NCBI RefSeq assembly: GCF_005844085.1
Contig: NZ_VCDI01000004.1
Coordinates: 124,001 to 188,000 of the forward strand
From: Lichenicoccus roseus
Lineage (GTDB): Bacteria > Pseudomonadota > Alphaproteobacteria > Acetobacterales > Acetobacteraceae
Direction: 5' to 3'
Length of the DNA stretch: 64,000 bases
The notes below the pieces were generated by a model. That model saw nothing but the letters and a program-made list of their open reading frames with translations, was not told the origin of the DNA and did no database searches. This document shows, in pieces, positions 1-64,000 of this stretch (positions are counted from its first letter, which is position 1; each line of letters opens with the position of its first letter). The translations under genes were made by a program, and so were the position numbers.

Positions 1-2640
1 ATGGGATCGGCGGTCTATTGTGAACAGAGTATGAACGCGTCCCTCCCGGCCCCTTTCGTTGCCTGGTTCGCTCGGCGCGGCTGGATGCCGCGGGCGCACC
101 AGATCGCGGTGCTGGACGCAGCGTCCCGGAACCAGGACGTGCTGCTGATCGCGCCCACCGGCGGCGGCAAGACCCTCGCCGGCTTCCTGCCGAGCCTGGT
201 CGAGCTGGGGCGGCAACCGGCAGACGGGTTGCACACCCTCTATGTCAGCCCGCTCAAGGCGCTGGCCACCGATATCGCCCGCAACCTCACCGCACCGGTC
301 GAGGAGATGGGCCTCGCCATCGCCATCGAGACGCGCACCGGCGACACCCCCGCCGACCGGCGCGCCCGGCAGCGTGAACGTCCGCCGCAGATCCTGCTCA
401 CCACGCCGGAGAGTCTGGCGCTGCTGCTGTCCCGGCGCGACGCCGGCAGCTTCTTTGCCGGCCTGCGCCGCATCGTGATCGACGAGGCGCACGCGCTCGC
501 CGGCACCAAGCGCGGCGACCAGCTCGCCCTGTGCCTGGCCCGGCTGTCGCAGCTGGCACCGGCGGCGCGGCGCATCGGATTGTCCGCCACCGTCGCCGAT
601 CCGGACCTGCTGCGCCGCTATGTCGGCCTCGACACCCCTGCCCGGCTGATCGAGGCAGAGCCGGGCGCAGCACCGCGCATCGGGCTGATGCTGCCGCAGG
701 AGCGGGTGCCGTGGTCTGGGCGCATGGGCCTCGCCGGCGCATCCGCCATCCTCGATCGCATCGGCCAGGCCGGCATGACGATCGTGTTCGTCAACACCCG
801 GGCGCAGGCCGAGCTGCTGTTCCAGGCGATCTGGCGCATCAACGAGGCGACGCTGCCGATCGCACTGCATCACGGCTCGCTCGACATCAACCAGCGCCGC
901 CGCGTCGAGGCGGCGATGGCGCGCGGCGGTGGCACGAAGGACGGGCTGCGCGCGGTGATCGCCACCTCGTCGCTCGATCTCGGCATCGACTGGGGCGGCA
1001 TCGACCAGGTGATCCAGGTCGGCGCGCCGAAAGGGGTGTCGCGCCTGCTGCAGCGGGTCGGCCGCGCCAACCACCGCATGGACGAAAGCTCGGCAGCGCT
1101 GCTGGTGCCGGCCAACCGCTTCGAGGTGCTGGAATGCGAGGCGGCGATCCAGGGGGTCGCCGCCGGCGAGCTGGACGGCGATCCGCCGGTGCCGGGTGGC
1201 CTCGACGTGCTGGCGCAGCACCTGCTGCTGATGGCCGCCTCCGGACCGTTCGGCGTCGAGGCGATGTATGACGAGGTGCGGCTGGCGCAGCCCTATGCCG
1301 AGCTGAGCCGGCGCGACTACGACGACGTGCTCGGCTTCGTCGAGGATGGCGGCTACGCGCTGGCCGCCTACGACCGCTACCGCAAGCTGTTCCGCGACGC
1401 CGAGGGGCTGGTCCACATCCGTGGCGAACGGGTGGCGCGGCAGGCACGGATGAATGCCGGCACCATCGTCGAGGCGCCGGTGCTGAAGGTGCGCCTCGGC
1501 GGTCCGCGTGGCCTGGTGCTGGGCGAGATCGAGGAGAGCTTCGCCAACCATCTGCGCGAGGGCGACGCCTTCATGTTCGCCGGCCGCAAGCTGCGCTTCC
1601 TGCGCCTGCGCGAGGTCAACGTGGAGGTGTCCGACGGCGCCAGCGGCGATCCGCTGGTGCCCACCTGGGCCGGCTCCAAGAACCCGCTGACCTCGGGGCT
1701 CGCGGCCCGGGTGCGGCGCATGCTGCACGATCCCGAGGCGCGGCTGCTCTATCCCGAGCCGGTGCAGGAGTGGCTGCGGCTGCAGCTCGAGCATTCGGTG
1801 CTGCCGGGGCCGGACGATCTGCTGGTGGAGATCTTCCCGCGCCACGGCCGGATGTTCCTGATCGCCTACTGCTTCGAGGGCCGGCTGGCGCACCAGACGC
1901 TGGGCATGCTGCTGACCCGCCGGCTGGCACGCGCCGGTGCGCAGCCGCTCGGCTTCGTCGCCAGCGACTATGCGATCGCCATCTGGTGCGCCGAGGCGCC
2001 GCCCGCGGATATCGGCGGCCTGTTCGCCCAGGAGATGCTCGGCGACGATCTCGAGGCCTGGATGGCGGAGAGCTCGATGCTGCGGCGGACCTTCCGGAAT
2101 GTAGCGGTGGTGGCGGGGCTGATCGAGCGCCAGCATCCGGGCGCCAATGCCAGCCGGCGGCAGGTCACTGTGAACACCGACCTCGTGTACGACGTGCTGC
2201 GCCGGCACCAGCCCGATCATGTTCTGCTGCGCGCGACAAGGCAGGAGGCCGCCGGCGGCTTGACCGATATCGGCCGGCTGGGCGATCTGCTTGCGCGTAT
2301 CGTGGGCCGCGTTCGCGTCATGCGGCTCGACCGCGTGTCGCCCCTGGCGGTGCCGGTGATGCTGGATATCGGTCGCGAGCATGTGCGCGACGAGGATGCG
2401 GAGGATAGCCTGCTGGCAGAGACCGAGGCGTTGATCGCTGAAGCGACCGGCGCCGCCGAGCCGTCGACCGAGGAGATGCGCATCGCCCCCGGCCACGCGC
2501 AGGAGCTGCGCCGGCTGACCCGGCAGCCGGGCGTCCGCCAGGGTGGCCGGCGTCCGCGCCCCTATCGCGGCGAGGGCGGTGGCCGATCGCCTGCCGGTAG
2601 CGCCGCGCGTGCGCCCGGACGTCCCGGGGATCGCCCGTGA
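1..2640 (+). CDS. Ligase-associated Lhr-like DEXH-box helicase
   Basis: Superfamily 2 helicase of the ligase-associated DNA damage response type. Visible motifs are Walker A APTGGGKT (residues 51-58), DEAH (161-164), a motif III SAT near 195, and the C-terminal helicase core with SSLDLGID and LLQRVGRANH, followed by an Lhr-like C-terminal region. The length of about 870 residues fits the family. In other bacteria this gene sits with an ATP-dependent ligase, an exonuclease and the phosphoesterase PdeM; PdeM follows here with a GTGA overlap, and the ligase and exonuclease would lie upstream of the window. The reading frame is open from base 1, so the true start is uncertain: it could be base 1, the ATG at 31, or further upstream. 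Confidence 0.9.
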   Translation: MGSAVYCEQSMNASLPAPFVAWFARRGWMPRAHQIAVLDAASRNQDVLLIAPTGGGKTLAGFLPSLVELGRQPADGLHTLYVSPLKALATDIARNLTAPVEEMGLAIAIETRTGDTPADRRARQRERPPQILLTTPESLALLLSRRDAGSFFAGLRRIVIDEAHALAGTKRGDQLALCLARLSQLAPAARRIGLSATVADPDLLRRYVGLDTPARLIEAEPGAAPRIGLMLPQERVPWSGRMGLAGASAILDRIGQAGMTIVFVNTRAQAELLFQAIWRINEATLPIALHHGSLDINQRRRVEAAMARGGGTKDGLRAVIATSSLDLGIDWGGIDQVIQVGAPKGVSRLLQRVGRANHRMDESSAALLVPANRFEVLECEAAIQGVAAGELDGDPPVPGGLDVLAQHLLLMAASGPFGVEAMYDEVRLAQPYAELSRRDYDDVLGFVEDGGYALAAYDRYRKLFRDAEGLVHIRGERVARQARMNAGTIVEAPVLKVRLGGPRGLVLGEIEESFANHLREGDAFMFAGRKLRFLRLREVNVEVSDGASGDPLVPTWAGSKNPLTSGLAARVRRMLHDPEARLLYPEPVQEWLRLQLEHSVLPGPDDLLVEIFPRHGRMFLIAYCFEGRLAHQTLGMLLTRRLARAGAQPLGFVASDYAIAIWCAEAPPADIGGLFAQEMLGDDLEAWMAESSMLRRTFRNVAVVAGLIERQHPGANASRRQVTVNTDLVYDVLRRHQPDHVLLRATRQEAAGGLTDIGRLGDLLARIVGRVRVMRLDRVSPLAVPVMLDIGREHVRDEDAEDSLLAETEALIAEATGAAEPSTEEMRIAPGHAQELRRLTRQPGVRQGGRRPRPYRGEGGGRSPAGSAARAPGRPGDRP

Positions 2641-3359
2641 ACGCCGCCCCGCTGCACGTTGCCGGCGAGCGCCTGATGCTGGATCCGGCCGGCGTGCTGT
2701 TCTGGCCGGCGGCGAAGCTGTTGGTGGTGGCCGACCTGCACCTGGAGAAGGGCTCCGCCGCAGCCGGGCGCGGCGCGCTGGTGCCACCCTGGGACACCAG
2801 GATCACGTTGGACCGGCTGCTGCTGCGCATCCAGCACTGGCGTCCGGAGATCGTGGTGGCGCTTGGCGACAGCTTCCACGACCGCCGCGCGGCACTGCGG
2901 CTGACACTATCGGACGGCGAGCGGGTACGTCGCCTCGGTAGCCTTGCACGGCTGGTGTGGGTGCTCGGCAACCACGACCCGACGCCGCCGGAGGGCCTGC
3001 CGGGCGAGAGCGCGCAGGAGTTCGCCCTTGGGCCGCTCCGCTTCCGTCACCAGGCGGTTGACGGTCTGCCGGCGCGACAGGCCGAGCTGTGCGGCCATCA
3101 CCACCCGAAGGCGCGCATCGCCACCCGGGGCGGCGCCATCTCCCGGCCCTGCTTCGTGGCCGACAGCCGGCGCATCATCCTGCCGGCGTTCGGCGCCTAT
3201 ACCGGCGGCCTCGACGTCACCAGCCCGCCGATCGCCCGGCTGTTCCCGCGCGGCGGCCGCGCCTTCCTGCTCGGTGCTGAACGCTTGTTTAGTTTTGCCC
3301 TGAACGGTGTGCCATCCTCACCTCCGAGGTCCAGAACCGGCGCCCGCCTCAACTGTTGA
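2637..3359 (+). CDS. pdeM: Ligase-associated DNA damage response endonuclease PdeM
   Basis: Calcineurin-like metallophosphoesterase of 240 residues. Metal-binding motifs are in the usual order: ADLHLEKG (D33, H35), GDSFHD (77-82), GNHD (111-114) and GHHHPKA (153-159). The start is a GTG that overlaps the helicase stop (GTGA), so the two are probably translationally coupled. PdeM is a DNA phosphodiesterase partner of the ligase-associated repair set, and its place directly after the DEXH helicase supports this name over a generic phosphoesterase. The last 25 or so residues are less typical of the family and run up to the photolyase leader. Confidence 0.88.
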   Translation: MNAAPLHVAGERLMLDPAGVLFWPAAKLLVVADLHLEKGSAAAGRGALVPPWDTRITLDRLLLRIQHWRPEIVVALGDSFHDRRAALRLTLSDGERVRRLGSLARLVWVLGNHDPTPPEGLPGESAQEFALGPLRFRHQAVDGLPARQAELCGHHHPKARIATRGGAISRPCFVADSRRIILPAFGAYTGGLDVTSPPIARLFPRGGRAFLLGAERLFSFALNGVPSSPPRSRTGARLNC

Positions 3360-3387
3360 AGGCGGTATCAGGATCAGGAAGTGCCGG

Positions 3388-4914
3388 ATGCCGCAAGGCG
3401 AAACGAAGATGGCCCACAAGCCGGGAGCCAAGGCGGCGAGTGACCGGGGCGACGACACGGCCCTCGTGTGGTTCCGCAACGACCTCAGGCTCGCCGACCA
3501 CCGCCCGCTGACCGAGGCGCTGCAGGAAGCCCGCCACGTGCTGTGCGTGTTCGTGCTCGACCGCAAGGCCGGGGGCGCCTGGGCGCTCGGCGGCGCATCG
3601 CTCTGGTGGCTGCATCACAGCCTCGCCGCGCTTGCCGAGGCGATCGGCAAGGCGGGTGGCACACTCATCCTGCGCGAAGGCGACGCCGCGAAGATCATTC
3701 CGGCGCTGGCCTCAGAGGCGGGCGCGGCTAGCGTGCATTGCGGACGCTCGCACGAACCGGTGCTGCGCGAGCTGGACCGCCGGGTCGAGAAGGCGCTGGC
3801 GCAGCATGACATCGCTTTCAGGTCGCACCGCGTCTCGACGCTGTTCGAGCTCGACACCATCCGCACCCAGACCGGCAAGGTCTACGGCGTCTACACCCCG
3901 TTCGCGCGGACCTGCCGCGGCCTGCCGGATCCGGAGCCGCCGCTGCCGCCGGTGAAGCAGCTGCATGCCCCCGACGGCAAGTTCGCGTCCGACCGACTGG
4001 AGGATTGGCACCTGCTGCCGACACGGCCGGACTGGGCCGGCGGACTGCGCGACGCCTGGAACCCGGGCGAGGCCGGGGCGCACGCACGCATGCAGCGCTT
4101 CCTGGCCGACCATCTCGACGACTACGGCGACAGCCGCAACATCCCCGGCAACGAGGATGGCACGTCCATGCTGTCACCGCACCTGCGCTGGGGCGAGCTC
4201 TCCCCGGTGCAGGTCTGGCACGCAGCGCGCGAGGCGAACGGACAGGGCCGGGCAAGGAAGGGCAGCACCGGACGTTCCGGTTTCGACACCTTCCAGGGCG
4301 AGATCCTGTGGCACGAATTCGCCGCCTACCTGCTGCACCACAACCCGGCGATGCCGGACGAGCCGCTGCGCCCTGCCTACAACCGGCTGCGCTGGCGCCA
4401 CGACCCGCGCGGCCTGCAGGCGTGGCAGCGCGGACAGACCGGCGTGCCGATTGTCGATGCCGGGATGCGCCAGCTCTGGCATATCGGCTGGATGCACAAC
4501 CGCGTGCGGATGATCACCGCCTCCCTGCTGACGAAGCATCTGCTGGTGTCCTGGCAGGAAGGCGAGGCCTGGTTCTGGGACACGCTGGTGGATGGCGACC
4601 TCGCCACCAACAGCGCCAGCTGGCAGTGGGTCGCCGGCACCGGTACCGACAGCCAGCCCTTCTTCAGGATCTTCAATCCGGTCACCCAGGGCCGCAAGTT
4701 CGATCCGGACGGCGCCTACGTGCGTCGCTGGGTGCCCGAGCTGCAGCGCCTCGGCGATCGCTGGCTGCATGAGCCATGGGAGGCGCCGGAGGCGGAACTC
4801 GAGCGCGCCGGCATCCGGCTCGGGGACCATTACCCCCGGCCGGTCATCTCGCTGACCGAGGGCCGCGACCGTGCGCTGGCAGCCTTCCGCAACGAGGTGC
4901 GTGCCGCCTCATGA
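3388..4914 (+). CDS. phrB: Deoxyribodipyrimidine photolyase
   Basis: Class I CPD photolyase/cryptochrome-family flavoprotein of 508 residues. The N-terminal antenna domain opens with LVWFRNDLRLADH. The C-terminal FAD domain has the family signature around WRHDP, GVPIVDAGMRQL, WMHNRVRMI and DLATNSASWQWVAGTGTD. It repairs UV-induced cyclobutane dimers with blue light. The frame is open from 3307, but the ATG at 3388 has AGGAA seven bases upstream and starts at a natural length; an ATG at 3409 is also possible. The gene lies 28 bp after pdeM and overlaps the next gene by 4 nt, so it appears to be part of one repair-centred transcription unit. Confidence 0.92.
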   Translation: MPQGETKMAHKPGAKAASDRGDDTALVWFRNDLRLADHRPLTEALQEARHVLCVFVLDRKAGGAWALGGASLWWLHHSLAALAEAIGKAGGTLILREGDAAKIIPALASEAGAASVHCGRSHEPVLRELDRRVEKALAQHDIAFRSHRVSTLFELDTIRTQTGKVYGVYTPFARTCRGLPDPEPPLPPVKQLHAPDGKFASDRLEDWHLLPTRPDWAGGLRDAWNPGEAGAHARMQRFLADHLDDYGDSRNIPGNEDGTSMLSPHLRWGELSPVQVWHAAREANGQGRARKGSTGRSGFDTFQGEILWHEFAAYLLHHNPAMPDEPLRPAYNRLRWRHDPRGLQAWQRGQTGVPIVDAGMRQLWHIGWMHNRVRMITASLLTKHLLVSWQEGEAWFWDTLVDGDLATNSASWQWVAGTGTDSQPFFRIFNPVTQGRKFDPDGAYVRRWVPELQRLGDRWLHEPWEAPEAELERAGIRLGDHYPRPVISLTEGRDRALAAFRNEVRAAS

Positions 4915-5630
4915 GCGCCGACGGTCCCCCGCCCCAGGCGGGTCGCCTCGCACCCGGACATGCCTGGCCGGACCTTGCCGGGCGACCGTTGCGTGTGGTG
5001 GGCGACGTCCATGGCGACACCCGCGCCTTCAGCCATGCTGTTGCCACCGACCGCTTCATCATCCAGCTCGGCGACCTGGTCGACCACGGCCCAGATAGCG
5101 CCGGCACCCTGCGCATCATGTTCCGCCTGATCGACGAGGGTCGCGGCATGTTCATCCTCGGCAACCACGATCGCAAGCTGGGTCGTGCGCTGGGCGGACG
5201 GCGGATGCGGCCGGATCCGCCGCTGGAGGCCACCCTCGCCCAGCTCGACGACGAACTGCGCGCCCGCGCACTCGCCGAGATCGGCCGGGCGCCGGCCTGG
5301 ATGGTGCTGGGCCAGCGTGCCTTCGTGCATGGGGGCTTCCATACCGGCATGCTGGAGCAGGATCCACCGCCCGGGCTAGACGGCGTCTCGCACCTGCTGT
5401 CCCGCGCGTTGTTCGGGGAAACTACCGGACGCATGCAGGAGGACGGCTACCCGGAGCGGCGGCTCGGCTGGGTCGACCACATCCCGCGCGGCTACACCGT
5501 CTACTGCGGTCATGACCGGCGGAGCCCGGACGGACGCCCCTGGGTCAAGCATGGCCGCAACGGCGGCACCGCGATCTTCACCGATACCGGCGCCGGCAAG
5601 GGCGGCCACCTGGCCTGGATCGATCTGTAG
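4911..5630 (+). CDS. PP1/PP2A-like metallophosphoesterase
   Basis: Protein of 239 residues with the phosphoprotein phosphatase motif series GDVHGD (31-36), GDLVDHG (54-60), GNHD (84-87), then VHGG and a late CGHD. This pattern matches bacterial PrpA-type serine/threonine phosphatases and ApaH-like enzymes. The substrate cannot be read from sequence. The start ATG overlaps the photolyase stop (ATGA), suggesting translational coupling to the repair operon, although a direct role in repair is only inferred. The C-terminal segment contains the usual final metal-binding histidine context. Confidence 0.8.
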   Translation: MSADGPPPQAGRLAPGHAWPDLAGRPLRVVGDVHGDTRAFSHAVATDRFIIQLGDLVDHGPDSAGTLRIMFRLIDEGRGMFILGNHDRKLGRALGGRRMRPDPPLEATLAQLDDELRARALAEIGRAPAWMVLGQRAFVHGGFHTGMLEQDPPPGLDGVSHLLSRALFGETTGRMQEDGYPERRLGWVDHIPRGYTVYCGHDRRSPDGRPWVKHGRNGGTAIFTDTGAGKGGHLAWIDL

Positions 5631-5763
5631 GCCGGCGTCACCCTCCGCCCAGCCGCCGCCGCGCCTTGTCGGTGCCCCGTTGATCCTGCACACTTCCGCG
5701 TCCGGAACCGTGCGTGTGCGGTGGCCGGACGATCACACGTCCCGGCCGGCGCGAGGAGCAGAT

Positions 5764-6123
5764 TTGGATCAGACGGCGGCGGACCAGGATCAGGCAGAGG
5801 GGCTGGCGGATCTGCAGTCGCTCAGGAGCAGCATCGACAATATCGATGCTGCCCTGATCCACATGCTCGCCGAGCGGTTCCGCTGCACCAAGGCGGTCGG
5901 CGAGTTGAAGGCGCGACACGCCATGCCGCCAGCCGATCCGGCCCGCGAGGCGCTGCAGGTGGCCCGCCTGCGCCGGCTGGCGCAGGAGGCACGGCTGGAC
6001 CCGGATTTCGCCGAGAAGTTCCTGGCCTTCGTCATCCGCGAGGTGATCCGGCATCACGAGGCAGCGGCGATCGACGCCGCCTCCGGTCCGGTCGCCACGG
6101 GCATGGCCAGGCGGGAGGCATGA
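5764..6123 (+). CDS. Chorismate mutase (AroQ class)
   Basis: All-helical chorismate mutase of 119 residues that converts chorismate to prephenate for phenylalanine and tyrosine synthesis. The family pattern is clear: an N-terminal helix with LQSLRSSIDNIDAALIHML, then RFRCTKAVGELKA, and a C-terminal helix with FLAFVIREVIRHHE. The frame is open further upstream but lacks family sequence there. A TTG start at 5764 is preferred because GAGGAGC lies 5-11 bases upstream. It overlaps the following SixA gene by 4 nt. An EPSP synthase gene of the same pathway lies far away in the window at 43229-44536. Confidence 0.85.
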   Translation: MDQTAADQDQAEGLADLQSLRSSIDNIDAALIHMLAERFRCTKAVGELKARHAMPPADPAREALQVARLRRLAQEARLDPDFAEKFLAFVIREVIRHHEAAAIDAASGPVATGMARREA

Positions 6124-6626
6124 CCGACGAGCGCCGGCTGCTGCTGCTGCGCCATGCCAAGGCGCTCGCCGCCGCACCCGGGGCGCCGGACGATTGGGAT
6201 CATGCGCGCCCGCTCGCCGATCGTGGCCTGATGGACGCGGCCGCGATGGGACGGTTGCTGCGCGAGCGTGGATGGCGACCGGAGCAGGCGCTGGTCAGCA
6301 CCGCGGCGCGAGCCCGGCAGACCTACGCACAGCTCGGCCTGCAGCCGCCGGACGGCAGCACCGCGGCTGCGTTTCACGACCATCTCTACCTCGCCGAGCC
6401 GGACAGCCTGCTCGACGCGCTGCGCGAGGCGCCGGCCGACGCCGACAGCGTGCTGCTGGTCGGGCACAATCCCGGGCTGCATGAGCTCGCCTACCGGCTG
6501 TCCGGCGAGGCGGATGCGCTGCAGCGCGGCTTTCCTACCTGCATGCTCGCAATCTTTGCCGTGGAAGGGTGCTGGTCGACGCTGGATGCACGTCACGCCC
6601 GGTTGCTGGACGTGGTTGCACCATGA
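6120..6626 (+). CDS. sixA: SixA-like histidine phosphatase
   Basis: Phosphohistidine phosphatase of the phosphoglycerate-mutase fold, 168 residues. The catalytic RH pair is in LLLLRHAKA (R11, H12); the second arginine motif is STAARARQT and the second histidine is in LLVGHNPGLHEL. SixA-type proteins dephosphorylate histidines in phosphorelay or phosphotransfer proteins, but the partner here is unknown. The start ATG overlaps the chorismate mutase stop (ATGA), so the two are expected to be co-translated. The length is normal for short SixA proteins. Confidence 0.82.
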   Translation: MTDERRLLLLRHAKALAAAPGAPDDWDHARPLADRGLMDAAAMGRLLRERGWRPEQALVSTAARARQTYAQLGLQPPDGSTAAAFHDHLYLAEPDSLLDALREAPADADSVLLVGHNPGLHELAYRLSGEADALQRGFPTCMLAIFAVEGCWSTLDARHARLLDVVAP

Positions 6627-6775
6627 GCGTCCCCGGGGCGCCCTGCCCGCGGCACACGCGGTGCCGGTTGCCACGGGCGTGCCTTGACCATAGATCTGCC
6701 ACGATCTCTCGAAGCCCAAGATAGTCGAACCCCGGAACACATGGCCGACGGCTCCGGTCAGGACAGGAACATCGC

Positions 6776-8083
6776 ATGAGCGGGACAGCCACTTCCTCGG
6801 TCACGATCAGCCTCGACGACACCGGCAAGTCGGCCAAGCTGCCGCTGCTGACCGGCTCCCTCGGGCCGGCGGTCGCCGACATCCGCAAGCTGCATGCCGA
6901 CCTCGGCATCTTCACCTACGATCCCGGCTATGGCGGCACCGCGGCGTGCGAAAGCAAGATCACCTATATCGACGGCGACGAGGGGGTGCTGCTGCATCGC
7001 GGCTATCCGATCGCGCAGCTTGCCGAGCAGTCGACGTTCCTGGAGGTCGGCTATCTGCTGCTGCATGGCGAGCTGCCGAACGCCCAGGAGAACCGGGACT
7101 TCGTCGCCCAGATCACCAACCACACGCTGCTGCACGAGCAGCTCCGGCATTTCTACAACGGCTTCCGCCGCGACGCGCATCCGATGGCGATCATCTGTGG
7201 CGTGGTCGGCGCGTTGTCGGCCTTCTACCACGACAGCCTCGATATCAACGATCCGGCGCATCGCGAGCTGTCGGCGCTGCGGCTGATCGCCAAGATGCCG
7301 ACCATTGCCGGCTGGGCGTTCAAGTATGCGCAGGGCATGCCGTTCGTGTATCCGCGCAACGACCTCGGCTATGCCGAGAACTTCCTGCACATGATGTTCG
7401 CGATGCCGAGCGAGCCGTACAAGGTGAGCCCGGTGCTGGCGCGCGCGATGGATCGCATCCTGATCCTGCATGCCGACCACGAGCAGAACGCGTCCACCAG
7501 CACGGTGCGCCTCGCCGGCTCGACCGGTGCCAACCCGTTCGCCTGCATCGCCGCCGGCATCGCCTCGCTCTGGGGCCCGTCGCATGGCGGCGCCAACGAG
7601 GCGGTGCTGAAGATGCTGAACGAGATCGGCACCAAGGATCACATCCCGGAGTTCATCCGGAAGGTGAAGGACAAGAGCAGCGGCGTGAAGCTGATGGGCT
7701 TCGGCCACCGCGTGTACAAGAACTTCGACCCGCGCGCGAAGATCATGCAGGCGACCTGTCACGAGGTGCTGGGCGAACTCGGCATCAAGAACGAGCCGTT
7801 GCTGGAACTCGCTGTCGAGCTGGAGAAGATCGCCATCGAGGACGAGTATTTCGTAAGCCGGAAGCTGTATCCGAACGTCGATTTCTATTCGGGCATCATC
7901 CTCAAGGCGATGGGCATCCCGACCAGCATGTTCACCGTGCTGTTCGCCGTCGCCCGCACCGTCGGCTGGATCAGCCAGTGGAAGGAGATGATCGAGGAGC
8001 CCGGCCAGCGCATCGGCCGCCCCCGCCAGATCTACACCGGCAGCCCGCAGCGAGACTTCGTCCCCCTGCACCAGCGCGGCTAG
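6776..8083 (+). CDS. gltA: Citrate synthase
   Basis: Hexameric-type bacterial citrate synthase of 435 residues, the entry enzyme of the TCA cycle. The catalytic triad is present: H270 in [11 protein letters not shown]311 in [14 protein letters not shown], and D369 in NVDFYSGI, at spacings that match the E. coli enzyme. The N-terminal beta domain with TFTYDPG-like sequence and the [12 protein letters not shown]-type motif is intact. An AGGA lies about 8 bases before the ATG. About 150 bp separate it from sixA, leaving room for its own promoter, though I see no convincing consensus hexamers. A stem-loop follows the stop. Confidence 0.96.
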
Positions 8084-8098
8084 CCTACCTTACGCTTC

Positions 8099-8134
8099 GC
8101 CTGGCACGGGAACCGGCGCGCTGCCGTACCAGGC
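8099..8134 (+). terminator. Stem-loop after gltA
   Basis: Inverted repeat GCCTGGCACGG (8099-8109) and CCGTACCAGGC (8124-8134), eleven pairs with one mismatch and a 14-base loop, starting 15 bases after the gltA stop. There is no following T tract, so it may be a Rho-assisted end or an mRNA-stabilising hairpin instead of a classic intrinsic terminator. Confidence 0.4.
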
Positions 8135-8175
8135 TGAGTCAGAGGTGACCTACGCGCCGCCCGTCGTGTTTTGCC

Positions 8176-8219
8176 GAGCACCGGAGCGGAGCGGCCGTCG
8201 GGCCGTGAGCACCGGAGCG
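8176..8219. repeat. Short 13-bp direct repeat
   Basis: GAGCACCGGAGCG occurs at 8176-8188 and again at 8207-8219, a 31-bp period, separated by a GC-rich segment that itself contains GGCCGTCGGGCCGT. It lies in the non-coding stretch between gltA and a small minus-strand gene. It may be a fragment of a dispersed intergenic repeat family. Confidence 0.35.
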
Positions 8220-8268
8220 CAGGAAAAGCGCGCCGGATGACCAGCCTGGTGCGTCAGCGCGCCGGTTC

Positions 8269-8505
8269 TCAGCAGTCGCAGCCTCTGGTGGGGCCTTCCG
8301 CCTCCCTCACCACATGATGGTCGATCCATTCCGAGACCAGACGGCGCGCCTCGTCGATCGAGGCCTCGGGGTGGTGGATGCGATACAGCGTCGTGCAGGA
8401 CTGGAAGGCGCGCAGGTCCGCCGTGCCGCAGCCGCGCAACTCTTTGTAGGCTGTCACAACGGCACGTTCGCAGTTGCGAGCAATCTGGCTCGTCCTAATG
8501 GCCAC
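8269..8505 (-). CDS. Small hypothetical protein
   Basis: Predicted soluble protein of 78 residues of unknown function. It begins with MAIRTSQIARNCE, holds several cysteines (C12, and CGT and SCTT further on, ending in CDC) and a charged helical C-terminal half (ARRLVSEWIDHHVV). The GTG start at 8505 is chosen because AGAGG lies six bases upstream; the frame also opens at 8538 with poorer signals. It lies 80 bp downstream of the ELM1-family gene on the same strand and could share its transcript. No domain is recognised; gene status rests on the ribosome-binding site and plausible composition. Confidence 0.5.
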   Translation of the reverse strand: MAIRTSQIARNCERAVVTAYKELRGCGTADLRAFQSCTTLYRIHHPEASIDEARRLVSEWIDHHVVREAEGPTRGCDC

Positions 8506-8586
8506 AGCCAACCTCTTTCTGCAAATCGTTCGCAACAATGACGCGTAGGCTAGACGTTACGGTCCAGGTCGCGCAAGACGTGACGC

Positions 8587-9579
8587 TCAGGACTTCGAAA
8601 TAGTTCGCTGCACCGCAACAGCGGGCGCCGGCCGACCGAACCGCGCCTGGATCATCAGCGCGATGCGGCCGGCCTCGTCGAGGGGCTGCCGCGTCCATGG
8701 CGAAAGATCGTGCTCGAGAGGGCGGACCTGCCCCACCGCCAGCAGATGCGCCAGCAGTCGGCTGGCGGTTCCGGTCTCGCCGGCGGCCTGCGCCGCAAAC
8801 ACCGGGGCGGCGGCGGAACACGCCTCGGAGAGGGTGAGCGGACCGACGCGTGCGGTGACGACCGCGTCGGCGTGGGCAAGGAAGCCGAGGGTCGGGTTTT
8901 CGCCCGGCTCGCCAGCCCGGTAGATCAGGTGCAGGCAGTCGGACAGGCCAGCCATGAGGGCGTCCGCGGTCTGCAGCCCACCCGGCAGCACCGAGACCAG
9001 GACGCATCCGCCGCGCTCGCGGGCGAGGCTCGCCAGATGGCGTCCGACCTGCCAGGCGAACCGGCGGTCTGGGCTGCCGAACAGCAGCAGCAGCCTGGGA
9101 TGCGGCAGATGCGCCAGCCTCTCGGTCCAGAGTTCGCGCGCCTGGGCGAGCAGCATGGGAGACACCACGTTCGGCGCCCCAAGCACCGGCACCAGGCGCC
9201 CATCCTCCGAGCGGTGGTCGGCCTGCAAGCCGGCACCGGCAGGCCCGCCCACCTGCTGCGGCAACACGATCATGTCGTACGGCAACATCGCGGAGAGCCG
9301 GGTTGAGCTGCAATGCACCACGCGGCAGCCATGGCGGGAGCGCAGCAGCAGGGCACGCAGCCCGGCACGACGGCCGGCCGAGAGGACCAGGCCCGGACCA
9401 GGGCCGCCGGGGCGATGCGGCTGCTTCGGAGCGGCGGTCAGGCGGCGGAACGGCAGGCCAAGCCGGCCTGCGATGGCGGTCGCCTGGCCACCGGCGGCGG
9501 TGCCCGTGTCGTCCAGCACCCAGACCGGTGGCTGCGGCAGCAGCGCCAGGCTCATGAGATCCGGTCCGGCCGTGAGCAT
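8587..9579 (-). CDS. ELM1/GtrOC1-family protein
   Basis: Protein of 330 residues matching the family named after plant mitochondrial fission protein ELM1, common in alphaproteobacteria. It has a glycosyltransferase-B-like layout: an N-terminal WVLDDTGTAAGGQATAIAGRLG segment, a central VLGAPNVVSP motif, a LLLLFGSPDRRFAW strand, and the C-terminal VGPLTLSEACSAAAPVF region resembling a nucleotide-sugar site. Its activity is unknown; a glycosyltransferase-like role in the envelope is an inference from fold. AGGAA lies seven bases before the ATG. It is divergent from pyrE across 58 bp. Confidence 0.75.
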   Translation of the reverse strand: MLTAGPDLMSLALLPQPPVWVLDDTGTAAGGQATAIAGRLGLPFRRLTAAPKQPHRPGGPGPGLVLSAGRRAGLRALLLRSRHGCRVVHCSSTRLSAMLPYDMIVLPQQVGGPAGAGLQADHRSEDGRLVPVLGAPNVVSPMLLAQARELWTERLAHLPHPRLLLLFGSPDRRFAWQVGRHLASLARERGGCVLVSVLPGGLQTADALMAGLSDCLHLIYRAGEPGENPTLGFLAHADAVVTARVGPLTLSEACSAAAPVFAAQAAGETGTASRLLAHLLAVGQVRPLEHDLSPWTRQPLDEAGRIALMIQARFGRPAPAVAVQRTISKS

Positions 9580-9637
9580 GATGGATTTCCTGTGGTCATG
9601 CGGCTATCGCTGCCGCAGCAGATGAGGGGATGGCGTG

Positions 9638-10411
9638 ATGGCAAACAAGGCGGGCGGACCGGAATCCGGCACCGACATGTCGGCGGGCAGCACGACCGAC
9701 TGGGACCGCGATGCGGCACTCACGACGGCGCGTCTGCTGCTGGAGATCAAGGCGGTCAACTTCCGTCCCGAGGAACCCTACACGCTGACCTCCGGCTGGA
9801 GGTCGCCCGTCTATATCGATTGCCGCCGCATCATCTTCTTTCCGCGCGCCCGCGCCAAGATCGTCGAGCTGGGCGTCGAGAAGATCGGCCGTCATGTCGG
9901 CTACGAGAGCATCGACGTGGTGGCCGGCGGCGAGACCGCCGGCATCCCGTTCGCCGCCTGGATCGCCGACCGCATGCTCGCGCCGATGGCGTACGTGCGG
10001 AAGAAGCCGAAGGGTTTCGGCCGCAACGCGCTGATCGAGGGCGATGTTCCGGAGGGCAGGCGCACCCTGCTGGTCGAGGACCTGACCACCGACGGCGCGT
10101 CCAAGATCAAGTTCGCGAACTCGCTTCGCGAGGCGGGGGCGATCGTTAACCACGCCTTCGTGGTGTTCTTCTACGGCGTGTTCCCGGGTGCGCACCGGAC
10201 GCTGGCCGACATGGACATCCAGCTGCATTCGCTGTGCACCTGGTGGGATGTGCTGGAGGCCTGTGCCGGCCGGCCGTATTTCTCCGAGAAGGCCGCCTCC
10301 GAGGTACGCCGCTTCCTCGACGACCCATGCGCCTGGTCGGCGCGGCATGGCGGCGTCGCCTCGGCGGAAGAGGCCCTGGCGCGCAAGGCGGCCCGGGAGG
10401 CCGAGGACTGA
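9638..10411 (+). CDS. pyrE: Orotate phosphoribosyltransferase
   Basis: PyrE transfers phosphoribosyl from PRPP to orotate to give OMP in pyrimidine synthesis. The 257-residue protein has the substrate-facing TLTSGWRSPVYID segment, an AGGETAGIPFA loop and the PRPP-binding motif TLLVEDLTTDGAS. A GTG at 9635 immediately precedes the ATG at 9638; the ATG is preferred because GAGGGG ends eight bases before it. The C-terminal extension of about 40 residues (RRFLDDP onwards) occurs in related alphaproteobacterial forms. It is followed at 37 bp by murI on the same strand. Confidence 0.92.
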   Translation: MANKAGGPESGTDMSAGSTTDWDRDAALTTARLLLEIKAVNFRPEEPYTLTSGWRSPVYIDCRRIIFFPRARAKIVELGVEKIGRHVGYESIDVVAGGETAGIPFAAWIADRMLAPMAYVRKKPKGFGRNALIEGDVPEGRRTLLVEDLTTDGASKIKFANSLREAGAIVNHAFVVFFYGVFPGAHRTLADMDIQLHSLCTWWDVLEACAGRPYFSEKAASEVRRFLDDPCAWSARHGGVASAEEALARKAAREAED

Positions 10412-10448
10412 TCCAGGCGCCGGGCTTCATGACGCGAGGCCCGCCTTC

Positions 10449-11297
10449 GTGACGAGGATACTCGCCTTCGACTCAGGCATCGGCGGCTATGGCATCGTCG
10501 GCGCCCTGCGCACGCGGCTGCCGCGGGCCGACATCACCATGCTGTCCGACAACGAGGTCTACCCGTATGGCGAGATCCCCGACACGGCGCTCGTCGCGCG
10601 CATCGAGCGGGTGATCGGCGCCGGCTTGGACGCGGTGCGTCCGGACGTGGTGGTGATCGCCTGCAACACCGCCAGCACGGTGGCGCTGGACGCCTTGCGG
10701 GGGCGCTTCGCCATTCCATTCGTCGGCACCGTGCCGCCGGTGAAGTGGGCTGCGTCGCTCAGCCGCACCCGGCATATCGGTCTGCTGGCAACGGCGGCCA
10801 CGGTGCGGCGCCCCTACCTGCACGACCTTGCCGCCCGGTTCGCTGCGGACTGCACTCTGCTGGCGCACGGTGCGCGCGGCCTCGCCGATCTCGCCGAGGC
10901 CGCCTTCCGGGGCAGGCCGGTGCCGCAGGACGCCATCCGCCACGAACTGGCGGCGCTGTTCGGACAGCCGGGTGGCGGCCGGATCGACGTCGTCTGCATC
11001 GGCTGCACCCACTACAGCTTCCTGCTCGACGCGCTGCGTGCCGCCTCGCCCGACGGAATCCTCTGGCTGGATCCGGCGGAAGCGGTCGCGCGGCGCACTG
11101 CCGACGTGCTGGCGCAGCTTGGACTGGACGATACGGGCAACGGGGCGGGCGTTGCGTTGTTCACCGCGCCGCCGGCCGATCCGGAAGCGCTCCGTTGCGG
11201 CCTGCCCGGGTTCGGCTATCCGGACTTCTCGCTGCTGGAAATCGCCGAGACCGGGATCCCGGCCGGGACCGGCTACCGGCCGCGGCTGACCGTATAA
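10449..11297 (+). CDS. murI: Glutamate racemase
   Basis: Asp/Glu racemase-superfamily enzyme of 282 residues that makes D-glutamate for peptidoglycan. The two catalytic cysteine motifs are present: ACNTAST (C72) and IGCTHYS (C186), with the N-terminal DSGIGG loop at residues 8-13. The start is a GTG at 10449; an upstream ATG at 10429 is out of frame. The gene follows pyrE closely. Its last 25 bp overlap the 3-prime end of the polyprenyl synthase gene on the other strand, so the two converge tail to tail without a spacer. Confidence 0.88.
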   Translation: MTRILAFDSGIGGYGIVGALRTRLPRADITMLSDNEVYPYGEIPDTALVARIERVIGAGLDAVRPDVVVIACNTASTVALDALRGRFAIPFVGTVPPVKWAASLSRTRHIGLLATAATVRRPYLHDLAARFAADCTLLAHGARGLADLAEAAFRGRPVPQDAIRHELAALFGQPGGGRIDVVCIGCTHYSFLLDALRAASPDGILWLDPAEAVARRTADVLAQLGLDDTGNGAGVALFTAPPADPEALRCGLPGFGYPDFSLLEIAETGIPAGTGYRPRLTV

Positions 11298-12367
11298 AGC
11301 GCGATATCGCCCATCAGGCGGCGCAGGCGGCTGTCCGGGAACACTCCCAGCGCGTCGCGCGCGGCGTGCGCATAGTGGCGTGCCCGCTGCAGCGTGATCT
11401 CGATGCCGCCACGACGGGCGATCAGGTCCATGGCGTGGTCCAGGTCGGTCTCGTCCTGGCTGCTCTGCTCGATCACCCGGCGCCAGAACGCCCGCTCGGT
11501 CTCGTCGCCGGCACCGTAGGCAGCCAGAACCGGCAGGGTGATCTTGCCCTCGCGGAAATCATCGCCGACGGTCTTGCCAAGCTCGCCCTGGTCGGCGGCG
11601 TAGTCGAGCGCGTCGTCGACCAGCTGGAACGCCATGCCGAGATTGTCGCCGTAGGCCTGCAATGCCTGCTCCTCGGCTTGCGGACGCGCGGCGACCACGG
11701 CGCCGACCTGGCAGGCGGCCGCGAACAGGGCGGCGGTCTTGCCGTGGATGACGTCGAGATAGCGGTCCATCGGGGTCGACAGGTCGTTCTGCGTCGCCAT
11801 CTGCAGCACCTCGCCCTCGGCGATGGTGGCGGACGCGTTCGACAGGATCGCCATCACCCGCAGCGAGCCGTCCTCGGTCATCAGCTGGAACGAGCGCGCG
11901 AACAGGAAGTCGCCGACCAGCACCGAGGCCTTGTTGCCGAACACCGCGTTGGCGCTGGCGAGGCCGCGGCGAAGCTGGCTCTCGTCGACGACGTCGTCAT
12001 GCAGCAGGGTGGCGGTGTGGATGAATTCGACGCAGGCGGCGAGGTTGACGTGGCGCGGTACGCCGTGCCCGGCCTCGTAGCCGCACAGGCGAGCCGAGGC
12101 CAGGGTCAACAAGGGACGCAGCCGCTTGCCGCCGGCGGCCACCAGATGAGCCGCGAGCTGCGGGATCAGCGCGACCGGGCTGTCCATGCGCGCGACGATC
12201 GCCCGGTTGCAGGCGGCCATGTCGTCCGCGAGGAGATCGGACAGTTCGCGAAGCGCGTCGCTTCCGGTAGGGGGGAGCGCCTCACCCGGGCCGTCCAGAT
12301 CACCCTCCCCGCCGTGGTCGGCATAGGAGGCAGGATTGGCTGCAGCGAGGTTGGCGGCAAGACTCAA
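11273..12367 (-). CDS. ispB: Polyprenyl diphosphate synthase
   Basis: Trans-prenyltransferase of 364 residues that extends farnesyl diphosphate to the long chain used for ubiquinone. Both Asp-rich motifs are present: DDVVD (124-128) in LLHDDVVDES and DDALD (251-255), with GGKRLRP before the first. A small residue pattern ahead of the first motif fits a long-chain, IspB/DdsA-like product, but chain length is not certain. The start is a TTG at 12367, chosen because a strong GGGGGAGG lies seven bases upstream; the frame is open to 12499 but without such a site. Confidence 0.88.
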   Translation of the reverse strand: MSLAANLAAANPASYADHGGEGDLDGPGEALPPTGSDALRELSDLLADDMAACNRAIVARMDSPVALIPQLAAHLVAAGGKRLRPLLTLASARLCGYEAGHGVPRHVNLAACVEFIHTATLLHDDVVDESQLRRGLASANAVFGNKASVLVGDFLFARSFQLMTEDGSLRVMAILSNASATIAEGEVLQMATQNDLSTPMDRYLDVIHGKTAALFAAACQVGAVVAARPQAEEQALQAYGDNLGMAFQLVDDALDYAADQGELGKTVGDDFREGKITLPVLAAYGAGDETERAFWRRVIEQSSQDETDLDHAMDLIARRGGIEITLQRARHYAHAARDALGVFPDSRLRRLMGDIALYTVSRGR

Positions 12368-12497
12368 GCACGATCCTCCCCCTGCTGCCGCTACCCGATC
12401 CGTCCGGGGTGCGTGGCACATATGAGCGGCGCCAGGGGGGTGGTCAAGCCAACGGCGGCGCAGCGATGCGGAGTGATCGAGGGATGAGGGCTGCGTC

Positions 12498-13286
12498 ATG
12501 AGCCCGGCGGTGACCGACGATGCGTTGCTCGGCGGGCGCCTGCGCTACCGGCAGTTCCTGGACGGCTACCGGACCGGCATCGAGCCGGTGCTGCTGGCGG
12601 CCGCGGTTCCGGCCAGAGCCGGCCAGTCGGTGCTGGAAGCCGGCTGCGGAGCCGGGGCGGCGTTGCTGTGCCTCAGCAGCCGGGTTCCGGGCGTGATCGC
12701 GCACGGCATCGAGGCCGATGCGGAGACGCTGGAGGTCGCGCGCTGGAACATGCGGTCCAACGGGTTCGACGCCCGGCTGCATCAGGCGGTGCTGCCGCGC
12801 CTGCCGGCGGATGGGCTGCCGGACGGCCCCGACCCACGCCAGCCCGGACGGGCGAGCTTCGACCACATCCTGTGCAACCCGCCCTGGCACCGGGGCAATG
12901 CGACCGCGTCTCCGGTGCCGAAGCGTGACCTGGCGCGACGGGCGGCGGGCGGCCTGCTGGGGGAGTGGATCGCGGTGCTGGCGCCGCTGCTGGTACCGGG
13001 CGGCAGCTTCAGCCTGATCCTGCCGGCGGCGCTGCATGCAGAAGCCTGCGCTGCCCTGCTCCGGGGCGGCCTGGTTGGCGGCATCGCCCTGGTGCCGTTC
13101 TGGCCCAGGGTCGGCCGGCCGGCAAAGATCGTGCTGCTGCAGGGCCGTCGCGGCTCGCGGGCTCCGTCCACGATACTGCCCGGCCTGCTGCTGCACGAGC
13201 CGGGCGGGGTCTACTCCGCCGATGCGGAGAGGATCCTGCGCGACGGGGCGGCGCTAGAACTCCAGAGGTGGTCCCCAGGACGATAG
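12498..13286 (+). CDS. TrmN6-like SAM-dependent methyltransferase
   Basis: Class I methyltransferase of 262 residues. It has a SAM motif I (VLEAGCGAGAALL) and the catalytic NPPW motif in CNPPWHRGN, typical of N6-adenine or N5-glutamine methylases. The order and the opening GGRLRYRQFLDGYRTGIEPVLLA resemble TrmN6, which methylates A37 of tRNA1(Val), so that is the best guess for its substrate. It starts with ATG 130 bp from the divergent polyprenyl synthase start, and its stop nearly abuts the end of the convergent small gene at 13288. Confidence 0.78.
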   Translation: MSPAVTDDALLGGRLRYRQFLDGYRTGIEPVLLAAAVPARAGQSVLEAGCGAGAALLCLSSRVPGVIAHGIEADAETLEVARWNMRSNGFDARLHQAVLPRLPADGLPDGPDPRQPGRASFDHILCNPPWHRGNATASPVPKRDLARRAAGGLLGEWIAVLAPLLVPGGSFSLILPAALHAEACAALLRGGLVGGIALVPFWPRVGRPAKIVLLQGRRGSRAPSTILPGLLLHEPGGVYSADAERILRDGAALELQRWSPGR

Positions 13287-13287
13287 C

Positions 13288-13710
13288 CTAGCCGGCGGGG
13301 AAGTCCATGTTGAAGGCGGCGCCATCCTGCGTCTCGTGCAGTGCGTATGCCTGGACCGGCAACCTGGCGCGCGCGGCCAGTTCCTCGCTCGTGGTCTCGG
13401 CATGCCGGAGATGCCACAGCCGCTGATGCGCCGCGATCAGGCTCTCCATGACCCGCCGACGACCCGGATCGACGGTGCCGCCGCGCTGGCCGATTACCGT
13501 CTCCAGGATCGTGAGCAGTTGCGCCGCGATATCGAGGTCCCCGAGGTCACAGGCCTGGTGCGCCGCGACCAGGATCCGCTCCGGGAGGCGACGGCTCTGC
13601 CTGGGAGCGGTGCCGACCTGCACGCCGAGTGCACGGGAGACCGTCGCCGGCAACCCTTGCATGAGATCTGACAGATCAAGGACGTCGTTGGCACGCATGT
13701 CCGTCTGCAT
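13288..13710 (-). CDS. Hypothetical protein
   Basis: Predicted cytoplasmic protein of 140 residues with no recognised domain. The middle is helical and charged (ILVAAHQACDLGDLDIAAQLLTIL and RRRVMESLIAAHQRLWHL), which suggests a small helical-repeat or adaptor-like fold, though this is weak inference. GAGG lies six bases before the ATG at 13710, supporting this start over the internal ATG at 13698. The region upstream is AT-rich for this genome (ATATATAATCG near 13775-13785) and may hold its promoter. It is the last gene before the convergent methyltransferase. Confidence 0.6.
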   Translation of the reverse strand: MQTDMRANDVLDLSDLMQGLPATVSRALGVQVGTAPRQSRRLPERILVAAHQACDLGDLDIAAQLLTILETVIGQRGGTVDPGRRRVMESLIAAHQRLWHLRHAETTSEELAARARLPVQAYALHETQDGAAFNMDFPAG

Positions 13711-13867
13711 TCTTTGCCTCGTCTTGCCCTGCCACGCAGCAAGGTGACCTGCCGCACGCCGCGTGGTTCGAACGATATATAATCGTCAATCGGTCAAGAG
13801 GGAACTGCTCTCGTTCTCGTGAGGGTGCTTTTTTTCGGCTGTGGTGCCGGAAAACCGCCACTTCATC

Positions 13868-13885
13868 CCGGCCCGATCGGGCCGG
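13868..13885. terminator. Perfect 18-bp palindrome downstream of nrdB
   Basis: CCGGCCCGATCGGGCCGG is a perfect palindrome able to form a 7-bp GC stem with a GATC loop in either strand. It lies 60 bp after the nrdB stop on the minus strand and upstream of the hypothetical gene at 13288-13710. It may act as a terminator for nrdB; no T tract follows closely. Confidence 0.4.
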
Positions 13886-13945
13886 AGACAAAATGACTTT
13901 CCGAGTCAATGCCTTGCTTGCATGCGCTTGCCGATCAGCGGCGGC

Positions 13946-14989
13946 TCAGCCGGCTGCGAAGACGCTGTCCTCGAATGCCTCTTCCCACGTCCCGGCGGTC
14001 GAGGCGCGGCTGTATTCCGTGGACCGGTTCTCGAAAAAGTTCGCGTGCTCGACGGCGTTCAGCATGTCATCGAGCCAGGGCAGCGGGTTGCTCTCGATAT
14101 GATAGAGCGGATCCAGTCCGAGCTGGGTCAGCCGGCGGTCGGCGATGAAGCGGATGTAGGTCTTGACCTGCCCGGCATTCAGCCCCTCGACCGAGCCAAG
14201 CTCGAAGGCGAGGTCGATGAAGGCGTCCTCGTGTTCGACGATGGTGGCGCAGACCTGGGTGAGTTCCGAGCGCAGCGCGTCGGTCCAGATCTCCGGGTTT
14301 TCCTGGATGAACACCCGGAACAGCCGGATCACCGACAGGCAGTGCAGCGTCTCGTCGCGCACCGACCAGGAGACGATCTGGCCCATGCCCTTGAGCTTGT
14401 TGAAGCGCGGGAAGTTCAGCAGGATCGCGAACGAGGCGAACAGCTGCAGCCCCTCGGTGAAGGCGCCGAAGGCGGCCAGGGTCTTGGCGATCTCGTGCTT
14501 GGACGAGACCGTAAAGCCCTGCATGTAGTCGTACTTGTCCTTCATCTGCTTGTACTTCAGGAACGCCGAGTATTCGAGCTCCGGCATTCCGATGGTGTCG
14601 AGCAGGTGGCTGTAGGCCGCAATATGGATGGTCTCGATGTTGCTGAACGCCGACAGCATCATCAGCACTTCGGTGGGTTTGAACACCTGGCTGTAGTGCT
14701 TCATGTAGCAGTTGTTCACTTCCACGTCGGACTGCGTGAAGAAGCGGAAGATCTGCGTCACCAGGTTCTGCTCGCCGGCCGACAGGCTGCGATGCCAGTC
14801 CTTCACGTCATCCGCGAGCGGCACCTCCTCCGGCAGCCAATGCACGCGCTGCTGCGTGAGCCAGGCCTCGTAGGCCCAGGGATACCGGAACGGCTTGTAG
14901 ACCGGATTGGCGGTGAGCAGGTCGAAGCGCTGCTCGGGCTGGGTTGCGGCCGGCGTGGGAACCGGGAGGTTGTCGATCATGCTGTCCAT
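13946..14989 (-). CDS. nrdB: Class I ribonucleotide reductase beta subunit
   Basis: NrdB/R2 protein of 347 residues that houses the di-iron cofactor and tyrosyl radical needed by NrdA. All expected metal ligands can be placed by spacing against E. coli R2: D88, E119 and H122 in IETIHIAAY, then E179, and E213 and H216 in RDETLH. The radical tyrosine is Y126. No N-terminal ATP-cone is present. The C-terminus ends in an acidic tail (EEAFEDSVFAAG) of the kind that docks in the alpha subunit. The partner gene nrdA lies 6.8 kb upstream on the same strand instead of adjacent. A second ATG at 14980 is a possible start. Confidence 0.93.
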   Translation of the reverse strand: MDSMIDNLPVPTPAATQPEQRFDLLTANPVYKPFRYPWAYEAWLTQQRVHWLPEEVPLADDVKDWHRSLSAGEQNLVTQIFRFFTQSDVEVNNCYMKHYSQVFKPTEVLMMLSAFSNIETIHIAAYSHLLDTIGMPELEYSAFLKYKQMKDKYDYMQGFTVSSKHEIAKTLAAFGAFTEGLQLFASFAILLNFPRFNKLKGMGQIVSWSVRDETLHCLSVIRLFRVFIQENPEIWTDALRSELTQVCATIVEHEDAFIDLAFELGSVEGLNAGQVKTYIRFIADRRLTQLGLDPLYHIESNPLPWLDDMLNAVEHANFFENRSTEYSRASTAGTWEEAFEDSVFAAG

Positions 14990-15159
14990 CGGCGCACTCT
15001 AGGACGCGCCACACGGGCCTTCCAACGATTCGAGAAGCGGCTTCTGCTACACCTTGATGTGTTGCTTTTTCGAGACCGCGGGCCTTGACTGCCGCCTCGT
15101 CGCAATTGCCGCCCCTACCGCCAAGCTATCCTCCACTCTCCGGACCAGCAGGCCCAGCC

Positions 15160-15555
15160 ATGGCGAAGATGATCCATTCGATGATCCGGGTGCGCGACGA
15201 GGCGGCCTCGCTGGCCTTCTACCGCACGGCGTTCGGGCTCGACGTGGTGGACCGATACCGCTTCGACCGCTTCACCCTGATCTACCTGCGCAATGCCGAG
15301 CAGGGCTTCGAACTCGAGCTCACCGTCAACGCCGGCCAAGAGGTGCCGTACGACCCCGGCAACGGCTACGGCCATCTTGCCGTATCGGTCGAGGACATAG
15401 AGGCCGAGCACGCACGCCTCGAGAGCGCCGGGCTGAGCCCCCTGCCGGTGAAGGCGATGTCGCACGAGGGGACGCCCCTCGCGCGGTTCTTCTTCGTGTC
15501 GGATCCGGATGGCTACAAGATCGAGGTCATCCAGCGCGGCGGGCGCTTCGTCTGA
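15160..15555 (+). CDS. gloA: Lactoylglutathione lyase (glyoxalase I)
   Basis: Glyoxalase I of 131 residues, which isomerises the methylglyoxal-glutathione adduct to S-lactoylglutathione. The four metal ligands of the two beta-alpha-beta modules are visible: H6 in MIHSMIRV, a Glu in FELELTV, a His in GYGHLAVSV and a Glu in YKIEVIQR. The frame is open upstream from 15085, but family sequence begins at the ATG at 15160. It runs divergently from nrdB and converges on the MFS gene with only 16 bp between stops. Confidence 0.93.
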   Translation: MAKMIHSMIRVRDEAASLAFYRTAFGLDVVDRYRFDRFTLIYLRNAEQGFELELTVNAGQEVPYDPGNGYGHLAVSVEDIEAEHARLESAGLSPLPVKAMSHEGTPLARFFFVSDPDGYKIEVIQRGGRFV

Positions 15556-15571
15556 TCGGGAGACCAGCCGT

Positions 15572-16843
15572 TCAGGTCCCCGCCGTCGCCTCCAGTTCCT
15601 GACCGGGCGGGATGCGGCGCAGGCACAGCGTGCCCCACAGGCCGAGCGAGGCGCCGGTCGCCACCACCAGCCAGGTCAGCGTCGGCTGGCCATGGTTCGA
15701 CATCACCGTCCACAGAACGCTGCCGACCACGAAGCCCATGACCTGCATGGCCGAGAGGAAGCCCACCGCGGTGCCACGCACCCGGGTCGGGAAGCTCTCG
15801 CCCTGGTAGGCGTAGCCCGCCCCCGACCAGGTGCCGTTGGTGGCCTGATACAGCAGGAAATACACCAGCACGACGGCGACATGGTCCTGCACGTACAGGA
15901 ACAGTACGGTGAGCGGAGCGACCAGGATGCCGGTGACGATGATCACTTCGCGCCGGCCGAGCTTCTCGCCGAGCCAGCCGCCGATGATGTAGAAGAAGAA
16001 CCCGATGCCGCCACAGGCGAGCAGCAGTCCGCTGGCCTGCGACGAGCTGAAGCCCTTGTACTGGGTGAGCCAGTAGGTGATGTAGAAATTGGTGGCGACG
16101 TAGCTGGCGCCGTAGAACACCCAGACGATCGCAAGCCAGACCAGCTGCCGGCGCACCGGGCCGGGCGACATCAGCATCTCTGTCACCGGCACATGGTCGG
16201 GATCGGCGGTGGTGCCGCGGGCATGCTCGAAGCGCTCGCTCTCGCGGATGAAGATCCGGCCGACGATGACGGCAAGCACCGGCAGCACGCCGAGCAGGAA
16301 CACGAACCGCCAGCCGAGATGGCCGAAGACCAGATAGACGCCGGAGGCCAGGAACACGCCGAGCGGCCAGCCGCCCTGCACGATCGAATACAGGAAGCCA
16401 CGATTGCGCGCCGGCACCTGCTCGTTGACGATGGTGATCGAGACGGCAAGTTCGGAATAGGCCAGTCCCGCGGCGAGCGCGCGCACGAACACCAGTTCCC
16501 AGAAGCCCTGCACCAGGCAGGTGAGGCCGGTGAACAGGGCGGTGCCGGTCAGGCAGAACATCCAGACCCGTCGGCGGCCGAGCCGGTCCATCGCGTAGCC
16601 CGCGAAGATGGTGATCATGAACTGCGCGCCGAACACGAAGAAGCCCAGGACGCCGAGGCCGGTGCTGGAGATATGCAGGTCACGCGCGATGTCGGGCAGC
16701 GCCAGCACCAGCAGGTTCACGTCGTAGGAGGCGAGGCTCCAGCCGGCCAGCGCGATGGCGATCAGGTAGACCAGGTAGCGGCGGTCCTGGCTTTGGGCGA
16801 CCCGTACGGGCGACGGGCGCATCGGTTCGCTTAGTGTTGGCAC
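15572..16843 (-). CDS. MFS transporter
   Basis: Major facilitator of 423 residues with about twelve membrane segments. The loop 2-3 signature is MDRLGRRRVW and the equivalent second-half motif is GEKLGRREV. The layout resembles the sugar/aromatic-acid symporter group, but the substrate is not readable. The GTG start at 16843 is preferred because GGGAGAG lies five bases upstream; an ATG at 16900 and one at 16822 are alternatives. It diverges from the sugar isomerase and Gfo/Idh genes across a 130-bp shared promoter region, so a role in uptake of their substrate is likely but inferred. Confidence 0.82.
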   Translation of the reverse strand: MPTLSEPMRPSPVRVAQSQDRRYLVYLIAIALAGWSLASYDVNLLVLALPDIARDLHISSTGLGVLGFFVFGAQFMITIFAGYAMDRLGRRRVWMFCLTGTALFTGLTCLVQGFWELVFVRALAAGLAYSELAVSITIVNEQVPARNRGFLYSIVQGGWPLGVFLASGVYLVFGHLGWRFVFLLGVLPVLAVIVGRIFIRESERFEHARGTTADPDHVPVTEMLMSPGPVRRQLVWLAIVWVFYGASYVATNFYITYWLTQYKGFSSSQASGLLLACGGIGFFFYIIGGWLGEKLGRREVIIVTGILVAPLTVLFLYVQDHVAVVLVYFLLYQATNGTWSGAGYAYQGESFPTRVRGTAVGFLSAMQVMGFVVGSVLWTVMSNHGQPTLTWLVVATGASLGLWGTLCLRRIPPGQELEATAGT

Positions 16844-16976
16844 CGCGTCTCTCCCACTGCGCAGCCGGCTCTGCGCCCGGCTCACAGGTAGACTAAGCAT
16901 ACCAGTTGCGACTTGACCATCCGGGGCCGGCCCGCTGAGGTGTGGAAATCGCACCAGATGCGGAGGGAGGCACATC

Positions 16977-18044
16977 ATGAAGACCCTGAAGGGTCCAGGA
17001 CTGTTTCTGGCCCAGTTCGCCGGAGACCAGGCACCATTCGACAGCCTCGCCGGCATCGCGCGATGGGCACGCGACAGCGGCTTCGACGGTGTGCAGGTGC
17101 CAAGCTGGGACGGGCGGCTGTTCAACCTCGCTCGTGCCGCCGAGAGCGACACCTATTGCGACGAGGTGCGTGGCACCCTCGCCGACGCGGGCGTCGCGCT
17201 CACCGAACTGTCCACCCACCTGCAGGGCCAGCTCGTCGCCGCGCACCCGGCCTACGATATCGGCCTGGATGGCTTCGCGCCGGCGACGGTGCACGGCAAT
17301 CCGGCGGCGCGGCAGGCCTGGGCGGTGGAGCAGCTTCACCTGGCGGCCCGGGCTTCCCGCCGGCTCGGCCTCACCGCGCACGCGACCTTCTCCGGCGCGC
17401 TGCTGTGGCCCTACCTCTACCCGTTTCCGCAGCGCCCGCCCGGGCTGGTGGAAGCCGGTTTCGAGGAGCTCGGGCGGCGCTGGCGGCCGATCCTGGATGC
17501 CTTCGACGAGGCCGGATGCGACCTCTGCTACGAGCTGCATCCGTCCGAGGACCTGCATGACGGCGTGACCTTCGAGATGTTTCTCGCGGCCGTGGGCCAG
17601 CACCCGCGCGCCAACATCCTGTACGACCCGAGCCATTTCGTGCTGCAGGTGATGGATTATCTCGGCTTCATCGACGTCTATCACCAGCGCATCCGCATGT
17701 TCCACGCCAAGGACGCCGAGTTCAACCCGAGCCCGCGCCAGGGCGTATACGGCGGCTACCAGCCCTGGCTGCAGCGCGCCGGACGCTTCCGCTCGCTCGG
17801 CGACGGCCAGGTCGATTTCGGCGCCATCTTCTCCAAGCTTGCCGCTCACGATTTCGACGGCTGGGCAGTGCTGGAATGGGAATGCTGCCTGAAGGCGCCG
17901 GAAGTCGGTGCGCGCGAGGGCGCAGAGTTCATCCGCCACCACATCATCCCGGTCACCGCGCGGGCGTTCGACGATTTCGCCGATGGCGGCACCGATCTCG
18001 CCGCCAACCGCCGCATGCTCGGCCTCACGGAGACATCAGCATGA
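16977..18044 (+). CDS. Sugar phosphate isomerase/epimerase (TIM barrel)
   Basis: Xylose-isomerase-like TIM-barrel protein of 355 residues. Metal-binding residues of the family can be seen in CYELHPSEDLHDG, LYDPSHFVLQ, MFHAKDAEF and, at the C-terminal end, AVLEWECCLK. Such enzymes isomerise or epimerise free sugars, keto-sugars or inositol derivatives; the exact substrate is unknown. GGAGGG lies five to ten bases before the ATG. The gene overlaps the Gfo/Idh oxidoreductase by 4 nt (ATGA), and a divergent MFS carrier lies upstream, together forming a small catabolic module. Confidence 0.85.
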   Translation: MKTLKGPGLFLAQFAGDQAPFDSLAGIARWARDSGFDGVQVPSWDGRLFNLARAAESDTYCDEVRGTLADAGVALTELSTHLQGQLVAAHPAYDIGLDGFAPATVHGNPAARQAWAVEQLHLAARASRRLGLTAHATFSGALLWPYLYPFPQRPPGLVEAGFEELGRRWRPILDAFDEAGCDLCYELHPSEDLHDGVTFEMFLAAVGQHPRANILYDPSHFVLQVMDYLGFIDVYHQRIRMFHAKDAEFNPSPRQGVYGGYQPWLQRAGRFRSLGDGQVDFGAIFSKLAAHDFDGWAVLEWECCLKAPEVGAREGAEFIRHHIIPVTARAFDDFADGGTDLAANRRMLGLTETSA

Positions 18045-19186
18045 CCACACGTCGCCTGCGCCTCGGCATGGTCGGTGGCGGCGAAGGCAGCTTCATCGGC
18101 GCCGTGCACCGCCTCGCCGCCCGCATGGACGACCAGTATGAGCTGGTCGCCGGCGCCTTCTCCTCCGACCGCGAGCGCGGCGCCCGATCGGGTGCGGCGC
18201 TGCATGTGCCGTCCGACCGCATCTATCCCGACTTCGAGACGATGGCGCAGGCCGAGGCAGCGCGCGACGACCGCATCGACGTGGTCAGCGTGGTGACGCC
18301 GAACGACAGCCACGCCGCCATCTGCAGTGCCTTCCTGCGTGCCGGCATCGGCGTGATCTGCGACAAGCCGCTGACCACCACGATCGAGGATGCACGGTCG
18401 CTGCGCACCCTGGTGCGTCAGACCGGCCTGCCGTTCATCGTGACGCACACCTATGCCGGCTATCCGATGGTACGCGAGGCGCGCGCGATGGTCGCCGCCG
18501 GCGCGCTGGGCACGATCAGGCTGGTGCAGGTGGAATATCCGCAGGACTGGCTGAGCGAGCCGGTGCGCAGCAAGCAGGCGGACTGGCGCGTCGATCCGGC
18601 GAAATCCGGTCCCACCGGCTGCACCGGCGATATCGGCACGCACGCGCATCACCTCGCCTGCTACGTCAGCGGCCTGGAGGTCGAGACGCTGCTCGCCGAA
18701 CTCAGCACCATGGTGCCGGGCCGCGCGCTCGACGACAACGTCGGCATGCTGCTGCGGTACAAGGGCGGTGCGCGCGGCATGCTGTGGGCAAGCCAGGTGG
18801 CGCCGGGCGACGCCAACGGACTGCGCGTGCGCGTGTATGGCGAACGCGGCTCGCTGTTCTGGGTGCAGCAATTCCCCAACCAGCTGCAGCACACGCCGCT
18901 GGGCGAGGCGACGCGCACGCTGTTCCTCGGCATGAAGGGATTGTCGCCGGTGGCGGTTGCCGGCGCGCGGGTTCCCGCCGGTCATCCGGAGGGATATCTG
19001 GAAGCCTTCGCGCAGCTCTACACCGATGCCGCCGCGGTGATCCGGGCGCACGCCGACGGACACCGGGCGGACACCGAGCTGGATCTGCTGCCCGGCATCG
19101 ATGCCGGCGTGCGTGGCGTCGCCTTCATCATGGCGGCGCTGCGGTCGAGCGAGGCGGGCGGCTGCTGGACCGCGATCGAGGACTGA
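18041..19186 (+). CDS. Gfo/Idh/MocA-family oxidoreductase
   Basis: NAD(P)-dependent sugar or polyol dehydrogenase of 381 residues. The Rossmann motif is GMVGGGEGSFIG near the N-terminus. The catalytic lysine sits in ICDKPLTT, the family's EKP-type motif with Asp in place of Glu, and a GDIGTHAHHL segment supplies the active-site Asp/His. Its start overlaps the isomerase stop, so the two likely act in sequence on one substrate, for example an oxidation followed by isomerisation. A second such pair occurs at 37481-39438. A terminator-like hairpin follows. Confidence 0.86.
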   Translation: MTTRRLRLGMVGGGEGSFIGAVHRLAARMDDQYELVAGAFSSDRERGARSGAALHVPSDRIYPDFETMAQAEAARDDRIDVVSVVTPNDSHAAICSAFLRAGIGVICDKPLTTTIEDARSLRTLVRQTGLPFIVTHTYAGYPMVREARAMVAAGALGTIRLVQVEYPQDWLSEPVRSKQADWRVDPAKSGPTGCTGDIGTHAHHLACYVSGLEVETLLAELSTMVPGRALDDNVGMLLRYKGGARGMLWASQVAPGDANGLRVRVYGERGSLFWVQQFPNQLQHTPLGEATRTLFLGMKGLSPVAVAGARVPAGHPEGYLEAFAQLYTDAAAVIRAHADGHRADTELDLLPGIDAGVRGVAFIMAALRSSEAGGCWTAIED

Positions 19187-19199
19187 AGCCCGTCCAGGC

Positions 19200-19221
19200 G
19201 ACGCGCTCAGCCGAGCGCGTC
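19200..19221. terminator. Bidirectional terminator hairpin
   Basis: GACGCGCTC (19200-19208) and GAGCGCGTC (19213-19221) form a perfect 9-bp stem with the loop AGCC. It lies between the convergent Gfo/Idh gene (stop at 19186) and the tartrate dehydrogenase gene, overlapping the last codons of the latter, so it could end transcription from both sides. Confidence 0.55.
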
Positions 19222-20298
19222 CGCCACCGCCTTGCCACAGGTCGCGGTATCGGCACGGCCGCCCAGGTCGCAGGTACGCAGCGACGGCTCCGACAGCACC
19301 CGCTCGATCGCCGCCTCCACGGCGGTCGCGGCTTCGCTTTCGCCGAGATGCTCGAGCATCATGGACGCCGCCCAGATCTGGCCGATCGGATTGGCAATCC
19401 CCTGCCCCGCGATGTCCGGCGCGGAGCCGTGCACCGGCTCGAACAGGGATGGATAGCGCCGCTCGGGGTCGATGTTGCCGGCGGGTGCGATGCCGATCGT
19501 GCCGGTGCAGGCGGGCCCTAGGTCGGACAGGATGTCGCCGAACAGGTTCGACGCCACGATGACGTCGAAATGGTCGGGCCGCTGCACCAGATGGGCGCAC
19601 AGTATGTCGATATGGAAGCTGTCCGTCTCGATGTCCGGATAGTTCCTCGCCATCTCTCGAAAGCGCTCGTCCCAGTATGGCATCGAGATCGAGATGCCGT
19701 TCGACTTGGTCGCCGACGTGACCCGGCGGCGCCCCTGCTTGCGCGCCAGCTCGAAGGCGTAGCGCATGATGCGGTCGACGCCGATTCGCGTCATGACGGT
19801 TTCCTGCACCACAAACTCGCGATCGGTGCCGGCAAACATCCGCCCGCCCACCGAGGAATACTCGCCCTCGGTGTTCTCGCGCACGATGACGTAGTCGATG
19901 TCGCCGTGCTTGCGGCCCGCGAGCGGCGAGGCCACGCCAGGCATCAGCCGGACCGGGCGGACATTCGCGTACTGGTCGAATTCCCGCCGCATGGCGACCA
20001 GGGAACCCCACAGCGAGACATGGTCGGGGATCTTGTCCGGCCAGCCGACGGCGCCGAAGAACACCGCGTCGTGGCCGCCGATGCGGTCCTTCCAGTCCTC
20101 GGGCATCATCCTGCCGTGCGATGCATAGTAGTCGTACGAGGCGAAATCGAACTGGTCGGTCTCGATCCGGAAGCCGTACCGCCTGGCCGCCGCTTCGAGG
20201 ACCCGCAATCCCTCGGGCACGACCTCCTTGCCGATGCCGTCCCCCGGGATCACGGCGAGACGGTACACCCTGTTGGTCCCGGCAGTATCGTTGGTCAT
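19207..20298 (-). CDS. ttuC: Tartrate dehydrogenase/decarboxylase
   Basis: Beta-decarboxylating dehydrogenase of 363 residues related to isopropylmalate and isocitrate dehydrogenases. Features are AVIPGDGIGKEVVPEG, IVRENTEGEYSSVGGR, the lysine in TSATKSNGI and the metal/NAD region SNLFGDILSDLGP followed by EPVHGSAPDIAGQGIANP. The ENTEGEYSSVGGR and SNGI context matches the TtuC/tartrate group better than LeuB. These enzymes act on tartrate and D-malate, giving oxaloglycolate or D-glycerate. GGGAGG lies six bases before the ATG at 20298. A D-glycerate kinase is encoded divergently next door, which supports the tartrate role. Confidence 0.85.
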   Translation of the reverse strand: MTNDTAGTNRVYRLAVIPGDGIGKEVVPEGLRVLEAAARRYGFRIETDQFDFASYDYYASHGRMMPEDWKDRIGGHDAVFFGAVGWPDKIPDHVSLWGSLVAMRREFDQYANVRPVRLMPGVASPLAGRKHGDIDYVIVRENTEGEYSSVGGRMFAGTDREFVVQETVMTRIGVDRIMRYAFELARKQGRRRVTSATKSNGISISMPYWDERFREMARNYPDIETDSFHIDILCAHLVQRPDHFDVIVASNLFGDILSDLGPACTGTIGIAPAGNIDPERRYPSLFEPVHGSAPDIAGQGIANPIGQIWAASMMLEHLGESEAATAVEAAIERVLSEPSLRTCDLGGRADTATCGKAVADALG

Positions 20299-20501
20299 GC
20301 TCGCCTCCCTTGGAACGGCGTGAAGATGATAGCGCGGGATCGAGAATGCCACTTCTACCCGGACCACAGCGGCGCGAGCGACGTCCTGCTCGTGCCGGCA
20401 CTTGCCGTCGCGGCGCCGTCGCGTAGCCTCGGGCGACTGCAGGTCGGCACCGCGGGGCGACGTCCGGCAAGTCATGCGAGAACCCCGTGCAAAGGCTTGC
20501 C

Positions 20502-21374
20502 ATGATGAACGCCGACCTTGTCGATCCGATGGAAGCGGGACGCTTCGACCCGTCGCCGGGCGCGAACGCGTTCGACGCGGCCGACCGGCTGATCGCCGAG
20601 ACTCTAGTGGCGTGCCGCACCCGGCTCGGCCGGCCGATCCTGACGGGGCTCTGCGGGGCGCAGGGCAGCGGCAAGTCGACCACCGCGGCGCGGCTCAGGC
20701 ATCGTCTGGAGAGTGCCGGCCATCCCACCGTGGTGCTGTCGCTCGACGATTTCTACCTGACCCGCGCCGAGCGGATATCGCTCGGGCGCGACGTGCATCC
20801 GCTGCTCGAGACCCGGGGGGTCCCGGGGACGCACGATCTCGACCTTGCCCTCGCCACCATCGACGCGCTGCTCGCCGGACACGAGGTCGCACTGCCGGTG
20901 TTCGACAAGACCCGCGACGACCGCGCGCCGCCACAGGCGTGGCCGCACTCCCCCGCCAGGGTGTCGATCGTGATCCTGGAGGGCTGGTGCGTGGCGGCAC
21001 GGCCGATGCCGGAGGAGCACCTCGCGACACCGGTCAACAGGCTCGAGCAGGAGGAGGATGGCGGCGGGGAATGGCGCCGCCACGTCAATGCGGCGCTCTC
21101 CGGCCCCTACCGCGAGCTGTTCGGGCGGCTGGACTACCGGGTGCTGCTGCTGGCGCCCGGCTTCGAGCATGTCCATGCGTGGCGGCTCGAGCAGGAGGAG
21201 CGGCTCGACCGCGTTCCCGGTTCCGCCCTGCCCTCGATGGATGCCGCCGCGGTGGCGCGCTTCATCGCGCACTACGAACGGGTGACGCGCTGGATCCTCG
21301 AGGACCAGCCGGCGGACCTGGTGATCGGGATCGGCCCGGACCGGACGCCGCTCACCTGGCGGTTCAACGACTGA
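20502..21374 (+). CDS. D-glycerate 3-kinase-like P-loop kinase
   Basis: P-loop kinase of 290 residues with Walker A GAQGSGKST (52-60), LSLDDFYLT, PGTHDLDL and a Walker-B-like ILEGWCVAA. This arrangement matches the plant GLYK/YggC group that phosphorylates D-glycerate to 3-phosphoglycerate; it is unrelated to the GarK/GlxK 2-kinases. AAAGG lies six bases before the first of two adjacent ATGs (20502, 20505). It is divergent from the tartrate dehydrogenase across about 200 bp, so the two could share control and take tartrate to central metabolism. Confidence 0.8.
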   Translation: MMNADLVDPMEAGRFDPSPGANAFDAADRLIAETLVACRTRLGRPILTGLCGAQGSGKSTTAARLRHRLESAGHPTVVLSLDDFYLTRAERISLGRDVHPLLETRGVPGTHDLDLALATIDALLAGHEVALPVFDKTRDDRAPPQAWPHSPARVSIVILEGWCVAARPMPEEHLATPVNRLEQEEDGGGEWRRHVNAALSGPYRELFGRLDYRVLLLAPGFEHVHAWRLEQEERLDRVPGSALPSMDAAAVARFIAHYERVTRWILEDQPADLVIGIGPDRTPLTWRFND

Positions 21375-21551
21375 GCGCCGAGCTGGCCGGACGGTGCTGC
21401 AGCCGTCCGGCCGTCCGGGCGGAAAGCCGCTGAAGGCGCTGGCCGGCATCCAGCCGGAGGGATCGATGATGGCGCCCGGCTGTTTCAAACCCGGAAGAAT
21501 CCCGGCCGTTCAAGCTTCATGCGCTCGATCGACGGGCCAGTGGAGAACGCG

Positions 21552-21779
21552 ATGACAGTGCGGTGGACCGTGGCCATGGGCGCCCTGCTTCTGACGCTGG
21601 CGGCATCGGCCTGTGCCGGCAATGGCCCGGGCACCATACATCAGGGCGCGCTCGCCCCCGGCTCGCTCGCCCGGGCCCCGGTCGGCGCCAGCCAGATGGG
21701 ACCGGAGAGCGTCGGAGTCGCCGGGACCGGACCCGCCGGGTCCGATGCAGACGTCGGGGACGGAACCTACGGCTGGTAG
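21552..21779 (+). CDS. Small predicted lipoprotein
   Basis: Protein of 75 residues with a positively charged start (MTVRW), a hydrophobic core (VAMGALLLTLAAS) and a lipobox-like ASAC, so it is probably lipidated at the cysteine and held in the outer or inner membrane. The rest is Gly/Ala/Pro-rich and low in complexity (PGSLARAPVGASQMGPES), ending GDGTYGW, without a known domain. GGAG lies about six bases before the ATG at 21552; an in-frame ATG at 21519 is less likely. It stands alone, convergent with nrdA. Confidence 0.55.
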   Translation: MTVRWTVAMGALLLTLAASACAGNGPGTIHQGALAPGSLARAPVGASQMGPESVGVAGTGPAGSDADVGDGTYGW

Positions 21780-21828
21780 CGCCGCGGCAATCTCGGTGCC
21801 AGGCGCGCATTCCGACCGGTCGAGGCTT

Positions 21829-23760
21829 CTACTGGCAGGCCAGGCATTCCTCGTAGTCGGTGCTGGACTGCCGCGGCGGTGACGCCATGGGGGGGACCGC
21901 CGCCTCCTGCTGCAGGATGTCGGTCTTGACCGCCATGTCACTGACGGTGTCGGCGCGCTGGATCGAGAGCGACCGGCAATAGTACAGCGACTTCAGGCCG
22001 CGCGACCATGCCATCATGTGGATCTGGTGCAGGTCGCGCTTGTGGATGTCGGCCGGCAGGAACAAATTCACCGACTGGCTCTGGCAGATATATGGCGTCC
22101 GATCCGCCGCATGTTCCACCACCCAGCGCTGGTCGAGTTCGAACGCGGTCTTGAACACGTCCTTTTCCTGCTGCGTCAGGAAATCCAGGTGCTGCACGCT
22201 GCCCTTGGTGAGCGTGATCGAGGACCATACCTCGTCGCGATCCTGCCCCTTGGAAGACAGCAATCTCTGCAGATGCCGGTTGCGCACGGTGAACGATCCC
22301 GACAGCGTCTTCTGCAGGAACACGTTGGCGGCGATCGGCTCGATGCCCGGGCTGGTGGCGCCGGTGATGATCGAGATCGACGCGGTCGGCGCAATTGCGA
22401 TCTTGTGCGAGAAGCGCTCCATGACCCCGTATTCCGCGGCGTCCGGGCAGGCGCCCTTCTCTTCCGCCAGCATGCGCGATGCGGCGTCGGCCTGGCTGCG
22501 CAGATGCTGGAACATGCGCTTGTTCCAGACCTTGGCGATGACGCTTTCGAACGGGATGTTGTTGGCCTGCAGGAACGAATGGAACCCCATCACGCCGAGC
22601 CCGACCGAACGCTCCCGCGCGGCGGCATATTTCGCCCGCGCCATCTCGTCCGGTGCGCGGTCGATGAAGTCCTGCAGCACGTTGTCGAGGAACCGCATCA
22701 CGTCCTCGATGAACAGCGGATGGTCTTTCCACTCGAACCAGGTCTCGAAATTGACCGACGACAGGCAGCACACCGCGGTACGCTGCTGGCCGTGCTGGTC
22801 GATACCGGTGGGCAAGGTGATCTCGGAGCACAGGTTGGAGGTCTTGACCTCCAGCCCGGCCAGCTTGTGGTGCTCGGGACGCGCGTTGTTCACATGGTCC
22901 GAATAGATGATGTACGGCTCGCCCTGCTCCATCCGCGCGGTCAGGATGCGTATCCACAGGCTGCGCGCCGACACCTTGCGGATATGCGCGCCGTCCTTCG
23001 GCGACACCAGAGCCCATTCCTCGTCGGCCTGCACCGCGCGCATGAACCCGTCCGGGATCAGCACGCCGTGATGCAGGTTCAACGCCTTGCGGTTTGGATC
23101 GCCGCCGGTCGGGCGGCGCATCTCGATGAATTCCTCGATCTCCGGGTGCCAGACCGGCAGGTAAACCGCCGCGGAGCCACGACGCAGCGAGCCCTGCGAG
23201 ATCGCCAGCGTCAGGCTGTCCATCACCCGGATGAACGGGATCACCCCCGAGGTCTTGCCGTTGCGCCCGACATTCTCGCCGATGGAACGCAGGTTGCCCC
23301 AGTAGGAGCCGATGCCGCCGCCCTTGGACGCCAGCCAGACATTCTCGTTCCACAGCCCGACGATGCCCTCCAGGCTGTCGCTGGCCTCGTTCAGGAAGCA
23401 GGAGATCGGCAGCCCGCGTGTGGTGCCGCCGTTCGAGAGCACCGGGGTCGCCGGCATGAACCAGTGCCGCGACATGTAGTCGTAGATGCGCTGGGCGTGC
23501 GGCTGGTCGTCGCCGTAGAAGCTGGCGACACGGGCGAACAGGTCCTGGTAGCTCTCGCCGGGCAGCAGGTATCGGTTGTCCAGGGTAGCGCGGCCGAAAT
23601 CGGTCAGCAGCGCATCCCGCGAGCGGTCGACCCGCACCTGGTGGCGGCCCGGCATCTGCACCGCATCGACCAGCATGTCGGGGTGAGCCGCCTCGTCCGC
23701 GCTCGCATCCGGCCGGGTCTTCGCTTCGTGCAGGGTCATCAGCTTCTCCGCGGGGCCCAT
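21829..23760 (-). CDS. nrdA: Class I ribonucleotide reductase alpha subunit
   Basis: Large subunit of 643 residues that reduces ribonucleotides to deoxyribonucleotides. The redox cysteines are C121 (LPISCFLNEAS) and C332 or C331 (AVCCLSS), and the radical site is NLCSE (N309, C311, E313). The C-terminal shuttle pair is CLAC at residues 639-642. At this length it lacks the N-terminal ATP-cone, so the usual dATP overall-activity switch is probably absent. Two starts have ribosome-binding sites: 23760 (MGPAEK) and 23739 (MTLHEA). Its partner nrdB is 6.8 kb downstream. Paired DnaA-box-like sites lie 157-177 bp upstream. Confidence 0.94.
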   Translation of the reverse strand: MGPAEKLMTLHEAKTRPDASADEAAHPDMLVDAVQMPGRHQVRVDRSRDALLTDFGRATLDNRYLLPGESYQDLFARVASFYGDDQPHAQRIYDYMSRHWFMPATPVLSNGGTTRGLPISCFLNEASDSLEGIVGLWNENVWLASKGGGIGSYWGNLRSIGENVGRNGKTSGVIPFIRVMDSLTLAISQGSLRRGSAAVYLPVWHPEIEEFIEMRRPTGGDPNRKALNLHHGVLIPDGFMRAVQADEEWALVSPKDGAHIRKVSARSLWIRILTARMEQGEPYIIYSDHVNNARPEHHKLAGLEVKTSNLCSEITLPTGIDQHGQQRTAVCCLSSVNFETWFEWKDHPLFIEDVMRFLDNVLQDFIDRAPDEMARAKYAAARERSVGLGVMGFHSFLQANNIPFESVIAKVWNKRMFQHLRSQADAASRMLAEEKGACPDAAEYGVMERFSHKIAIAPTASISIITGATSPGIEPIAANVFLQKTLSGSFTVRNRHLQRLLSSKGQDRDEVWSSITLTKGSVQHLDFLTQQEKDVFKTAFELDQRWVVEHAADRTPYICQSQSVNLFLPADIHKRDLHQIHMMAWSRGLKSLYYCRSLSIQRADTVSDMAVKTDILQQEAAVPPMASPPRQSSTDYEECLACQ

Positions 23761-24436
23761 CCACCCTGCTCCCCGGGAATGAGAAGCAGACGCTACATGA
23801 TGGGCTCTATTACGACGTCGACCACTAGATAAGGTTCAGGCGACGGGCGCAAGTATTCGGTAAGTGGGCGCTTCGAAGGTGTTGCAGCCTCAACACGATG
23901 AGCCGGACGATCCCCTCGATCCACAGGCTGTGGACAACAGTCCGACTCGCCAGGATCGGACCACGCTTCGCCCCGCCGCGCATGGGAGGGCCCGATCCGG
24001 GGGCATGGCGGCGCTCTTCGGCCCCGGGGGACCCGTCGGCGCGCGTCTCCCTGCAGGCCGGGCCACCCGTAAGGCCCCTCGCGGATCCACCCGCCGCCGG
24101 AGACAAGGACGTCGGATATCCAGCCGGATCGCCGCCATCGGCGTGCCTGACGTGATCTCGCAGGCACAGTGATGCGAACCGGCCCGCCCACGCTGTGCGC
24201 TCCGACCCCGCACTCGATTGTTACCCGACCGGATCGGGCAGCGGCGCCGAAGGTCCGTCTTTTTGTTTCAACTCGTCCTAAATATTGGTCTTGAATGCGG
24301 ACGCAATTACCAACGGTTTCAGTTGTGTGCCCGCAACAACATGTTTAATTAGGTGCGATAATTCTTCTCGCCGTGCTGGCGCTAGCGAAAGGATGTCTCA
24401 AGTTGAATATCGACGACAGGCTGAGGAACGCGACCG
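23761..24436. other. Long divergent intergenic region, nrdA to PYP-like gene
   Basis: This 676-bp gap is the largest in the window and separates nrdA (leftward) from the PYP-like gene (rightward). The left half is GC-rich and contains the DnaA-box-like pair at 23917-23937 and a small hairpin GTGTTG/CAACAC at 23879-23896. The right part, about 24255-24375, is clearly AT-richer than its surroundings (CCTAAATATTGG, GTTTAATTAGG, GATAATTC) and is the natural place for the promoter of the PYP-like gene, though no clean -35/-10 pair is seen. Short open frames here look like chance. Confidence 0.6.
23917..23937. promoter_or_regulatory. Paired DnaA-box-like sites upstream of nrdA
   Basis: CGATCCACA (23917-23925) and, inverted three bases later, TGTGGACAA (23929-23937), which reads TTGTCCACA on the other strand. 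The second differs from the TTATCCACA DnaA box by one base, and the first is close to the Caulobacter TGATCCACA form. The shared TCCACA/TGTGGA arms make a perfect inverted repeat. The site is 157-177 bp upstream of the nrdA ATG. DnaA control of nrdAB is known in E. coli; here it is inferred. Confidence 0.4.
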
Positions 24437-24802
24437 GTGCCCCCTTCATTCGACGAAGTCACGTTGGATCTTCTGGACGCTGCGACAGCCTCCGAGCTCG
24501 ATGATCTCCCGTTCGGGGTGATCGGCTTCGACCGCGACGGGATGATCGAAACCTACAACGCGATGGAGTCCAAGCTCGGCGGCCTTTCCCAGGAGAGGGT
24601 CATCGGCCGCCATCTCTTCCAGGCGATAGCACCTTGCATGAATAACTTCATGATCGCGCAGCGCTTCGAGGACGAGCCGGATCTGGACGAGCGCATCGAG
24701 TATGTCCTGACGTTTCGGATGCGACCGCAGCCGGTGATCCTGCGTCTGCTGCAGCAGCGCTACCGTGCCCGTCGCTACATCGCCATCCTCCGGCGCACCT
24801 GA
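24437..24802 (+). CDS. Photoactive yellow protein-like PAS photosensor
   Basis: Single-domain PAS protein of 121 residues that lines up along its full length with photoactive yellow protein. The chromophore-site residues of PYP are conserved: Y40 and E44 in ETYNAMES (PYP Y42, E46), the attachment cysteine C67 in AIAPCMNN (PYP C69), and M95 in TFRMRP (PYP M100). PYP T50 and R52 are replaced by G and L, and the loop after the cysteine is three residues shorter. The GTG start at 24437 is fixed by an in-frame stop at 24422, with GAGG ten bases upstream. It is followed six bases later by a GGDEF protein. Whether it binds p-coumarate is untested. Confidence 0.8.
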   Translation: MPPSFDEVTLDLLDAATASELDDLPFGVIGFDRDGMIETYNAMESKLGGLSQERVIGRHLFQAIAPCMNNFMIAQRFEDEPDLDERIEYVLTFRMRPQPVILRLLQQRYRARRYIAILRRT

Positions 24803-24808
24803 CCGGCC

Positions 24809-26104
24809 ATGAGCGACATCTTGGCAGGGTCTGGACTCGAGGCCGATTACGAACTGCTCCTCTCCTTCCTCTACATGTGTCCGGCCGGCCTGCTGCAGAT
24901 CGACCCGTCCGGCGCGGTGCGGATGGCCAATCCCCTCGCCGCCCAGCTCCTGCTGCCGCTGGGAGGCAGCCCGGTCCTCGACAACCTGTTCGAACGTCTG
25001 GAGACCTTCGCGCCGGAGATACGCAATCTCGCTTCGTCCTACAGCGCACCGCGCGGAACGATCTGCGCGAGCCATCGTGTCTTCGTGAATAAATCCTGGT
25101 CGAATCCGGAGGTGCTCTCGATCAGCCTCTTGCGTGTCGACCGCGATTGCCTGATGGCCGTCGTGACCGACATCTCGCTGCAGGTGAAGCAGGAGCGGCA
25201 GCTCAAGCAGACGGAGTCGTGGTTCGAGGCGATCTTCACGGGCGTCAACGATTTCGCCTTCTTCGCCCTCGACCGCTACGGACTGATCGAGGAGTGGAAC
25301 AGCTCGGGCCTCCGCCAGACTGGCTTCGAGACCGCGGAGATGCTGGGCCGCACACTTCATTGTCTGTATGCGTCCGACGAGAATATCCGTCACAAGCCGG
25401 AACTTCAGCTCGAGGCAGCGCGCCGCGAAGGCTGGCATGTCGATGAAGGCCGGTGCGTCCGCAAGGACGGAAGCCGCTACTGGAGCCAGAGCCTGGTTGC
25501 AGCGCTGCGCGAGGAGAATGGCGAGATCTGTGGCTTCTCGATGGTTCTGCGCGACATCACCGAGCGGCGCGTGACCGCCGCCGAGGTGCAGCGCCTTCTC
25601 ACGACCGATCATCTGACCGGGGCCGTGAACCGCGCGCGGTTCTTCGAGCTTGCGGAAACCGAGATCGCCCGCTGGCATCGGCATCGCCGGCCACTCTCGG
25701 TCGTCATGATCGACCTCGACCACTTCAAGCACGTCAACGACACGAGCGGACATGCCGCCGGCGATCAGGTATTGCGCGTGACCGTCGAACGCTGCCGCAC
25801 CGTCCTGCGGTCGTTCGATATCGTGGCGCGCATGGGTGGCGAGGAGTTCGTGATCCTGCTGCCCGGCACCGACGATCTGGAAGTCGTGGAGATCGCCGAA
25901 CAAATCCGGGCCGTCATCGCAACCGAACCGGTCGTGGCCGGTGACCTCCTGCTTGCGATCACCGCCAGCCTCGGTTGCGCGACGATCAGCGAGGACGCGG
26001 AGGATCTGGATGCGCTGCTCAAGCTCGCGGATGAAGCACTCTACCGTGCCAAGCGGCGGGGGCGGAACCGGGTGGAGACGCAACCGGTTCTGAACCCCCC
26101 GTGA
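24809..26104 (+). CDS. PAS-PAS-GGDEF diguanylate cyclase
   Basis: Signalling protein of 431 residues. Residues 1 to about 130 look like a divergent PAS domain (MCPAGLLQIDPSGAVRMAN), followed by a short linker and a clearer PAS with PAC motif at about 135-255 (ending SMVLRDITERR). The GGDEF domain follows with the active site GGEEF at 343-347, so c-di-GMP synthesis is expected. An RxxD inhibitory site, RSFD (334-337), is placed five residues ahead, so product inhibition is likely. It begins six bases after the PYP-like gene, presumably in one transcript, and is soluble with no membrane segment. Confidence 0.9.
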   Translation: MSDILAGSGLEADYELLLSFLYMCPAGLLQIDPSGAVRMANPLAAQLLLPLGGSPVLDNLFERLETFAPEIRNLASSYSAPRGTICASHRVFVNKSWSNPEVLSISLLRVDRDCLMAVVTDISLQVKQERQLKQTESWFEAIFTGVNDFAFFALDRYGLIEEWNSSGLRQTGFETAEMLGRTLHCLYASDENIRHKPELQLEAARREGWHVDEGRCVRKDGSRYWSQSLVAALREENGEICGFSMVLRDITERRVTAAEVQRLLTTDHLTGAVNRARFFELAETEIARWHRHRRPLSVVMIDLDHFKHVNDTSGHAAGDQVLRVTVERCRTVLRSFDIVARMGGEEFVILLPGTDDLEVVEIAEQIRAVIATEPVVAGDLLLAITASLGCATISEDAEDLDALLKLADEALYRAKRRGRNRVETQPVLNPP

Positions 26105-26324
26105 ACAGGCGACCGGCTTGTGGACCGCTCCGGGACGGTCTGTCCTGTTCCGTGGCAGTACCGATCACGGCGTGGATGCGCCGGTCGCATGATGTCGTTA
26201 CAGTTTTTGCAGCCGGCCCCTGGGCGACCGGCCTCGCGCTGGCCAAGCCCTATATCGTCCGGCGCACGCTCCCGTCGTTCCTCACCAACGCTGCTTGCTC
26301 TGCAGCAGCAGACTGGATCTCCCG

Positions 26325-27308
26325 ATGCAAGATCGAGTTTCTGTCGAGGCTGTCGCAGCCGATCAGGCTGCGGAAGCAGGCAGCCAGAGCATGACGACGG
26401 ACAGGCGCAGGCCGGACCGTCTCGAGACGGTCGCCCCTGGCCTGATCGGACTCCTGCGCAGTCCAGGTCCGACAGAGGCAGTCGAGCCCATCGGTGCCCC
26501 GCCACAGGAAGAGCGGCCCGCAGCGGCCGCAAAGGCGAAAGCCGCTGGATGTGTCGCGTGCCGAACGGGCAAGCCGGCGTTCCCGTTCACGATGGCGTTC
26601 CAGCCGATCGTCGATATCCGGAACAACCGCATCGATGCCTATGAGGCACTGGTGCGCGGACCACAATCCGAGGGCGCCCGGTATGTCCTGGACCAGGTGA
26701 CCGCGGAGAACATGTACAGCTTCGACCAGGCCTGCCGGGTCAAGGCCATAGAGATGGCGGCTGGCCTGGGCGTCGACCGGCAGCTGAGCATCAACTTCCT
26801 GCCCAATGCAGTCTACGATCCTCGTGCCTGCATCAGGGCAACCCTGGAGGCCGCAGGGCGCACGGGATTCCGTCTTGATCTCCTGACCTTCGAGATCCTG
26901 GAGTCGGAGACGGTCACCGATACCGCGCATCTGCTGGATATCATCCGTGAATACAGGAAGCACGGCTTCAAGATCGCACTGGATGATTTTGGGACCGGGC
27001 ATTCCGGCCTGGCGCGGCTTGCCGATCTGCGGCCGGATATCGTGAAAGTCGACAGGGCGCTGGTCAGGGATTGCGACAGGGACGGCACCAGGCTGGCGAT
27101 CCTGTCGGCAATCGTCCGCCTTGGCGCGGAGATCGGGGTGAAGGTCGTCGTCGAGGGCGTGGAACGCGCGGAAGAGGCCCAGGCCCTCCGTTCGGTCGGG
27201 GTCCGTTTCATACAGGGCTTCTATTTTGCCAAGCCGTTGTTCGAGGGCATCGCGCACGATGGCGATATTCCCTGGCTCGCCAGCGAGGTTCCAAGCCACG
27301 CATCGTGA
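26325..27308 (+). CDS. EAL-domain c-di-GMP phosphodiesterase
   Basis: Protein of about 327 residues with an N-terminal linker of about 95 residues (Ala/Pro-rich, containing CVAC) and a complete EAL domain. Catalytic motifs are all present: YEALVRG (EAL codons at 26643-26651), INFLPNA, FEILES, LDDFGTGHSG, VKVDRAL, VVEGVE and QGFYFAKP. It should hydrolyse c-di-GMP to pGpG. The start is uncertain between ATGs at 26325 and 26391. It lies about 220 bp after the GGDEF gene on the same strand, so it may be co-regulated or have its own promoter. It is likely the counterpart of the cyclase before it. Confidence 0.88.
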   Translation: MQDRVSVEAVAADQAAEAGSQSMTTDRRRPDRLETVAPGLIGLLRSPGPTEAVEPIGAPPQEERPAAAAKAKAAGCVACRTGKPAFPFTMAFQPIVDIRNNRIDAYEALVRGPQSEGARYVLDQVTAENMYSFDQACRVKAIEMAAGLGVDRQLSINFLPNAVYDPRACIRATLEAAGRTGFRLDLLTFEILESETVTDTAHLLDIIREYRKHGFKIALDDFGTGHSGLARLADLRPDIVKVDRALVRDCDRDGTRLAILSAIVRLGAEIGVKVVVEGVERAEEAQALRSVGVRFIQGFYFAKPLFEGIAHDGDIPWLASEVPSHAS

Positions 27309-27331
27309 GGGGGGCCGCCCCGGACCGCCAC

Positions 27332-27357
27332 CGCCGCGCACGGCACGGTGCGCGGCG
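27332..27357. terminator. Bidirectional terminator hairpin
   Basis: CGCCGCGCAC (27332-27341) and GTGCGCGGCG (27348-27357) form a perfect 10-bp stem with a six-base loop. It sits in the 72-bp gap between the convergent EAL gene and ilvD and is likely to end transcripts from both strands, although no T tract follows. Confidence 0.55.
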
Positions 27358-27380
27358 AGCCACAGGAGAGGGCGTGCAGG

Positions 27381-29243
27381 TCAGCCGCGCCGCTGCACCT
27401 GGGTGACGTCGCGGACAGCGCCCCGGCTGGCGCTGGTGGTCAACGCCGCATAGGCCTGCAGCGCCGGCGACACGATGCGCTCGCGGTCCGGCTGCCATCC
27501 GGCTGCCCCGCGCGCATCCATCGCCGCCCGGCGCCCGGCCAGCGCCTCGTCCGACACCGCCACCGACAGCCTGCGGGACGGGATGTCGATCTCGATCCGG
27601 TCACCCTCCTCGATCAGCCCGATGGCGCCGCCTTCCGCCGCTTCCGGCGACATGTGGCCGATCGACAGCCCGGCGGTGCCTCCGGAGAAGCGCCCGTCGG
27701 TGATCAGCGCGCAGGACTTCCCGAGCCCCTTCGACTTCAGGTAGCTGGTCGGATACAGCATCTCCTGCATGCCGGGGCCGCCCTTGGGGCCCTCGTAGCG
27801 GATCACCACCACGTCGCCCGCCACCACCCGGTTGCCCAGGATGGCGGACACCGCGTCGTCCTGGCTCTCGAAGATCCGCGCCGGACCGTTGAACACCAGC
27901 GAGGCCGGATCGACACCGGCGGTCTTCACGATGGCACCTTCGGGCGCGATGTTGCCGAACAGCACCGCAAGGCCTCCGTCACGGCTGAAGGCGTGCTCGA
28001 GGTCGCGGATCACGCCGGTCGCCCGGTCGGTGTCGAGCTCGACATAGCGGCTGTCCTGGCTGAAGGCCTGCGTGGTGCGCACGCCGCCGGGTGCTGCGCT
28101 GAACAGGGTGCTGGCGGTGTCGCCCGGTTCGCGGCCAGGCGCCCGGACATCCCACCGCTGCAGCGCCTCCGCCATGGTCGTGGCATGGACGGTGGCCGTG
28201 GTGGTGTCGATCAGACCGGCACGGTCGAGCTCGCCCAGGATCGCCATGATGCCGCCGGCGCGGTGGATGTCCTCCATGTGCACATCGGCCTTGGATGGCG
28301 CCACCTTGCACAGGTTCGGCACCTGCCGCGACAGCCGGTCGACATCGGCCATCACGAACGGCACCTCGCCCTCGTGGGCGGCCGCCAGCAGGTGCAGCAC
28401 GGTGTTGGTCGAGCCGCCCATGGCGATGTCGAGCGACATCGCGTTCTCGAATGCCGCCATCGTGGCGATGCCGCGCGGCAGGGCGGCCGCATCGTCCTGC
28501 TCGTACCAGCGGCGGGCCAGGTCCACGATGGTCCAGCCGGCCTCGACGAAAAGCTTGCGCCGGTCGGCGTGGGTGGCGAGCAGGCTGCCATTGCCGGGCA
28601 GCGCCAGGCCGAGCGCCTCGGTCAGGCAGTTCATCGAGTTCGCCGTGAACATCCCCGAGCATGAGCCGCAGGTCGGGCAAGCCGAGCGTTCCATGACCTC
28701 GCTCTCGGCGTCGGACACGTTCGGGTCGGCGCCGGCGACCATGGCGGTGATCAGGTCGGCACGCTTGATGACGCCATCGGCGACGATCTTGCCAGCCTCC
28801 ATCGGGCCGCCGGAGACGAACACCACCGGGATGTTCAGGCGCATCGCGGCCATCAGCATGCCGGGGGTGATCTTGTCGCAGTTGCTGATGCAGACCAGGG
28901 CGTCGGCGCAGTGCGCGTTCACCATGTATTCGACGGCGTCGGCGATCAGCTCGCGCGACGGCAGGCTGTACAGCATCCCGGAATGACCCATGGCGATGCC
29001 GTCATCGACCGCGATGGTGTTGAACTCCTTGGCGACGCCGCCGGCTGCCGCGATCTCGCCGGCGACCAGCTGGCCGAGGTCCTTGAGGTGGACATGGCCG
29101 GGCACGAACTGGGTGAAGGAGTTGGCGATGGCGATGATCGGCTTGCCGAAATCGCCGTCCTGCATGCCGGTCGCCCGCCACAGGCTGCGGGCGCCGGCCA
29201 TGTTGCGTCCATGCGTGGTGGTGCGGGAGCGGTATGCGGGCAT
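27381..29243 (-). CDS. ilvD: Dihydroxy-acid dehydratase
   Basis: IlvD, 620 residues, dehydrates dihydroxy acids in valine, leucine and isoleucine synthesis using an Fe-S cluster. Cluster-ligand motifs are [12 protein letters not shown] and [19 protein letters not shown], with the substrate region [13 protein letters not shown] and the late [15 protein letters not shown]. The length matches the E. coli-type long form. The start [14 protein letters not shown] is the conserved family start. It is divergent from vapB across about 160 bp and convergent with the EAL gene. Confidence 0.96.
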
Positions 29244-29402
29244 CGGTCGGGTCCTGGGCTGATCGCTGGTGCGTCTATATGAAAAGCATCCTACGCCAAG
29301 CCGCCGCCGAGGCGAACTGCAAGCCCGGAATTCATCCGCAACTCCTCTGGCATCACCCCATCGCCCTCGTTAGATGACTATCCACCTGGTCAGCAGGGCA
29401 GC

Positions 29403-29645
29403 ATGCAAGCGGTCAACCTGGCGGACGCCAAACCCCGGCTGAGCGAGCTGGTCGAGCGCGCCGAGGCGGGCGACGCCATCGACATCGCCCGGCGTGGCAA
29501 GCCCGTCACCCGGCTCACCGCGGTGTCCGCACCGCGTCGGCGCATCGAGCCGGCGACGCTGCGAAGCCTGACAGATACATTGCCGCGACGCTGTGAGGAT
29601 GCCGCCCGGCTGGTGCGCTCGATGCGGCACGACGACCGCTGCTGA
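29403..29645 (+). CDS. vapB: Antitoxin, Phd/YefM type (VapB)
   Basis: Short DNA-binding antitoxin of 80 residues. The N-terminal MQAVNLADAKPRLSELVERAEAGD and IARRGKPVTRLTAV form the Phd/YefM fold that binds its own promoter; the C-terminal basic tail (RRRIEPATL onwards) would wrap the toxin. AGGG lies close before the ATG. The stop overlaps the vapC start by one base, the usual arrangement for a toxin-antitoxin pair. The operon is probably autorepressed, although no clear operator is recognised in the upstream 160 bp. Confidence 0.85.
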   Translation: MQAVNLADAKPRLSELVERAEAGDAIDIARRGKPVTRLTAVSAPRRRIEPATLRSLTDTLPRRCEDAARLVRSMRHDDRC

Positions 29646-30070
29646 TGTCCTACCTGGACACGTCGGTGATCGTTGCCTCGTCGTCCAGCGAAGCCTCGAC
29701 GCAGCGCATCCAGGCCTGGCTGGGCGAGCAGGATCCGGCCCTGCTCATGACCAGCGACTGGACCGTCCCGGAGATGTCCTCCGCCCTGGCCATCCGGTCG
29801 CGCGACCGGCGCATCACGCTGGAGCAGCGCGCGGCGACGCTCGCCCTGTTCGACAGGCTGACCGCCGAGAGCCTCACCATCCTGCCGATCTCCGGCAGCC
29901 ATTTCCCGAGAGCGGCCAGGTTCGTCGACCAGCACACGCCCGGGCTGCGTGCCGGCGATGCCCTGCATCTCGCCACCGCATCGGACCATGGCGCCGCCGT
30001 GCAGACGCCCGACAAGCGGCTCGCCGAGGCCGGACCGTTGGTCGGCGTGCCCACCCGGCAGCTGGCCTGA
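29645..30070 (+). CDS. vapC: PIN-domain toxin VapC
   Basis: PIN-domain ribonuclease of 141 residues. The four acidic active-site positions are present: D5 (YLDTSVIV), E43 (VPEMSSAL), D105 (RAGDALHLA) and D123 (TPDKRLAEA), so the toxin looks intact. VapC toxins cut tRNA or rRNA when released from VapB. Its start overlaps the vapB stop. The GntP permease gene begins only 10 bp after its stop, an uncommon downstream partner that may be read from the same transcript. Confidence 0.88.
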   Translation: MSYLDTSVIVASSSSEASTQRIQAWLGEQDPALLMTSDWTVPEMSSALAIRSRDRRITLEQRAATLALFDRLTAESLTILPISGSHFPRAARFVDQHTPGLRAGDALHLATASDHGAAVQTPDKRLAEAGPLVGVPTRQLA

Positions 30071-30080
30071 CCGCCGTCCG

Positions 30081-31355
30081 ATGCAGGCCGCCTGGAGCCC
30101 GCACGACACCAGGCTGATCCTCGCCTGCGCCGCCTCGCTGGGTGTCATCGTGACGCTGATCGGCTGGCTGCGTGTCGTGCCGTTCCTCGCCATCCTGCTC
30201 GGCGATATCGGCCTGATCATCGCCCTCGGCGCCCTGCTCGGCGGACTGGTCACCGAAAGCGGGGCGGCTGCGCGCATCGTGGACGCGGTCGTGCGCGACA
30301 CCAGGCCGGGACTGCTGCCATGGCTCGTCGCCCTGGCCGCCATGGTGATCGGCCTGCCGCTGTTCTTCGAGGTCGGGCTGGTCATCATGATCCCGGTGAT
30401 CTTCGCCCTCGCCGCCCGCGCCGGGCTGCCGGTGCTGCGCATTGCGGTGCCGGCGCTCGCCGGACTGACCACCTTGCACGCGCTGGTGCCGCCGCATCCC
30501 GGCCCGCTCATCGCGATCGCCGCCCTGCACGCCGACCTCGGGCGCACGCTGGGCTTCGGCCTGCTCATCGCGATACCGGCGGCGATCCTGGCCGGCCCGG
30601 TCTACGGCAATGCCCTGGCCCATCACGTGGTGATCGGTCCCATGCCCATCGAGCCCGCTCCCGTGGCCGTCCCCCGGCGGTCGCTCGCCCTCTCGATCGC
30701 GGTCATCCTGCTGCCGGTGGCGCTGATGCTCTGCCGGACGCTGGCGAAGCTCGGCCTGCTGCCCGTCCCGGTTGCCCGTACGCTCGATGTCGTCGGAGAG
30801 CCGGTCGTCGCCCTCACGTTGTCGGTCACCTTCGCCCTCGTCACCCTCGGCTGGGGCATGAGAAACTCGGGCCTGGGTCGGGTGCGGGCCGGCGAGACGA
30901 TGCGCGACAGCCTGGCGCCGATCGCGGTCCTGCTGCTGACCATCGGCGCCGGCGGCGGCTTCAAGCAGGTGCTGGTGATTGCCGGCATCTCGCGCACGGT
31001 CGCCGGCATCGCCGCCGGCACCCACATGCCGGTGCTGGTGCTCGCCTGGCTGGTCGCGGTGCTGCTGCGCCAGGCCACCGGGTCGGCGACGGTCGCCACC
31101 ACAACCACCGCCGGCCTGCTGGCGCCGTTGCTGCCCGGGCTGCACATGAGCCCGGACCACGTTGCCCTGCTGGTGCTCGCGATCGGCGCCGGCTCGGTGT
31201 TCTTCTGCCACGTCAACGATGCCGGCTTCTGGATGGTCCGGGAATTCTTCGCGCTGCGGCTGCGGCAGACCCTGCTGGTCTGGTCGGTGCTGCAGACGAT
31301 CGTCTCGGTGGTCGGGCTGGCCGGGGCCTCCCTGCTCTGGTGGCTCACCGGCTAG
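30081..31355 (+). CDS. GntP-family gluconate permease, shortened
   Basis: Membrane carrier of 424 residues of the gluconate:H+ symporter family, with GALLGGLVTESGAAARI, LFFEVGLVIMIPVIF, HALVPPHPGPL, RQATGSATVATTTTAG and FFCHVNDAGFW as family landmarks. Compared with typical GntP proteins of about 450 residues, the N-terminal region runs straight from VVPFLAILLG to DIGLIIALGALLGG, skipping roughly 30 residues that normally hold a membrane-spanning stretch and an amphipathic loop. It may therefore have altered topology or be inactive. It is placed directly behind vapBC. Confidence 0.8.
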   Translation: MQAAWSPHDTRLILACAASLGVIVTLIGWLRVVPFLAILLGDIGLIIALGALLGGLVTESGAAARIVDAVVRDTRPGLLPWLVALAAMVIGLPLFFEVGLVIMIPVIFALAARAGLPVLRIAVPALAGLTTLHALVPPHPGPLIAIAALHADLGRTLGFGLLIAIPAAILAGPVYGNALAHHVVIGPMPIEPAPVAVPRRSLALSIAVILLPVALMLCRTLAKLGLLPVPVARTLDVVGEPVVALTLSVTFALVTLGWGMRNSGLGRVRAGETMRDSLAPIAVLLLTIGAGGGFKQVLVIAGISRTVAGIAAGTHMPVLVLAWLVAVLLRQATGSATVATTTTAGLLAPLLPGLHMSPDHVALLVLAIGAGSVFFCHVNDAGFWMVREFFALRLRQTLLVWSVLQTIVSVVGLAGASLLWWLTG

Positions 31356-31415
31356 ACGTCTGGCGTTCAGAGGCCCGGTTGAGCATCGGGCGAGTGTCGT
31401 CTAGCGTCGCGCGCA

Positions 31416-32204
31416 ATGCGTCCATCGATGAACCCGGTCGGCAACGTCCGACACGCGCTGCTGATGATCCTGCTGAGCGCCAGCGCTCTCGCTCCCGCGA
31501 CGCGGGCGTTCGCGCAGTCCGCCGGCGACCAGCGCGCCCTGGACTCGCTCGGCGGCGCGAAGCCGAAGCAGGCTGCGCCGGCACACCCGGCCCATCGCCA
31601 CCCGGCCCATCACGCGGTGCACCAGGCGGGCGCCCAGCCTGCAGCCAGCGCCGCGTCCTCGCACATGCCGGCCGGCGTCGCCATGCCTCCGCCGGTGCCG
31701 ACGACGCCGCCCGCCCCGCCGATCATCAAGCCGCCGATCATCAACGTGCCGCTGCATCCGGAGCCGCCGCCGCCGCCGGTCCCGGTGGTCGCCGGCGCCA
31801 AGGGGAAGGCGACCGCGAGCCATGGCGGCACCCGGATCACCTTCGGCGATGGCAGCGCGGATTTGAATGCCGGCACCATGCAGGCGGTGCGCGATTTCGC
31901 CGCCAGCCTGAAGGCGGACCCCGTCGCGCGGGCGCAGATCGACGCCTACGGCAACGGCAGTCCGGATGACCCGTCGACGCCACGCCGGCTGTCGCTTTCG
32001 CGTGGCCTCGCGGTGCGCGCCGTGCTGATCAACTCCGGCATCCCGTCCACCCGGATCTATGTGCGCGCCATCGGACGCCCGCTCGACAACAGCGAGCCCG
32101 ACCGCGTCGACCTTGCCCGCTCGGACCTCGATGCGCCGACCACCACGTCCGCCGCTGTCGCCAGCACACCGGCGGCCTCCACCACACCGGCAAAGGTGCC
32201 ATGA
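31416..32204 (+). CDS. Periplasmic OmpA-like protein
   Basis: Secreted protein of 262 residues. A signal peptide (HALLMILLSASALAPATRAFAQS) is followed by a His/Ala/Pro-rich spacer (HPAHRHPAHHAVH, PPPPPVPVV) and, from about residue 135, an OmpA-type peptidoglycan-binding fold: RITFGDGSADLNAG, then DAYGNGSPDDP, RRLSLSRGLAVRAVLI and IYVRAIG. The fold is shorter and more divergent than classical OmpA domains. Its stop overlaps the next gene (ATGA), placing it in an operon with MotA/TolQ-like and MotB-like genes, where it may act at the cell wall. Confidence 0.7.
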   Translation: MRPSMNPVGNVRHALLMILLSASALAPATRAFAQSAGDQRALDSLGGAKPKQAAPAHPAHRHPAHHAVHQAGAQPAASAASSHMPAGVAMPPPVPTTPPAPPIIKPPIINVPLHPEPPPPPVPVVAGAKGKATASHGGTRITFGDGSADLNAGTMQAVRDFAASLKADPVARAQIDAYGNGSPDDPSTPRRLSLSRGLAVRAVLINSGIPSTRIYVRAIGRPLDNSEPDRVDLARSDLDAPTTTSAAVASTPAASTTPAKVP

Positions 32205-33349
32205 CCAAACCACTGACCTATCTCGTCCGCATGCTGGTGTTCCTGGCGGTGGTCGCCGCGGTCACCGCAACGCTGCTGCCGACCCTGATCAGCGCCTTCA
32301 ACAACAACCCGCTGCTGGATGGCCTGATCCTCGGCGTGCTGGCGCTCGGCATCCTGTGGAACCTGGTCACCGTCGCCAGGCTCAATCCCGAGGTGCGCTG
32401 GCTGGAGACGCTGCGTCATCCACGCGCCGGGCTTGCTCCGCCACCATCGCCGAAGCTGCTGGCGCCGATGGCGTCGATGATCGCGTCGCGCAACCGCGCC
32501 GACCGGCTCACCCTCTCGACCCCGGCGATGCGCTCGCTGCTCGACAGCCTGTCCTCGCGCCTCGACGAGAGCCGCGAATTGTCGCGCTACATGATCGGGC
32601 TGCTGATCTTCCTCGGCCTGCTCGGCACCTTCTACGGCCTGCTGCTGACGGTGAGCGCGATTTCCGAGGTGATCGCCAACCTCTCGATCAGCACCGGCGA
32701 CGTCAACCTGATGTTCGACCAGCTGAAATCCGGGCTGGCGCGGCCGCTGCACGGCATGGGCACGGCGTTCTCCGGATCGATGTTCGGCCTCGCCGGCGCG
32801 CTGGTGCTCGGCTTCCTCGACCTCACCGCAGGCCAGGCGCAGAACCGCTTCTTCAACGAGCTGGAGGAATGGCTCGCCGGCATCACCCGCTTCTCCGGCG
32901 GTTTCGGTGGCGAAGGCGAGGCGCCGATGCCGCACTACGTGCAGGCGCTGCTGGAGCAGACCGCCGAGAACCTCGACGGCCTGCAGACGGTGCTGTCGCG
33001 CAGCGACGAGGCACGTTCGTCGCAGACCCACACGCTCAACACGCTGTCCGAGCGCATCGGCGATCTTGCCGAGATGATGCGCGCGAACCAGACGCTGATG
33101 CATCGCGTCGCCGAGGGCCAGGCCGCGCTGGCTCCGGTGCTGAAGCGCCTGGCCGACGCACAGGACAACCGGATCGAGAGCGACAGCTCGCGGGAGACGC
33201 GGGAGCATCTGCGCGCGATCGAGCGGCTGCTCGGGCGCATGCTGAGCGAGAACGAGCAGGGCCGGACGCAGAGCACCACCGAGCTGCGCGGCGACATCCG
33301 GCTGCTGACGCGCACCCTGGCCGCCATCGGCGGCAATCCGAATCCTTGA
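32201..33349 (+). CDS. MotA/TolQ/ExbB-like inner-membrane protein
   Basis: Protein of 382 residues with N-terminal membrane segments (YLVRMLVFLAVVAAVTATLLPTL and LILGVLALGILWNLV), then a channel-like pair: RYMIGLLIFLGLLGTFYGLLLTV and GMGTAFSGSMFGLAGALVLGFLDL, which resembles the MotA/TolQ proton-channel core. The C-terminal 130 residues are cytoplasmic, charged and predicted helical. It pairs with the MotB-like gene 63 bp downstream, as stator-like two-protein complexes do. Function in alphaproteobacteria is not established; it is not flanked by flagellar, Tol or Zorya effector genes. Confidence 0.72.
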   Translation: MTKPLTYLVRMLVFLAVVAAVTATLLPTLISAFNNNPLLDGLILGVLALGILWNLVTVARLNPEVRWLETLRHPRAGLAPPPSPKLLAPMASMIASRNRADRLTLSTPAMRSLLDSLSSRLDESRELSRYMIGLLIFLGLLGTFYGLLLTVSAISEVIANLSISTGDVNLMFDQLKSGLARPLHGMGTAFSGSMFGLAGALVLGFLDLTAGQAQNRFFNELEEWLAGITRFSGGFGGEGEAPMPHYVQALLEQTAENLDGLQTVLSRSDEARSSQTHTLNTLSERIGDLAEMMRANQTLMHRVAEGQAALAPVLKRLADAQDNRIESDSSRETREHLRAIERLLGRMLSENEQGRTQSTTELRGDIRLLTRTLAAIGGNPNP

Positions 33350-33412
33350 TGTCTGGGGGGACAGCCCTCGTGACAGGACCCAAGCCATGAGCCGTCACGT
33401 CGGAGATGCGCC

Positions 33413-34426
33413 ATGAGGCGCCGTCGCAGCGTCCATAACGGCCTCGACGCCTGGCCCGGCTACGTGGACGCGCTGTCCACGCTGCTGATGGTGATCATCT
33501 TCGTGCTGCTGGTGTTCGTGCTGGCGCAGGCCTTCCTGTCGGTGGCGCTGAACGGCCGCCAGCATGTGCTCGACCGGCTGCAGCGCGAGATGGCGCAGCT
33601 TACCGAACTGCTTTCGCTGGAACGCGGCAAGTCGCACGATCTCGGCCTGTCGGTGGCGACACTGACGGCGCAGCGCGCGCAGCTGAATGCCGAGCGCCAG
33701 CAGCTGGCGGCGCAGGCGCTGGCGTTGAATGCGGAGGTCGCCAAGGATACCGGGGTGATCGCGTCGCAAAAGGCCAGCCAGGACAAGCTGAGCGCCGACG
33801 CGCAGGCGCAGGTCAACCAGCTCAACCAGCAACTGGTCGAACTGGAGAAGCAGCTCGCCGCCATCACCCAGGCGCTCGACATCGCGCAGAAGGACGTGAA
33901 GGACCGCGACGCCAAACTCGCCGATCTGGGCAACAAGCTGAACCTGGCGCTTGCCGACAAGGTGGAGGAACTGAAGCGCTACCGCTCTGAATTCTTCGAG
34001 CGGCTGAGCAAGGTGCTGGCGAACCGTCCGGGCATCGCGGTGGTGGGCGACCGCTTCGTGTTCCAGAGCGAGGTGCTGTTCCCGCCCGGCAGCGCCGACC
34101 TGTCGAAGGCCGGCGCCGACCAGATGAAGGCGCTGGCGCAGACGCTGAAGGGTATCGGCAGCGAGATCCCGGCGGACGTGCCGTGGGTGCTGCGCGTCGA
34201 CGGCCATGCCGACCGGCAGCCGGTGAACACCCAGCATTTCGCCACCAACTGGGAATTGTCCTCGGCGCGCGCCATCCAGGTGGTGAAGCTTCTGATCGCC
34301 CAGGGTGTCGATCCGCGCCATCTCGCGGCCACCGCGTTCTCGCAATACCAGCCGCTGGACGATGCCGGGACGCCGGATGCGTTCGCGCGCAACCGCCGCA
34401 TCGAGCTGCGGCTGACCGACCGGTGA
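33413..34426 (+). CDS. MotB/OmpA-like peptidoglycan-binding protein
   Basis: Protein of 337 residues. A single N-terminal membrane segment holds the conserved stator aspartate (D19 in WPGYVDALSTLLMVIIF). A long coiled coil follows (about residues 50-190, rich in Gln, Leu and Ala), then a C-terminal OmpA domain with SEVLFPPGSADLSKAG, RVDGHADRQPV and ARNRRIELRL. Together with the upstream MotA/TolQ-like protein it should form an ion-driven complex reaching the cell wall. GGAG lies close to the ATG at 33413. The unusually long coiled coil differs from flagellar MotB and from ExbD/TolR. Confidence 0.78.
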   Translation: MRRRRSVHNGLDAWPGYVDALSTLLMVIIFVLLVFVLAQAFLSVALNGRQHVLDRLQREMAQLTELLSLERGKSHDLGLSVATLTAQRAQLNAERQQLAAQALALNAEVAKDTGVIASQKASQDKLSADAQAQVNQLNQQLVELEKQLAAITQALDIAQKDVKDRDAKLADLGNKLNLALADKVEELKRYRSEFFERLSKVLANRPGIAVVGDRFVFQSEVLFPPGSADLSKAGADQMKALAQTLKGIGSEIPADVPWVLRVDGHADRQPVNTQHFATNWELSSARAIQVVKLLIAQGVDPRHLAATAFSQYQPLDDAGTPDAFARNRRIELRLTDR

Positions 34427-34442
34427 GGCTGGCTGGCGGGAC

Positions 34443-35273
34443 CTACTTCAACGCCCCCGCCGTCAGCCCTCCCACGATCCGCGTCTGCAGCAGCGCGAAC
34501 AGCACCAGGATCGGCGTCACGTAGATCGCGGCGTAGGTCATGATGCCGCTCCAGTCGGTGGTGTTAGTACCCAGGAAGCCGCGCAGCCCCACCGTCGCCG
34601 TCTGCAACTGGTCGGAGCTGATCAGCGACCGTGAATAGACGTACTCGCCGAGCGACTGCAGGAACACCAGGATCGTCGAGACCAGGATGCCGTTGCGGGC
34701 CAGCGGCACGGCTATCAGCAGGAACACCTTCGACCGCGACGCGCCGTCCATTCTCGCCGCGTCCTCAAGCTCGCGCGGCACCTGCGCGAAGCTGGGACGC
34801 GTGAGCACGATGAACAGCGGCAGCATCCGGCCGGTCTGCGCCAGCACGACGGCAAGACGCGGCGTCGCCAGCAGACCGAGCTGGTTGAAGGCGACGAAGA
34901 TCGGCGTCACCAGCAGCGACGGCGGCAGTGCCTGCAACAGCAACACGAGAAACAATGCACCCAGCGCCATGCGGTCGTTGCGGCGCGACAGCACGAAGGC
35001 GCCGCCGGTGCCGAGGAGCACGGTCAGCAATGTGGCGCCCGCCGCAATCAGGCAGGAGTTCCACAGGTAATGTGCCATGCCGTGCTCGACGAAGACCTGC
35101 ACGAATTCGGCGTGCAGCCGGTGCGGCCAGAACGATGGCGGATTGAGGAAGATCTCGCGCGGCTCCTTCAGCGCCGTCACGTACATCCAGTACAGTGGGA
35201 ACAGGTAGGCAGCGGCGAGCAGCAGCGCGAGGCCGGTATCCATCCGCCGCCTCGCTGCCGATGCCGCGATCAC
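34443..35273 (-). CDS. Carbohydrate ABC transporter permease (MalG-like)
   Basis: Inner-membrane permease of 276 residues with six predicted membrane segments and the EAA-type loop EDAARMDGASRSKVFLLIAVPLA that contacts the ATPase. It belongs to the CUT1 family of sugar importers. The GTG start overlaps the MalF-like stop (GTGA), giving translational coupling. It is the last gene of the leftward operon: dehydrogenase, isomerase, binding protein, MalF-like, MalG-like. No ATPase gene follows; the next gene converges from the other side only 17 bp away. Confidence 0.86.
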   Translation of the reverse strand: MIAASAARRRMDTGLALLLAAAYLFPLYWMYVTALKEPREIFLNPPSFWPHRLHAEFVQVFVEHGMAHYLWNSCLIAAGATLLTVLLGTGGAFVLSRRNDRMALGALFLVLLLQALPPSLLVTPIFVAFNQLGLLATPRLAVVLAQTGRMLPLFIVLTRPSFAQVPRELEDAARMDGASRSKVFLLIAVPLARNGILVSTILVFLQSLGEYVYSRSLISSDQLQTATVGLRGFLGTNTTDWSGIMTYAAIYVTPILVLFALLQTRIVGGLTAGALK

Positions 35274-36190
35274 GCCACCACCTCGCGGCGGGTCGACGAC
35301 ACATAGATCGAGGCGACCAGAGCCGTCACCGCCAGCATCAGCACCGCGAGCGCGCTGCCCTGGCCGATCTGGTAGGTCTGGAACGAGAGCTGCCACGACC
35401 AGTATTGCGCGACGTTCGAGGCGTTCGCCGGACCACCCTCGGTCAGGCCGGAAATCAGGTCGTACTGCTGCAGCGTGAAGATGATGCCGAGCGACACCAC
35501 GGCAGCGATCGTCGCTCGCATCATCGGCAGCGTGATAGAGACGAAACTCCGGATCGATCCGGCGCCATCCATCGCCGCCGCCTCGTAGAGATCGCGCGGG
35601 ATCGCCGCGAGCCCGACCGAAAGCAGGATCATGTTGAACGGCACGCCGAGCCAGATATTGGCGATGATCACCGCCGGCAGCGCGAGGTGCGGGTCGGACA
35701 GCCAGAATGGATGCGCGTGGATCAACCCGGATGCGGCAAGGATCGCGTTCACCACGCCGCTGTCGCCCGCGAACATCCATTTCCAGATCGCGCCGACCAC
35801 CAGCCCGGGCATGATCCACGCCGCCAGGAATACGCCGCGTATCGTCGCGGCGCCGGGAAAGCGCCGCTGGAAGAAGACGGCGAGCGCAAACCCGATCGTC
35901 ACCTGCGCCACCACCGAGCAGGTCGTGAACAGGAGTGTGTTGAGTGCGATCCGCCCGGCCGCCGGGTTGTGGAAGAGATGGATGTAGTTGCGCAGGCCGA
36001 CGAACGGGCGGTGCAGCGACAGGATGTCGAACATGTCGACCGACTGCACCGACATGGCGATCGTGTAGAGCACCGGCAACGCCGAGACGGCGACCAGGAA
36101 CAGCACCGGTGCGGCAAGCAGCGCGGTCTCGAAACCGCTGCGATGCAGGAAGCCCGGACGATCCTGACCCGATCGCCGGCGTGCGCTCAC
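35270..36190 (-). CDS. Carbohydrate ABC transporter permease (MalF-like)
   Basis: Permease of 306 residues of the CUT1 sugar importer group. After a cytoplasmic basic start it has six membrane segments and the EAA motif EAAAMDGAGSIRSFVSITLPMM. The GTG start overlaps the binding-protein stop (GTGA), and its stop overlaps the MalG-like start. The frame is open upstream through the binding-protein gene, but transporter sequence only begins here. It forms the translocation pore with the MalG-like protein. Confidence 0.86.
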   Translation of the reverse strand: MSARRRSGQDRPGFLHRSGFETALLAAPVLFLVAVSALPVLYTIAMSVQSVDMFDILSLHRPFVGLRNYIHLFHNPAAGRIALNTLLFTTCSVVAQVTIGFALAVFFQRRFPGAATIRGVFLAAWIMPGLVVGAIWKWMFAGDSGVVNAILAASGLIHAHPFWLSDPHLALPAVIIANIWLGVPFNMILLSVGLAAIPRDLYEAAAMDGAGSIRSFVSITLPMMRATIAAVVSLGIIFTLQQYDLISGLTEGGPANASNVAQYWSWQLSFQTYQIGQGSALAVLMLAVTALVASIYVSSTRREVVA

Positions 36191-37425
36191 GGCGACGCCT
36201 CCTCGCGTGCGCTGTCGATGGCGCTCTGCCCGGCATCGAGTGCCTGCTGCGGCGTTGCCTGGTGCGTCAATGCGCCCTGGTAGGCGGACTGGATCGCCTT
36301 CGAGATCGACGGCCAGGCCGGACTTGGACCACGCACGCGGGCATAGCGCATCTCCTCGATGAAGGTCGCATAGGCCTTCGGATGCGCGGGGTTCTTCGGA
36401 TCGGCATTTCGGATGGAGGGCAGCATGCCGAACTCGTTCCAGTCGCGGCCCTCCTGCGAATAGACATATTCGAGGAAGCGGAATGCCGCCGCGGGATGCG
36501 CACTGGTGTGCAGGATGCCGAAGGTATGCTCGCCGAGCGCCGAGGCGTGCGGTGCACCCGGACCCGCGACCGGCAGCAGCGCGGTGCTCCAGGCGAAGCG
36601 CGCGCCGGCGATCGGTCCGCTCAGCTCCCACGGACCGGAGATGGCCATCGCGGCGTTGCCGGCCACGAAGGTCTGGAAGCTGTCGGTCTGCGCCCGCACC
36701 AGCGTATCGCGCGAGGCGAGCTTGTCGTCGATCAGGCCCTGCCAGAAGGTGAGCGCCGAGACGCCGGCGGCGCCGTTCACCTTGTTCCAGTCACCGCCGG
36801 CGCTCTGGATCCAGGGCAGGAACTGGAAGGTGCCCTCCTCGTCGGCGATCGCCGAGAAGGCCAGGCCGTAGCGGTTGGCGGCGGGATCGGTCAGCTTCGC
36901 GGCGTCCGCCCTGAGTTCCGCCCAGGTTGCCGGCGGCCTCGCGGGGTCGAGCTTGGCGCGGCGAAAGGCGTCGTCGTTCAGATACAGCGCGAGCGTGTTG
37001 GACCCGCGTGGCAACGCATAGATCCCGCCCTTCCAGGTGACGGACGCGAGCGGTCCGGGGAAGAAGCGGGCGGGGTCGATGATCTTCGATGCCTTGATCA
37101 TCGGCGTCAGGTCGACAAAGGCGCCGTGCGAGGCGAACAATGCCACTTCGGGATTGTCGATCGAGACCAGGTCGGGCCCGCTGCCGGTGGCAACCGCGCG
37201 GATCGCGTCGTTCGAGATGTCGGCGAAATCGACATGCTTGACCGCGATGCGGATGTCCGGATTCTTCGTCTCGAACTCATGCGCCAACACGTAGCTCTGC
37301 TGCGCCTGGTCCGGCTTGTCGATGGTCCAGAAGGTCAGCGTGACCGGCTCGGCTCGTACCGGCGACGATTGCAGCGCCAACGCGACAAGTCCGGCCGCCA
37401 GCGATGCGGTCGTTGATCTGTACAT
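36187..37425 (-). CDS. Sugar ABC transporter substrate-binding protein
   Basis: Periplasmic solute-binding protein of 412 residues, family 1 (MalE/UgpB-like). It starts with a signal peptide (MYRSTTASLAAGLVALALQSSPVRA) and continues with VTLTFWTIDKPDQAQ, the usual beginning of the mature fold; later landmarks are GTFQFLPWIQSAGG, AMAISGPWEL and EGRDWNEFGMLPS. AAGGAGG lies six bases before the ATG. The ligand is unknown but is expected to be the sugar handled by the adjacent isomerase and dehydrogenase. Confidence 0.88.
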   Translation of the reverse strand: MYRSTTASLAAGLVALALQSSPVRAEPVTLTFWTIDKPDQAQQSYVLAHEFETKNPDIRIAVKHVDFADISNDAIRAVATGSGPDLVSIDNPEVALFASHGAFVDLTPMIKASKIIDPARFFPGPLASVTWKGGIYALPRGSNTLALYLNDDAFRRAKLDPARPPATWAELRADAAKLTDPAANRYGLAFSAIADEEGTFQFLPWIQSAGGDWNKVNGAAGVSALTFWQGLIDDKLASRDTLVRAQTDSFQTFVAGNAAMAISGPWELSGPIAGARFAWSTALLPVAGPGAPHASALGEHTFGILHTSAHPAAAFRFLEYVYSQEGRDWNEFGMLPSIRNADPKNPAHPKAYATFIEEMRYARVRGPSPAWPSISKAIQSAYQGALTHQATPQQALDAGQSAIDSAREEASP

Positions 37426-37480
37426 GGTGTCCTCCTTCCCGTCCGGCCGGGGTTGCTCCCCGGTCCGCAATGGTCCCGTC

Positions 37481-38383
37481 TCAGGCCGGGTTCGGCACGT
37501 ATGTCCCGCCGCGGCACGTCTTCAGATGGTTCAGGCCGGCAACCTGCCCGGTCATCTCGAGCGCGCCGCGATAGACCGGATCGTGCCAGCCCTCGATGTC
37601 GATCGACCCCTTGTAGCCGCCGAGCCGCAGGTCGCCGATGATCGCCGTCCAGTCGCTGTCGCCGAAACCGGGCGTGCGATGGAAAGCGAACGGCTCGGCG
37701 CCATGCACGCCATGACGGCGCACCACGTCCCAGCGCACCGAGGCATCCTTGCCGTGCACGTGGAAGATCTTCGGAATCCAGTCACGCAGCTGCGGCATCG
37801 GATCGATCAGGTAGAACAACTGGTGGCACGGCTCCCATTCGAGGCCAATATTGTCGTCCGGCAAGGTCTCGAACATCATCGTCCAGGCAGCGGGATTATG
37901 CGCGATGTTCCAGTCGCCGGTCTGCCAGCTGCCGTCCATCGGACAGTTCTCGAAGGCGATACGGACGCCCTTGTCCGCCGCGCGCCTGGCAAGCTCGCCG
38001 AACACCGCCTTGAAGCGCGGCAGGCTCTCCTGCAGCGGACGATCGCGCACGCGCCCGGTAAATCCGGCGATGGTTTTCGCGCCGAACAGGTGCGCGTTGT
38101 CGATCAGCGCCCGCCAGCCTTCGAGCGTCTCGCGATCGAGCGGCTGGTCCTCGAGCGGATTGCCGAACATCCCGAGCGTGTCCATGGTGACGTCGCGATC
38201 GCCGATCGCGTCCCGCAACGTGCCGGCGAGACGGGGCAGGTCGACGCCACCCAGCGTCTGCCAGAAGAAGGGCTCGATGCTCTCGAAGCCGTGCGGCAGG
38301 ATGTCGCGCACGTAGGCCGCCGGATCCGGCGCATTCGCACGGATCATGGTGCCGATCCGGATGTCCAGGGCTGGGTTGCTCAT
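37481..38383 (-). CDS. Sugar phosphate isomerase/epimerase
   Basis: TIM-barrel isomerase of 300 residues. Metal-ligand candidates lie in VRIAFENCPM, IGLEWEPCHQLF, KIFHVHGKDA and GSIDIEGWHDPVY, matching the xylose-isomerase-like superfamily used for keto-sugars and inositols. Its ATG overlaps the dehydrogenase stop (ATGA). It is probably the second catabolic step for the sugar brought in by the ABC importer downstream. It is not close in sequence to the isomerase at 16977-18044, so the two likely have different substrates. Confidence 0.85.
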   Translation of the reverse strand: MSNPALDIRIGTMIRANAPDPAAYVRDILPHGFESIEPFFWQTLGGVDLPRLAGTLRDAIGDRDVTMDTLGMFGNPLEDQPLDRETLEGWRALIDNAHLFGAKTIAGFTGRVRDRPLQESLPRFKAVFGELARRAADKGVRIAFENCPMDGSWQTGDWNIAHNPAAWTMMFETLPDDNIGLEWEPCHQLFYLIDPMPQLRDWIPKIFHVHGKDASVRWDVVRRHGVHGAEPFAFHRTPGFGDSDWTAIIGDLRLGGYKGSIDIEGWHDPVYRGALEMTGQVAGLNHLKTCRGGTYVPNPA

Positions 38384-39438
38384 GCGTCGTGTCCTTGGGC
38401 AAGTTCGATTGGCAGGCGGGGCAGCTCGCACGGACGTTGCTGTTCGGCGCTTTCGATCGCCGCCAGCACCATGGCGAGGCTGGCGAAATTGCGCCGGCTC
38501 GAGGTCTCCGGCTCGCCGCCGCTGCGCAGCGCGTCGATGAAGTCGCGCAGGACGCCGGCATGGCCACCGATGCGGTCGGAGGGTTCGAGAGTCGGCACCG
38601 GAACCGCGCGGAGCGGCGCGAACAGCTCTCCGCCGGGCGGCAGGCCGTCGACGATCTCGGCAGCAAAGCGATCCGCACCGTCCCAGGTCGCGCTGCCCCT
38701 GGTGCCGATGATCCGCCACGCGCTGTCCCATTCGGTCTGCAGCCCGTTGGCGCACCAGCTGCCGCGATAGGTGATGACGCCACCCTCCGGCAGCGAGAAC
38801 ACCGCAGCGGCGCTGGCGCCGGCACGATACCAGGACTTGCGCGGATTGCCCTCGCGGCACATGACGTTCGCCGGATCGCTGCCGGCCAGCAGCCGCGCTG
38901 CGTCAAAGCTGTGGATCGCCATGTCGAGCAGCAGAACGTGGTCCATCTGCTCGCGGAAGCCGCCAAAATGCGGCGCCTTGAAGAAATCGCAGTGCACCTC
39001 GTCGATGTCGCCGAGCGCACCTGCGTCGATCAACCGGCGGAGGCGGCGTATGCCGGCGACATAGCGCCGGTTCTGCATCACGGCGTGGACACGCCCGGCG
39101 TCGGCGGCGGCGGCTACGAGGTCGACCGCGTGCTCGAGCGTGTCGGCGAGCGGCTTCTCGCTCAGCACATGGCATCCGGCCGCCAGCGCCCGGCGCACCA
39201 CCGCGTGCCGCGCGGCGGGCACCACGACATCGAACAGGATGTCCGGACGTGCGAGGGCGAGAAGTTCGTCGATGCCGCCCGCTATGGCGACGTCGTCCAG
39301 TCCGAACTCGCCAGCAAGCCGGATCGCGGCGGCGCGGTCCAGATCGGCCAGCCCCACGATCGTCAGGCCCTCGATGGCGAGTGCCGCCCGTAGCCAGGTG
39401 CGGCTCATGTTGCCGCACCCGATCAAAGCTGCCCGCAC
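38380..39438 (-). CDS. Gfo/Idh/MocA-family oxidoreductase
   Basis: Dehydrogenase of 352 residues and first gene of the leftward sugar operon. It has the Rossmann motif ALIGCGNMSRTWLRAAL, the catalytic lysine in VLSEKPLADT, and the LLDMAIHSFDAARLL segment holding the active-site Asp and His. The GTG start at 39438 is set by GGAGGAGG six bases upstream; the frame is open much further but that region contains the operator and the divergent regulator. Control by the LacI-type regulator through the palindrome at 39474-39487 is expected. Confidence 0.87.
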   Translation of the reverse strand: MRAALIGCGNMSRTWLRAALAIEGLTIVGLADLDRAAAIRLAGEFGLDDVAIAGGIDELLALARPDILFDVVVPAARHAVVRRALAAGCHVLSEKPLADTLEHAVDLVAAAADAGRVHAVMQNRRYVAGIRRLRRLIDAGALGDIDEVHCDFFKAPHFGGFREQMDHVLLLDMAIHSFDAARLLAGSDPANVMCREGNPRKSWYRAGASAAAVFSLPEGGVITYRGSWCANGLQTEWDSAWRIIGTRGSATWDGADRFAAEIVDGLPPGGELFAPLRAVPVPTLEPSDRIGGHAGVLRDFIDALRSGGEPETSSRRNFASLAMVLAAIESAEQQRPCELPRLPIELAQGHDA

Positions 39439-39473
39439 AGGCGCCTCCTCCCAACGCACCGGTCTCACGCCGG

Positions 39474-39487
39474 CGTAAACGTTTACG
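39474..39487. promoter_or_regulatory. LacI-type operator
   Basis: CGTAAACGTTTACG is a perfect 14-bp palindrome with the central CG typical of LacI/GalR-family operators. It lies in the divergent control region, 36 bp upstream of the sugar-operon start codon and 73 bp before the regulator's ATG, and is the obvious binding site for that regulator. Confidence 0.75.
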
Positions 39488-39559
39488 GTGTCGCGACACG
39501 GACGCTGCCGGTGGACACGCATGCTTGTCAAGGTCGCCCGCAGCCGATAGCGCGTGCAG

Positions 39560-40570
39560 ATGGACATCAAGGCCCTCGCCCGGCATCTCGACCTGTCGAT
39601 CGGCACGGTCTCTCGCGCGCTGAACGACCGCAAGGACGTGCGCGACGCGACCCGGCTGCGGGTGCGGGAAGCCGCGGCGGCGATGGGATATGCCCCGAAC
39701 CATTCCGGGCGGGCGCTCCGGCGTGGCCGCACCAACGCCATCGCCTTCGTGTTGCGGCCAAGCGTCGACAGCGCATCGCACGGCGATCCGTTCTTCATGG
39801 CGCTGTTCGACGGCATCCAGCACGCCCTCGCCGGCGCCGGCCTCGACCTGATCGTGCTGCTGCCGAGGCGCGACGAGGACCAGCTCGCCTTCCTCGTCCG
39901 CGCGGTGTCCCGCGGCCTCGCCGATGGCTGGTTGCTGTCGGCCACCACGCGGCATGACGAGCGGATCCCGTTCCTGCTGGAGCGCGGCGTGCCGTTCGCG
40001 ACCCTCGGCCGAAGCCTGTCGGGCGGCGCGCAGTCCTGGATCGACCTCGACTTTGAGACGATGGTGACCGAGGCGGTACGTCGCCTCGCGGCCCGCGGCC
40101 ATCGCCGGATTGCGGCGATCGAGCCGGGCAGCGACATCAATCTCGGCCATGTCGTCGAGGAATGCTGGCGCAATGCGCTGGTCCAGGCGGGGCTCGACCC
40201 GGACCCGGATCTCCTGGTCCGGGTCGAGCCCGATGAAGCGGGCGGCCATCTCGCGGCCGGTCGGCTGCTCGACCTGCCCAGGCCGCCGACCGCCGCCGTG
40301 CTGACCGGCGAGACGACGCCGATCGGCGTCTATCGGGCGCTTCGCGAGCGCGGCCTCACGCCGGGTCGGAATTTCGCGGTGATCGCAACCGGCGACGCGC
40401 CGGCCTGCCGCGCGCTGTCGCCGGCGCTGACGCGATACACCTGCTCCCTGCACGACCTGGGCATGGCGCTGGCTGCCAGCCTGCTGGCGCGACTCGATCC
40501 CGATGCGGATCCGGAACCGGTGCAGCAGCTGTGGCCGATGCGCCTGGTCGAGGGTGCCAGCGACGGCTGA
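39560..40570 (+). CDS. LacI-family transcriptional regulator
   Basis: Regulator of 336 residues. The N-terminal helix-turn-helix is DIKALARHLDLSIGTVSRALN (from residue 2), followed by a hinge helix (NHSGRALRRGRTN) and a periplasmic-binding-protein-like effector domain. It is divergent from the dehydrogenase-isomerase-ABC operon and most likely represses it until the sugar or an intermediate binds. ATG at 39560 is chosen over a GTG at 39554 because the HTH begins right after it. The gene ends 60 bp before the catalase-like gene. Confidence 0.88.
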   Translation: MDIKALARHLDLSIGTVSRALNDRKDVRDATRLRVREAAAAMGYAPNHSGRALRRGRTNAIAFVLRPSVDSASHGDPFFMALFDGIQHALAGAGLDLIVLLPRRDEDQLAFLVRAVSRGLADGWLLSATTRHDERIPFLLERGVPFATLGRSLSGGAQSWIDLDFETMVTEAVRRLAARGHRRIAAIEPGSDINLGHVVEECWRNALVQAGLDPDPDLLVRVEPDEAGGHLAAGRLLDLPRPPTAAVLTGETTPIGVYRALRERGLTPGRNFAVIATGDAPACRALSPALTRYTCSLHDLGMALAASLLARLDPDADPEPVQQLWPMRLVEGASDG

Positions 40571-40610
40571 CAGCCCGGGCCTTTACGGCAACGCAAGGTT
40601 TCGGCACGGT

Positions 40611-40625
40611 CTCCTGCAGCAGGAG
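40611..40625 (+). promoter_or_regulatory. Hairpin covering the catalase-gene Shine-Dalgarno
   Basis: CTCCT (40611-40615) can pair with AGGAG (40621-40625), with GCAGC as loop; the symmetry extends to CTCCTGC/GCAGGAG. The right arm is the ribosome-binding site of the next gene, so the structure would hide it in the mRNA and could give translational or temperature control. The stem is short, so stability is uncertain. Confidence 0.35.
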
Positions 40626-40630
40626 GGAGC

Positions 40631-41689
40631 GTGCGGATGGCTGCCGGGAACGTGGTGCGCGGCGGAGCGGTGATCGGTGCGGTGCTGGCGGTGTTGGTGG
40701 CCGCATTTGCCTGGGCGGGCGGTTGGCTGTCCGGCGATCGGCTGTCCCCGGAGCGGTTCATCACGGCGCTCAAGCCACCAGGCGGGTTCGGCTACGGCGA
40801 CCGGCGCAACCACGCCAAGGGTGTCTGCGTCACCGGCACCTTCACCGCCGATGGTGCGGCCACCGCGGTGTCGCACGCCTCGCTGTTCCGCCCCGGGACC
40901 TATCCGCTGATCGGACGCTTCAGCCTCGGCAGCGCCGATCCGGCGGCATCGGATTCCGCGACACGGGTGCGCGGCTTCGGCTTCGACATCACCGGGCCCG
41001 GCGGCGAGGAATGGCGCAGCGCCAATATAGACGTGCCGTTCTTCCCGGTCGCGACCCCGGACGCGTTCCTGCAGCTGCTGCAGGCGTCGGGCAGCAAGGA
41101 CCCTGGTGCCATCGGCCAGGTTGCCGCAGCGCATCCGGAATTGAAGGCGTTCGGCGGCTGGGCCAAGTCGGCGCCCTGGACGGCGTCGTTCGCGGAAGAG
41201 CAGTACAACGGGATCGATGCCTTCGTGGCGACCGACGCCGCCGGCAGTCGCCATTTCGTGCGTTGGTCGCTCCTGCCGGCCGCCACCGCGCAGCAGGTGA
41301 CACCCGACGCACTGAAGGCGAAGGGGCCGGACTTCCTCGATCGTGAGCTGGAATCGCGGTTGGCCTCGGGGCCGTTGCACTGGCGGATGGTGCTGACGGA
41401 AGCGGCGCCCGGCGACCAGACGGCGGATCCGAGCCAGGCCTGGCCGGCAGGGCGTCCGACCGTGGCGGCGGGTACGATCACCCTGACAGCAGGCCAGGAC
41501 AACGTAGCCGGCCCTTGCCGCGACGTGAATTTCGATCCGACCATCCTGCCATCGGGGCTGGCGACCGGTGACGATCCGTTCCCGGCCGCGCGGTCCGCCG
41601 TCTACGCCGTTTCGTACAACAGACGGACGGCCCAGGAAGCGAGCGGACAAGCCACGGGTGGGCACGATACCGGGAGGAACGCGCAGTGA
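40631..41689 (+). CDS. Membrane-anchored catalase-family peroxidase
   Basis: Small catalase-fold heme protein of 352 residues, of the SrpA-like group that acts mainly as a peroxidase. An N-terminal membrane anchor (AVIGAVLAVLVAAFAWAGGW) faces the domain to the periplasm. The distal histidine is in RRNHAKGVCVTGTF, and the proximal heme tyrosine region is ARSAVYAVSYNRR. Full-size catalases are about 500 residues; this minimal form is normal for the group. The GTG at 40631 or ATG at 40637 could start it, both served by AGGAGG. It overlaps cytochrome b561 by 4 nt, a pairing seen elsewhere. Confidence 0.84.
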   Translation: MRMAAGNVVRGGAVIGAVLAVLVAAFAWAGGWLSGDRLSPERFITALKPPGGFGYGDRRNHAKGVCVTGTFTADGAATAVSHASLFRPGTYPLIGRFSLGSADPAASDSATRVRGFGFDITGPGGEEWRSANIDVPFFPVATPDAFLQLLQASGSKDPGAIGQVAAAHPELKAFGGWAKSAPWTASFAEEQYNGIDAFVATDAAGSRHFVRWSLLPAATAQQVTPDALKAKGPDFLDRELESRLASGPLHWRMVLTEAAPGDQTADPSQAWPAGRPTVAAGTITLTAGQDNVAGPCRDVNFDPTILPSGLATGDDPFPAARSAVYAVSYNRRTAQEASGQATGGHDTGRNAQ

Positions 41690-42291
41690 GCGACTTCACG
41701 CGAAACGGCTTCAACGGACGGGTGCAACCCAGCCTGCTGGAGCGTGGCGAGGTCGTGCGCGAACCGTTCGCGCCGGTGCAACGGGTGCTGCACTGGGCGA
41801 TGGCGGTGTGCATCCTGGCGATGCTGTTCATCGGCGTCGGCATGGTGTCGACGGCACGGCCGATCAGCCTGGGTCTGGTCGACGTGCATCGGCCGCTCGG
41901 GATCCTGATCCTCCTGCTGGTGGTGGTGCGGCTCGCCGTGCGGGCCAGGCGCGGCACGCCGGCGCTGCCGCGCGACCTGCCCGCCGGAGTGAAGCTTGGC
42001 GCAACGCTCTCGCACTGGCTGTTGTACGCCGCGATGATCTCGATGCCGATCATCGGCTGGGGGATGGTGTCGGCGGCGGGGCTGCCGGTGGTGATGTGGG
42101 GCGGGTTCCAGCTGCCGCCGATCCTGCCGCATAGCGACGCGCTGCACGCTGTTCTGTGGGACGCGCACCGCATCATCGCCTACCTGCTGTTCGCGCTGAT
42201 CCTGCTTCATGTATCGGCGGCGCTGATGCATGCGCTGATCCGCCGCGACGGGGTATTCGAGGCGATGGCGGGAGGCCGCCCGCCGGTCTAG
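41686..42291 (+). CDS. Cytochrome b561
   Basis: Four-helix inner-membrane diheme cytochrome of 201 residues. Heme-ligand histidines can be placed in RVLHWAMAV, VDVHRPLG, LSHWLLYAA and ILLHVSAAL, one per helix. It probably passes electrons from the quinone pool to the catalase-like peroxidase encoded just before it, whose stop it overlaps (GTGA, so a GTG start). Its stop shares bases with the stop of the convergent kinase gene. Confidence 0.87.
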   Translation: MSDFTRNGFNGRVQPSLLERGEVVREPFAPVQRVLHWAMAVCILAMLFIGVGMVSTARPISLGLVDVHRPLGILILLLVVVRLAVRARRGTPALPRDLPAGVKLGATLSHWLLYAAMISMPIIGWGMVSAAGLPVVMWGGFQLPPILPHSDALHAVLWDAHRIIAYLLFALILLHVSAALMHALIRRDGVFEAMAGGRPPV

Positions 42292-43232
42292 ACCGGGGTC
42301 GCGCTCTCCTGCAGCTCGGCCGCCCAGGGCGGGTTGGAACCGGCACGGCCGCAGGTGAACGCGGCGACCCGCACCGCGAACTGCAGCGCGGCCTCGGCCT
42401 GCGACGGATCGATCGCGGCGATGCGTCCCGGATGCAGCAGGCCAGTGCGATCAAGATGGCACAGCACGGCGGCGATGAAGCTGTCGCCGGCGCCGACCGT
42501 GTCCACCACCACCGTCTCGCCGACCGGAACGTCGATGCGGCCCCCCTTGACCCAGGCCGTCGCCCCGTCGCCACCCTTGGTCACGATCACCAGCGATGTG
42601 CCGGCTGCGAGCCATTCCGCGGCGATGGTCTCGGGGTCGGCGCCAGGGATCAGGTAGTCGAGATCGGCCCGCGACAGCTTGATGATGTCGGCAAGCGCCA
42701 GCGCCTCGGCGAGCCGGGCGCGATAGGTGGCGAGGTCGCTTGTCAGGGTCGGGCGGCAATTGGGATCGACGCACAGCACCCGGCGGCCCTTCTGCTCGCG
42801 CATCAGGGCCAGGCATTCGTCCGCGACCGGCGGCGAGATCAGGCCGAGCGAGCCGACATGCAGGGCGGTGACGTCGTCGGCGAGCGGCGGGCTGGCGGCC
42901 AGGGTCCAGCAGCGCGAGGCGCTGGCTTCGTCGAAGAAGGCATATTCCGGCTCGCCGTCGCCCAGCTTGACGAAGGCGAGCGTGGTGGCGTTGTCGAGGC
43001 GTGCGACATACTGCATCGACACCCCCGAAACCTGCATCGACGAGACGATCAGGTCGCCGAAGAAGTCGGTGGAGATACCGCCCATGAAGCCGGCGGCACT
43101 GCCCAGTCGCCCGAGCCCGACGGCGATGTTGCGGCACGATCCGCCAGGCACCGGGATGTAGGCGTCCTGGCCGCCATCCTCGCTGCGCGACGGCAGGAAG
43201 TCGATCAGCGAGTCGCCACAGATGATGATCAT
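42288..43232 (-). CDS. PfkB-family carbohydrate kinase (fructokinase-like)
   Basis: Ribokinase-fold sugar kinase of 314 residues. The first PfkB signature is GGSCRNIAVGLGRLG and the second, with the catalytic base, is VVDTVGAGDSFIAAVL. A fructokinase role is the best guess from overall similarity, but other sugars are possible. GGAGGAGGG lies close before the ATG. Its start overlaps the aroA stop (ATGA), so it is translated from an mRNA shared with an unrelated shikimate-pathway gene. Confidence 0.85.
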   Translation of the reverse strand: MIIICGDSLIDFLPSRSEDGGQDAYIPVPGGSCRNIAVGLGRLGSAAGFMGGISTDFFGDLIVSSMQVSGVSMQYVARLDNATTLAFVKLGDGEPEYAFFDEASASRCWTLAASPPLADDVTALHVGSLGLISPPVADECLALMREQKGRRVLCVDPNCRPTLTSDLATYRARLAEALALADIIKLSRADLDYLIPGADPETIAAEWLAAGTSLVIVTKGGDGATAWVKGGRIDVPVGETVVVDTVGAGDSFIAAVLCHLDRTGLLHPGRIAAIDPSQAEAALQFAVRVAAFTCGRAGSNPPWAAELQESATPV

Positions 43233-44536
43233 GCGCCCTCCTCCAGCCGGACCCCGAGCGTCTCGAGTGCGCCCCAGTAGCCGGGATAAGTCTTCGCCAC
43301 GCATCCCGGTTCGAGGATGGTGATGCCGTGCACCAGCAGCCCGGCCAACGCGAACCCCATCGCGATGCGATGATCGGCGAACGTATCGATGCGGGCCGGC
43401 AGCGTCTGCCCGGCAAGCGACGGATCGGCGGCGACCAGCAGGTTGTCGCCCGCCTCGGTGCCGAGGCCGGGCCGGATGCATGATAATCCCAGGGCCAGCG
43501 CGCGCACCCGGTCGCACTCCTTGACCCGCAGGTTGGCGATGCCGGTGAAGCGCACCGGATTGCGGTTGAAGGCCGCCATCACTGCCAGCGTCGGCACCGC
43601 GTCCTGCATCTGCGCGCCGTCGATCACCGCCGGCATGTCCGGGTAGGAGGCGATCAACGACGCGGCGGCGGCGTCCGGCTGGGTGAACGCAGCGGCCTCG
43701 ATGCCGAGATCGATCGCACCGCCGGTGAGCCGCTCCGCCGCCCAGAGATAGGTCGCCGCCGACGCGTCCGGCTCGACCAGCAGGTCGGCGGCGCGGTAGC
43801 CGGTCGGGGCCACCCGCCAGGTGCCGGGGCCGTCCTCGCTGATCTCGGCGCCGAACGCGCGCATCGCCGCCAGGGTGAGCCCGACATAGCCACGTGCACC
43901 GATCGCGTCGCCGCGGAGCGCAACCTCCACCGGCCCCTCGGCGCAAGCGGCCACCATCAGCAGGGCCGAGACATACTGGCTGGAGAGCGCGGCATCCACC
44001 GCGACCCGGCCGGCCGGCAGTCGTCCGCGACCGCCTATGCGCACCGGGGGGCAGCCGGTCGGACAGTCGACCGCGACACCGAGGTCGCGCAGCGCCTCGA
44101 CCAGCGGCGCGATCGGCCGCACCCGCATGTGCGCATCGCCGTCCAGCACCACGTCACCCGGCGCCAGGCACGCCGCCGCCGTCAGGAAGCGGGTGGCGGT
44201 GCCGGCATTGCCGAGGAACAGGGGGCTGTCCGGAACGCCAAGCGCGCCGGTGCCGTGCACCAGGAACGAGGTGTCGTCTGGCTCCTCGATCGCAACGCCG
44301 AAGGCGCGCAGCGCGGCCGCCATGTAGCGCGTGTCGTCGCTCTTGAGCGCCCCGGTGAGTGTCGTATTGCCACGCGCCAGCGCCGCCAGCAGCAGCACGC
44401 GGTTGGTGATCGACTTGCTGCCGGGCGGCCGTACGCGGCCGCGCAACGGCTGGCCGGGTGGCACCACGGTGAGCGCATCCGCCGCGAGCCAGTCAAGCGG
44501 GGGACGTGTCAGGCTTTCGCTGTCCGGCTGCTTCAT
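43229..44536 (-). CDS. aroA: 3-phosphoshikimate 1-carboxyvinyltransferase
   Basis: EPSP synthase of 435 residues, which joins shikimate-3-phosphate with PEP on the route to chorismate. Substrate-binding motifs are RPPGSKSITNRVLLLAALA, LGNAGTATRFLTA, the SSQYVSALLM segment and the late LRVKECDR and DTFADHRIAMGFA. It resembles the class I (E. coli-like) form, as the GSKSITNR and GNAGTA motifs are unmodified. Its ATG overlaps the stop of the TPR gene, and its stop overlaps the kinase start. Confidence 0.93.
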   Translation of the reverse strand: MKQPDSESLTRPPLDWLAADALTVVPPGQPLRGRVRPPGSKSITNRVLLLAALARGNTTLTGALKSDDTRYMAAALRAFGVAIEEPDDTSFLVHGTGALGVPDSPLFLGNAGTATRFLTAAACLAPGDVVLDGDAHMRVRPIAPLVEALRDLGVAVDCPTGCPPVRIGGRGRLPAGRVAVDAALSSQYVSALLMVAACAEGPVEVALRGDAIGARGYVGLTLAAMRAFGAEISEDGPGTWRVAPTGYRAADLLVEPDASAATYLWAAERLTGGAIDLGIEAAAFTQPDAAAASLIASYPDMPAVIDGAQMQDAVPTLAVMAAFNRNPVRFTGIANLRVKECDRVRALALGLSCIRPGLGTEAGDNLLVAADPSLAGQTLPARIDTFADHRIAMGFALAGLLVHGITILEPGCVAKTYPGYWGALETLGVRLEEGA

Positions 44537-45174
44537 GCCGGCTGGCCGAGCGCCTTGCGACGCAGCTGGTCCAGCCGGTGGCCGCCGTCCACGATCATCG
44601 GGTCCAGCGTCAGCACGTGCTGCCAGGCCCGCCACGCCGCGGTGGCGTTGCCACGCTGCTCCTCGACCGCCGACAGCGCCTGCCACGCCAGCACATCGCT
44701 TGCATCGCGCGAGATCGAGCCACCGAGATCCTGCACGGCAGCGTCGAGATCACCGTCGAGATCGTGCGCCGCCGCCCGCTCCCGCCAGAGCAGGGCGCTG
44801 TCCGGTTGCAGCGCCAGGGCGTCGTCCAGATCGGAGACCGCGGATTGTCGCTTGCCGGCCGCCATCTCGTGCTGCGCGCGCCGCAACAGCAGGCGAACGG
44901 CGGGCTGCACCGACTGCTCGCGCACCGATTCGAGTTGGGCGGCGACCGCCTCGGCCTGGCTGCGATCGGAAGCCTGGGCAAGCTGGCCGACCAGCGTCAC
45001 GATCTTCGGATCCGGCGCGGCCATGGCCTGGCTTCCAGGAGCCTGCTGATGACCCGGAGCCTGAGGCGGCGCGTCGGCCCCGAGAGCCGGCAGCGGTGCG
45101 CAGGACAACACAGCCGCGAGCGACAGCCACCCCCTGAACGCTTGCATCGCGGTCAGGTGCGGCGGTGCCCGCAT
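44533..45174 (-). CDS. Secreted TPR protein
   Basis: Protein of 213 residues with a predicted signal peptide (FRGWLSLAAVLSCAPLPALGA) and two to three tetratricopeptide-like repeats between about 90 and 205, for example RQSAVSDLDDALALQPDSAL and DLDAAVQDLGG. It is probably periplasmic and mediates protein contacts; no enzymatic motif is seen. GGAAAGAG precedes the ATG at 45174. It is the first gene of a coupled chain with aroA and a PfkB kinase, though no functional link is evident. Confidence 0.68.
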   Translation of the reverse strand: MRAPPHLTAMQAFRGWLSLAAVLSCAPLPALGADAPPQAPGHQQAPGSQAMAAPDPKIVTLVGQLAQASDRSQAEAVAAQLESVREQSVQPAVRLLLRRAQHEMAAGKRQSAVSDLDDALALQPDSALLWRERAAAHDLDGDLDAAVQDLGGSISRDASDVLAWQALSAVEEQRGNATAAWRAWQHVLTLDPMIVDGGHRLDQLRRKALGQPA

Positions 45175-45217
45175 GATGCTCTTTCCGGTAGGACGGCCTA
45201 CGCGGAGGCCATCGCAT

Positions 45218-45343
45218 TCAGCCCTGGCGCGCCTTCATGCGCGGGTTCTTCTTGTTGATCACGTAGACCCGGCCATGCCGGCGGACGACGCGGCAATCCT
45301 TGTCGCGGACCTTCGCCGACTTCAGGCTGTTTCTGATCTTCAT
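45218..45343 (-). CDS. rpmJ: Ribosomal protein L36, Cys-poor form
   Basis: Basic 41-residue protein starting [18 protein letters not shown] and ending NPRMKARQG, the alphaproteobacterial form of 50S protein L36. Unlike the zinc-ribbon type it has only one cysteine and no CxxC pairs, so it should not need zinc. It starts at the ATG at 45343 within a longer open frame. A short hairpin GGCCT/AGGCC at 45195-45210 follows the stop and may end its transcript before the TPR gene. Confidence 0.93.
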
Positions 45344-45509
45344 GACACGACCCTGGTTCCGGCCCGCTGCAGGCCCATAGAAAAGGATCCGGACCGCTGC
45401 AGGCAGCGCCGGAAGGAGAGGCTGACTAGCGGGGGTGCCGATCCTGGTCAAGGGGCGTGACGTGGCCCGTGCATTCCCCCCGCCGCCGATCTGCCCTAAG
45501 CACCGCGTC

Positions 45510-45923
45510 ATGACCGGAATGCAGGGCGGGACAAGCGATCAGCGGCGAGGCAAGCTTGCCTGGACCGGCTTCCTGGTGATGGCCTTCGTGGTGCTTGGCC
45601 TGTGCGGTCTGTTTTCGACCTATGCCGCGCAACTGCCCTACCAGCGCGCGCTCTATGCGGAGGCCAGGCTGGATGCCGCCCGTCACGCACCGGATACGGC
45701 GGCGCGACTGGCCCGGCTTCGCGACGCGCTGGGTGAGGACGGCGCGGGCGCCTTCGACGGCAGCGGTGACCTCGACCGGCAGATCGATCATGCCCACGAC
45801 GTGCTGATGCAGCATTTCCGGCAGCAGGGCGAGGACATCGCGCTCAGGCTGCGCATCGTCCTGGTCGTGTTCACCGCCGCCGCTGCCTTGTTCGGCATCA
45901 TGGTGGTCAGCGTACTGCGCTAG
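45510..45923 (+). CDS. Small membrane protein, unknown function
   Basis: Protein of 137 residues with two predicted membrane segments ([25 protein letters not shown] and [27 protein letters not shown]) around a charged, mostly helical loop of about 65 residues ([18 protein letters not shown] to [13 protein letters not shown]). No domain is recognised. The ATG at 45510 fits the start of the hydrophilic lead; the frame is open from 45435. It converges with the CtaG-cytochrome fusion gene, sharing four bases at the stops. Confidence 0.6.
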
Positions 45924-46804
45924 CTCCGGCCCGGCGGGGAGAGGCTATGCAGGTAGGCGATGATGTCGCGGCGGCCGACCGGGTCGTCGATGGCATCCGG
46001 CATCGCGGTGCCGGGAATGAAGGCGCGCGGTCCCGACAGCCAGCGCTCCAGCGAGCGGTCGTCCCAGGTGATGCGGGCGCCGGCCAGGGCCGGGGTATAC
46101 GGATAGCCGGGCACCGATCCGGCCCGCCTGCCATACACCCCGGCAAGTCGCGGCCCCTCGATCGCGTGGTCGAGGGCGTGGCAGCCGGCGCAGTCGGCGG
46201 CGAACAGCGTGCGCCCGGCGGCGGCATCGGGTGGCGCATTGGCGAAGCGGGCGAGGTCGGTGGCGTCCTTCGGGCGACTGGACCGGAAGAAGGTGTAGGA
46301 CAGCGTGATGTCGTCGACGTCGGTGGTCGACGGATCGGTCGCGAGGCGGCCATCGACGAAGAAGGTCACCGGCATCTCGACCTTCTGGTGCGCGCCGAGA
46401 CGCTCCTCGGTGAAGCAGAAGCACTGGATCTTCTTGAAGTAGATGCCGACCTTGTCCGGCGTCACGTTGAAGGCGGCGTGGCCCACGATGGGTGTATCGG
46501 ACAGGTTTTCCGCCTCGAAGAACACCAGGCTTTCCTGGCCGAGCCGCACCCGTAACCGGGACTGCATCGGCCGGAACCGCCAGGGCAGCCCCTTCGCGAT
46601 GCCGGTGGAGAAGTCGATGGTGATCATCCGGCCGAGCGCGCCGTCCGCCGCCGAGGCCCGTTGCGTGGTGCCGCCCGCGCCGGTGGCGGCGCAGAACATC
46701 CGGTACAGCGGAACCGAGAACGAGACGATCGTCAGCATGACGGCCACCACCGCCAGCAGCCCGGCGGGTACCAGCCAGAAGCGGCGGCGGCGAGGTGAGT
46801 TCAT
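45920..46804 (-). CDS. CtaG/Cox11-cytochrome c fusion protein
   Basis: Continuous 294-residue frame with two parts. Residues 1 to about 180 are CtaG/Cox11, the copper chaperone for cytochrome c oxidase: one N-terminal membrane segment ending VPLYRMFC (C38) and the copper motif CFCF (C128, C130). From about 190 a class I cytochrome c domain follows, with CAGCH (C205, C208, H209) and a Met ligand in PGTAMPD (M268). Standard CtaG proteins end near 190-200 residues, so the C-terminal heme domain is an addition. No oxidase subunit genes are adjacent. The frame shows no sign of a shift at the junction. Confidence 0.86.
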   Translation of the reverse strand: MNSPRRRRFWLVPAGLLAVVAVMLTIVSFSVPLYRMFCAATGAGGTTQRASAADGALGRMITIDFSTGIAKGLPWRFRPMQSRLRVRLGQESLVFFEAENLSDTPIVGHAAFNVTPDKVGIYFKKIQCFCFTEERLGAHQKVEMPVTFFVDGRLATDPSTTDVDDITLSYTFFRSSRPKDATDLARFANAPPDAAAGRTLFAADCAGCHALDHAIEGPRLAGVYGRRAGSVPGYPYTPALAGARITWDDRSLERWLSGPRAFIPGTAMPDAIDDPVGRRDIIAYLHSLSPPGRS

Positions 46805-46959
46805 GGCGCCATCCTAGCCCAGGAAGACAGCGAAGGCATCGCCTGCCGCCGTCAACGTGACGATAGCTCTGGACCTGCGCCTCCCGCCGGTCTGCTATAC
46901 AAGTGTCGCTGCAGAAACGAGGCCGCCGCCTGGACGCGGTGCCGACGGACGGGCTCGCC

Positions 46960-49956
46960 ATGGACCATGTTCACCACGAGGATCCCGCCGCCTTCCTCGC
47001 AGGTGGTGGCGAAGCCGGAGCCCGCATGCGGGGGATCGACTGGTCCGCGACCCCGCTCGGCGTGCCTTCGGGCTGGTCCGCGGCGCTGCAGACCCTGGTT
47101 GCGGTGATGCTCGGCTCCCACCAGCCGATGTTCGTGGCGTGGGGTCCGGACCGCATCATGCTGTACAACGACAGCTACGCGCAGATCTGCGGCTCGCGCC
47201 ATCCCGCCTCGCTCGGGTCGCGCTTCGACGTGGTCTGGCACGACATCATGGACGAGATCGGTCCGATCCTAGACCGCGCCTATGCCGGCGAGCCGACCTA
47301 CTCCGACGACATCCAGCTCACCATGCATCGCCACGGCTATGCCGAGGAGACACACTTCGCCTTCAGCTACACGCCGGTGCGCGACCCCGACGGGACGGTG
47401 GCGGGGATGTTCTGCGCCTGCACCGAGACCACCAGGCAGGTGCAGGCGCAACGCCGCCTGGCCGGCGAACGCGAGCGCCAGCGCCTGCTGCTGCAGCAGA
47501 TGCCCGGCTTCGTCGCCCTGCTGGCCGGTCCATCGCACGTCTACGACTACGTCAACGACGCCTATGTCGCGATCGCCGGCCGGCGCGACTTCATCGGGCG
47601 GCCGATCCGCGAGGTGTTCTCCGAGCTGCGCACGCCGGGCCATTTCGACGAGCTCGACCGGGTGTTCGCCAGCGGCCAGCCGTTCGTGGCCCGCGCGCTG
47701 CCGATCCGGCTCGCCGCCGACGGCGCCGAGCGCTTCGTCGACCTGATCTACCAGCCGATACGCGACGAGGCCGATGCCGTCGTCGGCATCTTCGTCGGCG
47801 GCTACGACGTCACCGATCGCGTGCGCGCCGACGCCACGCTCCGCCACGCCCAGCGCCGCCAGGGCTTCCTGCTCGCCCTCAACGACACCCTGCGCCGGCA
47901 GGGTGATCCGCGCGCCGCGATGCAGGCCGCGGTGGACGCGATCGGGCGGCATCTCGCACTCAGCCGCGTCGGCTACGGTCTGATCGATACCGACGGGCGG
48001 CAGGTGACGCTGGAGACCGCGTATGTCGACCACGTCGTGCCGCTTGCGGCGACGTATCCGCTCGACGCCTTCGGTGCCGGCCAGATCGCCAGGCTGCGAT
48101 CGGGCCGTACCGCCGCCTACGCCGATGTGGAGGCCAGTTCGGACACCGCCGGCCTCGGCCTTGGAGCGCTGGGCATTGCGGCAAGCCTCGGGGTGCCGCT
48201 GGTGCGCGCCGGCCGCCTGCACGCCGTGCTCTATCTCCATCACCGGGTGCCACGCGCCTGGACGCACTCCGAGATCGAGCTGGTCGAGGATGTCGCCGCG
48301 CGCATCTGGGATGCCGTCGAGCGCGCCAGGGCGCAGGACGAGCTGGAACGCATGAACCAGACGCTGGAGGCGCAGGTCGACGAGCGCTCCAACCAGCTGC
48401 GCGAGGCGCTGGCGGCGCTCGAGATCAGCACCAAGCGGCTGCGCACCGCCTTCGAGACGAGCTTCGTGCTGCAGGGCTACCTGGAGCCGGACGGGACCCT
48501 GCTCGACGTCAATCCGGCGGCCCTCGCCGCCATCGAGGGCCGGCTCGAGACGGTGGTCGGGCAGCCGTTCTGGGATACGCCATGGTTCAGCGCCACGCCC
48601 GGCGTGCCGGCCATGGTGCAGGATGCGGTCCGTCGCGCCGCCGCCGGCGAGACCTCGTTCGGCGCCTTCGTGGTGAACCTGCCGACCGGACGGCGCGCCT
48701 TCGACTTCTCGCTGCGCCCGGTGCGCACGCTGACCGGCGCGGTCATCGGGCTGATCTCCGAGGCGTTCGAGACCACCCAGCGCCTGGCGGCCGAGGAGCA
48801 GCTCAGGCAGTCGCAGAAGATGGAGGCGGTCGGCCAGCTGACCGGCGGCCTCGCACACGATTTCAACAACCTGCTGACCGGCATCACCGGCAGCCTGGAA
48901 CTGCTGCGGGCCAGGATCGCGCAGGGTCGTCATGGCGAGACCGAACGCTTCATCGCCGCCGCGATGCGGGCGGCCGATCGCGCGGCGGCACTGACCCACC
49001 GGCTGCTGGCCTTCTCGCGGCGGCAGACGCTCGACCCCAAGCCTACCGACGTCAACCGCCTGGTGGCGGACATGGAGGAGCTGGTGCGACGCACCGTCGG
49101 GCCGTCGGTGACGCTCGATACGGTGGCCGCCGAGGGGCTGTGGAACACCCTGGTGGATCCGCCGCAGCTGGAGAACGCGCTGCTGAACCTCTGCCTGAAC
49201 GCGCGCGATGCGATGCCCGAGGGCGGCCGGCTGACGATCCAGACCGCCAACTGCGTGGTCGACCGCCGTACCGCGCGCGAGCGCGAGCTCTCCGCGGGTG
49301 ACTACGTGATGCTGCGCGTCACCGATACCGGCACCGGCATGTCCGCCGAGGTCAGCGCCCGCGCCTTCGATCCGTTCTTCACCACCAAGCCGATCGGCAT
49401 GGGGACCGGCCTCGGCCTGTCGATGATCTACGGCTTCGCGCGGCAGTCCGGGGGTCAGGTGCGGATCGCATCGTCACCCGGACAGGGCACCACAGTCTCC
49501 CTCTACCTGCCCCGACACCGGGGGAAGGCGTCGGGCGAGGCCGCCGGCGACGCAACGGCCCCCAGCCAGGCGCCGCGTGCCGTCGATGGGGAGACCGTGC
49601 TGGTGGTCGATGACGAGCCGACCGTGCGCATGCTGGTGGCCGATGTGCTGCTGGAACTCGGCTACCGAGCCCTCGAGGCGGAGGATGGCGCCGGGGCGCT
49701 TCGCATCCTGGAATCAGGCGCGCGCATCGACCTCCTGGTGTCGGATGTAGGGCTGCCGAACGGCATGAACGGCCGCCAGGTGGCGGATGCCGCCCGCATG
49801 CTGCGGCCCGGTCTCAAGGTGCTGTTCATCACCGGCTATGCCGAGACCGCGGTGATCGGCGACGGCCAGCTGGAGCCGGGCATGCATCTGCTGACCAAGC
49901 CCTTCACGATGAAGACGCTGGCCGGCCGGATACGCGCACTGATCGAGGGCGCCTGA
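46960..49956 (+). CDS. PAS/GAF hybrid sensor histidine kinase
   Basis: Cytoplasmic-looking hybrid kinase of about 998 residues. Order: PAS (about 40-170), PAS (180-290), GAF (300-460), short coiled coil, PAS (490-610), HisKA with H633 in GLAHDFNNLLTG, HATPase_c (NARDAMPEGG, DTGTGM, GTGLGLSM), and a C-terminal receiver with phosphoacceptor D929 in LVSDVGLP. The DFNN H-box is of the type common in light/redox-responsive hybrid kinases, but no chromophore cysteine is assigned. No membrane segment is seen. The start is uncertain (46903 GTG, 46939 GTG or 46960 ATG). No partner regulator is adjacent. Confidence 0.87.
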   Translation: MDHVHHEDPAAFLAGGGEAGARMRGIDWSATPLGVPSGWSAALQTLVAVMLGSHQPMFVAWGPDRIMLYNDSYAQICGSRHPASLGSRFDVVWHDIMDEIGPILDRAYAGEPTYSDDIQLTMHRHGYAEETHFAFSYTPVRDPDGTVAGMFCACTETTRQVQAQRRLAGERERQRLLLQQMPGFVALLAGPSHVYDYVNDAYVAIAGRRDFIGRPIREVFSELRTPGHFDELDRVFASGQPFVARALPIRLAADGAERFVDLIYQPIRDEADAVVGIFVGGYDVTDRVRADATLRHAQRRQGFLLALNDTLRRQGDPRAAMQAAVDAIGRHLALSRVGYGLIDTDGRQVTLETAYVDHVVPLAATYPLDAFGAGQIARLRSGRTAAYADVEASSDTAGLGLGALGIAASLGVPLVRAGRLHAVLYLHHRVPRAWTHSEIELVEDVAARIWDAVERARAQDELERMNQTLEAQVDERSNQLREALAALEISTKRLRTAFETSFVLQGYLEPDGTLLDVNPAALAAIEGRLETVVGQPFWDTPWFSATPGVPAMVQDAVRRAAAGETSFGAFVVNLPTGRRAFDFSLRPVRTLTGAVIGLISEAFETTQRLAAEEQLRQSQKMEAVGQLTGGLAHDFNNLLTGITGSLELLRARIAQGRHGETERFIAAAMRAADRAAALTHRLLAFSRRQTLDPKPTDVNRLVADMEELVRRTVGPSVTLDTVAAEGLWNTLVDPPQLENALLNLCLNARDAMPEGGRLTIQTANCVVDRRTARERELSAGDYVMLRVTDTGTGMSAEVSARAFDPFFTTKPIGMGTGLGLSMIYGFARQSGGQVRIASSPGQGTTVSLYLPRHRGKASGEAAGDATAPSQAPRAVDGETVLVVDDEPTVRMLVADVLLELGYRALEAEDGAGALRILESGARIDLLVSDVGLPNGMNGRQVADAARMLRPGLKVLFITGYAETAVIGDGQLEPGMHLLTKPFTMKTLAGRIRALIEGA

Positions 49957-50011
49957 CCCCGCCCGGCGGCGACATCTGGCATCCGCGCGGCCTGTCGATT
50001 AAGCACGGCGG

Positions 50012-51919
50012 ATGAGAAAACCCGCCTGGGTCGCGCTGACCGCCTTGCTCGCCTCATGCAACGCCGTGGCTCTGGCCCAGGCCCCGCCCAACCAGGGTCC
50101 GCCGGGGGACATCCCGGATCACTTCGCAAGGCCGGTGGCGCAGGACGACTATGTGCGGCGGATCGAGATGATCCCGATGCGCGACGGCGTCAGGCTCTAC
50201 ACGGTGATCGTGATACCGAAGGCCGCGCAGGGCGCCCCGATCGTGCTCACCCGCACGCCGTACGATGCCCACAAGGCGGCCGCCGACAGCGATTCGCCGT
50301 TGATGACCGAGGTGCTGCGCCGGGGCGACGAGGAGCTGGCTCAGGCCGGCTACATACGCGTGTATCAGGACGTTCGCGGGAAGTATCGCTCGCAGGGTGT
50401 CTACGAGATGACCCGGCCGCCGCGCGGCCCGCTGAACGCGTCGGCGACCGACGACACCACCGACGCCTGGGACACCATCGACTGGCTGGTCAAGCACGTC
50501 CCGCAGAGCAACGGCCGCGTCGGCATGATCGGGTCGTCGTACGAAGGCTGGACCGTGGTGATGGCGCTGCTGCATCCGCATCCGGCGCTGAAGGCCGCGG
50601 TGCCGGAGAGCCCGATGGTCGATGGCTGGATGGGCGACGACTGGTTCCACTACGGCGCATTCCGGGTGCCGAACTACGACTACATCGCCGAGCAGACCGA
50701 ACAGAAGGGCGACGGCGACGGCGTGCCGCGCGCGCAGTACGACGACTACACCACCTTCCTCGAAGCCGGCGCCGTCGGCGCCTATGCGAACGCGGCCGGC
50801 CTCGACCAGCTCGGCTGGTCGCGCAAGCTGCAGGCGCACCCGGCCTACGACAGCTTCTGGCAGGACCAGGCGCTGGACAGGCTGGTGGCGCAGCATCCGT
50901 CGGACGTGCCCACGATGTGGGAACAGGGCATGTGGGACCAGGAGGACATGTGGGGCGCCAACCACTCCTTCGCGGCGCTCAAGCGGGCCGGTCACGAGGG
51001 CAACAACTGGCTGGTCATCGGACCCTGGTTCCACAGCCAGGTCGGCGCAGACGGGCGCTCGTTGGGGCCGCTGCTCTGGCAAGGCGACACCGCGCAGCAG
51101 TTCCGGCGCGACATGGTGCTGCCGTTCTTCCGAGAACACCTGCAGGACGGGCCGCCTGCGAACCTGCCACGGGTGAACTTCTACGAGCCCGCCCTGAACC
51201 ACTGGCAGTCATACCCGGACTGGCCGGCGGCACAGGCCAGCACGCCGCTCTACCTGCGCGACGGGTATGCGCTCTCGTTCCACAAGCCCGCCGCCGCCGG
51301 CTCGGACAGCTACGTGTCGGATCCCGCCAGGCCGGTGCCGTTCGAGCCGAGGCCGGCCCGTTTCGACGACCGCGCGGCGTGGCGGACCTGGCTGGTGCAC
51401 GACCAGCGCTTCGTCGATGGCCGTCCGGACGTGCTGACCTACCGGAGCGCGGTGCTCGACAAGCCAATCAAGCTGGCGGGTGCGCCGATCGCCGATATCG
51501 TCGAGAGCACCACCGGGACCGACACCGACGTCGTGGTCAAGCTGATCGACGTTTTTCCGGGCCAGGTGCGCGCCCAGCCGGGGATGGGCGGCTACGAGCT
51601 GCCGATCGGCACCGACATCCTGCGCGGCCGCTACGCACACGGCTTCACGACACCGTCGCCGATCGTGGCCGGACAGCCGCAGCACTACCGCTTCACCTTG
51701 CCGAACGTGAACTACACGATCCTGCCGGGGCACCGGATCATGGTGCAGCTGCAATCGACGCTGTTCCCGCTCTACGACCGCAACCCGCAGACCTACGTCG
51801 CCAGCATGTTCGAGGCGAAGCCGTCGGACTACCGGGCTGCCACCATCACCGTGCAGCACGCCCCGGATGCGGCGAGCGCGGTCTGGCTGCCGGTCGTGAA
51901 GGATGCCGCGATAAAGTAG
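50012..51919 (+). CDS. Alpha-amino acid ester hydrolase-like (CocE/NonD) acylase
   Basis: Serine hydrolase of 635 residues of the X-Pro dipeptidyl-peptidase/CocE class. The nucleophile is S176 in GSSYEGW, the late histidine is H341 in GPWFHSQ, and an acid cluster lies in ESPMVDGWMGDDW and WDQEDMWGA, the pattern of Acetobacter and Xanthomonas alpha-amino acid ester hydrolases that act on beta-lactam-like esters. A C-terminal jelly-roll domain follows. The start bears a secretion signal; LASC (13-16) could be a lipobox, or cleavage may follow AQA. It is likely periplasmic. Its natural substrate is unknown. Confidence 0.85.
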   Translation: MRKPAWVALTALLASCNAVALAQAPPNQGPPGDIPDHFARPVAQDDYVRRIEMIPMRDGVRLYTVIVIPKAAQGAPIVLTRTPYDAHKAAADSDSPLMTEVLRRGDEELAQAGYIRVYQDVRGKYRSQGVYEMTRPPRGPLNASATDDTTDAWDTIDWLVKHVPQSNGRVGMIGSSYEGWTVVMALLHPHPALKAAVPESPMVDGWMGDDWFHYGAFRVPNYDYIAEQTEQKGDGDGVPRAQYDDYTTFLEAGAVGAYANAAGLDQLGWSRKLQAHPAYDSFWQDQALDRLVAQHPSDVPTMWEQGMWDQEDMWGANHSFAALKRAGHEGNNWLVIGPWFHSQVGADGRSLGPLLWQGDTAQQFRRDMVLPFFREHLQDGPPANLPRVNFYEPALNHWQSYPDWPAAQASTPLYLRDGYALSFHKPAAAGSDSYVSDPARPVPFEPRPARFDDRAAWRTWLVHDQRFVDGRPDVLTYRSAVLDKPIKLAGAPIADIVESTTGTDTDVVVKLIDVFPGQVRAQPGMGGYELPIGTDILRGRYAHGFTTPSPIVAGQPQHYRFTLPNVNYTILPGHRIMVQLQSTLFPLYDRNPQTYVASMFEAKPSDYRAATITVQHAPDAASAVWLPVVKDAAIK

Positions 51920-51927
51920 ACGGGGAC

Positions 51928-53193
51928 CTACGCCGCGAAAGCGGCAAGTTCGTCCTCGTGCAGCAGGACGATGCCGGTCTGCGTCGCCAGCAGCTTGGAC
52001 GCCGCCGTGAAGGAGGCGTTCGAGACGATCGCCGCCATATCTGCCTGCCGGCGGTCACGCCCCACGCAGGCGAGCTCGATACTGTCCTCGTCGACCGCCG
52101 GCTCAGCGGGCAGGCAAAGCAGCGTCAGCACCCTGCCATCCCGCTCGGCGACCAGGTCCGGCATCGGCTGGCTGCCAACCGGCCGCAGGGTGGTCCGCCA
52201 GCCGGCTGCCTCGAGCAGGGCGATGCAGTGGGCCCGGTAGCCGGAAGGATCCCTCGGCGGCGGCGGCACCAACGGCGGCAGCGCCGACCGGTGTGTCGCG
52301 GGCGGCGGCGTGGTCTGCATCGATTGCGAGCCGGAAGCGTCGATGACCTCTACCGGTGCTTCCTTGCGGCGTTCGTCGGTCATCACCAGACGCCGAATTC
52401 GCGACGATCCACCGGAAGACCCGCCCCCCGGGCCGCCGGCCAGTATCGGCGAAAGACCGCCAGCCCCGTCGCGGTCGACGCCGATGAAGCCTGCATCCCG
52501 CGCCGCCCGGGCATTGCGCAGCAGCGTCCACGCCACGACGGCCAGCACCGCCACCACCAGCGCCAGCAGCAGCATCGCGGCCAGGAAGCCTACGACGTAG
52601 CCTTGCTGCATGGCCTTCGCGAGATTGACCGAGTTCGTTGTCACTGCGGTCAACGATTGATCGGTCTCGGCCTGCGGTGCGGTCAGCGCCAGGTTCGTGG
52701 GCAATGGCGCTGGCGGCAGCAGCGGCTCGGTGACGATCGGCGGTTCCGACGCGGCTACGGTCGCGCCGGATGCTGACGATGCCGCAAGGCCGTGGCCAGG
52801 ATCTGCCGCCGGGACATTGCCATCCGGTGCAGGGCCACCTGGAGAGGAGGGATCAGCAAATCCGTTATCGGTAACCTCCGCCACCGCGTCCGCGCGGAAA
52901 TACAACGGCGGCAGCCCCGGCACAGGCGGAGCGCGGCGCAGCAGCACCAGGCCGCCGGTCGAGAGGATGCGCTCCCAGCGAGCGCCCGGCACGATCGAAA
53001 GGCAGTGGCCCTGCCGCCTGATCGCCATGTTGCGCGGGGATGCCAGCACGTCGCCGGGCCCAGCATCGCCGAGAACCACTGCGGCATGCCGGTCGATGCA
53101 GGCGTAGACCGGGGACACCACGCGATAGCTTGCAGCCTGGGCCCCGTGGCCGGCCAGCAGCAGGACAACTATGCCCGGCATGGCCTGCCGCAT
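51928..53193 (-). CDS. Membrane protein with degenerate Mrr-like domain
   Basis: Protein of 421 residues. It has a signal peptide or anchor (GIVVLLLAGHGAQAA), a periplasmic part with a YACIDRHAAVV segment, a Pro/Ala-rich spacer, one membrane helix at about 199-225, and a cytoplasmic C-terminal domain (319-421) resembling restriction endonuclease-like Mrr domains: DLVAERDGRVLTLLCLP, then AAIVSNASFTAASKLLATQTGIVLL. The usual Q-x-K catalytic residues in the third strand are replaced by L-C-L, so nuclease activity is unlikely. The ATG at 53193 has GGAG six bases upstream; an ATG at 53205 is an alternative. Confidence 0.6.
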   Translation of the reverse strand: MRQAMPGIVVLLLAGHGAQAASYRVVSPVYACIDRHAAVVLGDAGPGDVLASPRNMAIRRQGHCLSIVPGARWERILSTGGLVLLRRAPPVPGLPPLYFRADAVAEVTDNGFADPSSPGGPAPDGNVPAADPGHGLAASSASGATVAASEPPIVTEPLLPPAPLPTNLALTAPQAETDQSLTAVTTNSVNLAKAMQQGYVVGFLAAMLLLALVVAVLAVVAWTLLRNARAARDAGFIGVDRDGAGGLSPILAGGPGGGSSGGSSRIRRLVMTDERRKEAPVEVIDASGSQSMQTTPPPATHRSALPPLVPPPPRDPSGYRAHCIALLEAAGWRTTLRPVGSQPMPDLVAERDGRVLTLLCLPAEPAVDEDSIELACVGRDRRQADMAAIVSNASFTAASKLLATQTGIVLLHEDELAAFAA

Positions 53194-53382
53194 CACTCGC
53201 TCCATAAGCTTTATCTTTGCGATAGCATAATGAAAACGAGGCTCTTAGACCAGACCTTATCGCGACTGGAGGCCGGCGATGAGCAGGTCGCCCGGGCTAT
53301 CCCGGGACGCTTGTGCAGCGCGCCATATCGACCCTGGTTGCATCGGATCCCTGCTATAACACCAACGGTGGGACCGCCCGGC

Positions 53383-55926
53383 TCACGCTGTCGTAGCCAG
53401 CGACGCCGGGTCCACGAGATCGAAGAAATTCTGGCGCTGCACGGTAAAGAACCGGCTGTAGAACGGGTCGTGCCGGAAGTCCGGCACGTTGCCCCAGCGG
53501 GCGAGCATGAGCTGGGTCTCGTGGAAGAAGCGTGCCTCGTTCGCCGGCTGGTCGTCGCTGCCGCGCGACAGGCTCTCGTGGTGGGCCGCCACGAATTCGG
53601 CGCACCAGATCACCCGGTAGCCGGCCATGCGCACCTTCAGGCAGAGATCCACGTCGTTGTACGCTATCTTGAGCTGCCCCTCGTCGAAGCCGCCGACCTC
53701 GCGGAATACCGATGCGCGTATCAGCATGCCGGCCGCGGTCACCGCGCTGACCTCGTGGCTGAGCATCGCGCGGCCGATATAGCCGTATTCGGTCGCCGGC
53801 AGGCCACGATGCGCGTGGGAGGCGACGCCGTCCGGCCCCACCACCACGCCGGCGTGCTGGATGGTGCCGTTGGGATACAGGAACTTGCCGCCGACGATGG
53901 CGACCTCCGGCAGGGCCTGCGCCTCCGCGACGATGGTGGCGAGCCAGGACGGATCGCTCACGAAGACATCGTTGTTCATGAACACCAGGAAGTCCGCGTC
54001 CGACTGCGCCGCCGCGATGTTGTTCAGGCGGGAGAAGTTGAACTCCTCCTCCACGGTGATGAACCTGACCCGGCTGTGGCGCGACAGGCGGTGGCGGAAC
54101 TCGATCGCCTCCCGGGTCACCGACCAGTTGTCGACCAGGATGATCTCGAAGTTGCCGTAGTCGGTATGCGCCAGCAGCGCCTCGATGCAGCGCCGGGTCG
54201 TCTGGATCTGGTCCTTGTAGGGAACGATGATGGCGACCGAGGGCCGTGCTGCCTCGAGCCATTCGATGCCGTACAGCGTGAGGCCGCGGATCGACCGTAC
54301 CGTCGCCGCGATGCCGCGCCGCTTCAGGTGGTCCGACACGCAGCGTATGCCGGCCTCGATCGCGTAGCCCTTCTTGGAGACATCCACCGCCGTCGAGTTC
54401 GGCGTCTTGCGCCAGTGGTAGAGGATCTCGGGGACATGGTGGAAGCCGGACGCCGGCACCGCCTCGGCCAGGCGCAGGATCAGGTCGTGGTCCTGCGCGC
54501 CGTCGTACTCCGCCCGCAACGGCCCGACCGCGCGCAGCGTCGCGGTGCGGACGAACAGCAGGTGGCAGACGTAGTTGCAGCCCAGCAGGTAGCGGTAGTT
54601 CCAGTCGGGCTTCAGGTTCGGCTCGAGGAAGTAGCCCGCCTGATCGATCTTGTCCTCGTCCGAATACAGCACCTGCGCGCCGGTCGCCGCGGCCGCCGCC
54701 ACCATCACCTCGATGGCGACATCCACCAGCAGGTCGTCATGGTCGAAGAACGCGACATACTCGCCACGCGCCGCCTCCAGCCCGGCATTGGTCGCGGCGC
54801 TGATGCCCAGGTTCGCCGGCAGCACGATGCAGCGGATCCGGCTGTCGGCCTTGCACCAGGCTTCGATGCGGGCGGTGATTTCCACCGCCCCGCCACCATC
54901 GTCGATGATGATCAGCTCCCAGTGGCGCCAGGTCTGCGCCAGCACCGAGCCTACCGCGGCCTCGAAATCCGACAGCAGCGGCCGCCAGGTCGGGCAGAGG
55001 ATGCTGACGAGTGGCGCGGCCTCGTCGGTGACGTCTAGGATGCCGCCGGCGCGGCCACGCAGCAGCACGTAGTAGTGCCGCGCCCAGCGATCGTAGTCGC
55101 CGAGCGAATGGCTCGGCGTCGGCATGACGTCGGCGATGCTGGTGCGCAGCTGGACGATCTCGCCATACAGCCGGTCCACGATGTCCTGCATGCCGAGCAG
55201 CCGCGCCTCCAGCGCATCGTCGACCAGGAGCGTCGTCAGCGGGCTGCCGGACAGCTCGTGCTCGTCCGGCGTCACCATGAAGCGTAGCGTCTGCGCACCG
55301 CCGCGCCGCAACCGCGGCGGCAGGACGATCTCGAAGCCACAGTTCGGGTCGCCGCCGAGGGCGGCCGCCACGTCGCCGCGATAGCGGTCGGCCCTCGCCT
55401 GGGCGACGGGGGCGCCGTTCGCGGTGAGCAGGATCCGGCAGCCGCCGACGCGTTCCCGGGTGTCCGGGTCGATGCGCTGCACCCAGCCGCGCAAGGCGCC
55501 CTGCTTCATGCCGTCGATGAAGCTGGCGAAGTCGTAGCGCCGGTGCAGGATGAATTCGAGCTCCTCCGCGGGCTCCTCCGACGTCGCCGGGTCCATGAAC
55601 GGCACCACGCTGCGATCCGCGAACCGGAAAGCCAGCGCATGCACCTCGCCATCGACGAACCGGTCCGGCACCTTGAACAGAAAGCCGAGCCGTCCGTGCG
55701 GATGACCCAGCGCCGCCTGCACGTCGTCGCGCCGACGGTCGCAGAAGATGGTGTCGACCTCCTGGCGGTCGACCAGCACGTGCAGCCGCACCGCCTGCGC
55801 GTTCGGCCGCGTGTCGATCGCCCAGCCACGCGCCTCGCGATCCGCCAGCGCCTCGAACATGCCCATGAAGGGCTGCATCGTGCCCGGCAGGGTCGGACCT
55901 GGCCGTATCGTCGCCGACTTCGCCAT
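53383..55926 (-). CDS. Large tandem GT2 glycosyltransferase
   Basis: Protein of 847 residues. The first 280 are a beta-rich region with two repeats (EARGWAIDTRP and GALRGWVQRIDPDTRE) plus a possible coiled coil. Two family-2 glycosyltransferase domains follow: LVSILCPTWRP with FFDHDDLL, and VAIIVPYKDQI with FMNNDVFV, the latter resembling rhamnan/O-antigen-type transferases. Both DXD-like sites look intact. It is likely cytoplasmic and builds a cell-surface polysaccharide. An in-frame GTG at 55956 could also start it. It is on the same strand as, and 114 bp downstream of, the hopanoid operon. Confidence 0.83.
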   Translation of the reverse strand: MAKSATIRPGPTLPGTMQPFMGMFEALADREARGWAIDTRPNAQAVRLHVLVDRQEVDTIFCDRRRDDVQAALGHPHGRLGFLFKVPDRFVDGEVHALAFRFADRSVVPFMDPATSEEPAEELEFILHRRYDFASFIDGMKQGALRGWVQRIDPDTRERVGGCRILLTANGAPVAQARADRYRGDVAAALGGDPNCGFEIVLPPRLRRGGAQTLRFMVTPDEHELSGSPLTTLLVDDALEARLLGMQDIVDRLYGEIVQLRTSIADVMPTPSHSLGDYDRWARHYYVLLRGRAGGILDVTDEAAPLVSILCPTWRPLLSDFEAAVGSVLAQTWRHWELIIIDDGGGAVEITARIEAWCKADSRIRCIVLPANLGISAATNAGLEAARGEYVAFFDHDDLLVDVAIEVMVAAAAATGAQVLYSDEDKIDQAGYFLEPNLKPDWNYRYLLGCNYVCHLLFVRTATLRAVGPLRAEYDGAQDHDLILRLAEAVPASGFHHVPEILYHWRKTPNSTAVDVSKKGYAIEAGIRCVSDHLKRRGIAATVRSIRGLTLYGIEWLEAARPSVAIIVPYKDQIQTTRRCIEALLAHTDYGNFEIILVDNWSVTREAIEFRHRLSRHSRVRFITVEEEFNFSRLNNIAAAQSDADFLVFMNNDVFVSDPSWLATIVAEAQALPEVAIVGGKFLYPNGTIQHAGVVVGPDGVASHAHRGLPATEYGYIGRAMLSHEVSAVTAAGMLIRASVFREVGGFDEGQLKIAYNDVDLCLKVRMAGYRVIWCAEFVAAHHESLSRGSDDQPANEARFFHETQLMLARWGNVPDFRHDPFYSRFFTVQRQNFFDLVDPASLATTA

Positions 55927-56010
55927 GTCACGCTGGTCCCATCCTGCCGCAGGCACGAAGGGATCGTTGGTAGCACGTTACGACAGCCGCGATGGGATGT
56001 TGCAACAGAC

Positions 56011-56028
56011 GGCGGCCCGGGCGCCGCC
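56011..56028 (-). terminator. Hairpin after the hopanoid operon
   Basis: GGCGGC (56011-56016) and GCCGCC (56023-56028) form a 6-bp GC stem with a six-base loop, 12-29 bases beyond the hpnG stop on the minus strand. It may end the hopanoid transcript before the glycosyltransferase gene. There is no T tract. Confidence 0.4.
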
Positions 56029-56039
56029 GGCCTGCGATG

Positions 56040-56711
56040 TCAGGCGATGCGTATGTGCGGAATGCGCGCCTTGAGCGCGCGGCGGGCCAGCGCAGCGTGA
56101 TAACCCAGCCCGACCAGCGCCGGCACCTGGTACGGACGGCGCAGCAGCGAGCGGGCGATCGCCCCCGGCAGCATCCTGCCGTCCGATCCCAGCGCGACCA
56201 ATGCGGCGGGAGGCAGCCCGGAGCCCGCCGGATCGCACACCGCGCGCAAGGCCGCGAACGGTAGTCCGGCCCGCGACGCCGCTTCGGCCAGGATGCCGCT
56301 CTCCATGTCGAGGGCGACGCATTGGCTGGCCTCGAACCGCGCGCGCTTTTCGTCCGGCGTATCGACCGCACTGTCGCTGTGCAGCAGGGCGCCGCGCGTC
56401 ACCCCGCCGAGGCGGGCGCAGAGCGCGAGGTTGGTGAAGTAGTCGGTCATGCCGCCGGCACCCGGCACGACGATGCGTGAAGGCACCAGCACGGTTCCCG
56501 GTCGCAGGTCGGGGTCGAGGCCGGCGGCGATGCCGAAGCTGACCAGGGCACCGGCACCGGCGGCGATCAGGCGAACCACGGCGGCCTGGGCGCCCTGCGC
56601 GGTCGCACCGCTGACCTCGACCGCCACGCCGGCGCCGAGCGGCCGCAACAGGCGGGCCTCGGCGCTCAGGCCGACGAGGAAGCCGATGCGGTCAGAAGCC
56701 GAACTGGACAC
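56040..56711 (-). CDS. hpnG: Hopanoid-associated phosphorylase HpnG
   Basis: Nucleoside phosphorylase-like protein of 223 residues. It has SFGIAAGLDPDLRPGTVLVP, ALDMESGILAEAA (the family EMES-like segment) and the start GFLVGLSAEARLL. In hopanoid producers HpnG removes adenine from adenosylhopane to give ribosylhopane, a step to extended hopanoids. It starts with GTG inside the end of shc (20-bp overlap), confirming it belongs to the operon. It is the last gene before the hairpin at 56011-56028. Confidence 0.87.
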   Translation of the reverse strand: MSSSASDRIGFLVGLSAEARLLRPLGAGVAVEVSGATAQGAQAAVVRLIAAGAGALVSFGIAAGLDPDLRPGTVLVPSRIVVPGAGGMTDYFTNLALCARLGGVTRGALLHSDSAVDTPDEKRARFEASQCVALDMESGILAEAASRAGLPFAALRAVCDPAGSGLPPAALVALGSDGRMLPGAIARSLLRRPYQVPALVGLGYHAALARRALKARIPHIRIA

Positions 56712-58659
56712 GCCGGCTGTTCCCCTGGCCCAGGTTGCGATAACGCGCGAGCGCCATCAGCGGGAAGAACATCCGGTAGCCGTGGTAGCGGAGGTAGAAC
56801 ACCTTTGGGAAGCCGACCGCATTGTAGGGCAGCTCGCGCCACTCGCCGTCACCGTCCTGCGCCGCCGTCAGCCAGGCGATGCCGCGCGCCACCGCCGGAT
56901 GGTCGCGTTCGCCCGCCGCCATCAGGCCGAGTAGCGCCCAGGCGGTCTGCGACGGCAGGCTCTGGTTGTAGCGGCCGGGCGGGGCACCCTCGAAGCTGGC
57001 GCAATCCTCGCCCCAGCCGCCCTCGTCGCGCTGCACCGAGAGCAGCCAGCTTACCGCGCGGCGCATCATCGGGTCCGAGCGCGGCACCCCGGCGGCGTTG
57101 AGCGCGCACAGCACCGACCACGTGCCATAGATGTAGTTGGTGCCCCAGCGGCCGAACCAGCTGCCGTTGCGCTCCTGCTCGCGCCGGAGGAAGTCGATGC
57201 CGCGCTGGATCACCGGCCGGTCGGAGGCGTGCCCGAGTTGCGCCAGGAACGAGATGCAGCGCGCCGCGACGTCGGCGGTCGGCGGATCGAGCAGCGCGCC
57301 ATGGTCGGCGAACGGGATGTGGTTGAGGATGTCGTGGTTGTTGTCGACGTCGAAGGCGCCCCAGCCGCCGTTGCTGCTCTGCATGCCGACCACCCAGGCA
57401 CGCGCGCGTTCGATGGCCCCGGAGTTGGCGGCCTCGTCCTGGCGATGCAGCAGCATGCCGACCACGGCGGTGTCGTCGACGTCGGGATAGTAGTCGTTGC
57501 GATACTGGAAGGCCCAGCCACCGGGCGCGAGGTCCGGCCGCTGCACCGCCCAGTCACCCTTCACGTCCAGCACCTGGCGCTCGCGCAGCCATGCCCCGGC
57601 GGTGGCCAGGCGCTCGCCGGTCGCCGCCTGGCTCTCGGCGCGCGGCAGGCTGGACAGCCCGCTGGCGGCCTCGATCATCGCATGGCCGGCGAGCCCGGTA
57701 TCCCAGATCGGTGAGACGCAGGGCTGGCAGTAGCTCTCCTCGCCATGGTCGACCAGCAGGTTGCGCACCGAGCGCCAGGCGATTGCCGCACCCGCATGGT
57801 CGGGGGGCACGCCGAGCGCGTCGTACATCATCACGCTGTTGGCCATCGCCGGATAGATCGCGCCCAGCCCGTCCTCGCCGTTCAGCCGCTGCTCGACGAA
57901 GGCAACCGCGCGCCTGACGGCATGGCGGCGCAGGATCTGCGGCGTCAGCGGATCGACCAGCCGCAGGGCATCGTCGACATGCTTGAACACCCGGCCCCAG
58001 ATCGAGCGGAACGGCCCACGGGTCCATTGCCGTACCTGCTCCGGCGGCGTCCGGAACAGCTCGCGGACATGGATGCCCCGCGGGTTGCGCGCCCGCGGCC
58101 GCAGCGCCGCCAGCACCAGCAGCGGGCAGGTCACGGTGCGCGACCAGTACGACATGTTCCAGATATTGAAGAAGAACCAGCGCGGCAGCAGCATCAGCTC
58201 GACCGGCATGATCGGCGTGCCGTGCCACGGGATCTCGCCGAACAGCGCGAGCTGGAAGCGGCAGAACACGTTGGCCCGCTCCGCGCCGCCCAGCGCCAGG
58301 ATCGCCTCACGGGCCGCCCGCATGTGCGGTGCGTCGACATCGTCGCCGATCGCCTTGAGCGCGAAATAGGCCTTCACGCTGGCGGAGAGATCGATCTTGC
58401 CATCGTGATAGAGCGGCCAGCCGCCATGCGTGCCCTGGATGCGGCGCAGGTAGCGGCCGATGCGGGTCTGCAACGGCGCGTCGATCCGGTCGAGATAGTG
58501 TTCGAGCAGGACGTATTCGGCGGGGATGGTGGCATCCGCCTCGAGTTCGAACACCCAGTGGCCATCGGCGCTCTGCATGCCGGCGAGGGCCGACTGGGCG
58601 GCAACGATCGCGCCATCGAGGGCGACGTCGGAGAGTGCGGCATCCGGTGTTGTCAGCAT
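56692..58659 (-). CDS. shc: Squalene-hopene cyclase
   Basis: Squalene-hopene cyclase of 655 residues, normal length. The catalytic acid motif DVDD is at residues 393-396 (57472-57483), and several QW repeats are visible, for example GHWVFELEAD, GGWGAFDVDN, GSWFGRWG and GGWGEDC. It cyclises squalene to hopene/hopanol at the inner membrane face. The ATG at 58659 fits the family start; the frame is open to 58782 but that part runs into the hpnE end. It follows hpnE after 73 bp. It is often called hpnF. Confidence 0.95.
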   Translation of the reverse strand: MLTTPDAALSDVALDGAIVAAQSALAGMQSADGHWVFELEADATIPAEYVLLEHYLDRIDAPLQTRIGRYLRRIQGTHGGWPLYHDGKIDLSASVKAYFALKAIGDDVDAPHMRAAREAILALGGAERANVFCRFQLALFGEIPWHGTPIMPVELMLLPRWFFFNIWNMSYWSRTVTCPLLVLAALRPRARNPRGIHVRELFRTPPEQVRQWTRGPFRSIWGRVFKHVDDALRLVDPLTPQILRRHAVRRAVAFVEQRLNGEDGLGAIYPAMANSVMMYDALGVPPDHAGAAIAWRSVRNLLVDHGEESYCQPCVSPIWDTGLAGHAMIEAASGLSSLPRAESQAATGERLATAGAWLRERQVLDVKGDWAVQRPDLAPGGWAFQYRNDYYPDVDDTAVVGMLLHRQDEAANSGAIERARAWVVGMQSSNGGWGAFDVDNNHDILNHIPFADHGALLDPPTADVAARCISFLAQLGHASDRPVIQRGIDFLRREQERNGSWFGRWGTNYIYGTWSVLCALNAAGVPRSDPMMRRAVSWLLSVQRDEGGWGEDCASFEGAPPGRYNQSLPSQTAWALLGLMAAGERDHPAVARGIAWLTAAQDGDGEWRELPYNAVGFPKVFYLRYHGYRMFFPLMALARYRNLGQGNSRRVQFGF

Positions 58660-58732
58660 GGCCCGGTCGGACTGCGAGAGAAGGGCGACCTGGACAAATG
58701 CATTCGCTCCGTTCTGGTTAGATACCCGGCTT

Positions 58733-60064
58733 TCAAGATCCGGCCAACGCGCGGATGGCACTCTTGCCGGATCTGATTGCACCTTCGATGGTTGCGGGCA
58801 ACCCTGTGTCGGTCCAGTCGCCCGCCAGGACGAGATTCCTTAAATCAGTGCGACTTCCGGGCCGCAGCCGCTGCTGCGCCGTGGTCGCCGCGAACGTCGC
58901 CCGCTTTTCCCGCAGCACACGGTTCGGGGGTGGCGCCGAGGGCAGGACGACCGGCGCGCTGCCTCGTTGCGTTTTCGCCTGGATGGATGGACGCAGCGCC
59001 GGTCGCAGCACCCGGACTATCTCGTCCCAGACCTGTGCCGCAACCGACACGGAGTCGCGGCCGGCCAGATGGTTGGCGGCGCTGATGGTCACCGAGACCA
59101 CGTCCGCCTTCACGAACACCCACTCGGCGATGCCGCCGACGATGCCCGCGAAGCCAGCCCGTCCGAGGTCGCCGCCGATGCGGTCCTGCAGCGCGATCCG
59201 GTAGTGCAGGTTGAGGATGCTCTCGAACTGGTCCGGCACCGCCTGCCCCGGCAGCGGCCCGGCCAGCAGTTCGGCCGCCACCGGCGCGGTCACCGCCAGC
59301 ACCACCTGGTCATCCTCGCCGAGCCGCCCGGGACCTTCCGGGAGTACCAGCTCCGATACCCGGCCGCGCCCGTCGGTGACCAGACCGGAGACGCGGCTGC
59401 CGGTGCGGACCAGCGCGCCACCAGCCGCGAGATGCGCCAGCGCGGGATCGACCAGGCTCTCCGAGAGGCCGAGGCGGGGAAACCACGGCACGCAGGCCTC
59501 GCCGCCAAGGGTCAGGCTTTCGCGCATCATCGCCGCCATCAGCATGGCGCTGCCGGCTTCGGGCTGGGTGTTCAGCACCGCGATCGACAGCGGCACCATC
59601 AGCCGGTCGGCAAGCATTCCCGGCAGCAGGCAGTCGGACACCGTGGTGCCCTCGCCGGCGCGCAGCATGCGGACCAGGCCCAGCAGCTCGCGCAGCCGCA
59701 TCCCCGGCACCCGGCGCGCGCGGTCGAGCACCCACCACGGGATGCGCCCGCGCGACAGCCGCAGGGTCCAGTGCAGGTCGCTCCTGATGTCGGAGAACGG
59801 GAACATCGGCACGCCCGGGCCGGCCAGCGTGTCGCGGGCGCCGATGCGGTCGAGATAGTCGAAGGTCGCGTGGTTCGCCGACAGCAGCAGGTGGTTGCCG
59901 TTGTCGATCCGGCAGCCGAGCTGGCGGTCCTCGTATGAACGCGCGCGGCCGCCGCACGCCGGCCCTGCCTCGTACAGCACCACGCGACGGCCGGTCGCGA
60001 GTGCCTCCAGCGCCGCAGACAGCCCGGCGAGGCCGCCGCCGACGACATGCACGCAGCCACTCAT
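58733..60064 (-). CDS. hpnE: Hydroxysqualene dehydroxylase HpnE
   Basis: FAD-dependent amine-oxidase/desaturase-like protein of 443 residues. The N-terminal dinucleotide motif is HVVGGGLAGLSAALEAL with EAGPACGGRARS, and the C-terminal FAD region is LVLAGDWTDTGLPATIEGAIRSG. HpnE reduces hydroxysqualene to squalene as the last of the HpnC-D-E steps. It starts 12 bp after the hpnD stop. Confidence 0.92.
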   Translation of the reverse strand: MSGCVHVVGGGLAGLSAALEALATGRRVVLYEAGPACGGRARSYEDRQLGCRIDNGNHLLLSANHATFDYLDRIGARDTLAGPGVPMFPFSDIRSDLHWTLRLSRGRIPWWVLDRARRVPGMRLRELLGLVRMLRAGEGTTVSDCLLPGMLADRLMVPLSIAVLNTQPEAGSAMLMAAMMRESLTLGGEACVPWFPRLGLSESLVDPALAHLAAGGALVRTGSRVSGLVTDGRGRVSELVLPEGPGRLGEDDQVVLAVTAPVAAELLAGPLPGQAVPDQFESILNLHYRIALQDRIGGDLGRAGFAGIVGGIAEWVFVKADVVSVTISAANHLAGRDSVSVAAQVWDEIVRVLRPALRPSIQAKTQRGSAPVVLPSAPPPNRVLREKRATFAATTAQQRLRPGSRTDLRNLVLAGDWTDTGLPATIEGAIRSGKSAIRALAGS

Positions 60065-60076
60065 GTCAGACAGCCT

Positions 60077-60964
60077 TCATACCGGCGACAGCGCCCTTGC
60101 CGCGATCAGCGCCTTGCGCCAGCGCGGCACCTTGATGCGCTGGCGTGGTGGCTGCCAGCCGGCCCGCTCCTGGGTGGCCAGAATCGCGGCGTAGCTGGCG
60201 GCCATCAGCCGGGCCGGACGCATCGGCCGCCGCCTGCACCGGCGCATGGCGCTGCGCGCCTGGGCAAAATGGTAGTGCGCCAGCGCCGCCATGCCGCGAC
60301 AGGCGGTCTCCAGGCCCGGCGCCCCCAGCGCCGCCGGCAGCGCCAGCGGGACACCTGCCGCCTGCAACCGCTCGGCCGGCAGATAGAGCCGCCCGCGTTC
60401 CGCATCCTCGTCGATGTCGCGCAGGATGTTGGTGATCTGCAGCGCCCGGCCGAGATGATGCGCGACCTGGTCGGCGGCCGGCGAGCTGTCGCCGAAGGCA
60501 CGCACCGACAATCGCCCCACCGCGCTTGCCACCCGGTCGATATAGACGTCCAGCTCGGCCTCGGCGGGCGCCAGGATGACCTGCTCGGCATCCATCTGCA
60601 TGCCGTCGATGACCGCCTCGAAATCCTCGTGGCGCAGGCGGTAGCGCCTGATCGCGGCCAGCAGCACGCGGTCGAGCCCGTCGCCGGTGCAGCCCTCGTA
60701 CAGACCGGCGATGCGGCCGCGCCACTCGCGCAGGCGCGGCAGCTTGTCCTCGAACGGGGCCTCCTCGTCGGCGACGTCGTCGACCAGCCGGCAGAAGGCA
60801 TAGATCGCGAACATGGCGTAGCGCCGGTCCGGCGGCAGCACCTTCATGCCGCGCGCGAACGAGGTGCCGGACCGCGTCACGATGGCTTCCACCAGGGCGA
60901 GATCGGCCGGATCGCAGCCGAGCGCCGGACCCCGGCGCCGCGAGGATCGGTTCGCCGCCATCAT
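60077..60964 (-). CDS. hpnD: Presqualene diphosphate synthase HpnD
   Basis: Squalene/phytoene synthase-fold protein of 295 residues. The two Asp-rich motifs are in FCRLVDDVADE and ITNILRDIDEDAERGRLYLP. HpnD joins two farnesyl diphosphates to presqualene diphosphate. Two ATGs in tandem (60964, 60961) overlap the hpnC stop. The second Asp motif with RGRLYLP is strongly family-like. Confidence 0.93.
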   Translation of the reverse strand: MMAANRSSRRRGPALGCDPADLALVEAIVTRSGTSFARGMKVLPPDRRYAMFAIYAFCRLVDDVADEEAPFEDKLPRLREWRGRIAGLYEGCTGDGLDRVLLAAIRRYRLRHEDFEAVIDGMQMDAEQVILAPAEAELDVYIDRVASAVGRLSVRAFGDSSPAADQVAHHLGRALQITNILRDIDEDAERGRLYLPAERLQAAGVPLALPAALGAPGLETACRGMAALAHYHFAQARSAMRRCRRRPMRPARLMAASYAAILATQERAGWQPPRQRIKVPRWRKALIAARALSPV

Positions 60965-61836
60965 CGCCTCCAGGCGCGTGCCGCGCCGAGCAGGCTGCCG
61001 GCGACATCGTTGCGGCGCAGCTTCACCCGTCCGGCCAGCGGGTCCTCGCGACGCAGCCGCGTCGCCAGCCGGTGCGACAGCCCGACGATCACCGCCGCCT
61101 CCAGCCGCATGCGCCGGTCCACCACCTGGCCGGGCAGGGTGGCGGCGAGGCGGTTCAGCGCGTCCACCTCGTCAAGCAGCCGGTCCAGGATCCGGCGCAG
61201 GGCGGGCCCCGCCGCCGAAGCGCGCAGCGCCGTCTCGTCCAGCCCGGCCTGCGCCAGCCAGTCCTGCGGGATGTAGCAGCGATCCAGCGTCGCGAGATCG
61301 TCGGCGCAGTCCTGCAGATGGTTGAGCACCTGGAGCGCGGTGCACAGCGCATCGGATGCCGGCGCGGTGGCCTCGCTCTCGCCGTGCAGCGCCAGCAGGT
61401 AGCGTCCGACCGGATTGGCGGAGTAGCGACAATACAGCAGGAGATCGTCCCAGTCGGGCGTGCGCGGCTGCACCGCATCCCGCCGGAACGCCACGATCAG
61501 GTCGGTCGCCGTGGTGGCCGGCACCCCGGTCAGCGCCAGCGAGGCCCGCAGGCGCACCGCATGCGCCAGCTCGCCCGCACTCGCCGCCTCGCCCCCGAAA
61601 CGACCGAGGACGGCCGCCTCCATCGCATCGAGGCGCGCGACCTTGGCCTCCGGCGACAGCAGGCTGTTGTCGGCGATGTCGTCGATGGCTCGGGCGAAAC
61701 CATAGTAGGCATGCACGTGCGGCCGGTGGCGGCGGTCGAGCAGCAGCGAGCCGACCGGAAAGTTCTCGTCCTGCTTCCCCTTGCCGGAGGCCACCTCGGC
61801 GACCGGGATAGCCTGCTGCGGACGCATGTCGTTCAT
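60961..61836 (-). CDS. hpnC: Hydroxysqualene synthase HpnC
   Basis: Squalene/phytoene synthase homologue of 291 residues, converting presqualene diphosphate to hydroxysqualene. Motifs are GFARAIDDIADN near the start and LQDCADDLATLDRCYIP in the middle; the second lacks the full DxxxD pattern of HpnD, which is normal for HpnC. The ATG overlaps the hpnB stop (ATGA). The N-terminal ENFPVGSLLLDRRHRPHV is typical of HpnC. Confidence 0.92.
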   Translation of the reverse strand: MNDMRPQQAIPVAEVASGKGKQDENFPVGSLLLDRRHRPHVHAYYGFARAIDDIADNSLLSPEAKVARLDAMEAAVLGRFGGEAASAGELAHAVRLRASLALTGVPATTATDLIVAFRRDAVQPRTPDWDDLLLYCRYSANPVGRYLLALHGESEATAPASDALCTALQVLNHLQDCADDLATLDRCYIPQDWLAQAGLDETALRASAAGPALRRILDRLLDEVDALNRLAATLPGQVVDRRMRLEAAVIVGLSHRLATRLRREDPLAGRVKLRRNDVAGSLLGAARAWRR

Positions 61837-63008
61837 GACCGGGGGGACGTCCTCTCGCGGTAGGCGCGCTGCTTCCAGACGACGCCGCGTCCGCGATGAT
61901 GGTCCACCGCCGAGCCGATCGTCGCCAGGGTGTAGAACGCCGCCACCGCCGGCAGCAACAGCGCCCAGAACGGCACCAGCTCGAACCGGCGCAGCGTCGG
62001 CAGGAACGTGATCGTGGCGATTGCCCATGCCAACGCTCCAGCCAGCCTGGCCCAGCCCTCGCCGAACAGGGCGGCGACCGGCGGCACCAGCCAGACCAGC
62101 ACCATGCCGAGCACGGTGCCCAGCAGCAGCAGCGGCGAATGGCGCAGCTGAACGTAGGCGGTGCGCGCCACCATGCGCCAGATGTCGGCCGGGTGCGGAT
62201 AGGGACGCACCGAACGTGCCAGCAGGCTGTGGCCGAGCCAGATCGCGCCACCGCTGCGCTTGACCCGCTGCGCCAGGGTCACGTCGTCGATCAGCGCGCC
62301 ACGCAGGCTCTCGATGCCGCCGATCCGCGCCAAAGCCGAGCGCCGGATCAGGATGGTGCCGCCGGCCGCCGCGGCGACCTTGCTGTCGCGACGGTTCACC
62401 CGCGCGAACGGATAGAGCAGCTGGAAGAAATACACGAAGGCCGGCACCAGCGCGCGTTCCGCCCGGCTCGCCGTGTTCAGCTCCACCATCTCGGACACCA
62501 TGTCCAGGTCGTCGCGCAGCGCCTTGTTGACCAGGGTCGCGACATGCGCCGGCTCGTGGATGATGTCGGCGTCGGCCAGCAGGATGTAGGTATTATCCGG
62601 AGCACCGGGTTCGTCCGGCATCAGCCGCGTCACCTCGGCGGTGCCCTGCGCCACCGCCCACAGCTTGCCGCTCCAGCCCGCCGGGGGCTCGGCGCCCTCC
62701 ACCACGTGCAGGTGCGGCGAGGCGAGCGCGCGGGCCAGCGTCCCGGTGCCGTCGCCGCTGCGATCGTCCACCAGCACGACGCCGTACGGCCCCGGGTAAT
62801 CCTGCGCCAGCAGCGAGCCGATGCTGTCCTCGATGGTCTCCGCCTCGTCGCGCGCCGGCACCACCACGCAGACCGCGGGCCAGGTGCCGGCGACCGGCCG
62901 CACCGATTTCGGCACCGGGCCCAGCATCGGGCCGCCCTGCCAGAACCGGCCGTGCGCGAACGCCAGCACCAGCCAGACCAGCAGCGACAGGGTGGCCAGG
63001 ACCAGCAT
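61833..63008 (-). CDS. hpnB: Hopanoid glycosyltransferase HpnB
   Basis: Membrane-bound family-2 glycosyltransferase of 391 residues. An N-terminal membrane helix (LATLSLLVWLVLAFAHG) precedes the GT2 domain with VCVVVPARDEAETI, VLVDDRSGDGT and ILLADADIIHEP; two to three membrane helices end the protein. Its exact role in hopanoid modification is not settled. It overlaps hpnA by one base and hpnC by four. Confidence 0.9.
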   Translation of the reverse strand: MLVLATLSLLVWLVLAFAHGRFWQGGPMLGPVPKSVRPVAGTWPAVCVVVPARDEAETIEDSIGSLLAQDYPGPYGVVLVDDRSGDGTGTLARALASPHLHVVEGAEPPAGWSGKLWAVAQGTAEVTRLMPDEPGAPDNTYILLADADIIHEPAHVATLVNKALRDDLDMVSEMVELNTASRAERALVPAFVYFFQLLYPFARVNRRDSKVAAAAGGTILIRRSALARIGGIESLRGALIDDVTLAQRVKRSGGAIWLGHSLLARSVRPYPHPADIWRMVARTAYVQLRHSPLLLLGTVLGMVLVWLVPPVAALFGEGWARLAGALAWAIATITFLPTLRRFELVPFWALLLPAVAAFYTLATIGSAVDHHRGRGVVWKQRAYRERTSPRS

Positions 63009-64000
63009 CAGGCGGCCTTGCCCCGCGACAGCGCATCGACCTGGAACCAGGCGACCGCATCGGCCACCGCCTCGCTGGCCGGCCGCGGTGCGTAGCCCAG
63101 CTCGCGGATCGCCTTGGCCGACGAGAAGAACATCTTCTTGCGCGACATCGCCAGCATCTCGCGGGTGACCCGCGGCTCGATGCCGAACCCGCGCGACGCC
63201 CATTCCGAGGCCACCGCGACCGGCCACAGCACCGACTGCGACAGCCTGAGCCGGGGCGGCCGGCGCCCGGCGACCTCGGAGACCATGGCGAACAGCTCGC
63301 GCAGCTGCATGTCCTCGCCGCCCAGGATGTAGCGCTCGCCGATGGTGCCGCGCTCGAACGCCAGCGCATGGCCCTCGGCGACATCATCCACATGCACGAT
63401 GTTCAGCCCGGTCTCGACATAGGCGGGCATGCGGCCGGCGGCGGCGTCGGCGATCATCAGGCCGGTCGGGGTCGGCTTGATATCCCGCGGGCCGATCGGG
63501 GTGGAGGGATTGACGATCACCGCCGGCAATCCCTGCTCGCGCACCAGCCGCAGCACCTCCTGCTCGGCGCGGTATTTCGACTTCTTGTAGATGCCGATCA
63601 CCGCATGCTCGTGCACCGGGGTCGCCTCATCGGCCACGCTGCCGTCGCCGATCAGGCCGAGGGCCGCCACCGACGAGCAATAGACGATGCGCGACACGCC
63701 GGCCTGCTGCGCCGCCAGCATCAGCAGGCGGGTGCCCTCGACATTGGCCTGCATCATCGAGGCCGGGTCGGGCACCCAGAGGCGGTAGTCGGCGGCGACA
63801 TGGAACAGCGCCTCGCAGCCCTTCAGCGCCGCGGCGAAGGTGTCAGGCCGGCCGAGATCGCCCTCGACCAGCTCGGCGTCGAGCCCTTCGAGGTTGCGCC
63901 GGTCGCTGCCACGGCGGACCATCAGCCGCAGCCTGTGGCCGCGCGCCGCAAGGGTGCGCGCCACCGCCGAGCCGACGAAGCCGGTGGCGCCGGTGACCAG
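63008..64000 (-). CDS. hpnA: Hopanoid-associated sugar epimerase HpnA, partial
   Basis: Extended short-chain dehydrogenase/epimerase-like protein, 330 residues visible; the 5-prime end is cut by the window. The frame continues to base 64000 and there gives the NAD motif TGATGFVGSAVA, so only the first few codons are missing. The catalytic tyrosine/lysine region is HEHAVIGIYKKSKYRAEQ, and VNPSTPIGPRDIKPTPTG and YILGGEDMQL are typical of HpnA. Its step in hopanoid synthesis is not firmly known. It leads hpnB with a one-base overlap. Confidence 0.92.
   Translation of the reverse strand: MVTGATGFVGSAVARTLAARGHRLRLMVRRGSDRRNLEGLDAELVEGDLGRPDTFAAALKGCEALFHVAADYRLWVPDPASMMQANVEGTRLLMLAAQQAGVSRIVYCSSVAALGLIGDGSVADEATPVHEHAVIGIYKKSKYRAEQEVLRLVREQGLPAVIVNPSTPIGPRDIKPTPTGLMIADAAAGRMPAYVETGLNIVHVDDVAEGHALAFERGTIGERYILGGEDMQLRELFAMVSEVAGRRPPRLRLSQSVLWPVAVASEWASRGFGIEPRVTREMLAMSRKKMFFSSAKAIRELGYAPRPASEAVADAVAWFQVDALSRGKAA

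Follow-up and report, generated by a model that had tools for sequence, protein, structure and literature searches.

A PAS-fold domain accompanying clade-C-type photoactive yellow proteins is a probable receiver for separate light input to c-di-GMP enzymes in Lichenicoccus roseus and other bacteria

A cluster of three genes in the window (the whole 64,000-nucleotide stretch of Lichenicoccus roseus DNA that we analysed) encodes a photoactive yellow protein (PYP)-like protein, a predicted diguanylate cyclase, and a predicted EAL phosphodiesterase, and the N-terminal ~128 residues of this enzyme form a PAS-fold domain, here called NPAS, which was found nearly only together with clade-C PYP. We consider it probable that NPAS is the dedicated receiver by which the separate PYP controls c-di-GMP enzymes, and that the cluster is a light-to-c-di-GMP module. 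Few photoreceptors have been studied as thoroughly by physicists and chemists as PYP, and c-di-GMP is a biofilm messenger; a domain tied in its occurrence to a single PYP clade, and standing before varied outputs, reduces the signalling question to two small soluble proteins. The genes, their motifs, the family placement of the PYP, the co-occurrence of NPAS with clade-C PYP and the exchange of outputs behind NPAS were observed directly, and the features of the locus are as follows.

24423..24428, plus strand: GAGGAA, likely ribosome site for translation of PYP, read from the sequence, 8 bases 5' of the GTG
24437..24802, plus strand: PYP-like gene of clade-C type, intact, GTG start, 121 aa
24803..24808, plus strand: six-base spacer from the PYP stop to the cyclase ATG, with both genes in one frame
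24809..26104, plus strand: gene of the predicted NPAS-PAS-GGDEF diguanylate cyclase, 431 aa
24836..25192, plus strand: NPAS domain, proposed receiver of PYP, 155 bits to the NPAS profile
25253..25558, plus strand: second PAS domain of the cyclase, PF00989, 51 bits
25604..26071, plus strand: GGDEF domain of the cyclase, 148.7 bits
25808-25819, plus strand: RxxD site, here RSFD, cyclase residues 334-337, five residues before GGEEF
25835-25849, plus strand: GGEEF motif, cyclase residues 343-347
26295..27308, plus strand: gene of a standalone predicted EAL phosphodiesterase, 337 aa from TTG
26550-26561, plus strand: CxxC in the EAL protein
about 26586-27236, plus strand: EAL domain, 179.6 bits

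The initial annotation had described a free-standing PYP with its Tyr, Glu, and Cys kept, followed at six bases by a diguanylate cyclase with intact GGEEF and RxxD and then by a complete EAL phosphodiesterase, and each of these elements was recovered, the spacing to the exact base. In the alignment, Y40, E44, and C67 of the PYP correspond to Tyr42, Glu46, and Cys69, in agreement with the clade-C criterion of PMC9664959; M95 stands at the position of Met100, Ile and Leu at those of Phe92 and Phe96, and the protein is without any Trp, so that Met100 is kept and Phe92, Phe96, and Trp119 are lost, which is the clade-C pattern. In phmmer searches, it matched the PYP domain of R. centenum Ppr (1mzu) at E 2.4e-16 and the H. 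halophila PYP entries at E 1.4e-10 or better-to-similar. Membership in the PYP family, on which the earlier reading had been made to depend, also held in a tree where a single branch with support of 100/100 separated 21 clade-C-like rows, including the window protein, from 17 other PYP rows; the label clade C was transferred by residue pattern, and the tree was built without the sequences of PMC9664959 itself. By its sequence, the protein is placed in a PYP clade matching the published clade C. As an equivalog of TIGR02373 (photo_yellow), it was rejected, because its score of 73.6 bits (E 1.4e-20) lies below the model cut-off of 143.05; that model covers 20% of PYP homologs according to the available text of PMC9664959. 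The host genome contains three further PYP-like genes.

The cyclase carries two PAS domains, the first of which is missed by Pfam, and its GGEEF and RSFD motifs predict a diguanylate cyclase with an inhibitory site. In the third gene, an in-frame ATG at 26325 is an equally likely start, and the catalytic motifs EALVR, DDFGTG, and EGVE, read by eye, predict a phosphodiesterase; assignment of this protein to RimA (NF052265) was rejected at 308.7 bits against a cut-off of 430. Because 190 bases (TTG start) or 220 bases (ATG start) separate it from the cyclase gene, the EAL gene is less tightly joined than the PYP-cyclase pair. A scan of the locus for promoters and terminators gave nothing useful and no promoter-like site.

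Researchers have already published clade-C PYPs adjoining GGDEF and EAL genes (PMC9664959; PMC12826048, here and below in the available parts of both surveys), and therefore the gene arrangement itself is not new. As in the window, the published clade-C PYPs are stand-alone proteins with the triad, with Met100 kept and Phe92, Phe96, and Trp119 lost, and with a cyclase gene adjacent and an EAL gene often near; among 113 pyp operons, pCL was present in 42, GGDEF in 29, and EAL in 22 (PMC12826048). What appears new relative to these surveys is the Pfam-invisible NPAS domain and its co-occurrence with clade C: in their available text, NPAS was not found either as an N-terminal receiver or as a clade-C companion, and it was likewise undescribed in the literature found, in Pfam, and among the best 25 of 35 families in an NCBIfam scan of the whole cyclase. 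Pfam PAS models matched none of 24 NPAS members at E 0.01, and the NPAS profile gave weak matches alone to solved structures (best E 0.026). The assignment to the PAS fold comes from a structure model of cyclase residues 1-135 (pLDDT 84.5, pTM 0.74), which has the PAS order of strands and helices with a terminal helix and whose best Foldseek matches were PAS domains. The output behind NPAS varies from GGDEF, GGDEF-EAL, and GGDEF-histidine kinase to none.

In the family of genome G595 (the G595 family), NPAS was found in 74 of 343 genomes; this and all other NPAS counts are to be read as lower bounds, as only some of the first-look candidates in each genome were scored (e.g., 12 of 41), and the sampled genomes are non-independent events, with 13 of 44 genera holding them. 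Clade-C PYP was found in 52 of 264 genomes of this family, all 52 with NPAS, and in the same genome range 52 of 53 NPAS genomes have PYP, the exception being G764 (no PYP at E 1e-10); both counts presuppose that these 264 genomes are the ones that come first among the 343. The PYP gene lies directly upstream in 76 of 83 NPAS clusters of the G595 family, and the other seven are without an adjoining PYP (L172, L174, and L181-L185, of which L181 is the locus in G764 and L182 is truncated where its contig stops). In the window's own family, NPAS was present in 7 of 200 genomes; six genomes there have a PYP scoring 93 bits or more against P0001, and each of these is among the seven. In the same family, two loci (L136 and L137) have NPAS-like sequences of 100 and 90 bits with no PYP nearby. 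The class sample gave one NPAS genome in 385, which is the window's own, and among plasmids 12 records carry a PYP of at least 49% identity, to which all 11 records with NPAS belong; a clade-C PYP without NPAS lies on a plasmid at L085. None of 17 other-clade PYP genes had an NPAS gene directly behind it. Because clade-C PYP nearly always travels with NPAS, NPAS is the best receiver candidate. BLUF-like genes were seen in 2 of 53 stretches (L147 and L148) and also at L085 and L058; these loci are too few to make a case for a second, BLUF-type partner.

That unrelated signalling genes lie together here by accident is conceivable in a genome with 30 GGDEF matches and with 190 bases between the cyclase and EAL genes, but the order of a PYP gene followed directly by an NPAS gene recurs on plasmids as well as in the window's own family and in the G595 family; because the same order recurs in so many other genomes, it is not due to chance, and we rejected this explanation as extremely improbable. 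A more serious alternative, which we nevertheless regard as unlikely, is that PYP controls the cyclase but docks on the second PAS or the GGDEF domain, with NPAS as an independent sensor that travels as a DNA neighbour. Distance-matrix tests bear on this point. Of 98 PYP-NPAS pairs, the 88 whose reading frame also encodes a GGDEF were kept, and removal of near-copies left 67; in these, the PYP-NPAS value at constant GGDEF was 0.71-0.72, and the PYP-GGDEF value at constant NPAS was 0.06-0.13. The test was weaker in clusters with two NPAS genes (28 reduced to 19): with the other domains constant, PYP gave 0.38 with the first NPAS and 0.09 with the first GGDEF, but 0.21 with the second NPAS and 0.36 with the second GGDEF, the latter favouring docking elsewhere. 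Once the G595 family and its beta-proteobacterial companions were set aside, 12 pairs remained, and in these the test did not discriminate (0.56 vs 0.63), PYP-GGDEF being as strong as PYP-NPAS. Close linkage can mimic coevolution, and tight DNA linkage could thus yield the PYP-NPAS signal without contact; the NPAS-like genes without PYP at L136, L137, and L181 would also fit an independent sensor. Against docking elsewhere, NPAS is retained behind PYP at eight loci without GGDEF (L118, L119, L135, L141, L145, L169, L010, and L043) and at L045 without the second PAS, where the output is GGDEF-HisKA-HATPase. NPAS is retained across differing outputs and is therefore the constant element. A read-through model of PYP with NPAS was poor (pLDDT 63.7, pTM 0.48) and supports no interface, and because no single-chain fusion of clade-C PYP and NPAS was seen in the loci read, there is no Rosetta-stone evidence.

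It is also rather improbable, more so than docking elsewhere, that the PYP-like protein is no photoreceptor here and, with its chromophore lost or changed, informs the cyclase of a redox state or a ligand instead. In favour of this explanation are the TIGR02373 score below the cut-off, the statement in the available text of PMC9664959 that no clade-C member is characterised, and the residue at the position of Thr50, which is Gly in the window protein alone among 100 clade-C PYP domains (a set that includes near-copies); the 12 PYPs with known absorbance have Thr, Ser, or Ala there, unlike the window PYP (PMC9664959; PMC12826048). However, Cys69 and Glu46 are present in all 100 of these domains, with Tyr42 in 98 and Phe42 in 2, and pCL-like or TAL-like genes adjoin many PYP clusters, a pCL-like gene lying within the fetched stretch (about 3 kb flanks) in 24 of 46 PYP-NPAS clusters. 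The genome search for tyrosine ammonia lyase (TAL) and p-coumarate ligase that the initial annotation had called for returned a candidate for each. The candidate TAL is an aromatic lyase at C1:737783-739240, which scores 547 bits against PF00221 and 672 against the BagA/FevW tyrosine ammonia-lyase model (cut-off 1000); it contains ASGDL, with the Ala-Ser-Gly of aromatic lyases, and YHL, whose HL may be the tyrosine-type selectivity residues. The ligase-like gene at C12:777900-779054 (293.2 bits to TIGR02372, cut-off 334.7) adjoins another PYP-like gene. Neither candidate reaches the curated cut-off for the specific enzyme; with both present in the genome, absence of the chromophore pathway is unsupported.

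For the reading in which NPAS receives the light signal, we propose a module whose photoreceptor would be a separate small protein. TAL and p-coumarate:CoA ligase, encoded elsewhere, would supply the p-coumaric acid loaded on Cys67, and the clade-C-type PYP with its chromophore would take up blue light and pair PAS-to-PAS with NPAS at the cyclase N-terminus. The photocycle may then alter the helix at the exit of NPAS and thereby act on the second PAS and on the GGDEF dimer; in this way c-di-GMP synthesis would follow light, with the EAL enzyme as the presumed antagonist of the cyclase. The chromophore, the light response, the docking on NPAS, and the sign of the effect are what we infer within this scheme. 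The original proposal that a separate sensor sets c-di-GMP levels is supported by the PYP family placement, by the TAL and ligase candidates, and by the published reading of such neighbourhoods, and we infer light sensing along with it. Furthermore, there is about an even chance that NPAS is a photoreceptor-docking "plug-in socket", by which one PYP would address several effectors sharing NPAS, in many genomes side by side a cyclase with an inhibitory site and an EAL phosphodiesterase, so that light would set opposite c-di-GMP activities via one light-dependent PAS-PAS contact.

Other systems resemble parts of this scheme. The PYP of Idiomarina loihiensis is, as here, a separate protein with an adjacent GGDEF protein, which it is thought to bind and thereby set biofilm formation, but it belongs to clade A (PMC9664959). 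In Ppd of Thermochromatium tepidum and Ppr of Rhodospirillum centenum, PYP likewise feeds a GGDEF/EAL or histidine-kinase output, but it shares a single chain with a phytochrome, whereas the window PYP is separate and without phytochrome (PMC9664959; PMC12826048). A literature search joining photoactive yellow protein with Variovorax found none. Both recent surveys, in their available parts, call signal transfer from single-domain PYPs unknown (PMC9664959; PMC12826048). As a docking socket, NPAS would be the partner that single-domain PYPs have so far lacked. If our reading is true, it would also offer c-di-GMP enzymes a light input that can be exchanged between them, and it could serve as a marker of light-controlled pathways in non-phototrophic bacteria. 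The PYPs of such bacteria are often mislabelled "phosphonate transporter" in databases.

The initial annotation placed a PYP-like sensor gene, after a six-base gap, ahead of a cyclase gene with GGEEF and RxxD motifs and then an EAL gene, and this order is borne out by open reading frames, motifs and domain matches:

24437-24802, + strand: PYP-like gene
24809-26104, + strand: cyclase gene
26295-27308, + strand: EAL gene

Six bases separate the PYP stop codon from the cyclase ATG, and both genes are in the same frame. The PYP-like protein is matched by the PYP domain of R. centenum Ppr (E 2.4e-16) and by the H. halophila PYP entries (E about 1e-10), and scores 73.6 bits against the photo_yellow model TIGR02373, below its cut-off. 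The GGDEF domain (148.7 bits) carries GGEEF and RxxD, the EAL domain scores 179.6 bits, and Pfam sees a single PAS domain in the cyclase, at residues 149-250. The interpretation given with that annotation, in which blue light or another PAS signal would set c-di-GMP through a separate rather than a fused sensor protein, is supported but not proven.

A tree built from 38 PYP rows places the window PYP in a group of 21 that is separated from the 17 others at 100/100 support, and the alignment shows in this group the traits of clade C of PMC9664959, namely triad and Met100 retained and Phe92 and Phe96 lost. The window protein has no Trp. A set of 100 clade-C domains drawn from the retrieved loci, with near-copies counted, has Cys69 and Glu46 throughout, and residue 42 is Tyr in 98 and Phe in 2. 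Position 50, to which PMC12826048 ties PYP colour, is occupied by Ala in 90 of these domains and by Ser in 9; the single Gly is that of the window PYP, at the position of Thr50. Five plasmid-borne clade-C PYPs (L082, L083, L085, L087, L090) are annotated as 'phosphonate transporter', a misannotation on which PMC9664959 had already remarked.

According to PMC9664959, GGDEF proteins often adjoin clade-C PYPs, and of the 113 pyp operons surveyed in PMC12826048, 29 include GGDEF and 22 include EAL; the window therefore adds one more case to an arrangement already in print. What this analysis adds is the domain at the N-terminus of the cyclase, NPAS, and its near-exclusive association with clade C, neither of which we found in the accessible text of these two papers or in literature searches. 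PMC9664959 describes no clade-C member as characterised and the partners of single-domain PYPs as unknown, and PMC12826048 finds mechanistic explanations lacking; NPAS offers a candidate with which the partner of PYP can be tested for directly.

In 37 PYP loci, a clade-C PYP is nearly always followed at once by a gene that starts with a domain matching residues 1-128 of the window cyclase. The exceptions among the 25 clade-C PYPs are L085, with no NPAS gene behind, and L045, where a second clade-C PYP comes before the NPAS gene; behind other-clade PYPs the count is 0 of 17. Tyr22, Pro25, Gly27, Gly35, Asn41, Pro42, Pro50, Pro69 and Asp121 are invariant in 24 aligned NPAS domains, and no Pfam PAS model matched NPAS members at E 0.01. 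The structure model (pLDDT 84.5, pTM 0.74), built from 7 sequences and the best of five, the other four having a mean pLDDT of 40-60, shows the PAS order of elements with a helix at the end, and Foldseek returned PAS domains for it (best E 1.9e-5, 31 at E 0.001).

Searching by NPAS rather than by PYP provides an independent test of the association, and because the scans scored just some of each genome's first-look candidates, misses are possible in the counts that follow. NPAS occurs in 7 of 200 genomes of the window's family (11 domains), among them all 6 genomes with a PYP of at least 93 bits to the scoring reference P0001, and 9 of the 11 domains sit behind such a PYP. The remaining two are lower-scoring NPAS-like domains, L136 (G142:C1:969841) and L137 (G155:C122:17340), that stand alone with no PYP gene nearby and perhaps represent a form sensing something else. 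Across 385 genomes of the window's class, NPAS was found in the window's own genome only. In the second family compared (the G595 family), 74 of 343 genomes hold NPAS, with 143 domains in 83 clusters; the weakest match reported has E 6.8e-30 despite a limit of 1e-6, which marks NPAS as a discrete family. Of these 83 clusters, 76 have a clade-C PYP immediately upstream (30/30 with short and 46/53 with longer flanks), and for 6 of the 7 others, including L182, which a contig end truncates, the genome holds another cluster with PYP. In the reverse search, 52 of 264 genomes have a clade-C PYP and all 52 have NPAS; the 53 NPAS genomes in this range of handles include one without the PYP, G764, assuming, as the handles suggest, that the 264 belong to the 343. 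That search also gave 13 other-clade PYP rows, all from genomes holding clade C as well. PYP and NPAS each occur in 13 of 44 genera of the G595 family, and genomes within one family are not independent. On plasmids, the 11 records with NPAS all fall within the 12 having a PYP at 49% identity or more. The plasmid of L085 (CP099603) has a clade-C PYP and no NPAS; this PYP faces a CheB-CheR-PAS-histidine-kinase-receiver gene, and a BLUF gene comes next.

Evolutionary distances were compared for 67 non-redundant PYP-NPAS pairs. PYP distances correlate with those of NPAS at r 0.83 and with those of the same-gene GGDEF domain at 0.60; held constant for each other, the values are 0.71 versus 0.06, or 0.72 versus 0.13 with corrected distances. 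The 55 pairs from the G595 family, Caballeronia and Methyloversatilis give 0.76 versus -0.17, and the 12 remaining pairs 0.56 versus 0.63. Within 19 tandem clusters the outcome is mixed. These correlations support NPAS as the likely partner of PYP and do not themselves prove contact.

NPAS behind clade-C PYP heads PAS-GGDEF proteins, and other outputs also occur:

Outputs other than PAS-GGDEF behind NPAS
L011 (own genome): PAS-GGDEF-EAL
L006: GGDEF-EAL, without a second PAS
L045:6425-8893 (G142): GGDEF-HisKA-HATPase
L010:5333-6457 (own genome) and L043:588-1700: NPAS-PAS with unrecognised C-terminus, behind PYP
L118, L119, L135, L141, L145, L169: NPAS-PAS, no enzyme domain, about 265 residues from NPAS start

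The C-termini of L010 and L043 are alike over about 120 residues (GKGDSFIIWF / GKGDSFVIWF) and are perhaps a decayed GGDEF domain. The enzyme-less proteins, encoded after PYP and ahead of the following NPAS gene, are possible adaptors. In L045, two tandem clade-C PYP genes precede the one cyclase-kinase protein, an unusual joining.

The usual order in the G595 family is PYP, NPAS-GGDEF, NPAS-GGDEF-EAL, with two NPAS domains in 58 of 83 clusters. Among the 89 frames counted as first proteins, which include a few second genes truncated where a locus ends, 85 carry GGEEF or GGDEF and 78 the inhibitory site; all 47 second proteins have EAL and DDFG, and one of them has the inhibitory site. Therefore, one PYP precedes a cyclase and a likely phosphodiesterase with the same N-terminal domain. 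The window antagonist is a standalone EAL protein instead, of a kind that recurs beside seven further clade-C loci (L043, L083, L084, L087, L088, L090, L093; L083/L090 and L088/L093 are near-copies), and CxxC precedes the EAL domain in all 8 aligned (window: 26550-26561).

These genes, motifs, families and their association are the observed part of a module in which photoreceptor and enzyme would be two chains: p-coumarate-loaded PYP would pair with NPAS, and the helix ending NPAS would pass the change on to the next domain. Chromophore, light, contact and sign are what we infer. Such a two-chain arrangement would explain why NPAS is retained when the output is swapped or lost. Structure prediction for PYP and NPAS joined as one read-through chain gave no usable model.

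The window's genome has four PYP-like genes, three of clade C (the window; contig C23:102.9k; C21:9.4k) and one at C12:777.5k, which converges on a ligase-like gene scoring 293 bits against the p-coumarate:CoA ligase model TIGR02372 (cut-off 334.7). It also has an aromatic lyase at C1:737783 (547 bits) with Ala-Ser-Gly and a His-Leu that we take to be tyrosine-type, and a second aromatic lyase (376 bits). The ligase-like and aromatic lyase genes make a supply of p-coumaroyl-CoA plausible but do not prove it. Just upstream of the lyase gene at C1:737783, which resembles tyrosine ammonia-lyase (L012:6723-8840, own genome C1), lies a fragment holding only a ligase C-terminus, likely a remnant.
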